From positions 186,001 through 250,000 of the forward strand of contig NZ_JACIBT010000001.1 in assembly GCF_014195445.1 (NCBI RefSeq): a DNA stretch of 64,000 nt, given 5' to 3'. Positions within the stretch are counted from its first letter, which is position 1, and every line of letters begins with the position of its first letter. Shown in pieces: positions 1 to 64,000 of the stretch. This stretch comes from Garicola koreensis. Lineage in GTDB: Bacteria; Actinomycetota; Actinomycetes; Actinomycetales; Micrococcaceae. The position numbers and the translations under genes are program-made. The notes beneath the pieces are model-generated. The model made no database searches, was not told the origin of the DNA, and saw nothing but the letters and a program-made list of their open reading frames with translations.

Positions 1-678
1 CTCGGGCCGTCGTCCAATCCCTTCGTCCGCCTTCAGGCCTCCCAGCGGCACCAGTTCGGACCGGAGGCGCCCGGCGGTCAGCGCATCTGCCGCGCGCCGG
101 TGACTCTGCATGGCGTAGCTGTCCTGACGCTGCCGCGTGATCCCGTCAGCGGCGGCTAAGTCTTCGGCGGCCTGGGGCATGTCCGGATCAGAGAAGCCCT
201 CCGGGGCGAACGCGGCCCGGGCATAGGGAACTCCTTCGAATGAGCGTGCGGGCGCGGTCGAGGGACTCTCGGCACCGCCAGCCAGCCGCAGCCCAGGATC
301 ACCTGCACGGATCGGCGCCGCGGCGTCGAGGATAGCCGCCAGACCGCTGCCGCATTGCCTGTCCACCGTGCCCCCCGGCACCTGGGTGCCCAAACCGGCA
401 GCCAGTGCGGCTAGGCGTGCGGGATTGCCTCCCGGGCCCATGCAGTTACCGAGCACGACGTCGCGGATCCCGTCTGTGGCTGCCACGAGCCCTTCGGCGT
501 CCTCGCATACCGCGCGCAGCACTGGCGAAGTCAGTCCGGTCAGGTTTAACTGTGCCAGGCGGTGGCCTATGGCGGCGATGGGCGTGCGGCGGGCAGCGAC
601 GATCACCGGGGTGGAGGAAGGCAAGTCAAGCAAGTCGGGGTACCTGTCTTGCTTCGGCCTGGTCCTGCAGGATGCCAC
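1..678 (-). CDS. Thiolase (acetyl-CoA C-acyltransferase), partial, YhfS-like
   Basis: Read on the minus strand, an open frame runs from about 678 to the left edge with no stop, so the C-terminal half is missing. It starts with a thiolase opening (VIVAARRTPIAAIG) and has the active-site segment VDRQCGSGLAAI at about 358-325, whose Cys is the acyl-accepting nucleophile. A later stretch (GGAESPSTAP) matches the thiolase pattern GGxExMS. Thiolases join or cleave acyl-CoA with acetyl-CoA in the cytosol. The start is uncertain: GTG at 678 has AGGA upstream and lies inside the ligase gene, while TTG at 633 overlaps the ligase stop. It is the last visible gene of the biotin-linked operon. The neighbour order BioY, acyl-CoA ligase, thiolase matches the B. 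subtilis yhfUTS operon, so a role in acyl-chain supply for biotin is an inference. Confidence 0.88.
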   Translation of the reverse strand, partial: MASCRTRPKQDRYPDLLDLPSSTPVIVAARRTPIAAIGHRLAQLNLTGLTSPVLRAVCEDAEGLVAATDGIRDVVLGNCMGPGGNPARLAALAAGLGTQVPGGTVDRQCGSGLAAILDAAAPIRAGDPGLRLAGGAESPSTAPARSFEGVPYARAAFAPEGFSDPDMPQAAEDLAAADGITRQRQDSYAMQSHRRAADALTAGRLRSELVPLGGLKADEGIGRRPE

Positions 679-1792
679 GAGCGGGTTTTCCTGAGGTGGT
701 CCGTGGGATCTCTGTGCAGAACCAGAGGCGGGGGCGGTGGGTCGGAGCGAGCAGGCGGTCCGCCGCACATCTGAGTGCCGCAGCGGTCGGGGGCGCAGCT
801 TCCTCGGGTTCCACCGCCGCGGCGACCAGTGCCCCGACTCGTGGCCGCCGCAGCCCGAAGACCACAGCATCGGCCACACCGTCCACGCTGCGCAGCACGG
901 CTTCGACCTCTTCGGGGATAATCGTTGCGGAGGCGCTGAGAATGGCGCTGTCGGCTCGTCCCAGCAGGTGTAGGCGCCTGGCCCTATGCCGCTTGTCCCA
1001 CTTCCATTCGGCCCGATCTCCTACGGTGGCCCATGAGCCGCTGCGTATCAGTGGCCCGGCCCGTGCTTGTCCTGTACCGGGGAGATAGCCTTCGGCAAGA
1101 TAAGGCGAGCGCACCCAGAGCTCATTGTCATCCACCTTGATGTCCACTCTGGGAAAGGGCACCAGGCCTTGGCCTGTGTCCATTGCCACCAGGGAGAGCT
1201 CGGCGGCCCCGTAATAGGCGATGACCCGGATGCCAAGGTGTTCTGCCTGCTGGCGCAGCTGTGAGTCAAGATGAGATCCGCCCACCAGGGCTGTCCGCAG
1301 CATTGGGGGGGCTCCGGCTTCAAGCAGTGCCCGGAATGTCTGCGGGGTGCCGTGGAAGCAGGTGGCCTCAGCAAAGTCCCCCGACTTGGGGGTGCGGCCT
1401 GCCGCGAGCAGCGGAATGGGACCCCCGGCCAGCCAATGCCCCAGAGAAAAGAGTGTCAGGGACGACGACGCCGGGCCGGGCAGCGCGACGCGGTCCTGCG
1501 GGCCGATGCCTAAGCCGTCCTCCAACGCGGGGTAGGAGAGCTCCCAGGAGGCCGCGGTGCGCAGCACGATCCGTGGGGAGCCGCTGCTACCGGAGGTCAG
1601 TGCGGCCCAGCCGACCCCGGGTGGACAGCTCTGAGCCATGAGCTCGTCGGCGATCCGGCGCCACTGCGGCTCCGGCCAGCTGTCATCGCCCACCAGCGGA
1701 ACATCTCCGGCCGCCCGTATGCTGTGCAGCCGTTCCAGCAAGTCCTGTGGGCTGAAACCCCGCAGTGGAACAAAGCTGGGCTGGTGGCTCAT
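626..1792 (-). CDS. AMP-binding acyl-CoA ligase, YhfT-like
   Basis: A 388-residue member of the ANL (acyl-CoA synthetase/AMP ligase) superfamily, which activates a carboxylic acid with ATP and transfers it to CoA. The phosphate-binding signature appears as LTSGSSGSPRIVL near residue 85, and the C-terminal lysine motif as PRTTSGKPARGIL near residue 365. It is short compared with the usual 500 or so residues, mostly through a reduced N-terminal domain, as in OSB-CoA ligase (MenE)-type enzymes. Its ATG overlaps the bioN stop (TGATG), so the two are translationally coupled. The thiolase follows with overlap. Position after bioYMN suggests an acyl substrate connected with biotin or pimelate precursors. 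The substrate cannot be read from the sequence, and MenE-like activity is the main alternative. Confidence 0.85.
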   Translation of the reverse strand: MSHQPSFVPLRGFSPQDLLERLHSIRAAGDVPLVGDDSWPEPQWRRIADELMAQSCPPGVGWAALTSGSSGSPRIVLRTAASWELSYPALEDGLGIGPQDRVALPGPASSSLTLFSLGHWLAGGPIPLLAAGRTPKSGDFAEATCFHGTPQTFRALLEAGAPPMLRTALVGGSHLDSQLRQQAEHLGIRVIAYYGAAELSLVAMDTGQGLVPFPRVDIKVDDNELWVRSPYLAEGYLPGTGQARAGPLIRSGSWATVGDRAEWKWDKRHRARRLHLLGRADSAILSASATIIPEEVEAVLRSVDGVADAVVFGLRRPRVGALVAAAVEPEEAAPPTAAALRCAADRLLAPTHRPRLWFCTEIPRTTSGKPARGILQDQAEARQVPRLA

Positions 1793-2448
1793 CAGTTGAT
1801 CTCCTCGATGCCGCGTGCGCAGAGGGCCCGTCCGGTGTCCCGGGCGTAGGCCACTGCGCTCAGCAGAACAGGGACCGTCCGGGCCCGTATGCTGCGTTCG
1901 AGTCCGCGGGCCCGAGCTTGCTGCCCGGCCAGATAGAACTGGTCGGCCAAGTAGGGGATCGCCCGCAGGGTGACCAGGGCGGCGAGCACGATCTTGCCGG
2001 TGGGGACCCCGAGCAGTCGCAGCGGTTTCAGCAGCGCCCGGAAGACGCCGAGCAGCTCATGCGTAGTGGTGCTGAGAATAAGCAGGTGAGCCGAAAAGAG
2101 CCCGGCCAAGACCCTGCTGAAGACTTCCAGGCCGGTGACCAGGTCGTTGAAGGCCAACTGGGCCGCCAGCATCGCGGCCAGCAGCAGCCAGATCCGGCGC
2201 AGCAGGGTCAGCAGCATCCCCGCCGGGATGCGGGCTGCGGCAGACACAATGATGACGGCGGCTAGGACGGCGAGGTTGAGCTGCGGCTCGCGAATGATCA
2301 TCACCCCAAGCGCGACGGCGGCCAGTACCGTGACTTTCAGCCCTGCCGGGGCCCGGTGCAGGAAGCTGTTCCCTGGGGCGCGTTGGCCGAAGACCTGGTC
2401 CCGGGGTTGCAGCGGACGGGGCCTGCGCCGACGCAGAACGGTGCTCAT
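1792..2448 (-). CDS. bioN: ECF transporter T component for biotin, BioN
   Basis: A 218-residue integral membrane protein with several hydrophobic segments between about residues 35 and 130 and an Arg-rich cytoplasmic loop with two Ala-Arg-Gly-type motifs (QQARARGLE near residue 175 and ALCARGI near the end), the coupling motifs by which EcfT proteins contact the ATPase. Longer in-frame extensions exist upstream, but the ATG at 2448 overlaps the bioM stop as ATGA and fits the family length. With BioM and BioY it forms an energy-coupling-factor biotin importer in the cytoplasmic membrane. The tight overlaps on both sides imply one transcript and coupled translation. Confidence 0.88.
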   Translation of the reverse strand: MSTVLRRRRPRPLQPRDQVFGQRAPGNSFLHRAPAGLKVTVLAAVALGVMIIREPQLNLAVLAAVIIVSAAARIPAGMLLTLLRRIWLLLAAMLAAQLAFNDLVTGLEVFSRVLAGLFSAHLLILSTTTHELLGVFRALLKPLRLLGVPTGKIVLAALVTLRAIPYLADQFYLAGQQARARGLERSIRARTVPVLLSAVAYARDTGRALCARGIEEIN

Positions 2449-3161
2449 GCCGGAAGGCTCGCGTGGTCTGTGCGCCTGATGTACTCGGTGATGACCTCGG
2501 CCGGTGCCCCGTCGAGGCTGATAGCGCCGTCCTCGATCATCAGGCAGCGCTGTGCTCGGGCGGCCAGCTGCAGGTCGTGGGTGGCGGTGACGATCTGAAT
2601 CTGCTGGGCTGTGCACATCTGTTCCACGGTGTGCATGAAGCGGCCAGCATTGACCCGGTCCAGCAGGGTGGTGGGTTCATCCAACAGCAGCAGCCGTGGC
2701 TTGAGCACCACGACCGTGGCTAGGGCCACCAGCTGCTGCTGGCCGGCGGAGATCTCGTGGGAGCTGCGTTCGGCCAGGTCTGCGATGCCCAGGTGCTCCA
2801 GGCAGTCGCGTACGGCGGCGCGGCGCTCGCGGGAGTTCTTGATGCGTCCGCGCAGGGAGAGCTCCACATCCTCCAGCGGGGTGGGCATGACCAGTTGGGC
2901 GGCGGGGTTTGCGAAGACGAAGCCGACCTGCTGCCGGACGTCGGAGCCGGCGTCGATGGTGTCGAGCCCGTTGACGCTCACGTGGCCGTAGCTGGGTTCG
3001 ATCAGGCTGTTCATCAGCTGCAGCAGGGTGGATTTGCCGCCGCCGTTAGGCCCGATCACGCTGATCCGCTGCTCGGTGAGGTGCAGGTCGGGAACTTCAA
3101 GCAGCTGCCGCTCACCGGCCAGTACCCGTACCCCGGTGAAGGTGATGCCTGCGGGGGGCAT
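2445..3161 (-). CDS. bioM: ECF transporter ATPase for biotin, BioM
   Basis: A 238-residue ABC ATPase. Walker A is GPNGGGKST near residue 35, the Q-loop region is FVFANPAAQL, and Walker B is LLLLDEPTTLLD near residue 160 with the H-loop in TATHDL. The ABC signature is unusual, reading SAGQQQ instead of LSGGQ. The start chosen is the ATG at 3161, which overlaps the bioY stop (TGATG); a longer upstream frame is only the opposite reading of bioY. It supplies ATP hydrolysis for the BioMNY importer. Order bioY-bioM-bioN is the common actinobacterial arrangement. Confidence 0.92.
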   Translation of the reverse strand: MPPAGITFTGVRVLAGERQLLEVPDLHLTEQRISVIGPNGGGKSTLLQLMNSLIEPSYGHVSVNGLDTIDAGSDVRQQVGFVFANPAAQLVMPTPLEDVELSLRGRIKNSRERRAAVRDCLEHLGIADLAERSSHEISAGQQQLVALATVVVLKPRLLLLDEPTTLLDRVNAGRFMHTVEQMCTAQQIQIVTATHDLQLAARAQRCLMIEDGAISLDGAPAEVITEYIRRTDHASLPA

Positions 3162-3799
3162 CAGCGCCGGACCAGAATGGAGGGATAGGCGCGGTGGACC
3201 AGTACGGCGATGACAGCGGCCAGGACGGTTTTGACGGCGTCTCCGGGCCAGAAGACCAGGTCCATGGCGAAGGCCTCCATCAGGGAGACGTCCAGGTTCA
3301 GCGCCATACCTGGGATGCCGAGGAGCCGGTAGGAGGCCAGGCTGGCGGCGAAGCCTCCCACGGTGAACAGCAGCACCCACCACCTGCGGGAGGCGTGGCG
3401 GATCACGTAGAGCGCGAGCAGTCCAGTGAGGAACGCGGCGACGGGGAAGGCGATGATGTAGCCGACTGATGGTCCGGCCAGCACCCCTAGGCCACCGCGA
3501 AACCCGGAGAACACCGGAAGCCCGAGCAGGCCGAGGCCAACCCAGAGCCCCACGGCGGCTGAGCCTCGCCAGGGCCCGAGGATCAGGCCGGCCAGCCCGG
3601 CACCGAGGGTGCCCAAGGTGATCGGTACCCCGAAGTTGCCCACCGGGATCGGCGGGGTGAAGTGCAGCACGGCCATCAGGGCGGCGAAGCCCCCGATCAG
3701 GGCGATGCCTTGGGTGTGGCTGGTGCCGCGCCCCCGGCGCGGTGTGGCGGCGGTCTGCTCTGCGGGTGCGGGATCGGCGTGGTTCTTCAGGTCAGTCAT
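3161..3799 (-). CDS. bioY: Biotin transporter substrate-binding subunit BioY
   Basis: A 212-residue membrane protein with about six hydrophobic helices and a long polar N-terminus. The segment PPIPVGNFGVPITLGTLGAG near residue 50 is the BioY signature region, and the stretch PVFSGFRGGLGVLAGPSVGY near residue 95 is the second conserved block that forms the biotin pocket. It binds biotin in the membrane and associates with BioM and BioN. It lies 47 bp after bioB on the same strand and overlaps bioM, so it is probably co-transcribed with bioB under the operators at the bioB start. Confidence 0.93.
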   Translation of the reverse strand: MTDLKNHADPAPAEQTAATPRRGRGTSHTQGIALIGGFAALMAVLHFTPPIPVGNFGVPITLGTLGAGLAGLILGPWRGSAAVGLWVGLGLLGLPVFSGFRGGLGVLAGPSVGYIIAFPVAAFLTGLLALYVIRHASRRWWVLLFTVGGFAASLASYRLLGIPGMALNLDVSLMEAFAMDLVFWPGDAVKTVLAAVIAVLVHRAYPSILVRR

Positions 3800-3846
3800 G
3801 GGCGTGGGCTTTCGTGCTCGTCGTGTCGGGGGAGTGGGGAGCCGGG

Positions 3847-4950
3847 TTAGGCGTTGGGGGCGAATTCGGTGCCGGCTCCGCGGCGCCGGATCTCCGGGGT
3901 GGTGGGGTCCATGTGCTCTAACAGCTCGGAAGGATCCTGGGTACCGCCTTCGGGGGTGAGGATCACGAATCCCTGGTCTGCCAGGAGGTGCAGATCTTCG
4001 GCGACGGCCTGGCCGTGGCTGGTGAGGTAGTCGCCCAAGAACAGCGAGTTGGCGGCCTCCAGTGCCAGCGGCTGCAGGGAGCGCAGGTGCATCTCCCGAC
4101 CAGCAGCGATCCGGATTTCCTTGTCTGGGCAGATCAGGCGCGCCAAGCAGACGATGCTCAGCGCCCGGTGCGGGGTCAGCTCCCAGGTGCCGGCTAGGGG
4201 TGTGCCGTCGAAGGGCATCAGGAAGTTGATGGGGATGGAGTCAGCATCGATCTCTTTGAGGGCGAAGAGCGCCTCGACGATCTGCTCGTCGGTCTCCTTC
4301 ATCCCTACTATGAGGCCGGAGCAGGGGGAGAGACCAGCGGTCTTGGCGCGTTCTATGGTGTTGACCCGGTCGGAGTAGGTGTGGGTGGTGACGATGTTGG
4401 CGTGGTGGGATTCGGCGGTGTTGATGTTGTGGTTATAAGCGTCGACGCCGGCCTCGGTGAGTCGTTCTGCTTGGCCGTCTTTGAGCAGGCCGAGGCAGGC
4501 GCAGACCTCGGCCTGCGGGGACTGGTCCCGGATCACGCTGACCATGTCGGTGACCCGTTCGACGTCGCAGTTGGAGGGGCCCCTTCCGGAGGCGACCAGG
4601 CAGACCCGGGAGGCGCCTGCCCGCAGCCCGGCGTGGGCTTGTGCTGCGGCGTCCTCGGTGGAGAGCCAGGAGTAGCGCAGGGTCTCTGCTTGGGAGCCCA
4701 GCCGTTGGGAGCAGTAGCCGCAGTCTTCTGGGCACAGGCCTGATTTGAGGTTGACCAGGTAGTTGACTTTCACGGTGTTGCCGAAGTGGTGGCGCCGCAC
4801 CTTGGAGGCGGCTGCCACCAGCTGCATCCGGTCAGCTTCCGGGGTCTGCAGGACGCCCAGTGCCTGCTCGGGGGTGAGCGCGCCGCCGGCGAGCAGCTCT
4901 GTGGCGCAGTCGGGTAAGGACACCGCTTTTGAACACTGTTCAACCGTCAT
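3847..4950 (-). CDS. bioB: Biotin synthase BioB
   Basis: A 367-residue radical-SAM enzyme that inserts sulfur into dethiobiotin, the last step of biotin synthesis. The [4Fe-4S] motif CxxxCxxC is visible as CPEDCGYC near residue 75. Other BioB landmarks are YNHNINTA and the asparagine-rich [14 protein letters not shown] segment, and the Arg ligand region [11 protein letters not shown]. Length is slightly above the usual 320-350 residues. The ATG at 4950 is immediately downstream of a promoter-like sequence, so the message may be leaderless. No bioA, bioD or bioF is seen in the window, so dethiobiotin must come from elsewhere. Confidence 0.96.
4929..4943. promoter_or_regulatory. BioQ-like operator inside bioB codons
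   Basis: TTGAACACTGTTCAA is a second 15-bp palindrome with perfect 7-bp arms. It lies within about codons 3-7 of bioB, just downstream of the predicted transcription start. It shares TTGAAC-N3-GTTCAA with the upstream copy 42 bp away (centre to centre). Confidence 0.6.
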
Positions 4951-4985
4951 GGCGAACAGTGTAAGCCGTATTGAACGGCGTTCAA
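4951..4985 (-). promoter_or_regulatory. bioB promoter, predicted leaderless
   Basis: On the minus strand a -35-like TTGAAC (4985-4980) is followed after 16 bases by TACACT (4963-4958). A start 6-7 bases further on falls at 4951-4950, the A of the bioB ATG, so the transcript would have almost no leader. The -35 hexamer is itself the first half of an operator palindrome. Not experimentally shown. Confidence 0.55.
4971..4985. promoter_or_regulatory. BioQ-like operator, upstream copy
   Basis: TTGAACGGCGTTCAA is a 15-bp palindrome with perfect 7-bp arms around one central base, covering the predicted -35 of bioB. It matches the TGAAC-N3-GTTCA type of site known for TetR-family BioQ repressors of actinobacteria. 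The regulator gene lies directly upstream. Confidence 0.65.
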
Positions 4986-5042
4986 AAAATGGTGGGGTAC
5001 GCGGCTGTCGTCCCAGGCGTGGAGGGATGCGTAGCGGTGGAC

Positions 5043-5552
5043 TCAGATGGTGGTGTCCTGGCGCAGCAGCAGCTGCATGGTCTTGGTGTAGAGCTGTCCG
5101 CCGGTGGGGTCTTCGCGGCCGAAGAGCCGGGCGTTTTGTTCCAGGGCGATCGCACCCAGGGCCGAGCGGACCAGCAGCTGGGCCCGTTCGGCGGCATCTT
5201 CAGGGGTGAACCCTTGGCGGCGGAGGGAGACTTCCAGTTCAGGGACGGGGGGGAGGTCGTGTTCTAGGGGGTAGGCGATGAGCATGAGGTCTCCGCTGTC
5301 GCGCAGCTGCAGCAGGAGGTGGCGGAACTCTGCCATCAGCTCAGCCGGGGTGGCCGCGCTGCCGTGGAGGGGTGCCAGTGCCCGCTGTGCTACCAGGTGG
5401 AGGAGCTGTTGTTTGTTGGGCACGTGGTAGTAGAGCGCTCCGGGTTTGACGTCCAGGGTGGCGGCGATCCGCCGCATGGAGACGTCCTGCAGGCCGTATT
5501 CCTGCAGCAGGTGGAGCGCGGCCTCCACGACCCGGTCAGCACTCAGCGCCAT
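5043..5552 (-). CDS. bioQ: TetR-family regulator, BioQ-like
   Basis: A 169-residue TetR protein. The N-terminal helix-turn-helix covers about residues 5-50 ([20 protein letters not shown]), followed by a helical ligand/dimer domain. It is encoded just upstream of bioB on the same strand and about 60 bp from the two TTGAAC-N3-GTTCAA palindromes, the type of site bound by BioQ in Corynebacterium and Mycobacterium. It therefore probably represses bioB-bioYMN when biotin is available. The symbol rests on context and site type rather than on a recognised full-length match. Confidence 0.75.
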
Positions 5553-5570
5553 ACCGCTACGTTATCGCCC

Positions 5571-5852
5571 ATGCCGCACACACTCGGGCCCCGGCGTCCA
5601 CGAAACGGAAATCCGTATCACGGGCTGACCCAGGAGCTGTATCTGATTTTCATTGGTGTGACGCTGGTGCTGTACGCCCTGCATGAGAACACGCTGGGCT
5701 TCTTCAACGAGGGCGAGCCGCAAACGCACTACGAGGTAGCACTGCCTTGGTGACCCCGGGGTGTGGAGCTCGACGTGCAGGATCACTTCGAGCTGGACTT
5801 TGAGCGCCCGAACTTCGTCGACGTCATCAAGAACTCCGACTGGCCGGAGTAA
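5571..5852 (+). pseudogene. Remnant of an unidentified gene, in-frame stop
   Basis: From ATG 5571 a frame reads 60 residues including one hydrophobic stretch (LYLIFIGVTLVLYAL) and then meets TGA at 5751-5753. The same frame continues past the stop with well-behaved, acidic sequence (ELDVQDHFELDFERPNF) to TAA at 5850. This looks like one gene of about 93 codons broken by a nonsense codon, or a piece of a larger one. I do not recognise the family. It is divergent from the bioQ-like gene. Confidence 0.35.
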
Positions 5853-5925
5853 GCCAGCGCGATGGACGGTAGAAGCCGGCGCCGAGCGGGGGGAGTGCCC
5901 GGGTCAGCCGGTGGCCAGCTAAGCC

Positions 5926-6381
5926 TTATTGCCGGCCAAAAATCCACCGCGGGACTGTGCCGCAGTACTCGGTGAACTCGGCACCAAATTTCTGCTGAAG
6001 CGCGGCCTCCTCCGCGGCGATCTGGCTGCGGTTCATCAACACCACGAACCCAACCAACGGAAGTGCGGCCCGTGGACTCCTGTACAGCAGTGCATAGGCT
6101 GTGAGCACACCGGCTAGCCCCACATACATCGGGTTGCGGGAGATCCGAAACGGCCCACCGGTCACCAACGTGGTGGCTCTATGCACTGAGAGCGGGCTGA
6201 TGGTGGTCCGGTGCCGATAGAACGTCACCGCGGAAGCTCCGATCATCCCCACTGAACTCACAGCCACAGCTGCTGCACCCGCTTTACTGGCCGACGACGG
6301 CGACCGCCCCTTACTCATCAGCGCCTTCTGAATTAGGCCAGCGGCTGCTGCGATCAGCGGAGGTGGAATATGGATGTGCAT
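5926..6381 (-). CDS. ICMT/PEMT-type membrane methyltransferase family protein
   Basis: A membrane protein of about 151 residues. The hallmark is the block GGPFRISRNPMYVG near residue 80, which matches the isoprenylcysteine carboxyl methyltransferase / phospholipid methyltransferase family that uses S-adenosylmethionine. A glutamate-rich C-terminus (AAEEAALQQKFG) precedes a Tyr/Cys segment, as is usual in the family. Start ATG 6381 has AGGAG about 11 bases upstream; ATG 6406 is an alternative. Bacterial members often have no known substrate, so only the family is claimed. Confidence 0.75.
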   Translation of the reverse strand: MHIHIPPPLIAAAAGLIQKALMSKGRSPSSASKAGAAAVAVSSVGMIGASAVTFYRHRTTISPLSVHRATTLVTGGPFRISRNPMYVGLAGVLTAYALLYRSPRAALPLVGFVVLMNRSQIAAEEAALQQKFGAEFTEYCGTVPRWIFGRQ

Positions 6382-6595
6382 GGTTATCACGGCTCCTGTT
6401 TTCATCGTCTCGGGCCAGCACAGGTACCTGCCATCTTCGTGCCCACAGCATCGCACAGCAGTTCCTCCCGGAGGGTCTGATGTCGACGACGCCTGGTGTC
6501 GAGGGCACCTGAGCACCTCTGCACCCGATGTATGGTCAACTTATGCTGACCGTAGCTCCGCGTCCCGGCCACGTTCAGGCTGACATCTTCCGCTG

Positions 6596-7189
6596 ATGCT
6601 CACCCTCGCGGTACAGGCTGTCCTGCTGTTCATCGTCACCACTATCGATGACCTGATCGTCTTATCGCTGTTCTTCGGCCGTGGCCGCGGCCAACCAGGC
6701 ACCACTAGGCGTATCATGCTGGGCCAATACCTGGGTTTCAGCGCCATTCTGATCACCTCACTGATTGCGGCCCTGGGAGCCCAGAGGCTTCTGCCTCAGG
6801 AAGCACTTGCGTATCTGGGTGTGATTCCCCTGGCGCTGGGGCTGCGGGCGGCCTGGCGTTCCTGGCGCACACCGGATCACGACGACGAAGCCCAGTTCGG
6901 CGCCAAACGGGTCACCGTCACTGCAGTGGCTCTGGTGACTGTGGCAAACAGCAGCGGCGACATCGGCGTCTATGTTCCGGTATTCGTCACTCTCACCGGT
7001 GGTGAGGTCCTGGTCTGCTGCCTGATTTTCTTGGTGTTGGTTGCCGCGCTGGTTCTGGCTGCTCGGTGGATCGCCTCACGCAGGTTGATCGCCGACGTTC
7101 TCGACCGCTGGCAGAGTGTCCTCTTCCCGGTGGTGCTCATAGCGTTAGGCATCATCATCCTGGTCACCGGAGGCGCCTTCGGCCTCTGA
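6596..7189 (+). CDS. CadD-family cadmium resistance/transport protein
   Basis: A 197-residue polytopic membrane protein. The opening AVLLFIVTTIDDLIVLSLFF, with an acidic pair inside the first helix, and a second acidic helix region (VANSSGDIGVYVPVF, residues about 120-135) are typical of the CadD/LysE-like superfamily. Five or six transmembrane segments are visible. Members export or sequester cadmium or related cations, but the substrate here is not shown. It stands alone between a divergent ICMT-like gene and a TA remnant. Confidence 0.75.
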   Translation: MLTLAVQAVLLFIVTTIDDLIVLSLFFGRGRGQPGTTRRIMLGQYLGFSAILITSLIAALGAQRLLPQEALAYLGVIPLALGLRAAWRSWRTPDHDDEAQFGAKRVTVTAVALVTVANSSGDIGVYVPVFVTLTGGEVLVCCLIFLVLVAALVLAARWIASRRLIADVLDRWQSVLFPVVLIALGIIILVTGGAFGL

Positions 7190-7267
7190 ACCTAAGAAAG
7201 AGAGACCTTGATTGGAGCATAAGAAAGTGCATCAATAGATATAGGTTTCTGTGTAAGGAGGTTCAAG

Positions 7268-7480
7268 GTGCGGACTACGGTCACATTGGATGGCGAACTG
7301 CTGGCTCGCGCCGAAGAGCTCACCGGAACGTCGCAGCGGTCGGCGTTGCTCCACCAAGCACTCGAGGCACTGGTGCGTCAGGAAAGTTCCAGACGGTTGG
7401 CTGCCCTTGGTGGGACGGACCCACAGGCACAAGCGGCTCCCCGGCACAGGAGCGAGCCAGAAGCGAGGACCTCTGTGTGA
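7268..7480 (+). CDS. VapB-type antitoxin
   Basis: A 70-residue protein starting with GTG after a strong AAGGAGG ribosome site. The N-terminal RTTVTLDGELLARAEELTG is a typical ribbon-helix VapB opening, and the Arg/Gln-rich C-terminus is the usual disordered toxin-binding tail. The stop overlaps the start of a PIN-toxin fragment (GTGA). Its toxin partner is truncated, so this is an orphan antitoxin. Confidence 0.75.
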   Translation: MRTTVTLDGELLARAEELTGTSQRSALLHQALEALVRQESSRRLAALGGTDPQAQAAPRHRSEPEARTSV

Positions 7481-7599
7481 TTTTGGTCGATACTGCAGTC
7501 TGGATTGATCACCTTCATCAATCGGAACCTGAACTGAGTCGGTTACTGGAGCAGGACCGGGTCAACGCTTCTTTTCGGCTCAACACCGACTCAAGGTGA
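7477..7599 (+). pseudogene. VapC toxin, 5' fragment only
   Basis: The frame begins ILVDTAVWIDHLH, the N-terminal strand of a PIN-domain toxin with the first catalytic Asp. Recognisable sequence ends after about 30 residues (ELSRLLEQDRV), and a short unrelated tail leads to TGA at 7599. A full VapC has about 130 residues and three further acidic positions, all missing. The 3' end collides with the oppositely oriented nitrobindin-like gene. Confidence 0.75.
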
Positions 7600-8039
7600 T
7601 GAGCCATAGAAATCCCGACGGCGGCCATGGAGAACCGTGTGGTCAAGGTATCCCCGGTCAGCTCCAGCCAGCGGATTGTGGCTTCGACCTGCTTGGCGGA
7701 GGCGGAGTTGACCACTTGCGAATGCAGCTCTGCGGAGCATCCCTCCGAACTCACCCTCAGCTCCCCTTCTGCCAGTTCAGTCTGCCCGGTGGGCTGGGCG
7801 AGGATGAGCTCCATCCTGGATTCACTGGGGATACGCAGATAGCCAGTCTCCACGTGCATCGGCATACCATCCGGTGACCAGGTGCGCTGGCTGTAGCCCA
7901 GGAAGGGCTTACCCACATCAGTGAAGGTGAGCTCTTCGACGTATTCGAAATCCTCGATGGTCGGATATTCCCCACGGCCAGCGCCTCGCCACGTTCCGAG
8001 AAGCTGTGCCGCCGGCTGCAGGCTGGGGTGAAGGCTCAT
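7518..8039 (-). CDS. Nitrobindin-like heme-binding domain protein
   Basis: A 173-residue protein. The N-terminal GTWRGAGRGEYPTIEDF is the signature of the nitrobindin / THAP4-like lipocalin-fold family, and the near C-terminal SMAAVGISMAHHLESVLSR carries the conserved His region that in nitrobindins ligates ferric heme. Family proteins normally end at about this point. Here about 18 further residues follow, encoded antisense to the truncated vapC, so the native stop was probably lost when the TA locus was rearranged. It acts in the cytosol, with proposed roles in nitric oxide or peroxynitrite chemistry. Confidence 0.8.
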   Translation of the reverse strand: MSLHPSLQPAAQLLGTWRGAGRGEYPTIEDFEYVEELTFTDVGKPFLGYSQRTWSPDGMPMHVETGYLRIPSESRMELILAQPTGQTELAEGELRVSSEGCSAELHSQVVNSASAKQVEATIRWLELTGDTLTTRFSMAAVGISMAHHLESVLSRKEALTRSCSSNRLSSGSD

Positions 8040-8094
8040 GCCACGACTCTATACACCAGGCGCAGCCTTCCGGCCACGTCTCCGCAGACGCATA

Positions 8095-8354
8095 ATGGTA
8101 GACATGAAGTCCTTAAGCAGCGGCCTTCCGCGGCAGAACCTCACGGGTGCCTTCGAAGAGGTTGAGCGGGGCGAGACCGTCATTGTGACGCGCTATCGGA
8201 AAGAGATTGGACGAATCGTGCCTGGGGCCTGTCCCGGCGGACCCCGACAGACCCAGAGGTGTTGGCGGCTATGCGCAGGTCTCCCTTGTCCGCAGATGAC
8301 AATGGGGCCCAAGGGCTGACAAGGGACAGTGCCGAAGATCCTTGGGTCGCCTGA
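8095..8354 (+). pseudogene. Phd/YefM-type antitoxin, frameshifted
   Basis: From ATG 8095 or 8104 the frame gives a Phd-type opening (RQNLTGAFEEVERGETVIVT) to about residue 45. After about 8220 the natural continuation is in another frame (DPEVLAAMRRSPLSADDNG ... DPWVA) which ends at TGA 8352-8354, overlapping an ATG by TGATG. A single indel near 8220-8235 explains this. In the uncorrected frame the protein ends at 8319. Confidence 0.6.
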
Positions 8355-8386
8355 TGCGGGCTGTGTTGGACACCGAGACGTCGTAA
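8354..8386 (+). pseudogene. PIN-toxin start remnant
   Basis: ATG 8354 overlaps the antitoxin stop and encodes MRAVLDTETS, followed by TAA. The first seven residues match the start of many PIN toxins (xRAVLDTNVLV), with the catalytic Asp. Nothing further of the toxin is recognisable. Confidence 0.4.
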
Positions 8387-8761
8387 CCGATGCTGGACAG
8401 TACGACGACGACCACTGGATTCACGATCCCAGCAGCCACCGGCGGTGGATACCCACCAGGTCGCCGCGTCATCGACGGAGTCCTCCTCTTCGGACGGCCG
8501 CAGTCCCCGCCGTTACCGGAAAAGGCGACGAATCAGGCGGTGCGCACCGCGACGGGTGGCGCGCTTGCCCACCGCCTTTGGTCCACGCTGCACAGCACGT
8601 GCATCACCACGAGCCCTGCGCAAACGCAACAGCCAATTCAACATGCTGACCTCCTATGCACCGTCAGTAACCCCTCGAGGGTACCTGCAGATATTGCACG
8701 TGAGGTCCACACTGGTACCGGAAGCGATGAACACACCAGCTTGCCAGGGCATTCCCGCAGG
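8387..8761. other. Gene-poor stretch, no supported gene
   Basis: Several frames are open here because of high GC, rich in Arg, Ser and Thr, but none has a recognisable domain or a convincing ribosome site. It is probably decayed sequence between the broken TA locus and the broken lipoprotein gene. Confidence 0.4.
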
Positions 8762-9318
8762 GGAAGGCGTCGGCGCACACTGAGGCCTTCCACCGCGGTG
8801 ACCGCATTAGGAATTTTTCTTGTGGCCTGCGGCGGCGATGATGCCGAGAATCCTGAAGACAGTGATGAGCGATTCCCCGCCAACCAACAGATCGGACCCA
8901 TGAGCCTGCACGTCCCCGAAGCATGGGAAGAGTTCGACGTCGAAAGTTCCGATAAGGGCGAGACCACCGGGTTCAGTGAAGCCCAGGACGGCACCGCTGA
9001 GCGTTACGTGATGACTCGAACAGATTTTCCGGGGGCGCGGAACGTCGGCAGTGCCAACAGGGTGATGTCTGCTGAAGTCCAGTACCGCGGGGGCCAGATA
9101 GAAGAGGTTGAAGAGGTGGAGATAGCCGGTGCCGATGTGGCCTGGAGGGCGGACCTGGCCCGGTGATCGCGGCGAAGTCACCGCCCGTTACTGGATCGCC
9201 CACGACGAGGACTCAGGGGTGATCGCCGCAGCCGAATACGGCGGTTACTGGGATGGACCAGGAGGAACTGGATGCCTACGAAGAGACCCTAGAACTCATT
9301 CCGGCAGCCCGAGAGTAA
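8762..9318 (+). pseudogene. Lipoprotein gene with two frameshifts
   Basis: A signal-peptide-like segment (VTALGIFLVAC) with lipobox Cys is followed by an acidic exported domain (GPMSLHVPEAWEEFDV). The frame breaks near 9160. The sequence continues sensibly in a second frame (RYWIAHDEDSGVIAAAEYGG) and again, after about 9255, in a third (EELDAYEETLELIPAARE) to TAA at 9318. No clear start codon is seen before the signal region. The family is unknown; the size and layout recall small exported lipoproteins of actinobacteria. Confidence 0.55.
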
Positions 9319-9371
9319 ACGGCAAATTCTAGGACGGGGTGCCCGCTAGGGGCGGCAAAGCCAGCGAGTTC

Positions 9372-10967
9372 TCAGTCTGTCATCTCGGCTTGGGGTGCTG
9401 AGATGACGTTCGAGGGCCGGCCCTCTGGGAGGACATCCGTGTTAAGCAGCGGGTCGGTGCGCCGCTCACTCTCCGGCAGATTCATCGCTGCGGCCAAGAG
9501 GTTTCCCACTCGCTGAGCAGCCTCCAGCCCCGTCCCGCTTGCCGCCCAAGGGCTGAATGTCAGTTTGATATTTTCATCCTTGGTGATGATCTCTATCTCT
9601 GGGGTCTGCTTGCCGCGCTCGCGAAATCGCACGTAGCGGACATCCGTGAGGGCGAAGTCGTGCTCGATGACACCTTCTTTCCGAACGGCATTATGAGTTG
9701 AGATGAAGAACCGCTTAGGCGTTACGCCAAGGTACGCGTCGGCGGTCCCACGCCGATCGAGGTTGACGTCTGCAAGGGCCAAGAGGGGGCCCTCGCCAGG
9801 GAGAATCCAGCGCAGAATTCGGAGGATATCCTGGGGTGATCCTTCTTCGAAAACTTCTACCGCTGGGTCTAGCTCGGCTGGTCGTGTGTGCACGCGATTG
9901 CGAAGTGCCGCAACGTGTTCAGCCAGCGACATAGCCATCACGGCTGTGTCCCGGTCACTTTGCCGCTTGCTGATGAACGGAAGAGTCCACTCTCCAGGAA
10001 GTTCAGCAGTCAGGCGCGAGTGTGTTTCCAGCCGGCCTAGCAGATCAGCGAGCTTATCCATCGATCTCGTGTGCTCTCGTTTTGTCTCTGCCACTAGTTG
10101 GGCTAGCAGCCCTTCGTTCTCGGCGGCGTTGGCTTCATCCCGAAGAATGTGGGCAGCGCGTAAAACCTGCGCTCGGTGCCAGGATCCTTCGGCCATGAGC
10201 ATGCCATGAGCGTCAGCGATAATTCTTTCAGCGTGCTTCTGAATGTAGGCCCGGCGGCCCTTGATGTCAGTGTCAAGGGCTTTCACGTGATCATCCACAA
10301 ATTCGGTGAAGAGCAGACGCTGACTACGCAGGTCCGGTTCTCTCGTCGAGATGGGACTGTAGACGTGGTCGTTGACCACACCGGCCGCACGAGCTTCCCG
10401 AACGGCTCGCAAGGTTGTTTCATGAAGTCCCTGCAATCGCGCCCATTGATCCTGATGCAGGGCCATCAGTACGTCGCGGGTGACTTGGATATTTTCATCA
10501 AGTCGTTGTGACATCGAAGCCATCTGCACCTGCAGGGCCAATAGCGTCGCGGCGGGTCCCAGCGATGAGAGTATCTGTGCGCTCTGCGCCGCCGTGGCAG
10601 GTTCCCAGCGGATGAAGGACCGGATGGTGCTGTTGCTGTCGACCAGCGCACCTAAGTTCTCGCCAGCTGACCTCATAGGCTTCAAAGTCTTAAGATCTTT
10701 CAAGGTCTTAGGGGTGAGGCGCACGAGTCCTTGGGCGTTCTGCATACCCTGCGCCGCCTGGGCGGCGACATTTCCGATCCCGGTCGCGACCGCAAGCTGG
10801 TCTGTCAGGCGCTGACGTGCCTGAGAGTTCATCATCTCGAAGGGGACCACATCAAAATCAGCGATCTGATCATCGCCGAATAGCACCGCTATGCCCGGTT
10901 CGATCTCCACCAAAGAGGCGCTCGCTTCTTCGGTCGGTCCATCCACGGCTTCTTCTGACCTTGACAT
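9372..10967 (-). CDS. Large coiled-coil protein with C-terminal PH-like domain, divergent from mcrB
   Basis: A 531-residue protein that I do not recognise as a named family. Residues 1-70 are acidic. Residues 70-200 include a hydrophobic helix (SSLGPAATLLALQVQMASM), and 200-340 are helical and charged, coiled-coil-like. Residues about 400-490 (FFISTHNAVRKEGVIEHDF, DVRYVRFRERG, ENIKLTFSPW) look like a bacterial PH/GRAM-like beta domain capped by a helix. It is transcribed divergently from mcrB with a short shared promoter region of about 140 bp. Its role is unknown; the location suggests an accessory or sensor in the restriction locus. Confidence 0.7.
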   Translation of the reverse strand: MSRSEEAVDGPTEEASASLVEIEPGIAVLFGDDQIADFDVVPFEMMNSQARQRLTDQLAVATGIGNVAAQAAQGMQNAQGLVRLTPKTLKDLKTLKPMRSAGENLGALVDSNSTIRSFIRWEPATAAQSAQILSSLGPAATLLALQVQMASMSQRLDENIQVTRDVLMALHQDQWARLQGLHETTLRAVREARAAGVVNDHVYSPISTREPDLRSQRLLFTEFVDDHVKALDTDIKGRRAYIQKHAERIIADAHGMLMAEGSWHRAQVLRAAHILRDEANAAENEGLLAQLVAETKREHTRSMDKLADLLGRLETHSRLTAELPGEWTLPFISKRQSDRDTAVMAMSLAEHVAALRNRVHTRPAELDPAVEVFEEGSPQDILRILRWILPGEGPLLALADVNLDRRGTADAYLGVTPKRFFISTHNAVRKEGVIEHDFALTDVRYVRFRERGKQTPEIEIITKDENIKLTFSPWAASGTGLEAAQRVGNLLAAAMNLPESERRTDPLLNTDVLPEGRPSNVISAPQAEMTD

Positions 10968-11109
10968 GCGTTTCCCCCCGCGGTTGAGCAGACTCTCCTG
11001 TCACTACTGACCCAAGCGTACTCAGCGCCGGAGGGTTGTGCGTCACACACTGTGGCAGTCTGTAGACAACTACGCGTTGAATCACCCCGCAGAATTGAGG
11101 AGATGGGAA

Positions 11110-13866
11110 TTGAGTAACGCCGAGGACCTAGACGTCCGCGAACGTGACCTTCGACGCCGTTGGCACCAGGCGCACATCGAACGGTTCGACGCCGAGAACG
11201 TCGCCGGTGAGACCTCCTGGCGTTCCCGCAGGCTGGCTCCTCACGATGATGAGGCTCGAGCATTCCTGGAACGGTTGCGCAGCACCCGTGATCTCAGCGA
11301 CTTCCAAGCGACAACTGATCGCTGGGTGCGCAGTTTCCAGTCAGATTACAGCGGCCCTAGCGGTCAGATGATCATCAACCAAGTGAACAAGCTCTCGCCG
11401 GATCCCGAGGAAGCTGTCACTGTCCTGCTGGATGCGCTGTCGACTCCGGTCAACCTGGAAGATGCGGTGCGGAAGGTGCGACTCCTCGCTGACCATCTGC
11501 GGGCCATTCGGGTCGGAGCCCATCCCAGCCCGAGACGCGCACCCTTCGTCGCCTCATGGTATTGGGGCCTCGACGCCCCCGAGACATGGCCAGTGGCGTG
11601 GCCGAGCTCGTCTGACTACTTCGTCTATTGCACCGGCACCCCCGAGTACGAGGACCAGGGCACCCGCTACGCGGAGCTCTATGACTTTGCGATGAACCTC
11701 GACGGTGACCCACTCCGGTTCGAACAAGTCGCCGCATGGTGGGCCGAAGAGCGTCCCATTGTATTCCACGAAGTCCTCTGTGATCGCGCTGCCCTGCGGG
11801 AGGACGCCAAAGACCGCGACGACGACCCCGAACTCTTCCGGGGGAACGCCCAGGCGCTTGTGGCCGTCGCGCAGCATATCGGGGGCTCCTTAGAAGCGAA
11901 GGTGGCGGAGGCGACCGGCCGCACGCTCAAAGCACACAAGCCTCAAGTGATGGCGAATAAAGAGTGGCCCCGGGGGGACCTTTGGATCGACTGGCGAGTC
12001 CCCAAAACCTATGGTCTAGCGGTTCGTCTTTGGCTCAACCGAAAGGGCTTTGCGATCGGGCTGCGTCCTTTCCCAGACGCGGATACCGGCGCCACAGAGC
12101 GCGCACTGGAGGCTATCGACAGGCAATCACTACCCGGTTATGAAGTCCTTAAGGGACGTGACTCCCGTGTGGGTAAAGATGTGGGCTTCACAGGGGGCGG
12201 CACCGGTGAAGTGATCTACGCACGATGGTTCGACCGAGCTTCTGTGGCGTCAACGGACCTAGCTGCGGAGGTGCTCAGAGCAGCGGACGACGTGGCACCT
12301 CTCATCGCAGACTTGAGCGGTGATGCCGTGCCCGAACAGGACGGTGATGAGTTGGCTGACAGCGTCACCGAGTTTAAGGAGACGACCGGATACCCTACGG
12401 CCAGTCACGAGCAGGACATGGCTCATCAACGAGAGTTCGCCAAGCTCCTCGACCCCGAAGAGCTGGAAATCGTCGATCGTGTTGATCTTCGCCGAATTTG
12501 GAACTCGGGCCGATACGGCGGCACGGGGCCTATGTCATCTCTGAATACCACCATTCGCGATGCCGACGATGCTGAGTATCACCGAATCATCGAGACCTTT
12601 GCCTACCTCTGTTGGGGCGACGATTCGCCCGCAGAGCGCATCGACCGTGTCCTCGAAGACTCGCAGCACCAAGTCAAAGGACTCGGTGAGTCGGTCATCA
12701 TGAAAATGCTCGCGATTAGCCATCCAGACCGTTTCATCACTGTGTACCCGTACACGGGACCGAAAGGGAAGTTGAGGATGCTCAAGCTGCTGGGCATACC
12801 CGCTCCGACAGCATCGTCCCGTGGTCAGCTTCAAGTCGCATCAAATGACGCTCTGCGTTCGCGCCTGGACCCGTACTTCCCCGGCGACCCGTTGGGCATG
12901 GGACAGTTTCTCTACTGGTTCGCTCAACGAGATGACGAGCCGGAGGTCGAGCTTGTCGAAGACCCGCTTGATGAATTGGCTGATGAGCTGTTGGTGGGCC
13001 GGGAGTTCCTCGATGATGTGGTGGCGCTGCTGGAGGACAAGAAGCAGGTCGTCTTCTACGGACCACCCGGAACTGGTAAGACATACTTCGCCCGGAAACT
13101 GGCGCACGCACTGGTACCGGACGCTGAGCGTCGACCAACCGTGCAGTTCCACCCATCCACCTCGTATGAGGACTTCTTCGAAGGCTACCGACCCGAGACC
13201 GACGCCGACGGCGTGATGACCTATCGGCTGCAGAAAGGACCTTTGGCAGAGCTCGCCGCCCGTGCAGCTGAGGCGCCGGGCCGGCGCCACGTGATGATCA
13301 TCGATGAGATCAATCGCGCCAACTTGCCGAAAGTCCTCGGTGAGCTGTTGTTTCTCTTTGAGTACCGAGATACTCCGGTTCGTACTCTCTACCGCCCGGA
13401 TGACCCCTTCGAACTGTCCCAGGACATCTGGTTCATCGGCACGATGAATACGGCGGACCGGTCCATCGCGCTGGTTGACGCGGCTCTTCGGCGCAGATTC
13501 CACTTCATCCCGTTCTTCCCGAATCACGGTCCCATGGCTGGTCTCCTCGATCGCTGGCTCGAACGTGAGCACGAACCCGCATGGGTGGGTGAGCTGGTGG
13601 CCCAAGTCAACGACGAATTGGAGCGGGACCTTGGTGGCCCGCATCTGCAGCTCGGTGCCAGTCACTTTATGAAGCACGGTCTCAACCAAGACGCCCTCCG
13701 CCGCATTTGGCAGTACGACATTGAGCCCTTCATCGAGGATCAGTTCTTCGGCGACGCAGCCAGCATCGACAGGTACCGGTTTGACCAAGTCTGGAGTCGT
13801 TTCAGTCACCTGGCCGGGGAGTCGATCGGTGAAGAAGCAGCCGACGACGACGATACAGAGGCCTAG
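11110..13866 (+). CDS. mcrB: McrB-like restriction GTPase/AAA subunit
   Basis: About 918 residues from TTG 11110, which has GAGGAG seven bases upstream; a GTG at 11038 would add 24 residues. The C-terminal third is an AAA+ motor: Walker A YGPPGTGKTYF near residue 650, Walker B IIDEINRAN near 730, and the McrB signature GTMNTADRSIALVDAALRRR near 776. The N-terminal 600 residues are a long, mostly unassigned specificity region, including a DUF-like middle block (GLGESVIMKMLAISHPDRF). Together with McrC it should cleave modified DNA in a nucleotide-dependent way (type IV restriction). What modification it recognises cannot be inferred. Five bases separate it from mcrC. Confidence 0.88.
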   Translation: MSNAEDLDVRERDLRRRWHQAHIERFDAENVAGETSWRSRRLAPHDDEARAFLERLRSTRDLSDFQATTDRWVRSFQSDYSGPSGQMIINQVNKLSPDPEEAVTVLLDALSTPVNLEDAVRKVRLLADHLRAIRVGAHPSPRRAPFVASWYWGLDAPETWPVAWPSSSDYFVYCTGTPEYEDQGTRYAELYDFAMNLDGDPLRFEQVAAWWAEERPIVFHEVLCDRAALREDAKDRDDDPELFRGNAQALVAVAQHIGGSLEAKVAEATGRTLKAHKPQVMANKEWPRGDLWIDWRVPKTYGLAVRLWLNRKGFAIGLRPFPDADTGATERALEAIDRQSLPGYEVLKGRDSRVGKDVGFTGGGTGEVIYARWFDRASVASTDLAAEVLRAADDVAPLIADLSGDAVPEQDGDELADSVTEFKETTGYPTASHEQDMAHQREFAKLLDPEELEIVDRVDLRRIWNSGRYGGTGPMSSLNTTIRDADDAEYHRIIETFAYLCWGDDSPAERIDRVLEDSQHQVKGLGESVIMKMLAISHPDRFITVYPYTGPKGKLRMLKLLGIPAPTASSRGQLQVASNDALRSRLDPYFPGDPLGMGQFLYWFAQRDDEPEVELVEDPLDELADELLVGREFLDDVVALLEDKKQVVFYGPPGTGKTYFARKLAHALVPDAERRPTVQFHPSTSYEDFFEGYRPETDADGVMTYRLQKGPLAELAARAAEAPGRRHVMIIDEINRANLPKVLGELLFLFEYRDTPVRTLYRPDDPFELSQDIWFIGTMNTADRSIALVDAALRRRFHFIPFFPNHGPMAGLLDRWLEREHEPAWVGELVAQVNDELERDLGGPHLQLGASHFMKHGLNQDALRRIWQYDIEPFIEDQFFGDAASIDRYRFDQVWSRFSHLAGESIGEEAADDDDTEA

Positions 13867-13871
13867 CCATC

Positions 13872-15053
13872 GTGCCGGTCCTTTTTGAGTACGGCTCCGT
13901 CTATCTGAACCTGAGCCGCAGCCAGGCTGAAGCTCTCAATCGGTCGGGCTTCGTGGACGTTGCCCCTGCCGAGGGGGACCGGTGGCGTGTGACGGCGTCG
14001 TCCTATGTTGGATCTCTGGTGGTCGACGGCGTCGAACTTCTGATTCGCCCGAAGATCAACCCTGAGAACCTCTTCCTGCTGCTGGAGCCTGGTCTGCCGC
14101 CGGGAGCCTGGAGGAGGGAAGCCTTCAACTACGACGCATCTTCGGACCTGCTGCCCTCAGTCATCGCGTTCTTCGCCAGGACAGTCGACACCACTCTAGG
14201 AAGAGGGGTCCTGCGCTCGTACCAGGCGCGGGAGGAGTCTTTGACCGCCTTGCGCGGCCGGATGGATGTGGCGGGTCAGTTCAAGCGCGCAGGTCTTCTC
14301 ACTCCAATAGCGAGTAAGTATGACGACTTTACCGAGGACATCGTGGAGAACAGGGTGCTGCGAGCCGCAATTCGTGTGGCGCTGCGGGTGCCACGTGTGG
14401 CTCCCACCGAACGCCAGCGACTGATGCGGCAACTCGCATCATTGGAAGCAGTTGCCGACGTTCCGGTCCGCGTCGAGACGGTTGACAGCATTCACTTCAC
14501 TCGACTCAACCAGCACTATGCACCGGCTTTGGGCCTTGCTCGCCTGGTGCTGGCGAACCTCACTCTGACCGACGCCCGGGGTGCCGTCTCTGCCTCCTCG
14601 TTCATGGTCAACATGAACGATCTGTTCCAGCGTTTCGTGACTGAGAGGCTGCGCCGAGCTCTGCGGGGGCGATTAGAGGTCATTGACGAACCGACCGTGT
14701 ACCTGGCTCAGGGCCGCCAAGTCTCTATGCAACCGGATCTCGTGTTCCGCGAACCTGGGGGAGCGGACCGTCTGGTGGGAGACATCAAGTACAAACCTGC
14801 GGTGGACGCCCGAGGGCGAAGCAGTGATTACTATCAGCTGCTGGCGTATGCGACCGCAATGGACCTGCCTGAAGGGATGCTGATCTATTGTCGTGGCCAG
14901 GACGACGCCGACCGGCGGACCTTGACGGTTAAGAATGTTGGAACTCAGCTCACGCTCCAATCGGTCGATCTGTCAGGCTCCCCAGACCAGGTTGAGCACG
15001 AGGTTGCTGCCTTGGCGCAGACGATTGCCAGGACTGCAGGACGAGTTCGCTAA
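13872..15053 (+). CDS. mcrC: McrC-like endonuclease subunit
   Basis: A 393-residue protein starting with GTG. The N-terminal LLIRPKINPENLFLLLE is the McrC beta-barrel region. The C-terminal PD-(D/E)xK nuclease core is visible as QPDLVFRE near residue 286 and GDIKYKPAV near residue 304, giving the Asp ... Asp-x-Lys triad. It is the nuclease partner that stimulates and is driven by the McrB ring. It forms an operon with mcrB. Confidence 0.9.
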   Translation: MPVLFEYGSVYLNLSRSQAEALNRSGFVDVAPAEGDRWRVTASSYVGSLVVDGVELLIRPKINPENLFLLLEPGLPPGAWRREAFNYDASSDLLPSVIAFFARTVDTTLGRGVLRSYQAREESLTALRGRMDVAGQFKRAGLLTPIASKYDDFTEDIVENRVLRAAIRVALRVPRVAPTERQRLMRQLASLEAVADVPVRVETVDSIHFTRLNQHYAPALGLARLVLANLTLTDARGAVSASSFMVNMNDLFQRFVTERLRRALRGRLEVIDEPTVYLAQGRQVSMQPDLVFREPGGADRLVGDIKYKPAVDARGRSSDYYQLLAYATAMDLPEGMLIYCRGQDDADRRTLTVKNVGTQLTLQSVDLSGSPDQVEHEVAALAQTIARTAGRVR

Positions 15054-15150
15054 CAACCATCACCTCACGGTGTGCCGGCCTCAAGGGTTGAGCGCTCTGG
15101 GTAAGCTGAACCCACTCGCATCCGAGGGGATGGAAGGAAGGCGCACGTCA

Positions 15151-15351
15151 ATGTCAGGAATCACGCCGAATTACCGCTCTATTCGTCAGCTGCTCCAGGG
15201 GCGATCGTTCTCGATCGATGAGTACCAGCGCGAGTACAAGTGGGAGCGCGGCAACGTTGAGGAGCTGATCACGGATCTGCTGACCACGTTCTTCAACGAC
15301 TACCGCGAGGGCCACACTGCCCCTGCAGGCAAGTCCCGTGTAGTGGTGTAG
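15151..15351 (+). pseudogene. DUF262 (GmrSD-type) gene, 5' fragment cut by an IS
   Basis: ATG 15151 follows GGAAGG and reads SIDEYQREYKWERGNVEELI, the conserved N-terminal motif of DUF262 proteins, in which Tyr-Gln-Arg and the following Trp region bind nucleotide. Homology stops near 15345, where the IS481-type element begins, and a stop follows at 15351. The rest of the gene is not found after the element. It was probably part of the mcrBC defence locus. Confidence 0.7.
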
Positions 15352-15370
15352 CTGGCTCTGTTGTGTGAAG

Positions 15371-15443
15371 TCTCGGGACATCGTGGATGCTTCTGTCTCA
15401 TATGATCGTGGACAGTTGGTCTCATGACATCGTGGGCACTTCG
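15371..15443 (+). repeat. Three direct repeats at the IS left end
   Basis: Copies begin at 15371, 15396 and 15420 (spacing 25 and 24) and share the pattern TCTC-(5-6 nt)-ATCGTGGrnn. They are likely transposase-binding iterons upstream of the transposase gene. Confidence 0.55.
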
Positions 15444-15463
15444 GTTTCGTGTTGTGTTCTGGC

Positions 15464-16475
15464 ATGGGCTCCAACACTGTGCCCGCCGATGTGCGCTGGG
15501 CGATTGCGAACTGGCCCGAGGACTCTGAGCGGGGTGAGGTGAAACGTTTCTGTCAGCGGCAGGGCATTAGCCGCTCGGTGTTCTATAAGATCCGCCGTCA
15601 GGCGCTTGAGCAGGGCCCGGTCGGTGCGACAGAGCCGGGATCACGGCAGCCGCTGAACAGCCCGGGGCGCACCGACTCTGTCGTGATTGAGCACGCGCTG
15701 GCGGTGCGGGTATGGCTCATCGAGCAGAGCCTGGATGCTGGGCCGTTGTCGGTGCTGGCCAGGATGCGCCGCCAAGGCCTGAACCCGCCCTCACGGGCCA
15801 CGCTGGCCAGGGCCTTCGCCGCGGCTGGCGTCTCTAAGCCGGAACCGCGTAAGCGGCCCAGGGCGGCCAATCGTCGATTTGTCTATCCCGCACCGAACCG
15901 TTGGTGGCAGATCGATGCCTTCACCTGGTCGTTAGCCGACGGGACTGCGACCACGATTCTTCAAGTTATCGACGACAACACGCGACTGGCATTGGCGACC
16001 TTGGTGGCCGAGGGTGAGAGGAGTAAGGCCGCGCTGAAGGCCGTTTCCACCGCGGTCCGTCGGTGGGGTGTGCCGCAGCGGCTGCTCTGGAGACAGCGGG
16101 CTGGCGTGCAACCCCACCCGTCGAGGCTTCACCGGCAAGCTGGTCGACTACCTGGTCGATCTTGGGGTCAAGCCCATCACCGGCAATCCCGACCGGCCCA
16201 CCACTCAGGGCAAGAATGAGCGGTTCCATCAGACTCTGCAGAAGTGGCTGAATGCGCGTGCGCCTGCGCACTCGATCGAGGCGTTGCAGATCATGGTTGA
16301 GGAGTTCGACACCTACTACAACTATGAGCGCGTTCATCAGGCGTTGAGCGACAAGACGCCGATGGAAGCCTGGGAGGCCACCGATCCCGCACCGCCGCCG
16401 GCCCCGGAGCCGCGCATGCCCAACATGCCGCCCTCGGCCCAAACGCAGGCAGAGAACGCCGAAACCGGCCCCTGA
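15464..16475 (+). pseudogene. IS481-family transposase, frameshifted
   Basis: The first part (from ATG 15464) has an N-terminal helix-turn-helix (KRFCQRQGISRSVFYKI) and the first catalytic region (NRWWQIDAFTWSL) with Asp. Near 16085-16100 the frame shifts by one; the downstream part carries the altered second motif (SGDSGLACNP where SDNG is expected) and the third (TQGKNERFHQTLQKWL) with Glu. An indel plus loss of the expected Asn implies an inactive enzyme. Confidence 0.8.
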
Positions 16476-16529
16476 GCCGAGACCGCGCCCCATCCCAATA
16501 CCCGTGCCCCCTTAGCGCTGCACCCCAGC

Positions 16530-16868
16530 GTGGGCAGCGCCGATCTGATGGTCAAGCAGAACGGGCAGGTCAAAGCACTGAGCTGCATGTTCTATGTGGC
16601 CACCAGCCGGGCAGCAGAGATGGTGCACGTGATCTGGACCGAGACCCTCGTCGAGATCTTCACCGAAGATGGCGAGCACATCATCAGCTACCCACGGCCC
16701 ACCAGGACTGGCATGTACTACGGGCCTCGCACCCCAGAAGGCACGCTGATGAAGACCGCCGGGAAGAACCTCTCAGCAGGGATCACCGACACAGCAGTAC
16801 GGGTAATTTCCAAGGGCGGCTACATCGGTGTTCTAGCCAACAAGTTCTACGCCCTTCCGACGATGTAG
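16530..16868 (+). pseudogene. Detached C-terminal domain of IS481 transposase, with a partial second copy
   Basis: A 112-residue frame. The middle (HVIWTETLVEIF, EHIISYPRPTRTGMYYG) resembles the small beta domain usually found at the C-terminus of IS481 transposases. Its last 20 or so residues (VISKGGYIGVLANKFYA) resemble the start of the same domain again, as if a second copy had been joined and cut. It may be reachable only through frameshift from the main transposase gene. Confidence 0.5.
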
Positions 16869-16986
16869 AGGTTGGGTCAGGCCGTGTCGGTAGATGAGAG
16901 GCTCCCTCAGACACACTCACGACCTCAGTGCGTTTCCGACTGAGGGGTGCCACGAGCGCAACAAGCTACTCAGACTTGGGGCGACC

Positions 16987-17547
16987 TCAGTCTTCACACA
17001 TGTCGCATTCTCCGACCGCGGACTTCTCCAAGCCGTGTATGTGGCATATTTCGGGAGGTTTCGGCCCAGGTTTTGCTCGCGCGGATCGCGCACGAGCGAC
17101 CTGGGGCGTGAGGGTGGGGGTTCCACCGTCGGCCGGGAGGTCGTTGGCGAACCGGCGGTAGCAGAGCAGGCGGTGCTGGGCGGCGAGGTCGTCGACCGGG
17201 GCACTGGGGTCGGTTGGGACAGACTTTGGTGCTTGGGAGTACCCTTCGCCGATAGTCCCGTCCGGACGGACGCATAGAGCAGTCAGGGGTGGCTCGCCAG
17301 CTTCAGCCGCGCGCTTGGCCACTTTCTCGAGTAACTTCCCGCTCCAATTCGCAATCAGCATCCTCGTCCGAATTCCCGAGCGATCTTGGACGGCCTGGGT
17401 GAGTTCTAGGTAAGTCGTCGTTCGGTTGTACTTACTGGCCACTTCGATGAGGAGGTCATAGGCAATTGGCACCCAGGTCTCCAGGGCCTCGGTGAAGTTG
17501 GCTTTGGACCCATCGACTTCAAAGTATGTTCCATGCTCGGATGACAT
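16987..17547 (-). CDS. Unknown protein with C-terminal Cys/His cluster
   Basis: A 186-residue protein from ATG 17547. The first 100 residues look like a helical domain (RTTTYLELTQAVQDRSGI) followed by a short beta stretch (LCVRPDGTIGEGY). The C-terminus (ICHIHGLEKSAVGECDMCED) has His and Cys positioned like a zinc knuckle. I do not recognise the family. It stands alone, convergent with the IS element and divergent from the DUF262 pair, inside the defence island. A perfect 16-bp palindrome lies about 75 bp upstream. Confidence 0.6.
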   Translation of the reverse strand: MSSEHGTYFEVDGSKANFTEALETWVPIAYDLLIEVASKYNRTTTYLELTQAVQDRSGIRTRMLIANWSGKLLEKVAKRAAEAGEPPLTALCVRPDGTIGEGYSQAPKSVPTDPSAPVDDLAAQHRLLCYRRFANDLPADGGTPTLTPQVARARSARAKPGPKPPEICHIHGLEKSAVGECDMCED

Positions 17548-17946
17548 GATGATGATTCTAATGCGACCGTTGGACAACTGTCGCCCAAAGCAGGACTCTG
17601 ACCTGTCTCGGACTCGGGACCACAAACTGTGCAGTTTGGTTTTGAGTCGGTGCTCTTACTACTCAGCTCTGGCGGGCCAAGGACATCCTGGAGCGGGTCA
17701 CCACTCTGATCGGATGGAGTTGAACTTCCAGCCACCGAGGTTGGGGCTTTCATCGAGGCAAAAAGTGATTGTCCTTGAAGGCCGCGGACCCGGAGTGAAG
17801 CCCGTCTGCGCACTGCCGTAGGTATCTCCTAATACTCACTATGCAGCGAGGGGCATTGAGCATCCAGTCGAAAGCGTCAGAGATGCTGAGCTGACGTGCG
17901 TCGCGGGAGGGCATCCTCTAAAGCCAAGCTGGACTAGGGTAATGGA
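17548..17946. other. Intergenic region between divergent genes
   Basis: About 400 bp without a supported gene. It must hold promoters for the unknown minus-strand gene and for the DUF262 pair. The only clear structure is the palindrome at 17623-17638. Confidence 0.5.
17623..17638. promoter_or_regulatory. Operator-like palindrome
   Basis: CAAACTG-TG-CAGTTTG, with perfect 7-bp arms and a 2-bp centre, in the divergent intergenic region of the defence island. The spacing is too tight for a hairpin terminator, so a protein-binding site is more likely. Confidence 0.35.
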
Positions 17947-19281
17947 ATGGCCATACAAGATGGAGGCGTCCAAGCAGTCACCGTGGGGGAGCTTCTCAGC
18001 ACGGAGAGATTCGACCTGCGGATTCCTCATTATCAACGGCCATTCAGCTGGCGACCGGAAACGGCGCTGAGACTGGTTGATGACATTAGGGAAGCTCAGT
18101 CAGACCCGGTTCGTTCGGGGACTCCGTATGTTCTTGGCGCGGTCATTCTTCATCAAAATGATCAATCGTATGAAGTCGTCGATGGGCAGCAGAGGCTTCT
18201 GACACTCCGAATGATTCGATGTTTGTTAAATGGCGACGTCACGCCGGAATTTGACCCCGACCCGGACACCCCAGTCGGCCAGGTGTGGATTGCACTGAGT
18301 CGGCGGTTGTCCGTCTTGGTGGCGAGAGAGCGAAGCGCCCTTTTGGAATACATAGGATCAGACTGCCAGGCGGTTCTGGTTATCACTGACGACCTCGACG
18401 AAGCCTTTCGAGTCTTCGACTCGCAGAATTATCGCGGGAAACCTCTAGCGCCCCACGACTTGCTCAAGGCCCACCACCTCCGTGAGATGCGGCGAGAGTC
18501 ACAGAGCATGAAATCTGCAGTGGTAGAAGCTTGGGAGTCCGTCGCGGATGAAGATTTGGATAGGCTCTTCTCTCGTTACCTGTATCGAATAGTTAACTGG
18601 TCGCGTAGCAAGCCTGCTCCCGGATTTAGCACCGCGGACATCCATGCGTTTAAGGGCATACGAATTGAGTCCGTCGAGAGCCCGAGTGCCCGCTACCATG
18701 CGGCTGCGCAGCTCGCTATACCCATGCTGAGCAGGTGGGACGCCCAGACAGGTCCCAACAATCATGAGATTGGACGAATGCGTTTCCAGCTAGATATGCC
18801 CCTCGCTGCTGGACGGCCCTTCTTCGACATGGTTTCCTTCATGCTGGAAGAGTTGAAGTACATCATTCGTGAAGGGTTTGAGGGTGATCGCGGACAGTTC
18901 AGCATCTATCAATTAGAAACATTGGGAACCGACAAGGACTCGAACATCGTCGAACATGCCAACAGGGGACGTTATCGGTACGTGAGCGAGCTCTACGTTG
19001 GGGCTCTGCTTTACTTCGTGAACCGATTCGGAACCGAACACCTTAACGAGGCTCGTCGAATTCTCTTTCGCTGGGCCTACGCCATGAGGGTCCGAAGGCT
19101 GAGGGTTCAGTACAAGTCCATGGACAACTGGGGTTCTGATGGCGATTCTGCATTCGCGATCATTCGTAATGCCGAGAGCTGGCGGGCGTTGGAGCAGTTG
19201 GACGGTCTGAACGTTGAACCCTATCGCTCAGGGCACGAAGTGGGTCTGGTTGAACTCATAACAGAGAAGGGGCAGCGGTGA
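17947..19281 (+). CDS. DUF262 protein without nuclease domain (GmrS-like)
   Basis: A 444-residue protein. The N-terminal DUF262 core shows RIPHYQRPFSWR near residue 27 and VVDGQQRLLTLR near residue 78, the conserved nucleotide-handling motifs of GmrS/Ssp-type proteins. A third block (FRVFDSQNYRGKPLAPHDLL) near residue 155 is also typical. The C-terminal half is helical and I see no His-x-x-x-Pro DUF1524 motif. It overlaps the next gene by four bases. DUF262 proteins couple NTP binding to cleavage of modified DNA in type IV restriction (GmrSD) and in phosphorothioate-sensing (SspE) systems. Confidence 0.85.
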   Translation: MAIQDGGVQAVTVGELLSTERFDLRIPHYQRPFSWRPETALRLVDDIREAQSDPVRSGTPYVLGAVILHQNDQSYEVVDGQQRLLTLRMIRCLLNGDVTPEFDPDPDTPVGQVWIALSRRLSVLVARERSALLEYIGSDCQAVLVITDDLDEAFRVFDSQNYRGKPLAPHDLLKAHHLREMRRESQSMKSAVVEAWESVADEDLDRLFSRYLYRIVNWSRSKPAPGFSTADIHAFKGIRIESVESPSARYHAAAQLAIPMLSRWDAQTGPNNHEIGRMRFQLDMPLAAGRPFFDMVSFMLEELKYIIREGFEGDRGQFSIYQLETLGTDKDSNIVEHANRGRYRYVSELYVGALLYFVNRFGTEHLNEARRILFRWAYAMRVRRLRVQYKSMDNWGSDGDSAFAIIRNAESWRALEQLDGLNVEPYRSGHEVGLVELITEKGQR

Positions 19282-21251
19282 GCCACGATCGGTTGACTCC
19301 CGAATTGCTCACCCTCGAAGAGGTCTTCGAGGAGAACTCCGCGACATACACGATTCCCGTGTATCAGCGGAACTACGCATGGCGTGCCGAGCAGATCGAG
19401 CAGCTGCTCAGTGACGTCCATGATGCCGCAAGCAACGGTGAGGCACGGTACTTCTTGGGGAACTTGGTGGTGACTGAGCGGAAAACTGGAGACAAGTACG
19501 ACTATGAGGTAATCGACGGACAGCAGCGGCTCACAACCTTGTACCTTCTCCTGGCAATTCTTGACCAGTACAGCGAGCACTCGTATCAAAAGCACTGGGA
19601 TCGTCTGCGGTATGAGTCTCGGCCACGCGCCACAGCCGCACTTCGCCGGGTCGTTAATGCCAGCAGCAGTGGTCCGACTTGGGCCCCTGAGGAAGCGGTC
19701 AACGAGGACCCTGGAATCCACGAGGGATATAACGTCATCCGCCAGTACATGCAGCAGCATTACCGACTCCGCGATGAAGAAGCGCGTAAGCAGTTCGCGG
19801 ACTACCTCCGGTTTCATGTGACTGTCGTTCGTGCGAGCCTGCCCGTAAACACTGACCTCAACAGGTACTTCGAGATCATGAACACACGTGGGCAACAGCT
19901 AGACCAGGTCGATATTGTCAAGGCCAGGTTGATGAGCCACCTCCCTGACGCCGAGCAGGAGACTTTCGGATGGCTCTGGAGTGCCTGCGCCGAAATGGAC
20001 TCATACGTCCAGATGTCACTCACGCGTAACGACCCGGCCCTCCGTACTGAGATCTTCGGTTCCGATTGGCAGTGGCTTGTGCTGAGAGACTTCAGTGAAT
20101 TGGTCGCCAAGCGTTTGCCCCCTGGCTCTTCGTCGCGCGCTGCCAAGCAACTCACAAGGACCATGTCATTGTGCGAGGCCCTGAGCGTCTACGGCACAGT
20201 GGGGGAACCGCCTCCTGAGGACGAACCGGACAACATGCGTTTCCGTTCTACGATCCAGTTTCCCTTCTTCTTACTTCACGTGCTTAAAGTTCATCAGGAG
20301 TCAGGTTCCAGCGCTGACGGCCAGCTCGACGACAAGCGACTAATAATGTTTTTCGAGCAGGCGGTTCAGTCCCAGCCACGCGAGCATAGAGCCGAATGGG
20401 TTCGGCGATTCGGCTATCGCTTGCTAAGGCTGCGCGTGTTTTTCGACGCATTCATCTTGAAAAGGCAGTACACCGGGGGAACGGCTGAGGAAGACGGTGA
20501 CTGGTCGCTTCAGCGTCTATTGCGCGGGCGCGCACGGCCGGGAAAGAGCAGCGCGTCACCACGATATCTCCATAGCTTTCAGCCCAGCACAGCTGAAGAT
20601 GACGACAGCTTGCCAAACAACTCGGTAGATCTCGACGTGCTGCTGCTGCAGTCGATGCTCCGAGTAACCTATACCGCTCCGCGCACCATGCACTGGATCA
20701 CCCGTGTGCTGGAGAAGCTCGACGCCACTGAGGATCCTGGTCTAATCACTTCGGCTGAGGTGGGAATGGTCCTGCGAAGTTACGCACGCATGCGAGTTCG
20801 AGATGCGTATCCCGCGGGGCCGAATGAGCCCACCGGATTCGAGATCGAACGAATCGTCTTCACCTATCTGGACTACCTCTTGCTCAGGGAAGATCAAAAG
20901 ACAAACTTCCGTTTCGGCTTCCGTAACTCAATTGAGCACTTCTCCCCCCAAGGACAGGACCAAGAACAGACAGGTGATTTCGCGTCCCGTGAAAACCTCA
21001 ACCTGCTCGGTAATCTAGCTCTCGTCACTGTGGGTGCGAACTCCAAGTTCAGTAACAACTCGCCTCTGGCCAAAGCGTTGAACTACAAAGGCGCCATTCA
21101 GGCACAGAGCCCCAAGCTGCAGCTCATGGCACAAATCACCGAACGCCATAACAAGTGGGACGATGACCTACTTACTAGGCATCACGGGGATATGGTGGCC
21201 CTCTTGCGCCAAGATCTAGCGGCACGCGAGATCACAAATCTAGGCGATTAG
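19278..21251 (+). CDS. DUF262-DUF1524 protein (GmrSD-like)
   Basis: A 657-residue protein starting with GTG. The N-terminal DUF262 domain has TIPVYQRNYAWR near residue 25, VIDGQQRLTTLY near residue 80 and FEIMNTRGQQLDQVDIVKA near residue 200. Near residue 550 SIEHFSPQGQ followed by NLLGNLALVTVGANSKFSN (about 577-594) matches the His-centred core of the DUF1524 HNH-like nuclease. It is translationally coupled to the preceding DUF262 gene. The pair thus looks like a two-protein type IV restriction or anti-phage module in which only one partner carries the nuclease. Confidence 0.85.
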   Translation: MSHDRLTPELLTLEEVFEENSATYTIPVYQRNYAWRAEQIEQLLSDVHDAASNGEARYFLGNLVVTERKTGDKYDYEVIDGQQRLTTLYLLLAILDQYSEHSYQKHWDRLRYESRPRATAALRRVVNASSSGPTWAPEEAVNEDPGIHEGYNVIRQYMQQHYRLRDEEARKQFADYLRFHVTVVRASLPVNTDLNRYFEIMNTRGQQLDQVDIVKARLMSHLPDAEQETFGWLWSACAEMDSYVQMSLTRNDPALRTEIFGSDWQWLVLRDFSELVAKRLPPGSSSRAAKQLTRTMSLCEALSVYGTVGEPPPEDEPDNMRFRSTIQFPFFLLHVLKVHQESGSSADGQLDDKRLIMFFEQAVQSQPREHRAEWVRRFGYRLLRLRVFFDAFILKRQYTGGTAEEDGDWSLQRLLRGRARPGKSSASPRYLHSFQPSTAEDDDSLPNNSVDLDVLLLQSMLRVTYTAPRTMHWITRVLEKLDATEDPGLITSAEVGMVLRSYARMRVRDAYPAGPNEPTGFEIERIVFTYLDYLLLREDQKTNFRFGFRNSIEHFSPQGQDQEQTGDFASRENLNLLGNLALVTVGANSKFSNNSPLAKALNYKGAIQAQSPKLQLMAQITERHNKWDDDLLTRHHGDMVALLRQDLAAREITNLGD

Positions 21252-21359
21252 CGGCCATTCGCGGTTAAGCGTGGAGGTGTCGTGGGTCAAGGGGCTCGCG
21301 CCCTTGTTGGATGATGGGTTCTGCGAGGAATCACATCGTCTACACGAAGGACGCGAGCT

Positions 21360-21838
21360 ATGTTCCAGCCTACGGGCCCTGACTTGTCTCTGCCCACTGC
21401 CAGCAGCACTGTCGAGCTCTTTCGGGATCCGGTCTCGGTGGTGTTCAACCTGCCCGGCTACCAGGTGCTCTCAGCGTGTGATCTGCCGATGGGTGGCCGC
21501 CGGGTCATCGCTGCGGCTGACAGCGTCGAGGCGGCCTGCCCAGACTGTGGGGTGATCTCCTCCCGGGTGCATCAGCGCACCCGCCAGCGGGTCAAGGACC
21601 TCGGGGTCGGCGGCAAGAACATCGAGCTGATAGTCATCAAGCCTCGGTTCCTGTGCACCGAGGTCGCCTGTGCTCGGCGGACCTTCACTCAGGTCACCAG
21701 CCAGCTGCCCTTCCGGGTCCGGTGCACCGCCCGGTTGAAGGCGGCCGCTGTCGAGGCGGTGCTGGATGAGGGGATGCCGATCTGGCGGGCTTGTGCCCGT
21801 CACCGGCTGGGCTGGGCAACGATCAACGCCGCAGTAGT
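21360..21838 (+). pseudogene. ISL3-family transposase, 5' fragment
   Basis: From ATG 21360 about 160 residues resemble the N-terminus of ISL3 transposases: a zinc-binding CPDCG near residue 55, KPRFLCTEVACARRTF with further Cys near residue 95, and a helix-turn-helix (LDEGMPIWRACARHRLGW). Homology ends at a run of ten G (21840-21849), where the IS3 element begins. The catalytic half is missing. Confidence 0.75.
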
Positions 21839-21913
21839 AGGGGGGGGGGCTGATGCAATGGGGAGTGACAGTTGATCTGGCCCGCTGACTGTGGGCCTGG
21901 AAGGATAGTCACT

Positions 21914-22219
21914 ATGCCTAAGCCGTATCCGAAAGAGTTCCGCGAGGACGTCGTCGGTGTGGCCCAGAACCGGGATGAGCACACCACTATGGGTCAAGTC
22001 GCTAAGGACTTCGGTCTGCACGACGACACCCTGCGCAAATGGCTGCGCCAAGCAGATCTCGATGCTGGTAATCCCACCGGCCGTGCACCTGGTCCCACTA
22101 CTGATGAGAAGTCTGAGCTGCGTGAACTGCGCCGCCGTAACCGCACCCTGGAGCAAGAGCTGGAGGTGATGCGTCGGGCTGCTGCCTACTTCGGCCAAGC
22201 CCAGCTCCCGTCAAAATGA
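21914..22219 (+). CDS. IS3-family OrfA
   Basis: A 101-residue helix-turn-helix protein (YPKEFREDVVGVAQNRDE, DFGLHDDTLRKWLRQAD) with a C-terminal leucine-zipper-like helix (ELRRRNRTLEQELEVMRR). It overlaps orfB by four bases (ATGA), so production of an OrfAB fusion would need a frameshift. Confidence 0.85.
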   Translation: MPKPYPKEFREDVVGVAQNRDEHTTMGQVAKDFGLHDDTLRKWLRQADLDAGNPTGRAPGPTTDEKSELRELRRRNRTLEQELEVMRRAAAYFGQAQLPSK

Positions 22220-23019
22220 AATACCCGCTCGTCAGCGATCTGGCCGCTTCAGGTATCCCTGTGGCGGTGACGTGCCGGGTCTTAGAGATCGCACGCCAGC
22301 CCTACTACCGATGGCTGGCCCACCCCATCACCGAGGCCGAACTTGTGGAGGCCTACCGCCTCAACGCGCTGATCGATGCCCACCACGATGACCCGGAGTT
22401 CGGGTACCGCTACCTGGCCGATGAGGCCGCCGATGCCGGGGTGCCGATGGCAACCAGGACCGCCTGGCGGCTGTGCAGCACCCAGGGGTTGTCCTCCTCG
22501 ATCTCAACATGGAAAAAGGGCAACGGAACCCGCCCGGGCCCACCGGTCCATGACGATCTGGTCCAGCGCCAGTTCAGCAGCGTCACCGAGGTCAATACCG
22601 TGTGGTTCACCGACATCACCGAGCACCACACCAGCCAGGGCAAGCTCTACTGCTGCGCGATCAAGGACGCCTGCTCCCGCCGGATCGTCGGCTACGCCAT
22701 CGATGCCCGGATGAAAGCCTCCTTGGCGGTGCGGGCGCTGACCAACGCGGTAGCCAACCGACACCGCGCCGGCGCTGAGGTGGCCGGGTGCGTGGTACAT
22801 AGCGATCGCGGTAGCCAATTCCGGTCGAAGAAGTTCCTCCGCGCCCTTGAGGACCACCGCCTGGTCGGGTCCATGGGGCGGGTGGGCGCCGCTGGCGATA
22901 ACGCAGCCATCGAGAGCTTCTTCTCGCTGCTGCAGAACAACGTCCTCGACACTGGCCCCTGGCGCACCCGCCAACAGCTGGCGCCTGGTGCACGGGTGGG
23001 TGGCAGCCCGCACCGGTAG
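22216..23019 (+). pseudogene. IS3-family OrfB transposase, C-terminus altered
   Basis: A 267-residue DDE integrase: VWFTDITEHHT with the first Asp, CVVHSDRGSQFRSKKF with the second, and DNAAIESFFSLLQNN with the Glu. All three catalytic acids are present. After RTRQQL near residue 253 the sequence stops resembling the usual Tyr/Arg-rich C-terminus and ends at 23019, while another frame runs to 23068. The last 30-40 residues are lost or shifted. Confidence 0.75.
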
Positions 23020-23141
23020 GGCAGCGGCGTGGGAGACGTGCACCGTGGCCCTGCTCAACAGCGGCTGAGGAGGGCGTCACGGGCTCCGGCGGAGCCTGCG
23101 TGCTGTTGGTCGCTCCGGCCGAAGGCGCTTAGTCTTCCCTT

Positions 23142-24515
23142 ATGAGCCGGGCAGACAGGGTCTATTCCACGCTGATCAAGCGGAACGAAGAGCAAGCACA
23201 GAAGCTGCGCGAGCAGGCGCGCCGCCAAGTGGGCGGCAACGGTCTGCGGCAGGTCAGTGCCGCGGCCCTGCAGTCCTCCGGAGATCAGACGGTCAACGCA
23301 TCCACTGTCCTTCCATGGCTGCTGCACGCCTTGGGGGCACCCGCAGCGCTGACGGGTCTGCTGGTGCCGGTCCGGGAAGCCGGGTCCATGCTTCCTCAGG
23401 CATTTCTGACGCCTCTGATCCTGCGGGTGCGGCATCGTAAGTGGGCGTTCGTCACTGGAGCCCTGGTGCAGGCGGCCGCCGTCGCGGTGATGACAGCCGT
23501 GGCGGCCTTAGGCCGGGGCCTGGGTGCAGGGCTTCTCATCGTGGCAGCGCTGACGGTGTTCGCGCTGGGGCGGTGCCTGTGCTCGATCTCATCCAAAGAT
23601 GTCCAAGGTCGGACCATCCCCTCCGGCGAGCGCGGCCAGATCAACGGTTTAGCGACCACCGCCGCCGGGTTTGTGGCGATCACTCTGGGCCTGGGGATCC
23701 GGTTTGTCGGAGGCACCGACCTCAGTGCCGGCCAGCTCGCCTGGCTGCTCGGTGCTGGCGCCCTGCTGTGGGTGGCGGTGGCGGTGATCTACGCGCGCAT
23801 CCGGGAGCCGGACGATGTCGACGTCGAACCCACAGAACCCACCAAGGGGAGCGACGACGTCCGGAGTCAGGATGGCGGGCCGGAGCGGCGTCGCTCGTGG
23901 TTCGCTGAGACCTGGATGGTGCTGCGGGATGATCCTCCGTTCCGCAGGTTCGTCGGAGTGCGCAGCCTGCTGCTGGTGTCCTCGCTGAGCCCGCCGCTGG
24001 TGGTGGCGTTGTCCCTGGACGCCGGGGCGCAGGCCCTGACCGGTCTGGCCGGGTTCATCATCGCCTCCGGCCTGGCGGCCCTGATCGGCGGGCGGGTCTT
24101 CGGCTCCCGGGCTGACCGGTCCAGTCGCAGCGTCCTGAGGCTCGGGGCGGCCCTGGCCTCAGCGGTGATCCTAGCGGTAGTGGCGATGGTGTCGCTGCCT
24201 GCGTTCACCGGCGACACGTGGTGGGGCTCCGCGCTGTTCGTCGTCGCCTACTTCAGCCTCACCCTGCTCCACACCGGGGTGCGAGTCGGACGCAAGACCT
24301 ATCTGGTCGATATGGCCGAAGGTGACCGGCGCACCACCTATGTGGCCGTGTCCAACTCCGTGCTGGGCCTCGTCCTCCTCCTCGTCGGCGGCATAAGCTC
24401 TGCGCTGGTGCTGCTGGACATCCGTCTCGCGCTGCTCCTGTTGGCCGGGATGGGCTTGGCCGGGGTGATCGCAGCGACCCGGCTGCCTGAGGTCTCCGCC
24501 GGAGTCTCCAGCTGA
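23142..24515 (+). CDS. MFS transporter
   Basis: A 457-residue membrane protein with about twelve hydrophobic segments and a charged central loop (residues 225-255). The N-terminal 45 residues are polar and helical, which is unusual for this family. The loop after the second helix, LILRVRHRKW, resembles the MFS signature loop. Substrate unknown. A short inverted repeat (GGCTCC-GGC-GGAGCC, 23082-23096) lies upstream, between the IS3 element and this gene. It ends about 80 bp before the helicase gene on the same strand. Confidence 0.8.
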   Translation: MSRADRVYSTLIKRNEEQAQKLREQARRQVGGNGLRQVSAAALQSSGDQTVNASTVLPWLLHALGAPAALTGLLVPVREAGSMLPQAFLTPLILRVRHRKWAFVTGALVQAAAVAVMTAVAALGRGLGAGLLIVAALTVFALGRCLCSISSKDVQGRTIPSGERGQINGLATTAAGFVAITLGLGIRFVGGTDLSAGQLAWLLGAGALLWVAVAVIYARIREPDDVDVEPTEPTKGSDDVRSQDGGPERRRSWFAETWMVLRDDPPFRRFVGVRSLLLVSSLSPPLVVALSLDAGAQALTGLAGFIIASGLAALIGGRVFGSRADRSSRSVLRLGAALASAVILAVVAMVSLPAFTGDTWWGSALFVVAYFSLTLLHTGVRVGRKTYLVDMAEGDRRTTYVAVSNSVLGLVLLLVGGISSALVLLDIRLALLLLAGMGLAGVIAATRLPEVSAGVSS

Positions 24516-24552
24516 GCCAGGGAGGTGTCCGGACTGGCTTGTACAGTGATCG

Positions 24553-24588
24553 GACAGGCGACGGAGGTGACTTGACAGGCGACGGAGG
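24553..24588 (+). repeat. Tandem 15-bp repeat before the helicase start
   Basis: GACAGGCGACGGAGG occurs at 24553-24567 and 24574-24588, a 21-bp period. Each copy contains a ribosome-site-like GGAGG; the second serves the ATG at 24596. Confidence 0.6.
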
Positions 24589-24595
24589 GGGGCGC

Positions 24596-26947
24596 ATGCG
24601 TGGGGCGATCGTCAGGACCGAGGAGTTCACCCATGCCTTGGAGCTGCTGCACGGCGGGCGGCATCTGTTCCTCACCGGTAAGGCAGGAACCGGTAAGTCC
24701 ACGCTGGTCCGCACGTTCATGGCCGAGGCCGACCGCAACGTGGTGGTCACCGCACCCACAGGAATCGCTGCGCTGAACGTGGACGGCTACACCATCCACC
24801 GGCTCTTCAGCCTGCACCCGACCACCACGCTGACCGACATCCGCAGCGGCCGCTACTACCCAGGCCGGTTCGCCCAGACCCTAAAAACCCTAGAGACGCT
24901 GATCATCGACGAGGCCTCCATGGTCCGGGCGGACCTGTTCGACCAGATCGTCGCCGCCTTGGAACGGTTCGGCCCCCGTCCGGACCGGCCCTACGGCGGA
25001 GTGCAGATTGTGCTGGTGGGGGATCTGCTGCAGCTTCCACCCGTAGTGCCCGACTACGAAAAGCAGATCTTCGAGACCAGCTACCAGACCCCCTACTTCT
25101 TCTCTGCGGCTCAGTACCGGGAGCAGGATTTCCCGACCGTCGCGCTGACCGAGGTGTTCCGCCAACAGGGGGATCAGCGGCTGACCTCAATCCTCAACGC
25201 CGCCCGCGAAGGCGTGCTGCTCGATGCTGCCCGTCAGGACCTCAACACTCGGGTGGCCGAAGACTTCGAGCCGCCCGAGGGAGAATTCTGGCTAACCCTG
25301 GCGACGACGAACCGGATCGCCACATCCCGCAACCGCCAGCGCCTAGAACGGCTGCCCGGCGCCGAGCACCGCAGCACGGCCCAGCTCAGCGGAGAGACAG
25401 CAGGCTTCGACCCGCCCACGGACAAGGAGCTGGTCTTCAAAGTCGGCGCGCAGATCATGATGCTGACCAACGACCCCTCCGACCGATGGGTCAACGGCAC
25501 CCTTGGCCAGATCCTGGCCGTGGGGCTGACCCGCGAGGGCGAGATGAGCGTAGAGGTCGAGTTGCGCGATGGCCTCATCGTCTCAGTGACCCCGCAGACC
25601 TGGGACGTCACAGAACCAGTCGACGACGGCGGAACACTGACCCACCGGGTGATCGGCTCATTTACCCAGCTGCCCTTCAAACTGGCGTGGGCGATCACCA
25701 TCCACAAGTCCCAGGGCCAGACCCTGGACCGGCTGATCGTGGACTTACGCGGCGGGACCTTCGCGCCCGGCCAGCTGTATGTGGCGCTGAGCCGGGCGAC
25801 GTCGATGGCGGGGCTGGTGCTGACCCGGCCGGTGCTGCCCAAGGACATGAAGACCGACCGGCGCATCCTGCGGTTTCTGCGCCGCACCACCGCCGAGGGC
25901 ACCACACACCGCTACTGTGCCGTTGCCGCATTGACCGTCGGCGAGGAGGGCACCCGGGACCGGCCGCGGCCCATCGAGATTGCTGTCGCGTTCGACGACG
26001 GCACCGCGATCAGCACCCTGATCAACCCCAAGCGCGACGTCAGCGACGCCCGCACCGCCTACGGGATCGCCACGGCCGATGTGCTGCTGGCGCCCTCGCT
26101 GGCTGAGGCCTGGACTGTGATCGGTCACGCGGTGGCTGGCTGCACCCCAGTGGGGATCGACGTCGACCACACCGTGGGGCTGATCGAAACCGAGCTGAAG
26201 CGGCTGGGCACGGTGGTCCCCTTACCCTTCGGCATTGACCTCGCAGACGCGCAGCGACGCGGCTTCAGCCGAGCACTCGACGCCGCCCAGTACGCGCTGA
26301 GCCGGTTCGACTCTCAGCAGGTGGAGGACTCAGCGGCAAGTCCCTTCGGTGAGCCCGATCCGGAGCAGGAGACCTCCGGATATCTGCTTACCCGCGACGC
26401 GTCCAACCCGACGCCGTCCTTTGATCACCTGCCCGGCCTGGCTGCACTGTTGGATCTTTCCCGCCCCGTCGGTGCCGCTCTGCTGGGGCATGAACCGGCT
26501 GAAACGCCTCACGACGACGATGAGTGGCACCAGGCGGCCCGACCGCTGCTGGCCGCTCAGCTGCGCACTGCGGTGGAGCGCGTCCAGATCCCCGCGACGC
26601 TGGCAGAGAGACTGGACGACGTCGAACGCATCCTGGGGGAGCGGGTTGCTCCGGAAACCTCAGCGCAGGATGAGGTCTCTCTCGATGAGATCCTGGTGCC
26701 AGCCTCGCGGGTCTGCTTCACCGGCACCACGATCGGCCCCGACGGCCGCGAGTGGGACCGTGAGGAGATGCACGCTCTGGCTGAGAAGCAGGGGCTGGCA
26801 CCGGTGAAGAACGTCACCAAGACCAAGTGTGACGTGCTGGTGGTCGCCGAGCTTGGCACCCAGTCCCGCAAGGCTCAGAACGCCCAACAGTGGGGAAAGC
26901 CCGTGATCGAAGCCTCCGACTTCTTCGCCTGGGCCGGAGCCCGTTAG
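24596..26947 (+). CDS. Pif1-type helicase fused to a DnaQ-like domain and a BRCT domain
   Basis: About 783 residues from ATG 24596 (a TTG at 24539 would add 19). Residues 15-435 are a superfamily 1 helicase: Walker A LTGKAGTGKST near 28, IIDEASMV near 104, and late motifs TIHKSQGQTLDRL and VALSRATSMAGL, as in Pif1/RecD2-like enzymes. Residues 438-560 resemble a DnaQ exonuclease fold (IEIAVAFDDGTAIST, LINPKRDVSDARTAYGIATA) but lack the Asp-x-Glu motif and other acids, so it is probably non-catalytic. Residues 700-783 match a BRCT domain (SRVCFTGTTIGPDG ... TKCDVLVVAE ... GKPVIEASDFFAW). It likely acts in DNA repair or replication restart. Confidence 0.85.
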   Translation: MRGAIVRTEEFTHALELLHGGRHLFLTGKAGTGKSTLVRTFMAEADRNVVVTAPTGIAALNVDGYTIHRLFSLHPTTTLTDIRSGRYYPGRFAQTLKTLETLIIDEASMVRADLFDQIVAALERFGPRPDRPYGGVQIVLVGDLLQLPPVVPDYEKQIFETSYQTPYFFSAAQYREQDFPTVALTEVFRQQGDQRLTSILNAAREGVLLDAARQDLNTRVAEDFEPPEGEFWLTLATTNRIATSRNRQRLERLPGAEHRSTAQLSGETAGFDPPTDKELVFKVGAQIMMLTNDPSDRWVNGTLGQILAVGLTREGEMSVEVELRDGLIVSVTPQTWDVTEPVDDGGTLTHRVIGSFTQLPFKLAWAITIHKSQGQTLDRLIVDLRGGTFAPGQLYVALSRATSMAGLVLTRPVLPKDMKTDRRILRFLRRTTAEGTTHRYCAVAALTVGEEGTRDRPRPIEIAVAFDDGTAISTLINPKRDVSDARTAYGIATADVLLAPSLAEAWTVIGHAVAGCTPVGIDVDHTVGLIETELKRLGTVVPLPFGIDLADAQRRGFSRALDAAQYALSRFDSQQVEDSAASPFGEPDPEQETSGYLLTRDASNPTPSFDHLPGLAALLDLSRPVGAALLGHEPAETPHDDDEWHQAARPLLAAQLRTAVERVQIPATLAERLDDVERILGERVAPETSAQDEVSLDEILVPASRVCFTGTTIGPDGREWDREEMHALAEKQGLAPVKNVTKTKCDVLVVAELGTQSRKAQNAQQWGKPVIEASDFFAWAGAR

Positions 26948-26974
26948 GCAGTCGGGGGCCAGGATCCCGGGTCG

Positions 26975-27214
26975 TTACACGGTGGAGTTATCGACCAGCT
27001 CGTCGTGGCCTGCCCGGCGTGCGCAGTGGGCACAGCAGTACAGCGCTTCTTCAGCTTCGACGCCATGACCGAGGATCCGGACCCCGCAGTGTGCGCAGGT
27101 GGGCGCCATGAGGTGGATGGCGCATTCGAAGCTGTCGAAGGTGCGCTGCTCACCGAAGTAGGTGAGGGTGAAGGCCTTGTCGTAGTCGTTTCCGCAGGTA
27201 TCACAAACTGCCAT
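26975..27214 (-). CDS. Small Cys-rich metal-binding protein
   Basis: A 79-residue protein with CDTCGNDYDKAF at the start, a middle ECAIHLMAPTCAHCGVRILG and a late LYCCAHCARRAG. The paired Cys and His are arranged like zinc ribbons. Proteins with this layout are widespread in actinobacteria, often annotated as prokaryotic-metallothionein-like, with no known function. It is convergent with the helicase gene. Confidence 0.75.
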   Translation of the reverse strand: MAVCDTCGNDYDKAFTLTYFGEQRTFDSFECAIHLMAPTCAHCGVRILGHGVEAEEALYCCAHCARRAGHDELVDNSTV

Positions 27215-27295
27215 GATGACTCCTCTACATCTTCTAGATACTCGTCAGATTAAGATGGTTCAGTCGGTCGGCTCAGACATCGGGTCATGTTTGGC

Positions 27296-27319
27296 CCCCC
27301 AATGAAACACAGTTGGGGG
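27296..27319. terminator. Hairpin, possible terminator
   Basis: CCCCCAA and TTGGGGG form a 7-bp stem with a 10-nt loop. There is no clear T-run on either side, so this is only a possible terminator. Confidence 0.3.
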
Positions 27320-27366
27320 TTCCAGGACACCGTGCATTTCCCCTGGGCAGGCGCGGGTTTGCTGAT

Positions 27367-27456
27367 TCAGCTGTCCATCGACAGCTCAATATTGCCGACC
27401 CAGGGTTCACCAATGTCGTCATAGGTGCCGTCATTCAGCGCGATAGTCAACCACTG
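27367..27456 (-). pseudogene. Duplicated 3' end of the solute-binding protein gene
   Basis: Minus-strand codons QWLTIALNDGTYDDIGEPW followed by a WVGNIELSMDS-like tail and stop reproduce the last 29 or so residues of the solute-binding lipoprotein at 28362. The DNA of 27352-27463 is about 80 to 85 percent identical to 28347-28458 by eye. The TA module at 27471-28277 lies between the two copies. Confidence 0.75.
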
Positions 27457-27470
27457 GCCCGATCAGCAGC

Positions 27471-27818
27471 CTATTTGGTCTGATGTGGGTGGTGCGTGTG
27501 CACCTGTTCTAGGTACACCGTCTGTCCCTCAATATAGAACCAGATCCGCGCGTCGCCTTTGGCGGTGGGCTTGTGCTGCCAACGTTGGAAAGTTCTCCCG
27601 TCGCGGGTCACTGTGGCAAGTGCGCCCTTGAGCGGATAATTCACAGGTGTCCGATCCGAGGGGGAGCGGGTGAGGAAGTCCCAAGTTTCGGACATGGGCC
27701 CGCGCATTGTGGCGCAGAGGTCGCGCCAGCCCTTTTTTGCGCCAGTCGAAGCGTAGCGGATCTGGTATTCGTGCTTTTTGGTTGGACGATCGACCTTGTC
27801 GGCGTTTTTCTTGACCAT
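27471..27818 (-). CDS. Putative RelE/ParE-like toxin
   Basis: A 115-residue basic protein. The N-terminal Lys-rich segment and KKGWRDLCATMRG are followed by a beta-rich end (RTFQRWQHKPTAKGDARIWF and YIEGQTVYLEQVHTHHP) that fits the RelE/ParE fold, with the final strand and His-rich tail as in many actinobacterial toxins. It follows a putative antitoxin by three bases on the same strand, in the antitoxin-first order. Function is inferred from shape and context. Confidence 0.65.
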   Translation of the reverse strand: MVKKNADKVDRPTKKHEYQIRYASTGAKKGWRDLCATMRGPMSETWDFLTRSPSDRTPVNYPLKGALATVTRDGRTFQRWQHKPTAKGDARIWFYIEGQTVYLEQVHTHHPHQTK

Positions 27819-27821
27819 TTC

Positions 27822-28277
27822 TTATGGTCGCTCAACGGTCTCGGAATTCTCCAACCACTCTACAGACTCAGAGTGCAAACCAGCCGCCAGTGCTGTGGCT
27901 GTCTCTCGCCAAGAGGTCAGTTCCGCAAGCGCCAAGTGAGGCTGTTGCGTGGCAAAGGAAACGCGAGCAGCCGATAGGACCTCTGCTGCACAGGTCTCAC
28001 GATCCTGCGGTGACAGTGCGAGGATCCATGGAAACAGCCGGGCCATGCGCTGAACCAGACTGCCTTCAGTATCAGTGGCAACTGCAATCAACTGTGAAGC
28101 AAGCTCCAGAAGTCTGCTGCGGGCAGTGTCCTGCGACTCGCTCATCAGCACTAAGGGCTCCCCATCACGCCGAGTTACGCGGACAGGGTGATTTGAAGCA
28201 GCAGCAAAAGCCTCAGCAGAGGACCGGCTGAGATCTGAAGAGCGAACTTCTTGCAGCTGAGATGCCGTGACAGTCAT
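27822..28277 (-). CDS. Phd-like antitoxin, extended
   Basis: A 151-residue protein. The N-terminus (SRSSAEAFAAASNHPVRVTR, DGEPLVLM) matches the Phd/YefM DNA-binding fold. The remaining 95 residues are helical and probably bind the toxin; the whole is longer than the usual 80-90. It is the first gene of the pair and probably autoregulates it. Confidence 0.65.
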   Translation of the reverse strand: MTVTASQLQEVRSSDLSRSSAEAFAAASNHPVRVTRRDGEPLVLMSESQDTARSRLLELASQLIAVATDTEGSLVQRMARLFPWILALSPQDRETCAAEVLSAARVSFATQQPHLALAELTSWRETATALAAGLHSESVEWLENSETVERP

Positions 28278-28361
28278 GACTCCATGCTACTTCTGAATGT
28301 ATTCAGAACTCAACTGCGAGTGGCCCCGGGCCGCGTGAGACTTCGGGGTCGGGCTTGCTGT

Positions 28362-29219
28362 TTAGTTGTCCATCGACAGCTCAACATTGCCCACCCACGG
28401 TTCAGCAATGTCCTCGTAGGTGCCGTCATTCAGTGCGATCGTCAGCCACTGATCAACGTAGTGCTTAAAGGTGGCATCGTCCTGCGGGAGCATGTACCCC
28501 ATGAGGGAGTAGTCGAAGGTCTCATCGGGGAGGGTGGCACACAGCGCGTCATACTCATTGGCGATGTAGAGCACCTCGGCCCGGTCTGTGGTCATGACGT
28601 CTGCGTTTCCCGCGGCCAGCTCATCGAAGATGGCCAGGTTGGCGTGAGTCACCAGCTCGCCGTCGGGGTAATTGGCCTCGGCGAACTCCTGGTTGGTTCC
28701 GCCTTCGGGGAAGATTGAGGTGACATCGGGCTGATTGATGTCATTGATGCTCTGGTAGTTCGCGGCGTTCTCGCAGCGGGCGATCGGGGTTTTCCCGTCT
28801 TCAAGGATCGGTTCGGTAAAAAACACCTGTTCGGCGCGGTCGGGGTTCATGGAGATGCCGCCTACTGCAACGTCACAGGATGCGAGGAAATCCTCCATGA
28901 GGCTGTCCCAACTGGTGTTCACCCATTCGATATCCACGCCCATAGTGTCGGCGAGGTGCTGTGCCATATCCACATCGATGCCGGTGAGCTCATCGGTATC
29001 TTCGTCGAGTTCAGTAAACGGCGGATAGTCGCCGGTGGTGCAGACGGCCAGCTCGCCAGCATCGAGGACTTGTTGTAGGCGATCAGTCTCCTGAGGTTGC
29101 GCCGCCTCAACCTCGTGGCCGTCGTCGTTGGTGTCCCCGCCCTCCTCCAAGCAGCTTGTCAGCACCAAGGCTGCGACTGCGGACAGAGCGGCTATTCGGA
29201 CAGGGGCAGTTCTACGCAC
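28362..29219 (-). CDS. Amino-acid-type solute-binding lipoprotein (SBP_bac_3)
   Basis: A 285-residue exported lipoprotein: signal peptide with lipobox LTSC at about residues 20-23, then a type II periplasmic-binding fold (LAVCTTGDYPPFTE, ELTGIDVDMAQHLAD, SCDVAVGGISMNPDR). The form recalls ABC amino-acid-binding proteins and cyclohexadienyl-dehydratase-like members of the same fold. No permease or ATPase is adjacent, so its partner is elsewhere or it is solitary. Two partial copies of its 3' end flank it at 27367 and 29753. Confidence 0.8.
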   Translation of the reverse strand: MRRTAPVRIAALSAVAALVLTSCLEEGGDTNDDGHEVEAAQPQETDRLQQVLDAGELAVCTTGDYPPFTELDEDTDELTGIDVDMAQHLADTMGVDIEWVNTSWDSLMEDFLASCDVAVGGISMNPDRAEQVFFTEPILEDGKTPIARCENAANYQSINDINQPDVTSIFPEGGTNQEFAEANYPDGELVTHANLAIFDELAAGNADVMTTDRAEVLYIANEYDALCATLPDETFDYSLMGYMLPQDDATFKHYVDQWLTIALNDGTYEDIAEPWVGNVELSMDN

Positions 29220-29339
29220 AGACTTCTCCTCAGGAACAGTTCTCTCAGCTTGAGCTCAGTGTAGAGCGCGGCCGAGTTATCGCGCACAGACCGTTCCGGC
29301 GTTTCCCGCAGGCTTCGTACATACAATATGTAGTACGAA

Positions 29340-29479
29340 AGGTTTCCGAGGGGCGTCGAGTGCGGATTCATGTACATCCGGGAGTCCTAGCCGAGCGGCC
29401 CGAATCCGAGGGGTGGCTGGTCTTCCACGCGATGGTCGCCACCACGAAAGTTCTCAACGAAGTTGGGCTAGGGAGGTGA
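29340..29479 (+). pseudogene. Possible toxin remnant before an antitoxin gene
   Basis: A frame ending at TGA 29477-29479 reads RRVRIHVHPGVLAERPESEG and then GWLVFHAMVATTKVLNEVGL. The HAM segment resembles the late conserved part of BrnT-like toxins, but no start and no earlier motifs are clear. It lies six bases before the next antitoxin-like gene. Confidence 0.3.
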
Positions 29480-29484
29480 AACGA

Positions 29485-29748
29485 ATGACGAAGTACACCG
29501 ACGTCCACGGCACCCCGTTTACCGACGAAGATATCGAGCGGTGGGCCGGTGAAGCTGAGTCGGAGCAGGGCTATACCGGCAAGCACCTGGGTCCGTCAGT
29601 CCCGGGTCGCCCGGTCAGCGTCGGCGCTGAGGCGCGCCCGTTCACATTGCGCCTCGACGCCAATCGCCGCGCCAAGCTCGACAAAATTGCCAAGGAGCAG
29701 AACACCACTGCTTCGAATCTGATGCGCGGACTCATCGACTCACTCTGA
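29485..29748 (+). CDS. CopG/BrnA-like antitoxin
   Basis: An 87-residue protein after a good GGGAGGTG ribosome site. It has an acidic N-terminus (PFTDEDIERWAGEAESEQG), a Gly/Pro linker, and a C-terminal ribbon-helix-helix (ARPFTLRLDANRRAKLDKIA ... SNLMRGLIDSL). This layout is common among antitoxins of actinobacterial TA pairs with a toxin encoded next to them. The upstream toxin appears decayed. Confidence 0.65.
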   Translation: MTKYTDVHGTPFTDEDIERWAGEAESEQGYTGKHLGPSVPGRPVSVGAEARPFTLRLDANRRAKLDKIAKEQNTTASNLMRGLIDSL

Positions 29749-29752
29749 GCGG

Positions 29753-29821
29753 CTACCCGCTCGTAGACTGCTCACCATCGCCGACCCAGAATTCTGTGAT
29801 CTCATCATATGTCTCAACACT
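29753..29821 (-). pseudogene. Third, diverged copy of the solute-binding protein 3' end
   Basis: Minus-strand codons VETYDEITEFWVGDGEQSTSG-stop parallel GTYEDIAEPWVGNVELSMDN-stop of the intact gene at 28362. DNA matches about 30 of 47 positions over the core by eye. It suggests a formerly complete paralogue upstream. Confidence 0.5.
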
Positions 29822-29864
29822 TCTGCTTCCGGAGCGCACATCGGTAAATGACACAATTCTGGGT

Positions 29865-30356
29865 ATGGAAGATGTGCCACTTTCGGAAATGGGTCCGCAG
29901 GAGTTTTTGCGGACTCGCCGGAGGGCGTTGGGCATCAGCCAGCATGAGCTGGCACAGCGTGCGGGGACCGCGCAGTCGGTTATCGCTGCGATTGAGCGAG
30001 TGCAACGGCGATTGACTCCGACTATGGAGACCAAGCTGCGTAGGTTGATGAGGGCACATCCCGCAGATCTCTTGCAGAAGCACCGCGACCAAGTGTTGGC
30101 AGAAGCTGCTGCTTTCGGATTTACCAACGTTCGGGTCTTCGGCTCGATTGCTCGTGGCGATGCAACTGAGGACAGCGATATTGACCTCTTTGTGGACTTC
30201 GACGACCCCGAGACGGGAGACATCTTCGATCTGTTTCGGCTCGGAGACCGCCTTGAGAACCTGTTAGCTGTACCTGTTGACGTCAAACTCGCGCCGTCCT
30301 ATCTGGACAGAGCACCTCGCGCGGCAGAAGCTGTACAGGGTGCGGTTGCCATATGA
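29865..30356 (+). CDS. HTH plus MNT nucleotidyltransferase antitoxin (MntA-like)
   Basis: A 163-residue protein. Residues 12-70 are an XRE helix-turn-helix (LGISQHELAQRAGTAQSVI). Residues 85-150 are a minimal nucleotidyltransferase with VFGSIARGDATEDSDIDLFV, including the Gly-Ser and Asp-x-Asp metal site. In MntA-HepT systems this enzyme adds AMP to the HEPN toxin. Its stop overlaps the start of a HepT-like fragment (ATGA). The toxin is truncated, so this antitoxin is an orphan. Confidence 0.8.
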   Translation: MEDVPLSEMGPQEFLRTRRRALGISQHELAQRAGTAQSVIAAIERVQRRLTPTMETKLRRLMRAHPADLLQKHRDQVLAEAAAFGFTNVRVFGSIARGDATEDSDIDLFVDFDDPETGDIFDLFRLGDRLENLLAVPVDVKLAPSYLDRAPRAAEAVQGAVAI

Positions 30357-30463
30357 ACCACGACGACGTCGTGCAGTACACGCTGGAAGACATCCGTCGT
30401 GAATTTGGCCCGTGCGAAGTGGGCCCCTGCGTCACTTGCGGCGCATCAGCGCTCGCAGGGTGA
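30353..30463 (+). pseudogene. HepT-like HEPN toxin, 5' fragment
   Basis: ATG 30353 gives MNHDDVVQYTLEDIRREFG, like the start of DUF86/HepT proteins. Homology ends after about 20-25 residues and a tail runs to TGA 30463, overlapping the 3' end of the opposite ABC permease gene. The Rx4-6H catalytic motif is absent. Confidence 0.6.
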
Positions 30464-31292
30464 TGACGACGGCGACCGCGCACCAGAGTGCCAGGACCAG
30501 TGCGTCGCGGCCGGTGGCGGTATAGGTATCCGATGCCAGGCCGGCCCGCAGCATGTCCGCGCCGGCCTGGACTGGCAGAAACTGATGCACAGACTGGAAC
30601 CATTCCGGCAGCTGACTGGCAGGAAAGGTGATGGGGGAGAAGAGCATCACGAAGAAGACCAGCACCTGGGAGAGCAGCTGCGCGATCATCGGTTTGATGC
30701 TCACCGCGATCGCGTAGCCGACGGCAGTGGCCATCACGGTTACCAGCAGCGCTGAGACGATCAGCAGCGGCCAATTGATGGACAGGTCGAGGTCATAGCG
30801 CAGCTGGGCCACCAGCACTCCGATGGCCAGGCCGGGCAGTGCGATCGCAGTCCACACCGTCAGGTCCACCAGCAGCATCAGTGGGCGGGGCACCGGCAGT
30901 GAGCGCATGAACTCGAAGGTGCCATCGGTGCGCATCCGTGAGACCGCTTGCGGCACCACCACCAGGCCGATGGTCAGCAGCAGCATGGCTGGTGCCCCCG
31001 TGGAGAGGAACAGGGCCGTCTCATCGGTGATGTCGGGAATGATGAAGCCGAAGCCGACGACGATCCCCGCCGCCAGCATGGCCTGAATCACTACGATCAG
31101 CGGCAGGGCCGTGCCGATCCCGGAGAGCTGCCAGCGCATCAGCGAGCTGAAGCTCGCCCAGAGCGTCGCCCGCGCGGGGTCGAGCTGTGCAGACGCGGGC
31201 TTTCCCGGAGCGGGCTGTCTCGGAGCGGGCTGTTCGGGGGTGGTGGATGCATCGGCGGTGGACGCAGTGGTGGGAATGGCTTTCTCAGACAT
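30432..31292 (-). CDS. ABC-2 type permease
   Basis: About 286 residues from ATG 31292; the start overlaps the ATPase gene by eight bases. A polar Ala/Pro-rich N-terminus precedes six hydrophobic segments, with FMRSLPVPRP after the second, typical of ABC-2 exporters. With the ATPase it forms an export complex in the membrane. The gene is in an operon controlled by the divergent TetR gene. Confidence 0.85.
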   Translation of the reverse strand: MSEKAIPTTASTADASTTPEQPAPRQPAPGKPASAQLDPARATLWASFSSLMRWQLSGIGTALPLIVVIQAMLAAGIVVGFGFIIPDITDETALFLSTGAPAMLLLTIGLVVVPQAVSRMRTDGTFEFMRSLPVPRPLMLLVDLTVWTAIALPGLAIGVLVAQLRYDLDLSINWPLLIVSALLVTVMATAVGYAIAVSIKPMIAQLLSQVLVFFVMLFSPITFPASQLPEWFQSVHQFLPVQAGADMLRAGLASDTYTATGRDALVLALWCAVAVVITLRALMRRK

Positions 31293-32277
31293 GGATGGAC
31301 TCCTGATCAGGTGTCTCGGCGTCGTCGGGGGTTGATGAGGTGAGACCAAGGTAGGCGTCCTCCAATGTGGTCGGCGCCAGCCCGTAGCCGCTGATCTGCT
31401 CCGCCGCGCGCAGCCTGTTTGCCCAGGTCACCGCCTGGGACGCATCCTGTTCGGCCAGGGTCAGCACAATGTTGCGCCCCCTGCGCATCCGGCGCCCGAA
31501 GGGCGGTGCCACAGAGTCGGATGCCAGTTCAGCAGAGGGATCGGCGCCGGCACGGGGCAGCTGCAGTTCCAGGCGCAGATCCGTGTCCTGGGTTCCGCGC
31601 AGCTGAGCCGGTGAGCCGGAGGCGACGACGCGGCCGCGATCCAGGATGACCAGTTCATCGACGATCCGTTCGGCCTCAGTGACGTTATGGGTCACCAGCA
31701 GGACCCCGGCGCCTTCGTCGGCCCGGCGTCGCACCGCGTCCCACAGCAGTCGTCGTCGGGAGGCGTCGACGTCGTTGGTGGGTTCATCCAGCACCAGCAG
31801 GGGAGTGGGGGCGGCTGCTGCCATGGCGAAGGAGGTCAGCCGTCGGACTCCGCCGGAGAGTCCCCTGCCTTCGGGCAGGGCGCGCTGATCGATCCAGTCG
31901 CCGATGTCCAGTTCCTCAGCCAGAACCTCGGCGGAGCTGCGTGCATCTGTGGTGGAGAGTCCGCGCAGTCGGCAGGCGATCTCGATGGCGGATCGGGGCG
32001 TCAGTCCATCGATTGGGGCCTGAGACTGAGACTGTAGAGCAACCCGGCGGCGAGCCTCGGCCGGGCGGTTGACGGCGTCGACCTCGCCTAAGTGGATGAT
32101 TCCAGCATCGGGGCGCAGCAGCCCGACCAGCTGGGAGACCAGCGTGGTCTTGCCGGCGCCGTTGTGTCCCAGCAGGCCGACCACCTCGCCGGGCCTGACC
32201 CGCAGCGAGATGCCGTCATTGGCCAGGACCGAGCCGAAGCGCCGTATGAGTCCGGAGATGGTGAGTACGTGGTCCAT
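31285..32277 (-). CDS. ABC exporter ATPase
   Basis: A 330-residue ATPase. Walker A is LGHNGAGKTTL near residue 38, the signature is LSGGVRRL (in place of LSGGQ) near 140, and Walker B is LLVLDEPTNDVD near 160. The C-terminal 90 residues are a DUF-like extension common in drug-export ATPases. It is divergent from a TetR regulator, the usual layout of a ligand-induced efflux system. Confidence 0.88.
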   Translation of the reverse strand: MDHVLTISGLIRRFGSVLANDGISLRVRPGEVVGLLGHNGAGKTTLVSQLVGLLRPDAGIIHLGEVDAVNRPAEARRRVALQSQSQAPIDGLTPRSAIEIACRLRGLSTTDARSSAEVLAEELDIGDWIDQRALPEGRGLSGGVRRLTSFAMAAAAPTPLLVLDEPTNDVDASRRRLLWDAVRRRADEGAGVLLVTHNVTEAERIVDELVILDRGRVVASGSPAQLRGTQDTDLRLELQLPRAGADPSAELASDSVAPPFGRRMRRGRNIVLTLAEQDASQAVTWANRLRAAEQISGYGLAPTTLEDAYLGLTSSTPDDAETPDQESIHV

Positions 32278-32290
32278 GAGAACTCCTCAG

Positions 32291-32321
32291 ATACTATTAG
32301 TATGTGAATACTGACGGTATT
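32291..32321. promoter_or_regulatory. Two palindromes in the ABC/TetR divergent region
   Basis: ATACTA-T-TAGTAT (32291-32303) has perfect 6-bp arms. AATAC-TGACG-GTATT (32307-32321) has perfect 5-bp arms. Both share the TAC/GTA core and lie between the divergent genes, so they are probable TetR operators. Confidence 0.5.
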
Positions 32322-32352
32322 GGGATACTGGCGGGATGTCAATCATGGAGGA

Positions 32353-33132
32353 ATGCCGGTGCTGTCGTACGATCGAGGGATGGCAGAGATCCCCGGGCCG
32401 CCCTCCCGCCACCAACGTCAGCAGCAGACCCGCGCCGCACTGGTCGAAGCTGGGCGTGAAGTCTTCGCCGAACTGGGCTACCACGGCGCCAATCTGGACC
32501 GAATTGCGCGGCAGGCGGGGTTCTCCAAGGGTGCGGTGTATTCGAACTTTGACGGGAAGGCCTCGCTGTTCCTGGCGGTGATGGACGCGAATCTGCAGAC
32601 GGTGTGGACCGATCCGCGGCCACCCACCAGCGGTTCGGTGCCGTCTGCGCTGGAGGAGATCGCCGAGGAGATCGACGAAGAGGAGCTCGAAGAGCTCATC
32701 CGGGGCTTCGCGCTGGCCACCTTGGAGTTCATTGCCGTTGCTGCCAGAGATTCCCAGCTGCGCGAGCAGCTGCAAGTGCGCATCCAGGACGTGGTGAGTG
32801 AGTACACCAAGGTCGCACGGGATTTCCAGGGTGCTGACGAGGACCTGAACCCCGAACAGATCGGGACCCTGCTCACCGCGTTGGATCAGGGATCCGGGCT
32901 GATGCTGCTGGGCGGCAGCACGCTCGACGACGACCTGTTGGGAGTAGGCATGAGTCGGCTGCTGGCACCGGCATCCGCCGAGGCTGGGCCTCGGCAGGAT
33001 GAGAGGCAGCAAGGCGACGACGGCGAAGGCGCGTCCTCCAGCACCCCAGACTCTGATGGTGACCGGCCGGCAAGCAGCCACGTCCAGGAGCGACTGATGA
33101 AGGCCATGCGGGCACAAGGTTCCCGCGCTTAG
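32353..33132 (+). CDS. TetR-family regulator of the adjacent ABC exporter
   Basis: About 259 residues. The helix-turn-helix is at LGYHGANLDRIARQAGFSKG; the rest is a helical ligand domain with an acidic stretch (EEIAEEIDEEELEELI). The C-terminus is polar and low-complexity. The start is uncertain: ATG 32353 has a very close GGAGG, ATG 32380 has GAGGG directly before it, and TTG 32320 is also in frame. It is divergent from the ABC genes across the palindromes. Confidence 0.85.
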   Translation: MPVLSYDRGMAEIPGPPSRHQRQQQTRAALVEAGREVFAELGYHGANLDRIARQAGFSKGAVYSNFDGKASLFLAVMDANLQTVWTDPRPPTSGSVPSALEEIAEEIDEEELEELIRGFALATLEFIAVAARDSQLREQLQVRIQDVVSEYTKVARDFQGADEDLNPEQIGTLLTALDQGSGLMLLGGSTLDDDLLGVGMSRLLAPASAEAGPRQDERQQGDDGEGASSSTPDSDGDRPASSHVQERLMKAMRAQGSRA

Positions 33133-33161
33133 CTGCAGCTAAGCGATGCCTGAACTACGTC

Positions 33162-33965
33162 TCAGCCCTCCGCTGAGGAGAGGAAGCGCTTCAGCACTGC
33201 GGTGAACACCTCCGCCTGCTCGGCGTGGACCCAATGGCCGGCGTCCTTCACCGTGGTCTGGGTGGTGCGCGGGAAGAGCTCACGCATGGCCTCGTCGTAC
33301 TCGTCCTTGACGTAGTCAGACTTGGAGCCGCCCACCCAGAGGACGGGGCCGTTGTACTGGGCGCCGTCGAACTCTGGAAACTCAGCAATCTTCGGCAGCG
33401 ATTCGTAGAGCAGCTTCAGGTTGGGCTTCCACTGGAATCCGTCCTTGGTCCGCGCCAGGCTCTGCAGCAGGAAACCGCGGGTCATGTCCTGCGGAATCGG
33501 ATCCTGCAGGCGCTGGTCGGCGTCGCTGCGGGACTCCAGATCATCGACGTTGAGCTCCATGAGGGTGCCCAGCAGGTGTTCGAACTCACCGCCGGAGTCG
33601 TGGCTGACCGGAGAGATGTCGACCACGGTCAGGCTGCGCAGCAGATCCGGGTGCCGCAGCGCGAGGACCATGGCCACTTTCCCGCCCAAGGAGTGCCCCA
33701 CCAGGTGCACCGGTTCGTCGCTGGCCACGGTGGCGCGCAGGTGCTCGGCCACTAAGTCTGCGTGACCGACAAAGTCGAAGCTCTGGGTCCAGCCCGAGCC
33801 GCCGTGATTGGGCAGATCCACCAGCAGTGACTGAAAGTCGGGGGTCAGCCCTTTGGCGATCTGGGTGAAGTTTTTGCCCTGTCCGAACAGTCCGGCGAAG
33901 AAGACGACCACCTCACCGGAATCCCCGACCGTCTGGGTGTGGATCGTGAACGAATCATCAGCCAC
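33162..33965 (-). CDS. Alpha/beta-hydrolase
   Basis: About 267 residues from GTG 33965, which has AGGAG upstream. Nucleophile elbow GHSLGGKVAM, oxyanion region FFAGLFGQG, and a C-terminal AGHWVHAEQ giving the catalytic His; an acid near LWVGGSKSDYV is likely. It resembles YbfF-type esterases. Substrate unknown. Divergent from ku with about 160 bp between. Confidence 0.85.
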   Translation of the reverse strand: MADDSFTIHTQTVGDSGEVVVFFAGLFGQGKNFTQIAKGLTPDFQSLLVDLPNHGGSGWTQSFDFVGHADLVAEHLRATVASDEPVHLVGHSLGGKVAMVLALRHPDLLRSLTVVDISPVSHDSGGEFEHLLGTLMELNVDDLESRSDADQRLQDPIPQDMTRGFLLQSLARTKDGFQWKPNLKLLYESLPKIAEFPEFDGAQYNGPVLWVGGSKSDYVKDEYDEAMRELFPRTTQTTVKDAGHWVHAEQAEVFTAVLKRFLSSAEG

Positions 33966-34125
33966 GGGATGTCTCTCCTCTTCCGCTTCAAGCACCTGGA
34001 CCCTGCCAGGATACGTGGTGGCAGCCGGGGGTCCCTGCGACGTCGTCGTCCGGCTTCTGCCAAGTCCCAAGTGTTTAGATGGTCCCCGGAGGCACACGCA
34101 CAGCTGAAGGAGCAGGTGATCGACT

Positions 34126-34959
34126 ATGCGCGCCATATGGTCAGGGGACGTGTCATTCGGGCTGGTCACAGTGCCGGTGAAGCTCTACTCCGCCACCACC
34201 AGCCACGATGTGAGTATGCACCAAGTCCACGACGTCGACGGCGGCCGCATCCGCTACCAGCGCCGCTGCGAAGTCTGCGACAGGACCATCGACTACAAGA
34301 ACATCGACAAGGCCTACGACGACGGCGAGAAATCGGTGATCATCACCAAGGAGGAGCTCTCCGAGCTGCCCGCCGACGAGTCCAAAGAGATCGCCGTCGA
34401 GCAGTTTGTCCCCAAAGACCAGATCGACTCCATGGTGCTGGACAAGTCCTACTACCTGGAGCCAGCCGGAAAGAACGCCAAGGCCTACGTGCTGCTGCGC
34501 CGGACCCTGGACGCCTCTGAGCGCTCAGCGATCGTGACCTTCACCCTGCGCACCAAGACCCGACTGGGGGTGCTGCGGGTCCGCGACGACGTCATCGTGC
34601 TGCAGGGCCTGAGGTGGGCTGATGAGCTGCGGGAGCCGGAGTTCGATGTTCCCCAGTCGAAGGTGTCGAAGAAGGAACAGGACATGGCGGCATCATTGGT
34701 GGAGTCCTACAGCGAGGACTTCGAGCCCGAACGGTTCACCGACGAGTACCAGGAGCAGCTGCAGACCCTGATTGAGGAGAAGCTGGAGTCCGGTGAGGAG
34801 ATCGACACCGAGGCCACCTTCGGCGACGTGGATGAGGAGGACGACGGCGGCGACGGCAATGTGGTCGACCTGATGGAAGCGCTGAAGCAGTCGGTCGACG
34901 AGCGCCGCAAGAAGTCCGACGGGAGCAAGGGCCAGAAGAAGCAGCAGAAGTCTGCGTGA
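34126..34959 (+). CDS. ku: Ku protein (non-homologous end joining)
   Basis: A 277-residue bacterial Ku. The start RAIWSGDVSFGLVTVPVKLY is the family hallmark, followed by the RRCEVCDRTIDY and FVPKDQIDSMVL blocks. The C-terminal 20 residues are Lys-rich (RRKKSDGSKGQKK), as in Ku proteins whose tail threads on DNA and recruits LigD. It forms a homodimeric ring on broken ends. No ligD is seen in the window. Confidence 0.95.
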   Translation: MRAIWSGDVSFGLVTVPVKLYSATTSHDVSMHQVHDVDGGRIRYQRRCEVCDRTIDYKNIDKAYDDGEKSVIITKEELSELPADESKEIAVEQFVPKDQIDSMVLDKSYYLEPAGKNAKAYVLLRRTLDASERSAIVTFTLRTKTRLGVLRVRDDVIVLQGLRWADELREPEFDVPQSKVSKKEQDMAASLVESYSEDFEPERFTDEYQEQLQTLIEEKLESGEEIDTEATFGDVDEEDDGGDGNVVDLMEALKQSVDERRKKSDGSKGQKKQQKSA

Positions 34960-35085
34960 CTCGACGAGCTCATCAATGTGATCTAGAAACAGAGCAGTTT
35001 GAGCGGGAGCCTCATTGTCGTACCAGGCAAGGGCGTTGTTGATGTCGCGGTGAGCTCCAGAGGTGATCCGAACTGCGGAACTCAT
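34957..35085 (-). pseudogene. ParE-type toxin, 5' fragment
   Basis: From ATG 35085 the frame reads AHRDINNALAWYDNEAPAQ and LFLDHIDELVES, the first 43 residues of a ParE/RelE-superfamily toxin. Homology stops at 34957, the base where the ku stop codon begins on the other strand, and the frame then runs into the complement of ku. The remaining half of the toxin is missing. Confidence 0.7.
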
Positions 35086-35297
35086 GCGTATTTGCGGCGA
35101 AGATCGGCTTGCAGGTCTTCCCACAAAATACTGTCGTCAGGATTGCTCTCAGCATGGGCGACACGTTCTTTGATCAGGGCTGCGGTTTCGGGGTCCACCG
35201 GTTTTTGATGCACGGTGTGCAGCAGCGCGTACGCAAGCTCGACCTTGTCCGCATCATTAAGACGCTGGGCTTCGTCCATCAACGTTGGATCCACCAT
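35082..35297 (-). CDS. Addiction-module antitoxin component
   Basis: A 71-residue protein (PTLMDEAQRLNDADKVELAY, KERVAHAESNPDDSILWEDL) of the family often annotated as addiction module protein and paired with ParE. Its stop overlaps the toxin-fragment ATG (ATGA). The ATG at 35297 was chosen; eight more residues are possible upstream. Its toxin is truncated. Confidence 0.7.
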   Translation of the reverse strand: MVDPTLMDEAQRLNDADKVELAYALLHTVHQKPVDPETAALIKERVAHAESNPDDSILWEDLQADLRRKYA

Positions 35298-35342
35298 GCT
35301 CACAATGATACCTCTGGGCAACAGGGTAGGCGGCTCCCAAGA

Positions 35343-35807
35343 TCACCAGGACAGGTCGCCTGCTAGGTGGTGGCCGAGATTGGTGAGGGCTTCCTCCCAG
35401 CCGTCGTAGACGAAGCCGTCGCCGTGCTGGCCTGCGATGCCGCGCAGGTGGAAGACCAGTTCAGTGCCGCCGTCATGCTCGGAGAATGTCAGCGTGATGA
35501 TTGGTGCAGTCTCCACAGGCGTCTGCGGGTCGCCCCACGTCAGGACGAGGCGGTGGATGGGCTCGACTTCCAAGAACGTTCCGCCGGTGGGAAACTTCTC
35601 GCCAGTCTCCTCGCTGGTCATGGTGTAGCGGTAGGTGCCGCCTACGCGCACATCAAAGGAGACCGAATCGGTACTGACGCCGAAGGGTCGCAGCCACTGC
35701 GCAAGCTCCAGCTCCTCGGTCCAGGCCCGCCACACCATTTCGCGCGGTGTATCAAAGCGGCGGGTGATGGAGAACTCTGGGGTGGGTGTCTCAGGGGAAG
35801 TGCTCAT
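35343..35807 (-). CDS. SRPBCC/AHSA1-family protein
   Basis: A 154-residue START-like domain protein: ITRRFDTPREMVWRAWTE at the start, FDVRVGGTYRYTM in the middle and a final helix (DGWEEALTNLGHHLA). Such proteins bind hydrophobic ligands and are frequently co-encoded with an ArsR regulator. It overlaps that gene by 17 bp, a common operon form. Ligand unknown. Confidence 0.88.
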   Translation of the reverse strand: MSTSPETPTPEFSITRRFDTPREMVWRAWTEELELAQWLRPFGVSTDSVSFDVRVGGTYRYTMTSEETGEKFPTGGTFLEVEPIHRLVLTWGDPQTPVETAPIITLTFSEHDGGTELVFHLRGIAGQHGDGFVYDGWEEALTNLGHHLAGDLSW

Positions 35808-36138
35808 GGTCCTTGCCCTTCATAGTTTCCAGATGTTGTTCCAGGGCGTCGAGGCGGAGGTTCCACTCGCGGCGCTGCTGGTCGATCCATGCCGAGACCT
35901 CGTCGAGGGGCTCTGACTGCAGTGACAGCGTCCGCCACTGTGCCCGGGTTGTACGGGTCACCAGCCCTGCGCGCTCCAGGACCTTCAGATGCCGGGAGAT
36001 GGCCGGAGCGCTCATGGTGAACGGCTCCGCTACCTCCTGCACCGTGGCCGGGCCCTGCGCCAGCCTGGTCAGGATGGCCCGGCGGGTGGGATCAGCTAAT
36101 GCCGCGAATGCGAGGCTGAGTCGGTCATCCGAAGCCAT
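35791..36138 (-). CDS. ArsR-family regulator
   Basis: A 115-residue winged-helix protein: FAALADPTRRAILTRLAQG, APAISRHLKVLERAGLV and TRTTRAQWRTLSL. No metal-binding Cys pair is visible, so it is the non-metal ArsR type found with SRPBCC proteins. It is first in the operon and probably autoregulated. A GTTAAC element lies just upstream (36165-36170). Confidence 0.88.
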   Translation of the reverse strand: MASDDRLSLAFAALADPTRRAILTRLAQGPATVQEVAEPFTMSAPAISRHLKVLERAGLVTRTTRAQWRTLSLQSEPLDEVSAWIDQQRREWNLRLDALEQHLETMKGKDHEHFP

Positions 36139-36211
36139 GTAACCACTCCCTTAATTAGTGAGTAGGTTAACTATGGGGGAGTCGCAGGACAATTGTCAAG
36201 GGTATGAGGCG

Positions 36212-37108
36212 CTAATCTTCGTGCTGCGTTGACCGGGCTGCGCGGGTGGTCAGCAGCACTCCGCTGATGACCAGAGCCGCACCGATGATCTGTGCTGCGT
36301 TGATTGCTTCCGAGAGGAAGGCGTAGGCGCCGATCATCGTGACCACCGGCAGGAAGTTCAGAAAGACTGCTGCCTGGGAGGCGCCGAGCACTGCCACGGC
36401 ACGGTTGTACAGCAGCAGTGCGATCACTGAGGGGAAAATGCCCAGATAGGCCAGCCCCGGCCAATAGCTCCACTGCCCCAAGTCAGGAACTCCGAGGACC
36501 GCCCACTCGATGGCCACCAACGGGGCCAGCACCGCCACCGACAAAGCAGTCATCACAAATACCGTGCTGAACTCGGGAAACAGGTGCATGTAGCGCCTGA
36601 CCGCCACCGAGTAGATCGCCCAGGAGAGGATCGCGCCGACCATGATGAGATCCCCGGAGTTCCAACCCCCCAGCCCATCACCGGCACCGGCCAGCACCAC
36701 CCACAGTGCGCCGGCGAAGGAGATCAGCACCCCCACCCACTGCACCAGTCGCAGCCGTTCGCGCAGCAGCCACGCCGCCAGCACAGCCGTGGCCACGGGA
36801 ATGAGCGCTTCCAAGACCGAGACGTTCGTGGCGGAGGTGAACTGCAGGGCCCCGTAGATGAACGTGCTGAAGAAAGTGACCCCGGTCAGCGTCAGCACCA
36901 GCAGAGGCCCGGCATGGCGGCGGAACGTCGCCCGGTGCTCCCACGCCGGGCGCCAGGCGAGCGGAAGCAGCACCACGGCGGCTATCACCAGTCGGAAGAA
37001 TGTCACGGTGATCGGGGGAAGGTCGTTCAGCGCGCTGCCGACGAGAATATTTCCGGCGTAGAAGACGACGACGAATGCGCACGCAATGTAGGCGTACGTC
37101 CTGGTCAT
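36212..37108 (-). CDS. EamA/DMT-family transporter
   Basis: A 298-residue membrane protein with ten hydrophobic segments in two EamA repeats (about residues 5-130 and 145-285). Characteristic blocks are TVTFFRLVIAAVVLLPLAW, SATNVSVLEALIPVATAVLA and LSWAIYSVAVRRYM. Substrate unknown; family members export metabolites or amino acids. It is a single gene divergent from a PadR operon. Confidence 0.85.
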   Translation of the reverse strand: MTRTYAYIACAFVVVFYAGNILVGSALNDLPPITVTFFRLVIAAVVLLPLAWRPAWEHRATFRRHAGPLLVLTLTGVTFFSTFIYGALQFTSATNVSVLEALIPVATAVLAAWLLRERLRLVQWVGVLISFAGALWVVLAGAGDGLGGWNSGDLIMVGAILSWAIYSVAVRRYMHLFPEFSTVFVMTALSVAVLAPLVAIEWAVLGVPDLGQWSYWPGLAYLGIFPSVIALLLYNRAVAVLGASQAAVFLNFLPVVTMIGAYAFLSEAINAAQIIGAALVISGVLLTTRAARSTQHED

Positions 37109-37234
37109 AGTGGGACCGCCCTCCTGTGTTCGCCGGTGTGGATTTCTGCTATGCCCGTGCTCGACGAATTCTAACCAGCATGCCGGAGGCTCGTGGTGGC
37201 CGCTGGGCTCGTGACCACTAAGTTGCGTGACTGA

Positions 37235-37255
37235 CTAGATAGACTTACGATCTAG
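37235..37255. promoter_or_regulatory. Palindrome at the PadR gene start
   Basis: CTAGAT-9 bp-ATCTAG, with perfect 6-bp arms, ends two bases before the GTG start of the PadR gene. It is a likely autoregulatory operator, and the closeness suggests a leaderless or very short-leader transcript. Confidence 0.5.
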
Positions 37256-37257
37256 AT

Positions 37258-37611
37258 GTGATCACGACACAGGACTGGCCGGCCGAATGGCTGCGCGGGG
37301 TGTTGGAGCTCTGCGTGCTGCGGGTGTTGGCCGACGGCCCCACCTACGGGTACCAGATCTCTGCGCGGTTGGCTTCCGGCGGGCTCGGTACGGTCAAAGG
37401 CGGCACCCTCTACCCGCTGCTGAAGCGGTTCGAAGAGGGTGGCCGGGTTCAGACGGAATGGCTACCCGGCGACGGCGGGCCCGGACGCAAGTACTACACG
37501 CTCACCGACCACGGCCGGGAGGTCCTGGCCGAACGGAGCGCCCAGTGGCGGGCGTTCACCCAGATGACAGAGACCATGCTTGAGCATGCACCGCAGAAGG
37601 AGCAGACATGA
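37258..37611 (+). CDS. PadR-family regulator
   Basis: A 117-residue winged-helix protein starting with GTG. The core reads LRVLADGPTYGYQISARL, GTLYPLLKRFEEGG and KYYTLTDHGREVL, all typical of PadR. It overlaps the next gene by four bases (ATGA), an arrangement usual for PadR and HAAS-domain membrane proteins. Confidence 0.9.
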   Translation: MITTQDWPAEWLRGVLELCVLRVLADGPTYGYQISARLASGGLGTVKGGTLYPLLKRFEEGGRVQTEWLPGDGGPGRKYYTLTDHGREVLAERSAQWRAFTQMTETMLEHAPQKEQT

Positions 37612-38378
37612 ACGCCACCGCCTCTTCGAATCGCCGCTCCTATGAGCAGGAGTTAGCACCCCACGTGGAGAAGCAGTGGGCCGAAGCCTTCATCGTGGAG
37701 CTGCGCCTTCAGGGAGTCTCCGGGAAGAACCTCGGGGCTGCGCTGGCCGAAGTCGACTCCCACTGCGCCGACGCTGACGAGTCCGCCCGGCAGACCTTCG
37801 GCGATCCGGCGGTCTACGCCAAGAGCCTGCAGCTGCCCACCGATCCGGCCAACAGTCCTCGCGCGACGGTGATCAGACTGATCCCCACCGCCGTGCAGAT
37901 CATCGGGTTCATGACCCTGATTCGCGCCTCGCCGTCCTACGTTTCTGGCGATCCGGTCGCGATCACCGCAGGGGATGTGGGGATGTTCGCGATACTCGTG
38001 GGCGCCGTCGTCGTCTTTGCCTGGCAGATCCGGCCCCTGACGAATCTGGTGCTGCGCCGACCGGTGGTGGCCACAGCGGGTCTGATGGCGGTGATGCTGG
38101 TGATGCTGCTGCCGCTTGTGCTGTGGCAGCACCCGATCGCCGAATTCGCCGTGCTCAGTGCGGTCAGCTTTGGGGTGGTCTTCCTGCTGGTCGGCACGGT
38201 GTGGGAGGTGGCCCGAGTGCGTACCGAGGCCGCCGAGGAACAGATTTCGCGCCCCCTGGACAGTTCGGAGGAGCTGGAACGGCGTCGTCGGTTTGAACTG
38301 CGGATGAACTATCTGCGCATCTTCATCTTCCCGGTGATCGCCGCAGTGCTGATCGGAGCGACGGTGCTGCTCAGCTGA
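37608..38378 (+). CDS. HAAS-domain membrane protein, PadR partner
   Basis: A 256-residue protein. Residues 1-85 are a cytoplasmic domain (FIVELRLQGVSGKNLGAALA, VDSHCADADESARQTFGDP) of the HAAS/DUF1700-like type. It is followed by five or so transmembrane segments with a basic/acidic loop (about residues 205-230). Such proteins are commonly co-regulated by PadR and affect membrane stress responses in other bacteria. Function here is unknown. Confidence 0.75.
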   Translation: MNATASSNRRSYEQELAPHVEKQWAEAFIVELRLQGVSGKNLGAALAEVDSHCADADESARQTFGDPAVYAKSLQLPTDPANSPRATVIRLIPTAVQIIGFMTLIRASPSYVSGDPVAITAGDVGMFAILVGAVVVFAWQIRPLTNLVLRRPVVATAGLMAVMLVMLLPLVLWQHPIAEFAVLSAVSFGVVFLLVGTVWEVARVRTEAAEEQISRPLDSSEELERRRRFELRMNYLRIFIFPVIAAVLIGATVLLS

Positions 38379-38411
38379 GCATCCAGCCCGGGTGGCTGGC
38401 AGACTGGGACG

Positions 38412-40187
38412 ATGGCCAACAACAGAGCACTGCAGGACACGCTCCACCGGATCGACGGGCAGGGCTACGGCACCTACCGAGAGATCCGCGGGACCCACCA
38501 GTTCGAGGACTTCCGACTATCCGTCGACAAAGTGCAGGTGGACCCCTACGCCCCGCCCTCGCTGATGCGGGTGATTCTGGAGCCCGGCGTCGTCGGCCTG
38601 CCCGCTGAGCTGATTGATGACGCCGCGGGCCGCACCGCCGTCAGCGACTTCCTCACCCGGCGATTCGCTGAGGCCATAGGAGACCACGCGCGCTCTGCCG
38701 CCGAGGCCGGCAAGGACAGTGCGGGCAAGGGCAGTGCGGTGAGCATCGGCACCCCGGGCCAACAGGTGCTGGAGCGCACCAGCGTGCTCATCGCCGAAGA
38801 CCGGATCGAGGCTCGCATCGCAGTGGAGCTTCCGGCCTCCGGCCGGCGAATCCGTGGACGCCAGGCCGCGCGCATCCTCACTGATCAGCTGCCGCAGATC
38901 GTTGACGCCGCGCTGAAGCACAAGAACCTCGACGCAGGTGCGCTGGCCGAGCATGTGCGCCTCTACCGGGACCAGCAGTCGCTGCGTGAGCAGCTGGGCA
39001 CCGCGGGGCTGGTCGGCTTTGTCGGCGCGGGTGCTATCTTGCCCCGGCGGTCAGGTGATTCTGATGCGCCGCTGAAGCAGGGAGCCGTGCCGTTCATCGC
39101 TCCGGACAGCCTGCGGGTCAGCTTCGATCTGCCCAGCGGACTCAGCGTGACCGGAATGGGGGTTCCCGAAGGAGTCACGGTGATCGTCGGCGGCGGGTAC
39201 CACGGCAAATCCACGCTGCTGCGCGCCCTGGAGCGCGGGGTCTACTCCCATGTGGCAGGCGACGGGCGCGAATGGGTCATCGCCAGAGAAGCGACCTCCA
39301 CGATTCGGGCCGAAGACGGGCGAGCGGTGACCGGCGTCGACATCTCCGCGTTCATCTCCGGGCTGCCCTCCGGCGCGGACACCAGGTCCTTCTCCTCGGA
39401 GAACGCCTCCGGCTCCACCTCACAGGCGGCCAACCTGGTCGAAGCCTTGGAGGCTGGCTCCACCGCGCTGCTGATCGATGAGGACACCTCGGCGACCAAC
39501 TTCATGATCCGCGATGAGCGGATGCGACGGCTCATCGCTGATGAGAGGGAACCCATCACCCCGTTCATCGACCGGGTCCGGCCGCTGTGGACCCAGCAGG
39601 GGGTCTCCACAGTGCTGGTCGCCGGGGGATCGGGGGCCTTCTTCGACGTCGCCGACCAGGTGATTGCCCTGGACGAGTACGTGCCGAAGGACGTCACCCA
39701 GGCCGCCGGTGAGATTGCCCGCAGTGATGCGGCCACTGGCGGGGATACTGATGCGGCCAGTGACGCGGCCGACGTCGAATCTGCGGGTCAGGAGCTGATC
39801 TTCAGCCATGACCGCCGTCCCCGGGTGCCCGCCAGCACGGCACTGGCTGAGCGGGGCAAGACGAAACCGGCCACGGCGCGGGGACGGTCAGTCATCCAGT
39901 ACGGGCGGGAACGGGTGGACCTTGCCGCGGTGGCCCAACTGGTCGACGCCGCACAGACCCAGGCGATCGCCCACGCCATGGACCGGCTGGCGGAGACCTT
40001 CGACGGCGAGTCCAGCCTGGCAAAGGCCGTGACCGCGCTGCTGGCCAGAATCGACGACGACGGGGTGGATGCGCTCTCCCCGCACCGCGGCCACCCCGGG
40101 CATCTCGCCCGGCCCCGAGCCCAGGAGATCCACGCAGCGGTCAACCGCTACCGGCACCTGCAGCTCGCCGGCGGCGGTCATAGGTGA
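38412..40187 (+). CDS. ABC-class predicted ATPase (PF09818 type)
   Basis: A 591-residue soluble protein. The N-terminal 240 residues are a dedicated domain (GTYREIRGTHQFEDFRLSVD). The P-loop is an altered GGGYHGKSTLLRAL near residue 260. A later block, STALLIDEDTSATNFMIRD, holds Walker B near residue 355. This layout matches the COG3044 family, whose distant eukaryotic member MRB1590 binds nucleic acid. The C-terminal 150 residues include a His-rich end (PHRGHPGHLARP). The role in bacteria is not established. Confidence 0.85.
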   Translation: MANNRALQDTLHRIDGQGYGTYREIRGTHQFEDFRLSVDKVQVDPYAPPSLMRVILEPGVVGLPAELIDDAAGRTAVSDFLTRRFAEAIGDHARSAAEAGKDSAGKGSAVSIGTPGQQVLERTSVLIAEDRIEARIAVELPASGRRIRGRQAARILTDQLPQIVDAALKHKNLDAGALAEHVRLYRDQQSLREQLGTAGLVGFVGAGAILPRRSGDSDAPLKQGAVPFIAPDSLRVSFDLPSGLSVTGMGVPEGVTVIVGGGYHGKSTLLRALERGVYSHVAGDGREWVIAREATSTIRAEDGRAVTGVDISAFISGLPSGADTRSFSSENASGSTSQAANLVEALEAGSTALLIDEDTSATNFMIRDERMRRLIADEREPITPFIDRVRPLWTQQGVSTVLVAGGSGAFFDVADQVIALDEYVPKDVTQAAGEIARSDAATGGDTDAASDAADVESAGQELIFSHDRRPRVPASTALAERGKTKPATARGRSVIQYGRERVDLAAVAQLVDAAQTQAIAHAMDRLAETFDGESSLAKAVTALLARIDDDGVDALSPHRGHPGHLARPRAQEIHAAVNRYRHLQLAGGGHR

Positions 40188-40234
40188 TGGCATAGGCTGA
40201 GGAGCGCACGCGGGGGCACACACGAAGGAGCACA

Positions 40235-41002
40235 ATGATCCGGATTCTGCTGGTCAGGCACGGCGAGACCGAGTGGAACAAAGACCATCGGCTCCAGGGC
40301 CACTCCGATATTTCCCTGGCCGAATCCGGGGTCCAGCAGGCCCGCATCACCGGCGGGTTCGTCCGCGCCCAGAATCCCCAGCAGGGTTACGTCTCCAACC
40401 TGGTGCGCACCCAGCAGACCTTCGCCGAATTCGGCCTGGACCGTGCACCGCAGGTGGTCCCTGACCTGGCTGAGCAGAACCTGGGGGAGTGGGAAGGCTG
40501 GTACGGCCTGGACGTGCGCACCCAGTTCCCCGAGGACTTCGAGGGCTGGCGGGCCGGCACCCACACCCCCGCCAGCGGCGAGTCCCACCAGCACCTGCTG
40601 ACCCGGATGAAGCGCGCCTTCTTCGACATCGTCCGGGCGACCGCGCAGAGCCGGCCCACCGAGTCTGTGGACCTCAGCTTTAGGCTGCGCACCGCCGTCG
40701 TCGTCTCCCACGGTGCCGCGCTGCGGGTGCTGCTGGAAGGCCTTAGGCTGATCGACCGCCACCAGTTCATCCCGCTGACCCCAGCCTCGGTGACCATGAT
40801 CGACATTCCCCTGCACCGCGGGACGATCTCCTCCACGCTGCCGCACAGCGGGCTGGATGAGGAGGACGACGCCGCCGTAGAGGCCCGACACATCGCTGGG
40901 CTGAGCGACGAGCAGATCACCGACCGGTGCCGGCTGCGGCTGATCAACCTCTCACCCGAGCTGCTCAACCCCGCAGCCGCAGACTCAGTGGCCATCAGAT
41001 GA
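40235..41002 (+). CDS. Histidine phosphatase family protein
   Basis: A 255-residue protein. LVRHGETEWNKDHRLQGHSD carries the catalytic His of the phosphoglycerate-mutase-like family, and VVSHGAALRVLL the second His near residue 165. The C-terminal 60 residues are extra and acidic. Substrate unknown; cobalamin-type and general phosphatases share this pattern. Confidence 0.88.
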   Translation: MIRILLVRHGETEWNKDHRLQGHSDISLAESGVQQARITGGFVRAQNPQQGYVSNLVRTQQTFAEFGLDRAPQVVPDLAEQNLGEWEGWYGLDVRTQFPEDFEGWRAGTHTPASGESHQHLLTRMKRAFFDIVRATAQSRPTESVDLSFRLRTAVVVSHGAALRVLLEGLRLIDRHQFIPLTPASVTMIDIPLHRGTISSTLPHSGLDEEDDAAVEARHIAGLSDEQITDRCRLRLINLSPELLNPAAADSVAIR

Positions 41003-41066
41003 CAGACTTCATCGGCCTCAGGTGACAGCCCTGTTGGCCGAGCGGTGAGCCGAGTACGCTGAGCGT

Positions 41067-42431
41067 ATGTCAGAGCACTACGACGTCGTCATCCTCGGTA
41101 TGGGCCCGGGCGGTGAAGCAGCTGCCGGCCAACTGTTGCAGGCAGGCAAGCGGGTCGCTCTCATCGAGTCAGAGCTCATCGGCGGCGAATGCGGCTACTG
41201 GGCCTGTATCCCGTCGAAGACCCTGCTGCGCCCCGTCGAGCTGGCGCTGGCCACCGCTGCCACCCCGGGCATCACTGCCGGCACCCTCGACTGGGAGAGC
41301 GCCCGGGCCTGGCGAGACGATATGGTGCGCCACCTCGACGACACCAAGCAGGCGGCCGACTACCAAAAGCAGGGGGCCACCGTCATCCGCGGCACCGCAC
41401 GGCTTGCGGCACCGGGCCTCGTCGACGTCGATGGTCGCCGAATCTCGGCCGACCACATCATCATCGCCACCGGCTCCGCGCCAGAGCGTCCGCAGATCGA
41501 GGGACTCGACCAGGCCGCCGTCTGGACCAACCGCGAGGTCACCAACCTTTCTGAAGTTCCTGCGCGAGCCGTCATCATCGGGGCCAGTGCAGTCGCGGTG
41601 GAAGTGAGCCAGTACCTGCGCGGCTTCGGTGCCGAGGTCACCATAGTCGGGCGCGGTCGGCGAATCCTGCGCCGCGAGGAGCCCCGGGTCAGCACCCTGA
41701 TGGAGGAGCACCTGCGCAGCCAAGGCATCAGCCTGCGGCTCGGGGCGACGCCGGTGCGCGCCTCCAACCACGGCACGCACAGCACACTGGAGCTCGATGA
41801 CGGCACCACACTGAGCGCCGAGGTGATCACTCTGGCCACTGGTCGCCGCCCCCGGACCGCCGGACTCGGCCTGGAGGCACTGGGCGTCAGCGTGGAGGAC
41901 CACGGTGCGATCGAGGTGGACGAGCACTGCCGCGCCGGATCAGGTCTGTGGGCCGTCGGCGACGTCACCGGCAGAATGCCGTTCACCCACGTCGCGAAAT
42001 ATCAGGCATCCATTGCCGTCGACGCGATACTCGGCCGACCCCGCACCGCCCAGTACGGCAGCATCCCACGGGTGGTCTTCGGCTCCCCCGAGGTCGCATC
42101 GGTCGGCCTCACCGTGGAACAGGCGAAGACGCAGGGGCTGCCGGTCACCACCGCAGTGGTGGATCTGACCGCCGCACTGGCCCGCCCCTGGACCTATGAG
42201 CAGCAGCCCAGCGGGGCCGAGCTGGGACTGGTGGCCGACGCCGAGGGCGAGACGCTGCTTGGCGCGTGGGCGGTGGCACCTCAGTCCAGTGAGTGGATAC
42301 ACCAGGCCGCTCTGGCCATCGGCGCCGAAATCCCCATCAGCCGGCTCATCGAGCAGGTCGCACAGTTCCCGACCTTCAGCGAGGGCTACCTCACCGCACT
42401 CAGTGAGCTGCAGCAGACCCGGACCAACTGA
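41067..42431 (+). CDS. Pyridine-nucleotide disulfide oxidoreductase, FAD-dependent
   Basis: A 454-residue flavoprotein. FAD motif VVILGMGPGGEAAAG at the start; redox disulfide GGECGYWACIPSKTLL with Cys42 and Cys47. NAD(P)-binding motif IIGASAVAVEVSQYL near residue 170, and AVGDVTGRMPFTHVAKYQ near residue 295. It lacks the His-x-x-x-x-Glu dyad of lipoamide dehydrogenase: the equivalent is QFPTFSEGYL. It is thus closer to the MerA-like group of uncertain substrate. Confidence 0.85.
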   Translation: MSEHYDVVILGMGPGGEAAAGQLLQAGKRVALIESELIGGECGYWACIPSKTLLRPVELALATAATPGITAGTLDWESARAWRDDMVRHLDDTKQAADYQKQGATVIRGTARLAAPGLVDVDGRRISADHIIIATGSAPERPQIEGLDQAAVWTNREVTNLSEVPARAVIIGASAVAVEVSQYLRGFGAEVTIVGRGRRILRREEPRVSTLMEEHLRSQGISLRLGATPVRASNHGTHSTLELDDGTTLSAEVITLATGRRPRTAGLGLEALGVSVEDHGAIEVDEHCRAGSGLWAVGDVTGRMPFTHVAKYQASIAVDAILGRPRTAQYGSIPRVVFGSPEVASVGLTVEQAKTQGLPVTTAVVDLTAALARPWTYEQQPSGAELGLVADAEGETLLGAWAVAPQSSEWIHQAALAIGAEIPISRLIEQVAQFPTFSEGYLTALSELQQTRTN

Positions 42432-42500
42432 CAAATGTCATAGCAAGAAGGTGACACCTGCTCTACTCAGTGCCTGCTGCCACCCGGAACACTGAAGGGT

Positions 42501-43478
42501 ATGAGCAGCGAACCCATCATCCGCACAGAGCACATCACCAAAACCTACCCCACCGGCGACGGCGGCCGGTTCCGAGCCGTCGACGACGTCAGCCTCAGCT
42601 TCGCACCCGGGGAAGTCACCGCCATCCTCGGCCCCAACGGTGCCGGAAAAACCACCTTCCTAGACATCGTGCTGGGCCTGAACACCTCGAACACCGGGAA
42701 TCTGACGATTCTCGGCAAGTCACCCAAAAAGGCTGTGCAGCACGGACACGTCGGAGCCCTGCTGCAGACCGGCGGACTGCTGCCGGACCTCAGCGTCAAA
42801 GAGACCGTACAGATCATCGCCGCACTGCACCACCACCACGTCGGGGTCGACACGGTCATGGAGATTGCCGGGCTCACCGGCATCGCGTCCAAGGCGGTGG
42901 GGAAGTGCTCCGGCGGCCAGCAGCAGCGACTGAAGTTCGCACTCGCCCTGCTGCCCAAACCCGATGTGCTGATCCTCGATGAGCCCACCGCCGGCATGGA
43001 TCCGGCAGCCCGCCACGAGTTCTGGGACCGGATGAACGAGCAGGCCGCCACCGGCACCACAGTCCTGTTCGCCACCCACTATCTGGAGGAGGCTGAACAG
43101 TTCGCCCGCCGCACGGTGCTGATGCACGGCGGCCGGGTGATCGCCGACGGTCCGACTGACGAGGTCCGTCGTCACGCCGGGTCGGCACATGTCTCGGTGA
43201 CCTGGAGCCCGACGCCGACCGAGCTGATCGGGCTGCCGTGCGTGGAGGCCCATGAGGTTCGCGGCAACCAGGTTCTGCTGAGAACCGACAACGCCGACAA
43301 GCTCGCGAAGCACCTGCTGACCACCACCGATGCTCACTCGCTGACCATTCGTTCGGCCAGCCTGGAGGAAGCCTTCATGCAGCTGACCACCGCCGACGAC
43401 CAGCACCGGGCCCCACGGGCCACCACCCAGATGGAGCACACCCAGATGGAGACCGCGCAGAAGGAGACTGCACGATGA
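42501..43478 (+). CDS. ABC exporter ATPase
   Basis: A 325-residue ATPase with Walker A GPNGAGKTTFL near residue 47, signature CSGGQQQRLKF near 135 and Walker B LILDEPTAGMDP near 156. A domain of about 100 residues follows. The last 20 residues contain short Thr/Gln/Glu repeats (QMEHTQMETAQKETA). It overlaps the permease gene by four bases. The four-gene operon with a two-component system resembles LiaFSR/YvfRSTU-type or DesKR-linked exporters. Confidence 0.9.
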   Translation: MSSEPIIRTEHITKTYPTGDGGRFRAVDDVSLSFAPGEVTAILGPNGAGKTTFLDIVLGLNTSNTGNLTILGKSPKKAVQHGHVGALLQTGGLLPDLSVKETVQIIAALHHHHVGVDTVMEIAGLTGIASKAVGKCSGGQQQRLKFALALLPKPDVLILDEPTAGMDPAARHEFWDRMNEQAATGTTVLFATHYLEEAEQFARRTVLMHGGRVIADGPTDEVRRHAGSAHVSVTWSPTPTELIGLPCVEAHEVRGNQVLLRTDNADKLAKHLLTTTDAHSLTIRSASLEEAFMQLTTADDQHRAPRATTQMEHTQMETAQKETAR

Positions 43479-44293
43479 GTGCCACCGCACCCCGCACCGC
43501 CGCCAGCGCCACTGTTCAGGCCAGTTCGATGAGCATCGCGACCTACATCGTCATGGACTTCTGGCGGAACTTCCGCAACTTCGGCAACACCTTCTTCGTC
43601 ATCGTGCTGCCCACCCTGCTGTACCTGTTCTTCGGCGTCTACAACGACTGGTCGGACATCCCGGTCGGCGATAGCGGCAACGTCAGCGCCTGGATCATGA
43701 TCGGCATGGCCGTCTATGGGGCGATCACCGCCACCACAGCGCTGGCCGGATCCGCCGCAGTGGAGCTGCAGCAGGGCTGGGGCCGGGCATTGTCGCTGAC
43801 TGCGATGCCGCATGGTGCCTTCGTGCTGGCCAAGTCGATCATTGCCCTGGCCACGGCGACCCTTCCGGTGATCGTGCTCAATGTGGTCGCCTACTTCACC
43901 GCTGCCGACATGCCCCTGGGAACCTGGATTGCCACGGCGGGCCTCACCCTGGTCGCCGCGCTGCCCTTCGCCTTCTACGGGTTGGCCGTGGGGCTGCTGT
44001 TCCGCTCCGATGCGGCGATCGGCGCCGCTTCCGGGGTGCTGGTGGTCTTCGCGTTCTTGGGCAACGTGTTCATGCCGCTGGGGGGCGTGCTGTTGGACAT
44101 CGGCAAGTTCACCCCCATGTACGGCTCAGCCGCCCTCGCCCGCTATCCGCTCACCGAGGGTGAAATTGTCGGCATGGAGGGGCCGATCGGCACCGACCCG
44201 CTGTGGATGATCCTGGCCAACGTGGCGGCCTGGACCGCAGTCTTCGTCGTCGGGTGCTTGGCCCTGCAGGGCCGCCGGACCACCCGGCGCTGA
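43475..44293 (+). CDS. ABC-2 exporter permease
   Basis: A 272-residue membrane protein with six hydrophobic segments. RNFRNFGNTFFVIVLPTLLY marks the first, and GWGRALSLTAMPHGAFVLAK is the conserved ABC-2 loop. It pairs with the preceding ATPase. Twenty bases separate it from the sensor kinase. Confidence 0.88.
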   Translation: MSATAPRTAASATVQASSMSIATYIVMDFWRNFRNFGNTFFVIVLPTLLYLFFGVYNDWSDIPVGDSGNVSAWIMIGMAVYGAITATTALAGSAAVELQQGWGRALSLTAMPHGAFVLAKSIIALATATLPVIVLNVVAYFTAADMPLGTWIATAGLTLVAALPFAFYGLAVGLLFRSDAAIGAASGVLVVFAFLGNVFMPLGGVLLDIGKFTPMYGSAALARYPLTEGEIVGMEGPIGTDPLWMILANVAAWTAVFVVGCLALQGRRTTRR

Positions 44294-44313
44294 GGGAACC
44301 TAGGATAAGACCC

Positions 44314-45435
44314 ATGACGACGACGCAGCAGCCGCGGCGGCGGGCGAATCAGGACAAGCGCAGCCTCTGGCCCACGGTCAGCGGTCCGCAGATCGCCGGG
44401 CTGTTCTATGCCACGGTGTGGCTGGTGTTCCTGGCCTCGCCGGTGATGGCTGCGGCCTACAGCGACGTCCACCTGGGCCTGAAGCTGTTGGCCTGGGCCG
44501 CCACCGGCGTCTTCGCCCTGGTCTACGTCTGGCAGATGGCCCGACTGTTCGCCGACGACCACCGAAACCATCCGGCGCCGTCCAGGTTGGCGGTGATCTG
44601 TGTGGCTCTGGCAGCAATCGGGGCCCTGACCATTCCCGCCGCCGGCACCTGGGCCGTGACATTCTGCGTCTATATTGCTGCGCTGATCATCTTCACCAGC
44701 CCTCCCATGGTGGGCATCCCCATCGGCGTGGGAGTGTGGGCCGTGTCCACAGCCGCGGCATATCTGATCTCCGGTGAGACCGAAGTCTGGATTGCCTTGG
44801 GACCAGGTTTGGGGATGCTCTTCATCGTGGTGATCCGCACCACCGAGCACTATGAGGATCGCGCCCGAGCCGTTGAGCAGCAGCTGCGGACCTCTGAGGA
44901 GCGTGACCGCATCGCCCGCGACGTCCACGATGTGCTGGGACACTCGCTGACCGTACTGTCCATCAAAGCTCAGGTGGCGCGCCGGCTGATGGAGACCGAG
45001 CCGCAGCGGGCCCAGGCTGAGCTGGATGAGATTGAACAGCTGGCCCGGTCCTCACTGAGCCAGGTGCGCACCACGGTGACCCGGTTGCGGGCGCCGCAGC
45101 TGCCGGAGGAGCTTGAGGTCGCCCGCACCGCCTTGGAGGCTGGCGGCATCAGCGCTGACATCCGGGCGGAGGAGGAGCACAGTGAATCCCAGCTGCTGGC
45201 CTGGACGCTGCGCGAGACCATCACCAACGTGCTGCGCCACTCCCAGGCCAGTCGATGCCGCATTGAGATCGGACCGGAGAGTCTGCGGGTCACCGATGAT
45301 GGGATCGGTGTCAACGGTCATGAAGGCTCCGGTCTGCGCGGACTGCGCGAGCGGGCCAAAGCTGAAGGGGCACAGGTGGCAGTGGGCGCTGGCGATGATG
45401 CCTCGGGCACACGGATCGAGGTGACGCTGGCATGA
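44314..45435 (+). CDS. Sensor histidine kinase, DesK/NarX type
   Basis: A 373-residue protein from ATG 44314. The N-terminal 180 residues have about five or six transmembrane segments. The HisKA_3 box is RIARDVHDVLGHSLTVLSIK with the phosphorylated His near residue 214. The ATPase domain has LRETITNVLRHSQASRCRIE and VTDDGIGVNGHEGSGLRGLR. It overlaps the response regulator by four bases and probably senses a cell-envelope signal. Confidence 0.92.
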   Translation: MTTTQQPRRRANQDKRSLWPTVSGPQIAGLFYATVWLVFLASPVMAAAYSDVHLGLKLLAWAATGVFALVYVWQMARLFADDHRNHPAPSRLAVICVALAAIGALTIPAAGTWAVTFCVYIAALIIFTSPPMVGIPIGVGVWAVSTAAAYLISGETEVWIALGPGLGMLFIVVIRTTEHYEDRARAVEQQLRTSEERDRIARDVHDVLGHSLTVLSIKAQVARRLMETEPQRAQAELDEIEQLARSSLSQVRTTVTRLRAPQLPEELEVARTALEAGGISADIRAEEEHSESQLLAWTLRETITNVLRHSQASRCRIEIGPESLRVTDDGIGVNGHEGSGLRGLRERAKAEGAQVAVGAGDDASGTRIEVTLA

Positions 45436-46049
45436 GCAGCCCGATGATCCGGCTGCTGCTGGCCGATGACCAGGACCTGGTGCGCGGGGGACTCTCGGCA
45501 CTGCTGAACCTGGAGCCGGACATCGAAGTGGTCGCTGAGGTCGGCCGCGGGGACCAGCTGGTTCAGGCCGCGCGGGAACACACCCCCGACGTCGCCCTGG
45601 TTGATATTGAGATGCCCGGGATGGACGGGATCGAGGCGGTCCGCCAGATCACTGCCGCCGGACTGAGCGCCCGGTGCCTGATCGTGACCACCTTCGGCCG
45701 GCCCGGCTACCTGCGCCGCGCCATGGACGCCGGAGCGGCCGGGTTCGTGGTCAAGGACACCCCCTCGGACCAGCTGGCCCAGATGGTGCGCCGGGTGGCC
45801 GCCGGGGACCGGGTGGTCGACCCCACGCTGGCCGCCGACTCGCTGGCCGGCGGGATCAACCCGCTGACCGAGCGCGAGCAGCAGGTCCTGCGGGCCGCGG
45901 CCGAGGGCGGCTCGATCAGAGCGATCGCCGCGAGGCTGCACCTCTCCCAAGGAACCGTGCGGAACCACCTGTCGGCGGCCATCGGCAAGACCGGTGCGGA
46001 GAACCGGCACGACGCCGCCCGCCAGGCGATGCACAGCGGCTGGCTCTAG
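45432..46049 (+). CDS. LuxR-type response regulator
   Basis: A 205-residue regulator. The receiver domain has the acidic triad (LLADDQDLVRGG, VALVDIEMPGMDG) and Lys in VVKDTPS. The C-terminal LuxR helix-turn-helix is LTEREQQVLRAAAEGGSIRA with LHLSQGTVRNHLSAA. It is the partner of the kinase and probably controls the upstream ABC genes. Confidence 0.93.
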   Translation: MSSPMIRLLLADDQDLVRGGLSALLNLEPDIEVVAEVGRGDQLVQAAREHTPDVALVDIEMPGMDGIEAVRQITAAGLSARCLIVTTFGRPGYLRRAMDAGAAGFVVKDTPSDQLAQMVRRVAAGDRVVDPTLAADSLAGGINPLTEREQQVLRAAAEGGSIRAIAARLHLSQGTVRNHLSAAIGKTGAENRHDAARQAMHSGWL

Positions 46050-46197
46050 AAGACAGCGCATCGATGCTGAACTGGTCAAGAAGAAGATGCCGGTGGGCCG
46101 CGGCCAGCGCAGCAGGGGCAAATCACTGGGGGTGCTCGCCTCCGAGCTGTTGGCCTAGGCGCGTGGGAACCTGGATCAGCTCTTCGCTCGTGCACAC

Positions 46198-46419
46198 GTG
46201 CGATGTCCCGGCGAGACCGATAGGTTCTGGCAGGTGTATCAAGATCTCGTCGGCGATGACGCGATCCGCGGCAACCTGGTGACCGACTCGCACATCGCTG
46301 CGCTGATGCGCCAGCACGGGGTTTCTACGATCTTCACTGCCGACCGCGACTTCTGCCGCTTTCCCGGTATCACCGCTCGCGACCCCTATACCGAAGCGAG
46401 CGGCCCAGGCGCCCGATAA
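46198..46419 (+). pseudogene. VapC-type PIN toxin, 3' fragment
   Basis: The frame reads GNLVTDSHIAALMRQHGVST and IFTADRDFCRFPGI, the C-terminal third of a PIN toxin with the late catalytic Asp residues. The N-terminal two thirds and any antitoxin are missing upstream. A short basic stretch (46060-46157) may be antitoxin debris. Confidence 0.65.
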
Positions 46420-46573
46420 AACCAACACCTATCCGAATTGAGGCCGGTGGTGTTCAGGTCGATCCGCTCTGGCAGGAATCGGTGCACCGGGGCGGGACCG
46501 CCGTCGACGGAGTCGACGGGCTTCACCGTATGGCCCTGATCGCCGAGCTGCTCGACCGCCCCGTTAGCCCCTA

Positions 46574-46647
46574 CGTTCGGTCACGCAGTATGACCCTTTC
46601 TTAGCCACTTTTGGGCCCAAAGTGCGGTCAGACTGCGTGACCGAACG
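46574..46647. repeat. Nested inverted repeat, large hairpin
   Basis: A 22-bp arm at 46574-46595 and its complement at 46626-46647 differ at one position. Between them CACTTT-TGGGCCC-AAAGTG (46606-46624) is itself palindromic. The whole could fold into a hairpin of about 74 nt. It lies in a 280-bp gap between the toxin fragment and a DUF202 gene. Confidence 0.75.
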
Positions 46648-46701
46648 GCGAGGGCGGGGCAGCGAGCGTGCAGCGGCTGGGCGCGCAGGTAATCTGGGGG
46701 C

Positions 46702-47073
46702 ATGAGTGAACACAGAGCCGGTTGGCGCCAGCGGGTCCTCGGCGGGGGCGTGGAGCCGGACCCCAGGTTCAGCCTGGCGAATGAGCGCACCTTCCTCGCC
46801 TGGATCCGCACCTCACTGGGGCTGCTGGCCGGCGGGGTAGCCGTGGAAGCGCTGACCCAGCAGATCTTCGAGCCTCAGATCCGCACCATTCTGGCGGTGG
46901 TGCTGCTGGTGCTCGGTGCGCTGCTGGCGGCCGGCGCCTTCACCCGGTGGCTGCGGGTCGAACGCAGCATGCGGCACCAACGGCCATTGCCGCTGCCGCT
47001 GATTGCCCCGCTGCTGGCAGCGGGTGCGGCACTGATCTCGGTGGTGCTGGTCATCACGCTGGTGGGTGGATGA
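46702..47073 (+). CDS. DUF202 (YidH-like) membrane protein
   Basis: A 123-residue protein with the DUF202 signature RFSLANERTFLAWIRTSLGL near residue 22 and three hydrophobic segments. Function unknown. It ends three bases before a second DUF202 gene, a frequent tandem. Confidence 0.85.
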   Translation: MSEHRAGWRQRVLGGGVEPDPRFSLANERTFLAWIRTSLGLLAGGVAVEALTQQIFEPQIRTILAVVLLVLGALLAAGAFTRWLRVERSMRHQRPLPLPLIAPLLAAGAALISVVLVITLVGG

Positions 47074-47076
47074 GCG

Positions 47077-47406
47077 GTGCGCACCCGGCCAGCCGCCCAC
47101 CAGGATCCCGGGGTTCAGCCTGAACGCACCCTGCTCTCGTGGACCCGCACCTCCCTTCTGCTGGTGGTGGTTGCCGGGCTGCTGCTGCGCTGGGCGCCGT
47201 ACCACGGTGCCGCAGTGCTCACGCTGTTCATCGCCGCGCTCGCAGTGGCCGCCGGGGTCTCGCTGACCCAACGGCACCGGCTGATCAGCGCGACCTGGGG
47301 GATCGCCGATGAGCAGTACCGCCCGGCCATCGGATCCGTGGCCGGGCTGACCCTGGCGGTGATGATGCTGGGGGTCGCTGCGCTGGTCTTCCTGCTGGTG
47401 ACCTAG
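47077..47406 (+). CDS. Second DUF202 membrane protein
   Basis: A 109-residue protein from GTG 47077. DUF202 signature QPERTLLSWTRTSLLLVV near residue 14 and three hydrophobic segments. Tandem with the preceding gene, and convergent with the choline dehydrogenase gene by 7 bp. Confidence 0.85.
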   Translation: MRTRPAAHQDPGVQPERTLLSWTRTSLLLVVVAGLLLRWAPYHGAAVLTLFIAALAVAAGVSLTQRHRLISATWGIADEQYRPAIGSVAGLTLAVMMLGVAALVFLLVT

Positions 47407-47413
47407 CCCCTGA

Positions 47414-49045
47414 TCAGGCTCCCCTGATCAGATCGGCGCAGCGCTCACCGATCATCATGGTGGTGATGTTCGGGTTGACGGTGGTCAGCTCCGGCATCAC
47501 TGAGGCATCAGCGACGCGCAGGCCCTCCACGCCCTTGACCTTCAGATCCGGGGTCAGCGGGCTCAGCTCGTCCTCGGCGGCCCCCATGCGCACGCTGCCG
47601 GCCGGGTGGTAGACGGTGTTGTGGGTCTTCTTCACGTACTCGGCGATCTCCTCGTCGGTGCGCGCATCCGGGCCGGGGGCCAGCTCCTCGCCGGCCCACT
47701 CGCTCATCGCCGGCTGGGAGATGATCTGGCGGGCCAGTTTGATGCCCGTCACGGCCACCCGAATGTCGTGGCCCTCGGGGTCGGTGAAGTAGCGCGGGTC
47801 CACCATCGGCTTGTCCCGGTAGTCGCGGGAGCGCAGCCGCACCGTGCCGCGAGACTTGGCGTGGGTGATGTTCGGGGTCAGGCAGAAGCTGTTCTCGCTG
47901 GTGGGGTAGCCCTGGCGCAGGGTGTGCATGTCGAAGGGCACCGAGCCGTAGTGCATCATCAGGTCCGGCCGGCCGGGGCGGTCGGCCTGACCGGTGCCCT
48001 CCTGGGTGTCTGCGAAGATCCCGATCTCCCACCACTGCACGGAGTCGGTGACCATGGGCTGCTTGGCGTCCCAGGCGATCACCGCCTCCGGGTGGTCCTG
48101 CAGGTGCTCGCCCACGCCGGGGGAGTCCACGCGCACATCCAGGCCGTGCTCACGCAGCTGGGCGGCGGGGCCGATGCCGGAGAGCATCAGCAGCTTCGGC
48201 GAGTCGATCGCCCCGGCGGAGAGGACCACCTCTTTGTTCGCCCGCACCGTGGAGGCCCGGCCGAACGCGTTGTTCACCACAGAGACGCCGGATGCCCGCG
48301 GGGTGGGGGCCTCGTCGTCGAACAGGATCTCCTTGACCCAGGTGTCGGTGAGCAGGGTGAAGTTTTCCCGGTCCAGGATCGGGTGGATATAGGACACCGA
48401 CGACGACGACCGGGTCCCGTCATCCTTACGGTTGACCTGGAAGAAGTTGGCGCCCCTGACCACCGTCTCACCGGAGTTGAACTCGGCGCGTGGAATGCCG
48501 GTCTGCTCACAGGCATCCAGCAGGGCCACGCCGCAGGGGTCATGGGGAGGGATGTTCATCAGGTGCACCGGGCCACTGCGGCCGTGGTGCTCACCCTCGG
48601 CGTCGTTGGTCTCCAGGCGCTTCACCAGCGGAAGTGTGCTCTGCGCGTTCCAGCCGAGGGCACCGGAGGCCTCCCAATCGTCCATATCTTCTGCCGGGGG
48701 CCAGAAGGCGATGCAGGAGTTGTGCGAGGAGCAGCCGCCGAGCACCTTGGCCCGGGCATGGCGCATGAAGCTGTTGCCGTTCTCCTGCGGCTCGATGGGG
48801 TAGTCCCAGTCGTAGCCGGACTCCAGCAGCTCCATCCACCGGTTGAGCTGCAGGACCTGGTCGTTGCCCTCGTCGGTGGGGCCGGCCTCCAGCAGGGCGA
48901 CGGTGACCTCAGGGTCCTCGCTGAGCCGGGCGGCCACTGCGGCCCCGGCGGAGCCGCCGCCGACCACCACGTAGTCGAAGGTCTGATCCAGTGTTTCGGC
49001 GGCCACATTGGGGGAGAGGCGATTGGTGGTGGGCTGATCTGACAC
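47414..49045 (-). CDS. betA: Choline dehydrogenase / GMC oxidoreductase
   Basis: A 543-residue GMC flavoprotein. FAD motif YVVVGGGSAGAAVAARL near residue 26; GMC signature ARAKVLGGCSSHNSCI near residue 95; second signature VLSAGAIDSPKLLMLSGIG near residue 275; catalytic His in HNTVYHPAGSVRMG near residue 485. Choline oxidation to betaine aldehyde is inferred from neighbours (aldehyde dehydrogenase and BCCT transporter). It is 53 bp after gbsA/betB on the same strand. Confidence 0.9.
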   Translation of the reverse strand: MSDQPTTNRLSPNVAAETLDQTFDYVVVGGGSAGAAVAARLSEDPEVTVALLEAGPTDEGNDQVLQLNRWMELLESGYDWDYPIEPQENGNSFMRHARAKVLGGCSSHNSCIAFWPPAEDMDDWEASGALGWNAQSTLPLVKRLETNDAEGEHHGRSGPVHLMNIPPHDPCGVALLDACEQTGIPRAEFNSGETVVRGANFFQVNRKDDGTRSSSSVSYIHPILDRENFTLLTDTWVKEILFDDEAPTPRASGVSVVNNAFGRASTVRANKEVVLSAGAIDSPKLLMLSGIGPAAQLREHGLDVRVDSPGVGEHLQDHPEAVIAWDAKQPMVTDSVQWWEIGIFADTQEGTGQADRPGRPDLMMHYGSVPFDMHTLRQGYPTSENSFCLTPNITHAKSRGTVRLRSRDYRDKPMVDPRYFTDPEGHDIRVAVTGIKLARQIISQPAMSEWAGEELAPGPDARTDEEIAEYVKKTHNTVYHPAGSVRMGAAEDELSPLTPDLKVKGVEGLRVADASVMPELTTVNPNITTMMIGERCADLIRGA

Positions 49046-49098
49046 GTCGGGTGCTCCTTCGGCTCAGGGGGGACTAAACAGTGCGGGGCGGCAGGGGT

Positions 49099-50580
49099 TC
49101 AGCCCTGCTCGGGCATGCGGAACCATCCGGTGACCGCCGGGGCGGTGTTCTCGTAAATGTGCTTGGCTTCGCGGTACTCGTCGAAGCCGGCGTGGCCCAG
49201 TTCGCGGCCGACGCCGGACTGCTTGAACCCGCCCCATTCGGCCTGCGGCAGGTAGGGGTGGAAGTCGTTGATCCAGATGGTGCCGTGGCGCAGACCGGCG
49301 GAGACCCGGTGGGCGGTGCCGGCGTCGGAGGTCCACACTGCTCCGGCCAGCCCGTAGATGGTGTCGTTGCCGGTGGCGATGGCCTCCTCTTCGGTGGTGA
49401 AGGTCTCCACGGTGATCACCGGGCCGAAGGCCTCCTCGGTGACCACGTGCATGCCGCGCTGCACATTGTCCAGCACGGTGGGCGCGTAGAAGTAGCCGTC
49501 CTTGTGCTCCTCGCCGCCCCAGTGGCCGCCGGTGCGCAGCACGCAGCCCTCCTCGATGCCGTGTTTGACGTAGGCAGTCACCTTGTCCCGGTGCGCTGCG
49601 GAGATCAGCGGTCCGGTCTCGGCGTTCTCGTCGAAGGGCCCGCCCATGGTGATGTTCTCGGCCCGACGCACCAGCTCGGCGACGAACTTCTCCTTGATGG
49701 ACTCCTCCACGATCAGCCGCACACCGGCGGAGCACACCTGGCCGGAGTCGACGAAGCCGGCGTTGAGCGCGTTGTCGACTGCGGCGTCGAAGTCCGCGTC
49801 GGCGAAGACCACGTTGGGGTTCTTGCCGCCCAGCTCCAGGGCCACCTTCTTCACCGTCTCGGAGGCGGCGGCGGCGATCTTTCGGCCGGTGAGCAGTCCG
49901 CCGGTGAAGGAGACCAGGTCCACATCCGGGTGGGAGGACAGCGGAGCCCCGGCAGTGGCCCCGGCGCCGGTGACCACATTGGCCACCCCGGCCGGCAGCC
50001 CCAGGGAGTCGAAGACGTCCATGATCAGTATGGAGGTGTGCGGGGTCAGCTCGGCGGGCTTCAGGACCAGCGAGTTTCCGGCGCCCAGCGCAGGGGCTAG
50101 CTTCCAGGCGGCCTGCAGCAGCGGGTAGTTCCACGGGGTGATCATTCCGCACACGCCCACCGGTTCATAGGTCACCCGGGAGCGCACCGTGGGGTCCCCG
50201 GCGTCGATCACGCGGCCGGGATCGGCGTCGGCCAGCTTCGCGAAATGCTTGAAGCAGCCGATGATGTCGTCCATGTCGATCTCGGCCTCGACCAGGCGCT
50301 TGCCGGTGTCCAGCGCTTCAGCCCGGGCGAATTCCTCCTTGCGGCGCTCGATCTCTGAGGCCACCTTGAACAGGAACTCCCCACGCTCGGCGGCCGGGGT
50401 GTTGGCCCACTCTCCGGCGTCGAAGGCCTTCCGGGCGGCGGCGATGGCGGCTTCGGTGTCTGCCGCCGATGCCTCGGAGACGGCGCCGACCTCACTGCCG
50501 TCGGCCGGGCAGATGATCGTGCGGGTCTCACCGGCGGCGGCCGGTACCCACTGGCCATCGATGTAGAGAGTCGCGGTCAT
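49099..50580 (-). CDS. betB: Betaine aldehyde dehydrogenase
   Basis: A 493-residue aldehyde dehydrogenase. Glu of LELGGKNPNVVF near residue 255 and catalytic Cys of DSGQVCSAGVRLI near residue 290 are both present. Start ATG 50580 has AAGGAG upstream. With betA it forms the two-step choline to glycine betaine pathway. Lies downstream of the transporter. Confidence 0.92.
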   Translation of the reverse strand: MTATLYIDGQWVPAAAGETRTIICPADGSEVGAVSEASAADTEAAIAAARKAFDAGEWANTPAAERGEFLFKVASEIERRKEEFARAEALDTGKRLVEAEIDMDDIIGCFKHFAKLADADPGRVIDAGDPTVRSRVTYEPVGVCGMITPWNYPLLQAAWKLAPALGAGNSLVLKPAELTPHTSILIMDVFDSLGLPAGVANVVTGAGATAGAPLSSHPDVDLVSFTGGLLTGRKIAAAASETVKKVALELGGKNPNVVFADADFDAAVDNALNAGFVDSGQVCSAGVRLIVEESIKEKFVAELVRRAENITMGGPFDENAETGPLISAAHRDKVTAYVKHGIEEGCVLRTGGHWGGEEHKDGYFYAPTVLDNVQRGMHVVTEEAFGPVITVETFTTEEEAIATGNDTIYGLAGAVWTSDAGTAHRVSAGLRHGTIWINDFHPYLPQAEWGGFKQSGVGRELGHAGFDEYREAKHIYENTAPAVTGWFRMPEQG

Positions 50581-50621
50581 TGAAGCTCCTTATAACGTGT
50601 GGAAAACCGTGATGGATCGTG

Positions 50622-50669
50622 TCGGCGTCGGCCCCCTGCCTCACTCTAATCAGTAGGGGCCGACGCCGA
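50622..50669. terminator. 14-bp stem-loop between betT and betB
   Basis: Arms 50622-50635 and 50656-50669 are perfectly complementary (14 bp) with a 20-nt loop. It begins 17 bp beyond the betT stop. No T-run follows, so it may be a terminator of the actinobacterial type or an RNA-processing/stability element. Confidence 0.55.
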
Positions 50670-50685
50670 AACTGGCAGCGAGCCG

Positions 50686-52791
50686 CTACTCAGCCTTGGG
50701 CTTTGATCGGCGGGTGCGCACCGAGTCCCAATCGGTGGGGATCGCATCAGCGTCCAGGGTGGTGGGGCGGGTGTTGCCCTCAGACTCGTCCATGGTCAGC
50801 ACGGTCAGGTGCTGCTCGTAGGCGTCGAGGATGTCGGCGATGACCTGCTCGTGGTTGTAGCCGAAGAGGTCCTGACCGGAGGAACCGGTCGCCGAGAACA
50901 CCTCCACCTGGTAGTAGGTTTCCCCAGCGGGCCGGAATCGGGTGGCGAAGCTGGGCACCTCATACTGCACCGGGTACACCTGGTACTTGAACATGGACTT
51001 ATCGCCGAAGTAGACGTGCAGATCCACCTCCGGAAGTCCGCTGTCCTCCACCGTGCCGCGGCCGCAGGTGACCTCGGCGCCGCGCTCCTTCAATTCGCCG
51101 GCGACCTCTTCCACTGCTGGAAGGGCTACGTTCTCCAGGAACTCAGTGGTCTCCGCGGCGCTGGGGTAGTGCATGTGCCGTGCCAGACGACGCCGCCAGG
51201 CCCCGGGGGAGGACTGCGCGATGCGCTCAGAGAGCGCCGAGGGCAGGGTGGCTTCCTTCGAGTCTGCGGCCAGGCCCTCCACGCGCAGGGCGCGCCAGAC
51301 GCTGAACAGCAGCAGATAGAGCACGATGGAGAGCGGCAGCCCGATGATCACCGCTCCCATCTGCAGGGTGTAGATGCCGTCCAGGGCGAGCATCGCCAGC
51401 GTCAGTGCACCGATGATCACGCTCCAGATGATGCGCAGCCATGGGGGCCCGTCTGAGTCGGTGACGGTGGTCTTAGAGGTGAAGTTTGCCAGCACCAGCG
51501 AGCCGGAGTCCGCACTGGTGATATAGAACAGCAGCCCGACCATGACGGCGATGCCGATGACGAAGGTGGCCCCGGGGAACTCTGCCAGCAGGGCGAAGAA
51601 GCCCGAGCCTTCAGCGTTCTCGGCCTCTTCGGCGAACTCAGTGTCCCCGCCCATGATCCGTGCGATGGTGGCGTTGCCGAAGATCGCGATCCACAGCAGG
51701 TTGAAAGCGAAGGGCACCAGCAGCACGCCGATGACGAACTGGCGCAGGGTGCGGCCGCGGGAGATGCGCGCCAGGAAGAGCCCCACGAAGATGGCCCATG
51801 CCATCCACCAGGTCCAGAAGAAGATGGTCCACCACTGCATCCATCCCTCATCGACCCACGCCGGCGACATGTCATAGGCGAAGGTGTCGGTGAGCGCGCT
51901 GGGCAGGAAGGCGAAGAAGTCGCCGATGTTCTTCACCAGTGCGTTGAGCAGGTACATCGTGTCGCCGGAGAACAGCACGTAGAGCATCAGCAGCACGGCG
52001 ACGACCACGTTGATCTCGGAAATGCGGCGAATGCCCTTCTCCACACCGGAGACGGTGGAGATGGTCACCACGATGGCCGCCAAGACGATTAGTGCTGCCT
52101 GGGCTCCCAGGCCCATTTCGACGTCGAAGATCATGCTCAGGCCGAAGGAGACGAAGACCACGCCGATGCCCAGCGTGGTGGCGATGCCGAACACGGTGCC
52201 GATCACCGCTGCGACCTGGACAGTGTCCCCGGCGGCCCCCTGGGCGCGTTTGCCGATGATGGGGTAGAGCGCACTCTTGATCGACAGCGGCAGGTGGTAC
52301 CGGTAGGCGAAGAGACCGAATGCCATACCGGTCAGCGCGTACATCGCCCAGCCGGGGATGCCGTAGTGGAACATCGTCCACAGGGCAGCCTCCTCAGCCG
52401 CCTGGAGGCTGCCGGCCTCCGTGCCGGGGCCCACGCGCAGGTTGGTGGCGGGCCCGACGACGGAGAAGAACATCAGATCGGTGCCGATGCCGGCGGCGAA
52501 GAGCATCGCCGCCCAGGTAAACAGGCCGAATCGCGGCTTGGAGTGGTCCGGGCCGAGCTTCGTCTTGCCCATTCGGGTCAGGGCGACGATCAGGACGAAG
52601 ACCACAATGATGGCTGCGGTGAGTACGAAGTACCAGCCCAAGTAGTCGCTGGCCCAGTTGAACATCGTCTCCATGGTGGAGTACGCCGTGTCGGGGAATA
52701 TCGCCGCCCAGACGCTGAACCCCAGAAGGATCGCGGTGGAGGCGATGAACACCGGCCAGTTGACCTTTGAAGACGCTGGTGCGTCTGCCAT
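50686..52791 (-). CDS. betT: BCCT choline/betaine transporter, BetT-like
   Basis: A 701-residue protein. About 510 residues hold 12 transmembrane helices with the BCCT hallmark WTIFFWTWWMAWAIFVGLF near residue 315. Residues about 520-701 are a cytosolic extension, as in E. coli BetT (677 residues), proposed to regulate activity by osmotic stress. Position before choline-oxidising genes supports choline uptake. A polar C-terminus ends the protein. Confidence 0.9.
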   Translation of the reverse strand: MADAPASSKVNWPVFIASTAILLGFSVWAAIFPDTAYSTMETMFNWASDYLGWYFVLTAAIIVVFVLIVALTRMGKTKLGPDHSKPRFGLFTWAAMLFAAGIGTDLMFFSVVGPATNLRVGPGTEAGSLQAAEEAALWTMFHYGIPGWAMYALTGMAFGLFAYRYHLPLSIKSALYPIIGKRAQGAAGDTVQVAAVIGTVFGIATTLGIGVVFVSFGLSMIFDVEMGLGAQAALIVLAAIVVTISTVSGVEKGIRRISEINVVVAVLLMLYVLFSGDTMYLLNALVKNIGDFFAFLPSALTDTFAYDMSPAWVDEGWMQWWTIFFWTWWMAWAIFVGLFLARISRGRTLRQFVIGVLLVPFAFNLLWIAIFGNATIARIMGGDTEFAEEAENAEGSGFFALLAEFPGATFVIGIAVMVGLLFYITSADSGSLVLANFTSKTTVTDSDGPPWLRIIWSVIIGALTLAMLALDGIYTLQMGAVIIGLPLSIVLYLLLFSVWRALRVEGLAADSKEATLPSALSERIAQSSPGAWRRRLARHMHYPSAAETTEFLENVALPAVEEVAGELKERGAEVTCGRGTVEDSGLPEVDLHVYFGDKSMFKYQVYPVQYEVPSFATRFRPAGETYYQVEVFSATGSSGQDLFGYNHEQVIADILDAYEQHLTVLTMDESEGNTRPTTLDADAIPTDWDSVRTRRSKPKAE

Positions 52792-52975
52792 AGCTTATGT
52801 ACCTTTCAACTCAATGTGCGCAGCAGTGATTCATCTGCAAAACGTATCTACGTTATGTCACACACTCAGGTGGCTTGGCTAGGTGCAGGGGCGTCCCTCA
52901 GCGTGCTTGGTGCCTCATTACTGGGAAGTAGCGAAGTGAGCCGGCGGGCCGGTGTGGGAAGAATCACCCACATCA

Positions 52976-53623
52976 TCAGCGGTCAGAGGCCCAGGGCTCA
53001 CCCTCCGGTGAGATTTCGGCCGTCATATCGCGCACAAAGCGGATGACGATCTCGCGCTCCTGCGGGCTGAGACGAGCAGCGGCATGAATACGCTTGGCCT
53101 GCTGCCGCCCCACAGTCTCGATGGCCGCCTGGTGAGTCTTCTGGGTCACGCTGATCGCCAGGGCGCGCCGATCGCTGGGATGCTCAGACCGGGTCGTGTG
53201 ACCGCCGGCCTGCAGCCGGTTTAGCAGTTTGGTGGTCGAGGCCGTGGAGATGCCCAGGTGCCGGGCGATGGAGCCGGGAGTTGCCACCACGTTCTGGTTC
53301 GCGCACAGGGTCAGATAGTGGATGGCGCGCATATCGGTCTCATTGAGCTTCATGAACCGGCGCGAGGCTTCGGAAAGGTCACGCTCAGTGCGACGGAGGT
53401 CTCCCAGTGCATTCATCAGCTCACTGATCTGATCCAGATCCTGCTGCGACATGCCCTGGGTGTCGGTCCAGCTTCGGTCCGGGTCGTTGGCCCGGATGCT
53501 GTAGAGCGTTGAGAGCTGTCCTGATTCTGAGCGCTGCCCTGATTCTGAGAGCTGAGCAGGCTCCGGCGGCGGACCGTCCCCGGAGGGGGGCTCCTCGCTG
53601 CTTCTGGGGCTCATGGCGTCCAT
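52976..53623 (-). CDS. MarR-family regulator, CrtR-like
   Basis: About 215 residues from ATG 53623. A long N-terminal Ser/Pro/Glu-rich part (about 65 residues) precedes a MarR winged helix: LTLCANQNVVATPGSIARHL, TASTTKLLNRLQAGGH and SEHPSDRRALAISV. Divergent from idi-crtE over about 70 bp. In Corynebacterium glutamicum the MarR-type CrtR similarly sits divergently to the crt operon and represses it, so this is a likely functional equivalent. Confidence 0.85.
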   Translation of the reverse strand: MDAMSPRSSEEPPSGDGPPPEPAQLSESGQRSESGQLSTLYSIRANDPDRSWTDTQGMSQQDLDQISELMNALGDLRRTERDLSEASRRFMKLNETDMRAIHYLTLCANQNVVATPGSIARHLGISTASTTKLLNRLQAGGHTTRSEHPSDRRALAISVTQKTHQAAIETVGRQQAKRIHAAARLSPQEREIVIRFVRDMTAEISPEGEPWASDR

Positions 53624-53692
53624 GGTATCGGCACAATCGATAGTGTTAGGCTTAATTGTTAGCTTGGCTAGATGATTTGACGTGGAGGCTTG
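53624..53692. promoter_or_regulatory. Divergent crtR/crt promoter region
   Basis: About 69 bp, AT-rich in the middle. TAGC-TTG-GCTA (53660-53670) is a perfect short palindrome, preceded by a related TTAGGCTT at 53646. Such repeats in the shared promoter are the likely MarR operator. Promoter hexamers are not clear enough to assign. Confidence 0.4.
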
Positions 53693-54217
53693 ATGGAGCA
53701 GGTCGTTCTGCTTGACGAGCGTGGTGAGCCCAGCGGTGCCATGGCGAAGAGTCAGGTCCACTCAGAGTCGACCCCGCTGCACCTGGCATTCTCCTGCTAC
53801 CTCTACAACGACGAGGGGCTGCTGCTGGTGACCCGCCGAGCGCTGAGCAAGGTGGCGTGGCCCGGAGCATGGACCAACAGCTTCTGCGGCCACCCCCAGC
53901 CTGGTGAGTCCGTTCAGGACGCCGTTCACCGCCGTGCCGAACAGGAACTGGGAGCTGCGGTGGGCAGAGTGCACCTGGTGGCCCCGGACTTTCGTTATCG
54001 AGCGGTGGACCCCGGCGGCATCGTCGAGAACGAGGTCTGCCCCGTCTATACCGCCACCCTGGAGTCAGCACTGGAGCCGAACCCGGAGGAGCTGACGCAA
54101 TGGCAGTGGGTGGACCCTGCTCAGCTTCGGGCCGCGGCAGCGGCGGCTCCGTTCGCGTTCAGCCCCTGGATGGTGGAACAGCTGCCCCTCGTCCCGTCTG
54201 CCTCCCCACATGAGTGA
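53693..54217 (+). CDS. idi: Isopentenyl-diphosphate isomerase, type I
   Basis: A 174-residue Nudix-fold enzyme that interconverts isopentenyl and dimethylallyl diphosphate. The segment TNSFCGHPQPGESVQDAVHR holds the active-site Cys and metal-binding His; the Nudix-like block AEQELG follows, and a Glu-rich NPEELTQWQWVD ends it. Start ATG 53693 follows GGAGG. First gene of the carotenoid operon, six bases before crtE. Confidence 0.92.
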   Translation: MEQVVLLDERGEPSGAMAKSQVHSESTPLHLAFSCYLYNDEGLLLVTRRALSKVAWPGAWTNSFCGHPQPGESVQDAVHRRAEQELGAAVGRVHLVAPDFRYRAVDPGGIVENEVCPVYTATLESALEPNPEELTQWQWVDPAQLRAAAAAAPFAFSPWMVEQLPLVPSASPHE

Positions 54218-54223
54218 GGTCAC

Positions 54224-55321
54224 ATGAGTGACGTCCAAGCACCGGAGGCGGTGAACCAAGACCTGGGGTCGCTCATCGGCGAGGCGCTGAGGCGCCGCAT
54301 CCGACGACGTGCCGGCCAGGCCGAACGCTATGGTGGGGACTTTGCCGAGCTGTGGGCGCAGATGGCAGAGCACGCGGCAGGGGGCAAGCTGCTGCGACCG
54401 CGGCTCTTCTTGGACACCGCAGAGGCTCTCGCGCACGGTCGGGTGCTGGATCGCGATCTGCTGATCGAACTCGGTGTGGGCATCGAAATGCTGCACTACG
54501 CCTTCCTTCTCCACGACGACGTCATCGACCGCGATTTTCGACGTCGGCAGGGTGTGAACCTGCTCGGCGAGGTCCGGGATGCTCACCCGGCGCCGCAGAG
54601 CGAGGCTGCTCGCCGCTGGGGGACGGCGGTGGGGATCCTGGCCGGTGACCTGATGATCTCTGAAGTGCACCAAATCTTCGCCCGCGCCCGGGTCCGTGAG
54701 ACGGCTGGGCACCGACTGCTGGACCTGCTGGATGACACCATCCAAGCCAGCGTCTGCGGCGAAGCGGCCGACGTCGGACTCAGTGTGGGCGCCGTCGATC
54801 CCACCCTGTCCGCCGCACTGTCGATGACCCAGTACAAGACGGCCACCTACTCCTTCGAACTGCCCCTGCGGGCGGCAGCCATCGTCGAGGGCGCCGATGA
54901 GGTGACCGAGTCTGCGCTGACCGCAGCAGCACGACATATGGGAATCGCCTACCAGCTCCAGGATGACCTGCTCTCGGCCTTCGGGGATCCCCAACGGCAC
55001 GGCAAAGAGTCAGGCTCAGACTTCCGTGAGGGCAAGCAGACCCCGCTGATCGCCTACGCACGCACCACCGATTGGTGGCCGCAGATCGCTGACTGCTTGG
55101 GCCGCGGCGACATCACTGGTCACGACACGGCCACTGCTCACAACACAGAGCAGCTGCGTGCACTGCTGCGTGACTGCGGAGCAGAACAGTTCATCCACAA
55201 TCTGCTGACCCAGCATCTGAGCGCCTTGGACCACCTGCTGGAAGGTTCCTCCCCCATATCGGCGGAGGTCCGGCGGGTGCTCAGTGTGCACAGTGATGCT
55301 ATGCGGGGCCGCAGCGTATGA
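54224..55321 (+). CDS. crtE: Geranylgeranyl diphosphate synthase
   Basis: A 365-residue all-helical prenyltransferase. First Asp-rich motif LLHDDVIDRDFRRR near residue 98 and second YQLQDDLLSAFGD near residue 245; the Lys/Arg pair GGKLLRPRLF near residue 52. It builds GGPP from IPP and DMAPP. It overlaps crtB by four bases. Confidence 0.93.
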   Translation: MSDVQAPEAVNQDLGSLIGEALRRRIRRRAGQAERYGGDFAELWAQMAEHAAGGKLLRPRLFLDTAEALAHGRVLDRDLLIELGVGIEMLHYAFLLHDDVIDRDFRRRQGVNLLGEVRDAHPAPQSEAARRWGTAVGILAGDLMISEVHQIFARARVRETAGHRLLDLLDDTIQASVCGEAADVGLSVGAVDPTLSAALSMTQYKTATYSFELPLRAAAIVEGADEVTESALTAAARHMGIAYQLQDDLLSAFGDPQRHGKESGSDFREGKQTPLIAYARTTDWWPQIADCLGRGDITGHDTATAHNTEQLRALLRDCGAEQFIHNLLTQHLSALDHLLEGSSPISAEVRRVLSVHSDAMRGRSV

Positions 55322-56211
55322 ATGAGAGCCTCGAACGCTTCACTCAGGCGTCGCAAACTGCTGCGGCCAGCGTCATAGACGCCTACTCGACCTCCTTCGG
55401 GGTCGCCACACGCCTGCTGGGCGCCCGTCATCGCGATCACGTGCGCAATATCTACGCGATGGTGCGGGTCGCCGATGAGATCGTCGACGGAGTCGCCCAC
55501 GAAGCGGGACTCGACGCCGCCGCGCAGCGACTGACGCTCAGCGAGTACGCTGACCAGACCCACCGCGCGATGGAACGCGGCTACAGCAGCGACCTGGTAC
55601 TCCATGCCTTCGCGCACACTGCGCGCGCCAGCGGCATCGGACCGGATCTGACTCAGCCGTTCTTCACGGCCATGGCGGCTGATATCGGCCGCGATGGCCC
55701 CCAGTCGGATCACGTGCAGACCTATCAGGGTGAGGACTATGACCACTACGTCTACGGTTCAGCTGAAGTGGTGGGCCTGATGTGCTTGAAGGTGTTTCTG
55801 CGTCAGGAGCAGCGCGATGCTGGCCAATTGGCCCGGCTGGAGGACGGCGCCCGTCACCTGGGGGCCGCCTTCCAGAACGTCAACTTTCTCAGAGACCTGG
55901 GCGATGACACCGATCGGCTGAACCGCAGCTACCTCACACGCGGAGAACAGATGAGCGAAGATCTGAAGGACGATTGGGTGGAGCTGGTGAACACCCAGCT
56001 TGACCAGGCCCGCCGCGCGCTGCCGCTGCTGCCCAAGGATGCCCGAGCCGCGGTCCGTGGGGCGTTGGCGCTGTTCGAAGCGCTGACCAAGAAGGTGGAC
56101 CGGACACCGGCCGCTGCCCTCTACGGCAGACGAGTGCGTGTCTCTGACCCGGTCAAGGCGATGCTGGCCGCACGAGCACTGCTGCAGACGTGGAGGGAAG
56201 CCGCAGCATGA
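55318..56211 (+). CDS. crtB: Phytoene synthase
   Basis: A 297-residue squalene/phytoene synthase family enzyme. The two Asp motifs are RVADEIVDGVAHEAG near residue 55 and NFLRDLGDDTDRLNRSYL near residue 190. It joins two GGPP to phytoene. Its stop overlaps crtI (ATGA). Confidence 0.93.
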   Translation: MNESLERFTQASQTAAASVIDAYSTSFGVATRLLGARHRDHVRNIYAMVRVADEIVDGVAHEAGLDAAAQRLTLSEYADQTHRAMERGYSSDLVLHAFAHTARASGIGPDLTQPFFTAMAADIGRDGPQSDHVQTYQGEDYDHYVYGSAEVVGLMCLKVFLRQEQRDAGQLARLEDGARHLGAAFQNVNFLRDLGDDTDRLNRSYLTRGEQMSEDLKDDWVELVNTQLDQARRALPLLPKDARAAVRGALALFEALTKKVDRTPAAALYGRRVRVSDPVKAMLAARALLQTWREAAA

Positions 56212-57818
56212 CGAAAGTTGTCGTCGTCGGGGCAGGGGTGGCTGGTCTGGCCACTGCCGGGCTGCTGGCTCAGCGCGGGTTCGAGGTCCGCGTACTGGAG
56301 AAGAACGAGGGGATCGGCGGCCGGGCAGGAAGCTTTGCGCGGCACGGTTTTCATTTCGACACCGGGCCCTCCTGGTATCTGATGCCGCGGGTCTTCGACC
56401 ACTTCTTCGCCATGATGGGCACCTCAACCTCCGAGCAGCTGGATCTGAAGATGCTTCGGCCCGGCTACCGGATTTTCCCCGAACCGGACGCGCCTGGCGC
56501 CGCATCTGTACCGATCACCGTGCCGCACGGATCCGGCGAGGTCATCGAGCTGTTCGAAACTTTAGAACCCGGGGCGGGCCGCAGGCTGCAGACCTATCTG
56601 GCCTCCGCCCAGCACGTGACCAAGCTGGCGGAGGACTACTTCCTCTACAACCCCTTCACCCGGATCTCCTCACTGCTCGGCCGGGAAGTGCTGAGCAGTC
56701 TGCCCAAGCTGCCGGGCCTGCTGCTGCGCAGTCTGCAGGGGTACGTCGCCGCACGGTTCGAACACCCGGTGATCCGCCAGATGCTCGGCTACCCGGCAGT
56801 GTTTCTGGGCACCGACCCTGCTCGTGCGCCTGCCATGTACCACTTGATGAGCGCCCTGGACCTGCAGGAAGGCGTTCAGTACCCGGCTGGCGGCTTCTCC
56901 GAGGTGGTGGCGCGCATCGGTGCGCTCGCCGAGCAGGCCGGTGCCACCATGACCACCAACGCGGAGGTCACCCGGATCCTCACGTCCACGGGCGGGGGAA
57001 AGCACCCACAGGTCACCGGCGTGCGCTGGGTCGACGACGCCGGCCAGATCCACGCCGAGGAGACCGACGTCGTCGTCTCCGCCGCTGATCTTCACCACAC
57101 CGAGACCACCCTGCTGGATGCTCCGCACAGAAGCTACCCCGAACCCTGGTGGCAGCGCCGCACCAGCGGTCCGGGGGCGCTGATCGTGATGCTGGGGGTC
57201 ACCGGAGACCTTGAGCAGCTGCCGCACCATTCGCTGTTCTTCACCGCGGACTGGTCGGCAAACTTCGAGGCGATCTTCGGCCGCGACGCCCATATCCCCC
57301 ACCCCGCCTCGGTCTATGTCTGCCGCCCCAGCGCCACCGACCCGGCAGCTGTCCCGCAGGGGTACGAGAATCTCTTCCTGCTGGTCCCCATCCCCGCCGA
57401 TGCGTCCCTGGGAGCCGGCGGCAGCGACGGCGCCGGAGATCAGATTCTCGAGCAGGCCGCCGACGCAGTGATCGACCAGGTGGCCCAGTGGGCCGATGTC
57501 CCTGACCTGCGGCGGCGAATCGTGCTCAGGAAGACCCTGGGTCCGGCCGACTTCGCAGCCGACTACAACTCCTGGCGCGGCGGGATGCTGGGCCCTGGCC
57601 ACACGCTGAGGCAGAGCGCGATGTTCCGTGCGCAGAACGCCTCGCGCCGGGTGGACGGGCTCTACTACGCCGGTGCGACGACGGCGCCTGGGGTGGGGGT
57701 GCCGATGTGCCTGATCAGCGCGGAGCTGGTGCTGAAGCGCATCCTGGGCGATCACAGTCCCGGGCCGATGCGCGAACCGACCCACGCTGCGGCCCGGCCG
57801 AGGTACGGGGCGCAGTGA
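56208..57818 (+). CDS. crtI: Phytoene desaturase
   Basis: A 536-residue FAD-dependent enzyme. Start VVVVGAGVAGLATAGLL; NEGIGGRAGSFARHGFHFD; C-terminal signature LYYAGATTAPGVGVPMCLIS. It converts phytoene to lycopene by successive desaturations. The ATG at 56208 overlaps crtB; an 18-bp longer frame is not needed. Confidence 0.93.
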   Translation: MTKVVVVGAGVAGLATAGLLAQRGFEVRVLEKNEGIGGRAGSFARHGFHFDTGPSWYLMPRVFDHFFAMMGTSTSEQLDLKMLRPGYRIFPEPDAPGAASVPITVPHGSGEVIELFETLEPGAGRRLQTYLASAQHVTKLAEDYFLYNPFTRISSLLGREVLSSLPKLPGLLLRSLQGYVAARFEHPVIRQMLGYPAVFLGTDPARAPAMYHLMSALDLQEGVQYPAGGFSEVVARIGALAEQAGATMTTNAEVTRILTSTGGGKHPQVTGVRWVDDAGQIHAEETDVVVSAADLHHTETTLLDAPHRSYPEPWWQRRTSGPGALIVMLGVTGDLEQLPHHSLFFTADWSANFEAIFGRDAHIPHPASVYVCRPSATDPAAVPQGYENLFLLVPIPADASLGAGGSDGAGDQILEQAADAVIDQVAQWADVPDLRRRIVLRKTLGPADFAADYNSWRGGMLGPGHTLRQSAMFRAQNASRRVDGLYYAGATTAPGVGVPMCLISAELVLKRILGDHSPGPMREPTHAAARPRYGAQ

Positions 57819-58150
57819 TGGGCGTCGTCTACCTGGGCCTGCTGCTGACCTTCTTGGGCTGCATGCTGCTCATAGACCGGCGGTTCCGGCTCTTCTTCTG
57901 GAATGACCGGCGTGCAGCGCTGGTGGTGACACTGGTCGGAACCGTCTTCTTCCTGCTCTGGGACGCCGCCGGCATTGTGCTGGGCATCTTCTTCCGCGGT
58001 GAGGCGGTGGTGGCCACCGGCATTATGCTCGCCCCGGAGATGCCGCTTGAAGAACCGGTCTTTCTCATCTTTCTGGTGGTGTGCACCATGGTGATCTACA
58101 CCGGAAGCGCCCGACTCATCGCGGCGGCGCCTCGGAGGCAGGTGCGCTGA
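57818..58150 (+). CDS. crtYe: C50 carotenoid cyclase subunit, CrtYe-type
   Basis: A 110-residue membrane protein with three hydrophobic helices and the conserved PEMPLEEPVFLIFLV of heterodimeric lycopene-type cyclases (lycopene cyclase domain). It works with the next gene to close the rings of the C50 carotenoid. ATG overlaps the crtI stop (TGATG). Confidence 0.85.
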   Translation: MGVVYLGLLLTFLGCMLLIDRRFRLFFWNDRRAALVVTLVGTVFFLLWDAAGIVLGIFFRGEAVVATGIMLAPEMPLEEPVFLIFLVVCTMVIYTGSARLIAAAPRRQVR

Positions 58151-58500
58151 TGAGCTATCTGGAACTGGCGGTGTGGGTCCTTGCTGCTGCGATGCTGGCC
58201 GCCGTCGTGCTGCAGCTGGTGACCCGTCGTCGTGCCGGTGCGCCTGCCCACTTGGGGGCGATTGCGATGACGATTGCTGCTCTGGTGCTGCTGACCGCGG
58301 TGTTCGACAGTCTGATGATCGCAGCGGATCTCTTCCACTACGCACCTGAGATGCTGGTGGGCGCACATATCGGCCTGGCTCCGGTGGAGGACTTCTCCTA
58401 CCCGTTGGCCGGGGCGGTGCTGCTGCCGTGCCTGTGGGCGCTGCTGCGCAGCCGGTCGCGGCCCGAGACCAGCAGCGTCCAGGAGCATCAGGCGTCATGA
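58150..58500 (+). CDS. crtYf: C50 carotenoid cyclase subunit, CrtYf-type
   Basis: A 116-residue membrane protein, the second half of the heterodimeric cyclase. The conserved GLAPVEDFSYPLAGAVLLP is present, again with three helices. Whether epsilon, gamma or beta rings result cannot be told from sequence by eye. Overlaps both neighbours by one to four bases. Confidence 0.85.
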   Translation: MSYLELAVWVLAAAMLAAVVLQLVTRRRAGAPAHLGAIAMTIAALVLLTAVFDSLMIAADLFHYAPEMLVGAHIGLAPVEDFSYPLAGAVLLPCLWALLRSRSRPETSSVQEHQAS

Positions 58501-59363
58501 TCAGAGACGATGCGCGCCAGGTTCTGCTGGCGTCGCGGCCGGTCAGCTGGATCAACACAGCCTTCCCCTTTGCCGCCGCCTACTTGCTCACTGCCGGTGA
58601 GATCGATGCGGTGCTGCTGCTGGGCACCCTGTTCTTCCTGATCCCGTACAACCTGGCGATGTACGGCATCAACGACGTGTTCGACTACGCCTCCGATGTG
58701 GCCAACCCCCGTAAGGGCGGGATCGAAGGGGCGCTGCTGCAGCCGCGGCTGCACGGACCCACACTGTGGGCGGCGGCGCTGACCACCCTGCCGATGCTGG
58801 CGGTGCTGGCCGCATGGGGAGGGCCGGCCAGTTGGGCGGCGCTGGCAGTCAGCGTCTTCGCCGTCATCGCCTACTCGGCTCCGAAGCTTCGCTTCAAGGA
58901 ACGGCCCTTCCTGGATTCGATCACATCCAGCACCCACTTCGTCAGCCCCGCTGTGGTGGGGCTGACACTGGCCGCAGCAGAGGCAACGTTCGACGTCGTC
59001 GTCGTGCTGGTTGCCTTCTTCCTCTGGGGGATGGCCGCCCACGCCTTCGGTGCGGTCCAAGACGTCCGGCCCGACCGAGAAGCTGGTATCGGGTCGATTG
59101 CCACAGTGCTGGGCGCTCGGGTGACCGTGCGGTTCTCGCTGGTGCTGTGGGTGCTGGCGGGGCTGGTGGTGCTGAGCGTCTCCTGGCCCGGGCCACTGGC
59201 CGCTGTGCTGGTGATCCCGTATGTGATCAACGCCGCGCCCTGGGCCTCAGTCAGCGAGGCGGATTCGGGCAGGATCAATCCTGCGTGGCGACGGTTCATC
59301 TTCCTGAACTACGGGGCGGGGTTCTTAGCGACGATGATCCTCATTCTGGCCTGGAACACCTGA
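58497..59363 (+). CDS. crtEb: Lycopene elongase, UbiA family
   Basis: A 288-residue prenyltransferase with about eight helices. The Asp motif NDVFDYASDVANPRKGG near residue 63 is the CrtEb/LbtBC form of the UbiA site, and VQDVRPDREAGIGSIATVLG near residue 190 the second. It adds two C5 units to lycopene, giving C50 flavuxanthin-type products. Last gene of the operon. Confidence 0.92.
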   Translation: MIRDDARQVLLASRPVSWINTAFPFAAAYLLTAGEIDAVLLLGTLFFLIPYNLAMYGINDVFDYASDVANPRKGGIEGALLQPRLHGPTLWAAALTTLPMLAVLAAWGGPASWAALAVSVFAVIAYSAPKLRFKERPFLDSITSSTHFVSPAVVGLTLAAAEATFDVVVVLVAFFLWGMAAHAFGAVQDVRPDREAGIGSIATVLGARVTVRFSLVLWVLAGLVVLSVSWPGPLAAVLVIPYVINAAPWASVSEADSGRINPAWRRFIFLNYGAGFLATMILILAWNT

Positions 59364-59440
59364 GTCCATCCGCGGGGTGAGTCCCTGTGACGGTGTGCCG
59401 AATCGGCGCTGCGGGCGGTTCAGCGGTAGGTTAGGGGACC

Positions 59441-60526
59441 GTGGCACTGACTATCGGAATCGTGGGGCTGCCCAATGTGGGCAAGTCGACCCTCTTCAAC
59501 GCACTGACCCGGCAGACGATCGTGGCGGCGAACTACCCGTTTGCGACCATCGAACCCAATGTGGGGGTGGTCAACCTCCCGGATGAGCGCCTGGACAGAT
59601 TGGCTGAGATCTTCAGCTCGGAGCGCATCCTGCCGGCCACCGTGTCCTTTGTGGACATCGCCGGCATCGTCAAGGGTGCCTCTGAGGGGGAGGGGCTGGG
59701 CAACCAGTTCCTGGCCAATATCCGTGAGGCCCATGCGATCGCCCAAGTGGTGCGTGTCTTCGAAGACGACAACGTGGTCCATGTGGAGGGCAGCGTGAAT
59801 CCCAGCTCCGATATGGAGACGATCAACACCGAACTGATTCTGGCCGACATGGAGACCCTGGAGAATGCGGTCCCGAAGCTGGAGAAGCAGGTCAAGGGCA
59901 AGAAGGCTGAGCAGGCCCAGTTGGATGCGTACTTGGAAGCGCAGAAGGTGCTGGAGCGCGGCGATTCGATCGTCTCCTCCATCGAGTCGGACAAGCTGGA
60001 GATGGAGCACCTGAAGCATCTGGGGTTGCTGACCGCCAAGCCGTTCATCTATGTCTTCAACGCCGATGACTCCGTGCTCGGCTCTGCGCAGAAGCGTCGG
60101 GAGCTGGCTGAGCTGGTGGCGCCGGCCGAAGCGGTCTTCTTGGACGCGAAGCTGGAGTCTGACATTGTGGAGCTCTCCGAGGAGGAGGCCCGCGAGATGC
60201 TGGAGCTCAACGGTCAGGAAGAGTCCGGCCTGGACCAGCTGGCCCGCGTCGGATTCGACACCCTGGGGCTGCAGACCTACCTCACCGCGGGGCCGAAGGA
60301 GGCTCGCGCGTGGACGATCAATAAGGGCGATACCGCGCCCGAGGCCGCTGGGGTGATTCACACCGACTTCCAGAAGGGCTTCATCAAGGCGGAGATCGTT
60401 TCCTTCGCAGACCTCGACGCCGCAGGCACCATGAACGATGCCAAGGCCGCGGGCAAGGTTCGCATGGAGGGCAAAGAGTACGTGATGAAGGACGGCGACG
60501 TGGTGGAATTTCGTTTCAACGTGTAG
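59441..60526 (+). CDS. ychF: Ribosome-binding ATPase YchF
   Basis: A 361-residue Obg-family P-loop protein starting with GTG. G1 is GLPNVGKSTLFNAL, G3 is SFVDIAGIVKGAS. The C-terminal TGS-like domain ends in EGKEYVMKDGDVVEFRFNV. YchF uses ATP rather than GTP. A housekeeping gene not linked to its neighbours. Confidence 0.96.
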   Translation: MALTIGIVGLPNVGKSTLFNALTRQTIVAANYPFATIEPNVGVVNLPDERLDRLAEIFSSERILPATVSFVDIAGIVKGASEGEGLGNQFLANIREAHAIAQVVRVFEDDNVVHVEGSVNPSSDMETINTELILADMETLENAVPKLEKQVKGKKAEQAQLDAYLEAQKVLERGDSIVSSIESDKLEMEHLKHLGLLTAKPFIYVFNADDSVLGSAQKRRELAELVAPAEAVFLDAKLESDIVELSEEEAREMLELNGQEESGLDQLARVGFDTLGLQTYLTAGPKEARAWTINKGDTAPEAAGVIHTDFQKGFIKAEIVSFADLDAAGTMNDAKAAGKVRMEGKEYVMKDGDVVEFRFNV

Positions 60527-60647
60527 ACCTCGGCGCTACACGCCTCGCACATTACTGCCACGACAGCGATGCCATGGTTGGTCGCCGTAAGCTGATAAGC
60601 TCATCGAGCCTGGCATGGTGCCAGCGTGAACGGGGGATGGGCACTAT

Positions 60648-61373
60648 ATGGCCGGCGATGGCGTCAAGTACGAGTCTAGAACCGTGCGGGCCATCTGCGG
60701 CGCTGAATCTCGGACTGTATCGAAATGGGAGAAGGAAGGCTGGGAGATCGTCCCCCAGTCGCGGGGAAAACTGCGACCGGAGATCATTATTCGTCGGCGC
60801 AAACCGAAGACGCCCTGGCGTCTTGTCGCCATCGGCGGTGGGGAGCGCGCGGTCCCGATCATAGCCCTCATGGTGAATGGGATCATCCGCGAGGAGAGCA
60901 GCATTGAGGCAGTAGAGACGACTGTAGCCTCCGCAAGCAAGACCCCACCCACCCCAAGCGAAACACCTCCCAAGGAGCCGACGCCCGCAGAGTCGGCCAA
61001 AGCAGGTGACGTCGTGCTCAGTCCTGAGAGCAACACGGAACTTGCGGCGGTCCTCGGCCTCGGCCACTATTGCTACGGTTCTATCGTAGCTTTCGCAGAG
61101 AAGTACCGCGGTCAGACGATCGCCTTCGGCGGAAACATCGGAGCGATGAACAGCCACGACGGCGCCAGCATGCGGTACGACATCCTGATCGGCGCAGGCG
61201 ACTTCAGTGAGGCCTCAGCATCCGGCCCCGCGTTTCAGTTCCGCGACGTGAACCCCACGGGCGATCTACACTACACCGGCGACATGCCGGACACGATCGG
61301 TGTCGGCACCCACATTTACGAGACAGCCCAGATCGACGAATATGAGCCCAACTCATGCCTGTTCCTCTTATAG
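60648..61373 (+). CDS. DUF4839 protein
   Basis: A 241-residue protein. Residues 1-60 look like a small basic domain (TVSKWEKEGWEIVPQSRG), 60-85 a hydrophobic segment, 90-125 a Pro/Thr/Ser linker. The C-terminal 110 residues match DUF4839: GSIVAFAEKYRGQTIAFGGN, SMRYDILIGAGDFSEAS and FQFRDVNPTGDLHY. Function unknown. It is followed by the HEPN/helicase gene after 220 bp; whether they are linked is unclear. Confidence 0.75.
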   Translation: MAGDGVKYESRTVRAICGAESRTVSKWEKEGWEIVPQSRGKLRPEIIIRRRKPKTPWRLVAIGGGERAVPIIALMVNGIIREESSIEAVETTVASASKTPPTPSETPPKEPTPAESAKAGDVVLSPESNTELAAVLGLGHYCYGSIVAFAEKYRGQTIAFGGNIGAMNSHDGASMRYDILIGAGDFSEASASGPAFQFRDVNPTGDLHYTGDMPDTIGVGTHIYETAQIDEYEPNSCLFLL

Positions 61374-61484
61374 CCGGTCGAGACGGCGTTCCGCTAGACG
61401 CGGTGAGGCTCGACGCGACCCCTCCAGGGGGTTCAATTCGCCTAGGGTCGAATGTAGATGCATGTCTGTCCACCATTCGTAAAT

Positions 61485-61498
61485 GCTCGTTAACGAGC
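61485..61498. promoter_or_regulatory. Perfect 14-bp palindrome upstream of the helicase gene
   Basis: GCTCGTTAACGAGC has perfect 7-bp arms and no spacer. It lies 96 bp before the predicted start of the HEPN/helicase gene and might bind a dimeric regulator. Confidence 0.35.
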
Positions 61499-61593
61499 GG
61501 GCTGACGAGAGCCCCGCGCAGCACACCTTCCGGAAATCCTTATCCAACCGGTGGACGTGCCCTGAGACCGCCGGACCACTGCAGGAGAAGACG

Positions 61594-64000
61594 ATGCGTG
61601 AGAACCTGATGGCATTGGCGTCTCTAATTCGCCGATTCCTTGCCCGCGAGCTTCCGTCGCTCGGCTCCGACTGGTGGCGCGGAGGCGTACTCGACAAGCT
61701 CTCGTATCAACAGCGGACTCAAGCTGACGAGCAGCGATGGACGACACTCGATGACCTCGACGTAGCAGCCACCTTGCGTGTGGTCGATCAGAACTGGGAA
61801 CTGTTCCGGCGACGGGGACTCGTGAAGTGGGATAACCGCAACTGGCTCAAGGAGGCATCGACTGTTCGCAACCGGTACTCGCACGACGCACCAGGCCGGG
61901 AACCCAGCGCGGACTCCGTCTACCGCGACATCGACACGCTGGCACTCCTCGCGGAGGCGCTTGACCCGGGAAGCGCAGAGGCCGATCTGCTGGCGAGTGC
62001 ACGGGCTGATGCGCTCGTACGATTGAGACCTCAGGCAGACGCCGAGCCAGCTCCATCGACCGCGAAGGAAGCTTCTTCTGGTGCCGCAAGCACCTTCTCG
62101 CCGGGCACACTGGTGCGCCTGACGGCTCGACCGGAACTGACAGGCGTCATCACTCTTGTCGACACCTCTGGGTCTCAGACGCGCCTCACGGTATTTCACG
62201 GAAGCATGACCCAGACCTACTACGAGAGCCAGGTCGAGATCGTGGATTCCATGTCGGCAGAACACCTGACGGCAGAGGAGATGAAGGCGCGACTCACTGC
62301 TGCCCACGTACTCCACCCGTCCGTGAACCGGCTCTACTCACTCAACAGCGGCCGAATCGACTATGAGCCATACCAGTACCGCCCTGTCATGAAGCTTATC
62401 AACGCCGACCGGCCCCGTCTCCTTATCGCCGACGACGTCGGCGTCGGCAAGACTATCGAGGCCGGCCTCATTATCAAAGAGCTGCAAGCACGCCAAAAGC
62501 TCGACTCCGTCCTGGTGATCTGCCCCAAACCGCTCGTGGCCGAGAACAAGTGGCGCTCCGAACTCAAGCGGTTCGGCGAAGACTTCGCGCATCTGGACAG
62601 CGCGACACTCCGTTATTGCATCGATGAGACCCGCGCCGAGGGCAGATGGCCATCGCGATATAAGAAGGCAATCCTCCCGTACTCGCTCCTCGACGAGAAG
62701 CTGCTACTCGGCGAAAGCTCCGGCCGACGGCCTCGTGCTGGCTTGGTCTCGCTTGATCCGCCGGTGAAGTTCGACCTCGTGATCGTTGACGAGGCACACC
62801 ACGTTCGCAACAGCGAGACGTGGAGCCATCGAATCGTCAAGCACCTCCTCGACTCGGCGGAAGCTGCAGTCCTTATCTCAGCCACCCCAATCCAAACCGG
62901 CAGCGAAGATCTCCGAACCTTGCTTCGACTCCTGCGCCCTGACACGTTCGTTCACAACCAGACGTTCGAACTCATGCGTGAACCAAACGCTCATCTGGCG
63001 AGTGTTGAGAGTTCGGTTCGCGTCGCCGGGGCGGGCTGGCAGGAGGATTCAGTCAAGAAGTTGGACGCTGCACTCGCGACGCCCTGGGGCAGCCGAGTCC
63101 TCCGGTCCAATCCGCGCGCTCAAGAGCTACGCGACCTTCTCGATCAGCCGGAAGTCGCCGATCACGAGCGAGTCAATGCCCTTCGAATCACACAATCCCT
63201 CAACACCTTCTCCGGGCTCGTCAATCGCACTCGACGACGAGACATCGGCTCGTTCACCACGAGGAAGCCCGAGACATTTGAGGTCGACTTCACCCCCGAG
63301 CAACAGGTCGTCCACGACCTCCTGCTCGACCTCGCCGGACGGATCTCTGTATCCAAGGGTCACGGTCAGTCGTTGGACTTCATTCTCTCCACCCTTCAGC
63401 GCCAGGCAGCAAGTTGCCTCAACGGGCTGGCTCCATTCGTAGAGGACGTACTTTCCAGAAAGCTCACTGCCGAAGAGTTAAGCGAGGCCGACGTCGATGC
63501 GGACGAACTCGATGCATCACCACTGGAGGGTTTCATCGACGAGATCCTGGAACTCGCTCGCCAAGCGTCCGACCTCACCGAGGACCCGAAGCTCGACCGA
63601 CTACTTGCCTATGTCGAGGAGAAGCAACAACTCCCCAACAACAAGTTGCTCCTGTTCAGCACCTTCCGCCACACCCTAAGATACATCGCCAATCACTTGA
63701 CGAAGACGGGAGTCCGAGTCGGCTTGGTCCACGGCGGTGTGCCGGACGACGAACGTCGAGAACTTCGCGTTCGCTTTGCCAAGGACCAGAGTGAACCGGA
63801 TGCAATCGATGTGCTCTTGTCGTCGGAAGTGGGCACAGAGGGCCTCGACTACCAGTTCTGTGATGCGTTGGTGAACTACGATCTCCCGTGGAACCCCATG
63901 CGCATCGAGCAACGGATTGGGCGAATCGACCGACGCGGCCAGGCCAGCGAGACCGTGGCAATAAAGAACCTCGTCGTCAGCGGCACAGTCGATGCTGTGA
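61594..64000 (+). CDS. Swt1-like HEPN domain fused to SNF2/RapA-type helicase, partial
   Basis: A frame of at least 802 residues runs off the right edge. ATG 61594 has GCAGGAGAAG upstream. Residues 5-100 resemble a Swt1-type HEPN domain, ending in STVRNRYSHD where R92-x4-H97 is the HEPN ribonuclease motif. Residues 165-220 look like a KOW/Tudor-like barrel (FSPGTLVRLTARPELTGVIT). The helicase core follows: DDVGVGKTIEAGLI near 280, FDLVIVDEAHHVRN near 393, LISATPIQTGSED near 428, and motif VI MRIEQRIGRIDRRGQ near 770. This layout fits an anti-phage or nucleic-acid surveillance protein; the right half of any operon is not visible. Confidence 0.9.
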   Translation, partial: MRENLMALASLIRRFLARELPSLGSDWWRGGVLDKLSYQQRTQADEQRWTTLDDLDVAATLRVVDQNWELFRRRGLVKWDNRNWLKEASTVRNRYSHDAPGREPSADSVYRDIDTLALLAEALDPGSAEADLLASARADALVRLRPQADAEPAPSTAKEASSGAASTFSPGTLVRLTARPELTGVITLVDTSGSQTRLTVFHGSMTQTYYESQVEIVDSMSAEHLTAEEMKARLTAAHVLHPSVNRLYSLNSGRIDYEPYQYRPVMKLINADRPRLLIADDVGVGKTIEAGLIIKELQARQKLDSVLVICPKPLVAENKWRSELKRFGEDFAHLDSATLRYCIDETRAEGRWPSRYKKAILPYSLLDEKLLLGESSGRRPRAGLVSLDPPVKFDLVIVDEAHHVRNSETWSHRIVKHLLDSAEAAVLISATPIQTGSEDLRTLLRLLRPDTFVHNQTFELMREPNAHLASVESSVRVAGAGWQEDSVKKLDAALATPWGSRVLRSNPRAQELRDLLDQPEVADHERVNALRITQSLNTFSGLVNRTRRRDIGSFTTRKPETFEVDFTPEQQVVHDLLLDLAGRISVSKGHGQSLDFILSTLQRQAASCLNGLAPFVEDVLSRKLTAEELSEADVDADELDASPLEGFIDEILELARQASDLTEDPKLDRLLAYVEEKQQLPNNKLLLFSTFRHTLRYIANHLTKTGVRVGLVHGGVPDDERRELRVRFAKDQSEPDAIDVLLSSEVGTEGLDYQFCDALVNYDLPWNPMRIEQRIGRIDRRGQASETVAIKNLVVSGTVDAV

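Follow-up and report, generated by a model that had tools for sequence, protein, structure and literature searches.

A HEPN-SNF2 helicase gene of Garicola koreensis and its sacsin-type ATPase neighbour form a recurrent pair best read as a two-gene defence module

The right end of the 64,000-nt stretch of Garicola koreensis DNA analysed here (the window; G000:C1:186001-250000) carries the first part of a large gene, gene A, whose reading frame is open from position 61483 and crosses the edge. Its likely start is the ATG at 61594, which is preceded at a distance of 6 nt by a ribosome binding site (AGGAG, 61583-61587) and corresponds to the start position of close homologues (MREHL... vs MREN...). 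The locus was examined over G000:C1:245000-264999 (L003). Gene A (61594..64000 of the window, + strand, continuing to window-equivalent position 65103) stops at G000:C1:251103 and encodes 1169 amino acids from this ATG (1206-codon ORF). The initial annotation, made within the window, had recommended extension of the contig to the right. Extension completed the gene and revealed gene B, encoding a sacsin-type ATPase, directly downstream; a stand-alone reading of gene A was rejected. This partner had escaped notice because it lies outside the window. The gene order is a ychF-like gene (identity assigned by eye), a DUF4839 gene, gene A, gene B and, after 543 nt, a PDDEXK_4 gene. Elsewhere in the window (54224-59363), ORFs resembling prenyl-diphosphate synthase, phytoene synthase, desaturase, cyclase-like and UbiA-like genes were recognized by eye as a carotenoid-type cluster.

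The product of gene A begins with a HEPN_Swt1 domain (amino acids 5-123; 61606..61962, + strand; Pfam PF18731, E 2.9e-10), scoring 40.9 bits against a gathering score of 27.5, which bears out the HEPN call made earlier from the sequence. The motif R92-N93-x3-H97 (RNRYSH; 61867..61884, + strand), whose residue numbers and Asn after the Arg had been given exactly, conforms to the Rx4-6H motif of the HEPN RNase superfamily, in which a polar residue follows the arginine. In the AF2 model the HEPN part is all-helical with block pLDDT values of 84-96, the motif region being at the low end. The model further predicts a small beta barrel (amino acids about 165-220; 62086..62253, + strand) that appears to resemble Tudor/KOW barrels; these were retrieved among other small barrels with weak scores by Foldseek (E 0.05 or worse) and with moderate ones by VIA (Z 7.2-8.6). 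Comparisons with PDB folds returned lists filled by this barrel and containing no HEPN chain, and the profile of alignment A5 matched no PDB sequence. The SNF2-type helicase is formed by lobe 1 (62410..62991, + strand; SNF2-rel_dom, Pfam PF00176, E 9.1e-21) and lobe 2 (63592..63939, + strand; Helicase_C, Pfam PF00271, E 1.8e-18). According to the alignment its motifs are intact (GVGKT 283-287, DEAH 399-402 and SATP in lobe 1; RIGRIDR 774-780 in lobe 2), and its best solved relative is RapA (E 1e-30), in keeping with the previous description of a RapA-like helicase with all core motifs.

Gene B (G000:C1:251096-254398; 1100 amino acids; GTG start) lies just beyond the window, and its start overlaps the end of gene A by 8 nt. 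A GHKL ATPase of the sacsin type occupies its N-terminus (Pfam SACS, E 7.4e-18; NCBIfam NF047352, 92.5 bits, cut-off 50). Solved sacsin matches the gene B profile with an E value of 1e-18, and the GHKL-type motifs ELLQNAEDA and IGKFGVGFK are conserved among homologues. At the C-terminus, profiles of 15 and 10 rows match the HNH domain of EcoKMcrA (E 7e-9 and 3.8e-4, respectively), which is also the top Foldseek match of this region, yet with an E value of only 0.026. Of the four zinc cysteines, three do not vary and one hardly does. No histidine stands at the place of the McrA HH in any of the 15 gene B rows, and CPNCH is kept in L011 only. An active HNH nuclease of the McrA type was therefore rejected, and the C-terminal zinc domain is taken to be a module for binding. 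L027 is absent from the gene B alignments A2, A4 and A6, and A5 and A6 are without phage or plasmid rows. The partner ORF of L027 (11540-16252) encodes 1570 amino acids with two sacsin-type ATPase matches in one chain.

The association of the two genes is recurrent. As judged by tblastn with both proteins, 17 of 18 assessable close loci, G. koreensis included, have a sacsin gene immediately after gene A in the same orientation (L003 and L009-L020, 13 together, plus L025, L027, L031 and L065). L009-L012 were chosen after both protein searches had matched those records; when they are set aside, pairing holds for 13 of 14. The single failure is L026, where just an inverted C-terminal piece of the sacsin gene is present, and L006, L032 and L033 were left out of the count because their contigs end inside the helicase. 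Among the carriers of close pairs are Arthrobacter, Phycicoccus, Tessaracoccus, a Thermoanaerobaculia MAG and Ensifer/Rhizobium plasmids, as well as contigs of viral collections and human-gut contigs deposited as phage and marked unverified. A plasmid of Methanomethylovorans also has the pair, its helicase being far more divergent (25-30% identity). The plasmid search covered 700 records, and H1-H6, H8-H10 and H14 were taken among the 30 matches listed; close DNA matches in plasmids were not found. Phycicoccus elongatus (L014) harbours two copies of the pair that are identical over at least 4929 bp at an offset of 9019 bp (L014:9554-14482 and +9019), either a recent duplication or an effect of assembly; the first copy follows an ORF that by eye resembles a shortened valS.

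Beyond the close relatives the association fades. More distant DrmD-like helicases (L021-L023, L028-L030, L034-L038, L066-L073 and L079-L084) have a sacsin-like match nearby in 1 of 25 cases, a count to be read with the proviso that tblastn would overlook an ATPase diverged too far and that the sequence 3' of the helicase is about 1 kb or shorter in L028 and L080, the latter stopping at the helicase. L079-L084 gave none (0/6). The one case, L073 from Bradyrhizobium, was itself chosen because both searches matched, and here three small genes separate the helicase from the sacsin-like ATPase. According to annotations, its plasmid operon (L073:7857-19695) comprises a WYL protein, the distant SNF2-type helicase, the three small genes, the sacsin-like ATPase and a DUF1156 protein, and looks like a BR/Hma type with a GHKL ATPase. 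Conversely, five plasmid records matching the N-terminus of gene B alone (L074-L078) contain no gene A match (0/5); in L075 and L077 an annotated DNA methylase and a DEAD/DEAH helicase lie upstream of the sacsin-like ATPase, and one of the five records adjoins a Qat system. L073 and these sacsin-only records rule out that the sacsin partner is exclusive to the gene A helicase, and the existence of such ATPases without gene A lowers any claim of a unique partnership. Adding L073-L084 thus weakened exclusivity but left the pairing itself unweakened. These data are in keeping with sacsin-like ATPases serving more widely in defence loci.

Other neighbours do not belong to the pair. The DUF4839 gene, noted earlier as sitting upstream, is real (60648-61373 of the window, E 6.6e-31), but as a partner it was rejected, the match being present in L003 only and in 0 of the 33 other loci compared. 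The PDDEXK_4 gene (G000:C1:254942-256159; L003:9943-11160), which matches the PADLOC candidate PDC-S26, was likewise rejected as a third member: it lies 543 nt from gene B and was not seen beside the pair in the other loci compared.

Gene A is rare and its distribution patchy. The HEPN type occurs in 1 of 197 family genomes, namely G. koreensis itself, in 2 of 396 phylum genomes (G. koreensis and G116) and in 1 of 396 order genomes, where the other eight matches start at model position 160 or later and are without HEPN; these three samples overlap. Homologues recurring as housekeeping genes, which the initial annotation had named as evidence against a defence role, were hence not what we found. 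The interval between ychF and DUF3090 that holds the pair is variable within the genus: it measures 10.5 kb in G. koreensis and 2.9 to 15.4 kb in ten more of 30 genus genomes, 16 of the 30 being without a DUF3090 match. Four ORFs picked from three of these genus intervals for their defence-like look all matched PADLOC profiles.

The HEPN motif is largely kept where the domain is present, but the domain itself comes and goes. It is found in 13 of 19 aligned helicases. Rhizobial, archaeal and Arthrobacter (L018-L020) forms are devoid of it; these comprise the other six aligned proteins and L019, which was left out of alignment A1 and of the tree because a frameshift splits its helicase over three ORFs. 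(The alignments do not extend to L065 and later loci.) R92 does not vary among the 13 HEPN-bearing proteins, and N93 and H97 hardly do; Rx4H is kept in 12, including that of G. koreensis, with L016 having Tyr for His, and L026 has Asp for Asn93. On the helicase tree, which is midpoint-rooted and unsure for the long archaeal branch, the HEPN label requires two changes, most simply two losses. This suggests that HEPN was probably ancestral in most of the clade, yet could be dispensed with, and both its absence and the His to Tyr replacement in L016 imply that an active HEPN is no precondition for the existence of the pair. A small conserved protein is encoded just upstream of the HEPN-less rhizobial helicases (L009:8286-8840, L010:8285-8815, L012:8282-8812); it has no significant Pfam family and looks helical and HTH- or sigma-like by eye. 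It was considered as a detached HEPN and rejected, with no BLAST similarity (one protein compared) and no Pfam HEPN match (three proteins), and an archaeal upstream ORF was likewise ruled out.

In part of the loci the pair resides among BREX, restriction-modification (R-M) or other defence genes. Tessaracoccus has a type 2 BREX locus with the order PglX-PglY-PglZ-A-B-BrxD-BrxHI, i.e. with the pair between PglZ and BrxD. In the gut contigs L031 and L033, PglZ is followed by gene A after 22 and 2 nt, respectively; the pair is complete in L031, while L033 stops inside the helicase. The PglX match of L031 (3-6739) is distributed over two ORFs, which are separated by other genes spanning about 3.8 kb. 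In L032, a type III mod/res pair, of which res matched weakly (E 1.9e-10), precedes gene A by 16 nt, and the contig stops inside the helicase. Among rhizobial loci, the pair follows HamA/LmuA-like and LmuB-like genes by 0.7 kb in L010 and PDC-M68 genes in L012, and in Ensifer (L009) a Mko-like nuclease/helicase lies directly 3' of it. ZacB/ZacC are located 5 kb 5' of the Arthrobacter pair of L018, Vsr adjoins the pair downstream in L025, and other PADLOC matches (RmuC-like, PDC-M16A, PDC-S36) are near the pairs of L016 and L020. The HMM scans took chosen neighbours, partly picked for a defence-like look (L041-L043). Six neighbours tested in L013, L014 and L015 and one tested in L027 were without a PADLOC match, and no methylase was matched among the scanned neighbours outside L017, L031, L032 and L033.

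BREX is nevertheless not a constant companion of the pair. Similarity searches with the type 2 genes of G. koreensis and one type A PglZ found BREX in L017, L031 and L033 only, a count in which a weak BrxHI-like helicase match in L037 was left aside. G. koreensis has its own type 2 BREX (PglX, PglY, PglZ, BrxD and BrxHI; G000:C1:267921-282848, L004:2922-17849). It starts 13.5 kb downstream of gene B, with DUF3090 and other genes in between, and is thus near the pair without sharing an operon. Between its PglZ and BrxD, in the position occupied in Tessaracoccus by the A-B pair, lies a gene for 365 amino acids whose C-terminus weakly matches the end of Tessaracoccus PglZ.

Context and patchy distribution support the defence role proposed for gene A in the initial annotation, and we regard it as very probable that the A-B pair as a whole is a defence module. 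The intact motif inclines us, with some caution, to see the HEPN domain as its putative RNase effector, and the specific notion that the pair backs up BREX or R-M systems is a possibility to which we give somewhat less than even weight. Taken together, the view that A and B are an abortive defence module of auxiliary or backup character, whose RNase effector is HEPN, has, in our judgement, about an even chance of being correct. In such a module the RapA-like motor and the Tudor/KOW-like barrel would survey nucleic acid or transcription complexes, while the GHKL ATPase, with the zinc module that is HNH-related and lacks the catalytic histidines as part of the same protein, would serve as an ATP-driven clamp or gate that keeps the complex inactive. 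HEPN domains are known to act as dimers. Once foreign DNA or the failure of a BREX/R-M response is detected, the HEPN domains could meet as an RNase, cut RNA and halt the cell or the phage. PrrC and RloC are backup effectors for type I R-M systems, and an auxiliary or backup role of the pair may be likened to theirs. Several observations weigh against this reading: six of the 19 aligned proteins, and L019 too, are without HEPN, and L016 has Tyr in place of the HEPN His; the BREX of G. koreensis itself is 13.5 kb away beyond other genes and, with the queries used, BREX was found in three other loci only; the neighbours tested in L013, L014, L015 and L027 are PADLOC-negative; sacsin-type ATPases occur without gene A (L074-L078); and the barrel-filled PDB fold lists show no HEPN chain.

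It is tempting to go further and to envisage, though tentatively, a widely spread and hitherto unrecognized form of two-gene immunity: a RapA-like motor would join a sacsin/HSP90-type gate, possibly on transcription complexes, in switching on a HEPN RNase, and the system would be plugged into BREX/R-M operons as a fail-safe, the HEPN-less forms being the same core with a different effector. If true, this would add a defined, testable module to the set of BREX backup effectors, tie a chaperone-family (sacsin) ATPase with a regular partner to bacterial immunity, and provide a bacterial example of cooperation between HEPN, helicase and HSP90-like modules. HEPN-bearing and HEPN-less relatives would be natural controls for the role of the effector.

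The strongest competitor of a HEPN-driven module, which we still consider rather unlikely, is that the core doing the work consists of helicase and GHKL ATPase, which would loop DNA in a MORC-like manner or act as a restriction machine, while HEPN would be an optional domain, either RNA-binding or an add-on, rather than the effector. The HEPN-less rhizobial, Arthrobacter (L018-L020) and archaeal pairs, the lost His of L016 and the two label changes, which fit loss from a HEPN-bearing ancestor, are all compatible with such a core, as are the operons of L073, L075 and L077, in which annotations place sacsin-like ATPases with other helicases and methylases. GHKL ATPases encoded with SWI2/SNF2 helicases in R-M operons also argue in its favour (PMC2292703). 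An add-on is harder to reconcile with the retention of Rx4H in 12 of 13 HEPN-bearing proteins, and no other intact nuclease was recognized in A or B, the HNH-like domain being devoid of the histidines.

It appears improbable that gene A encodes a helicase subunit of DISARM or BREX type (DrmD/BrxHII) that operates alongside the marking of self by a methylase. DISARM DrmD is indeed its best PADLOC profile (E 1.7e-119, the match beginning after the HEPN part), in three loci gene A is embedded among BREX genes or comes immediately after them, and the distant helicase of L073 shares its operon with an annotated DUF1156 protein. Yet gene A scores 347.9 with the NCBIfam DrmD equivalog, below the cut-off of 610, and among the neighbours scanned no methylase was matched outside L017, L031, L032 and L033. 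Neither drmA/drmB nor a methylase was found among the neighbours scanned in G. koreensis. We attach similarly little probability to a toxin-antitoxin pair of a toxic gene A and a chaperone-like antitoxin, gene B. The overlap and fixed order of the genes would suit it and HEPN toxins are known in such systems (PMC3710099), but gene B is nearly the size of gene A, conserves its GHKL motifs and persists where HEPN is absent. A RapA-like factor for RNA polymerase recycling or stress, unrelated to phage, is very improbable, since the likeness to RapA as best solved relative and the Tudor/KOW-like barrel are outweighed by the rarity, patchiness, plasmid location and defence neighbours of gene A in several loci and by its score of 166.7 with the RapA equivalog NF003426 (cut-off 576). 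We know of neither a HEPN domain in RapA nor a sacsin partner of it.

No report of a HEPN-SNF2 helicase combined with a sacsin-type ATPase was found in the open-access PMC literature, and the portion of a 2023 review available to us (PMC10952713) holds nothing on the pair. PADLOC TmtA has a HATPase N-terminus that resembles gene B (E 1.4e-47), although only about 300-400 of the 1302-1655 positions of the three best profiles were matched by gene B; TmtA is what we take to be Tiamat. The DUF499 ATPase, which in Hma/BR systems is often fused to HEPN and comes with a methylase, had no match among the genes scanned at the G. koreensis locus.

Single features of the pair have precedents. A 2026 survey of BREX counts HEPN RNases, within BREX/BR loci, among backup effectors, as it does Schlafen RNases joined to a minimal histidine kinase, which is related to GHKL (PMC12839542). 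The HEPN proteins of that survey are stand-alone, MNT-fused or DUF499-fused, unlike gene A, and the terms hsp90, sacsin, GHKL, HATPase and MORC are absent from its main text (PMC12839542). The same source describes Tudor and Swi2/Snf2 domains with a degenerate REase in BrxHII and RapA, Tudor and Swi2/Snf2 domains in BR helicases, and DUF1156 as a mark of BR-type methylases (PMC12839542). A precedent for gene A is WQE_15321, tabulated as a HEPN(Swt1/Abi2)-SWI2/SNF2 fusion and predicted to be active (Anantharaman 2013, PMC3710099); as in gene A, a Swt1-family HEPN and a SWI2/SNF2 ATPase are joined in one chain, whereas its table entry mentions no sacsin-type partner. For the pair, a parallel is provided by the R-M operons in which GHKL ATPases of the MORC/paraMORC type are encoded with SWI2/SNF2 (SFII) helicases and nucleases (Iyer 2008, PMC2292703). 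These share with the present locus a GHKL ATPase encoded with a SWI2/SNF2 helicase and differ in that here the ATPase is sacsin-type, a term absent from the text of that paper as available to us, and the candidate nuclease is HEPN. The best reading of A and B is a two-gene defence module whose general kind is known and whose combination of parts is new.
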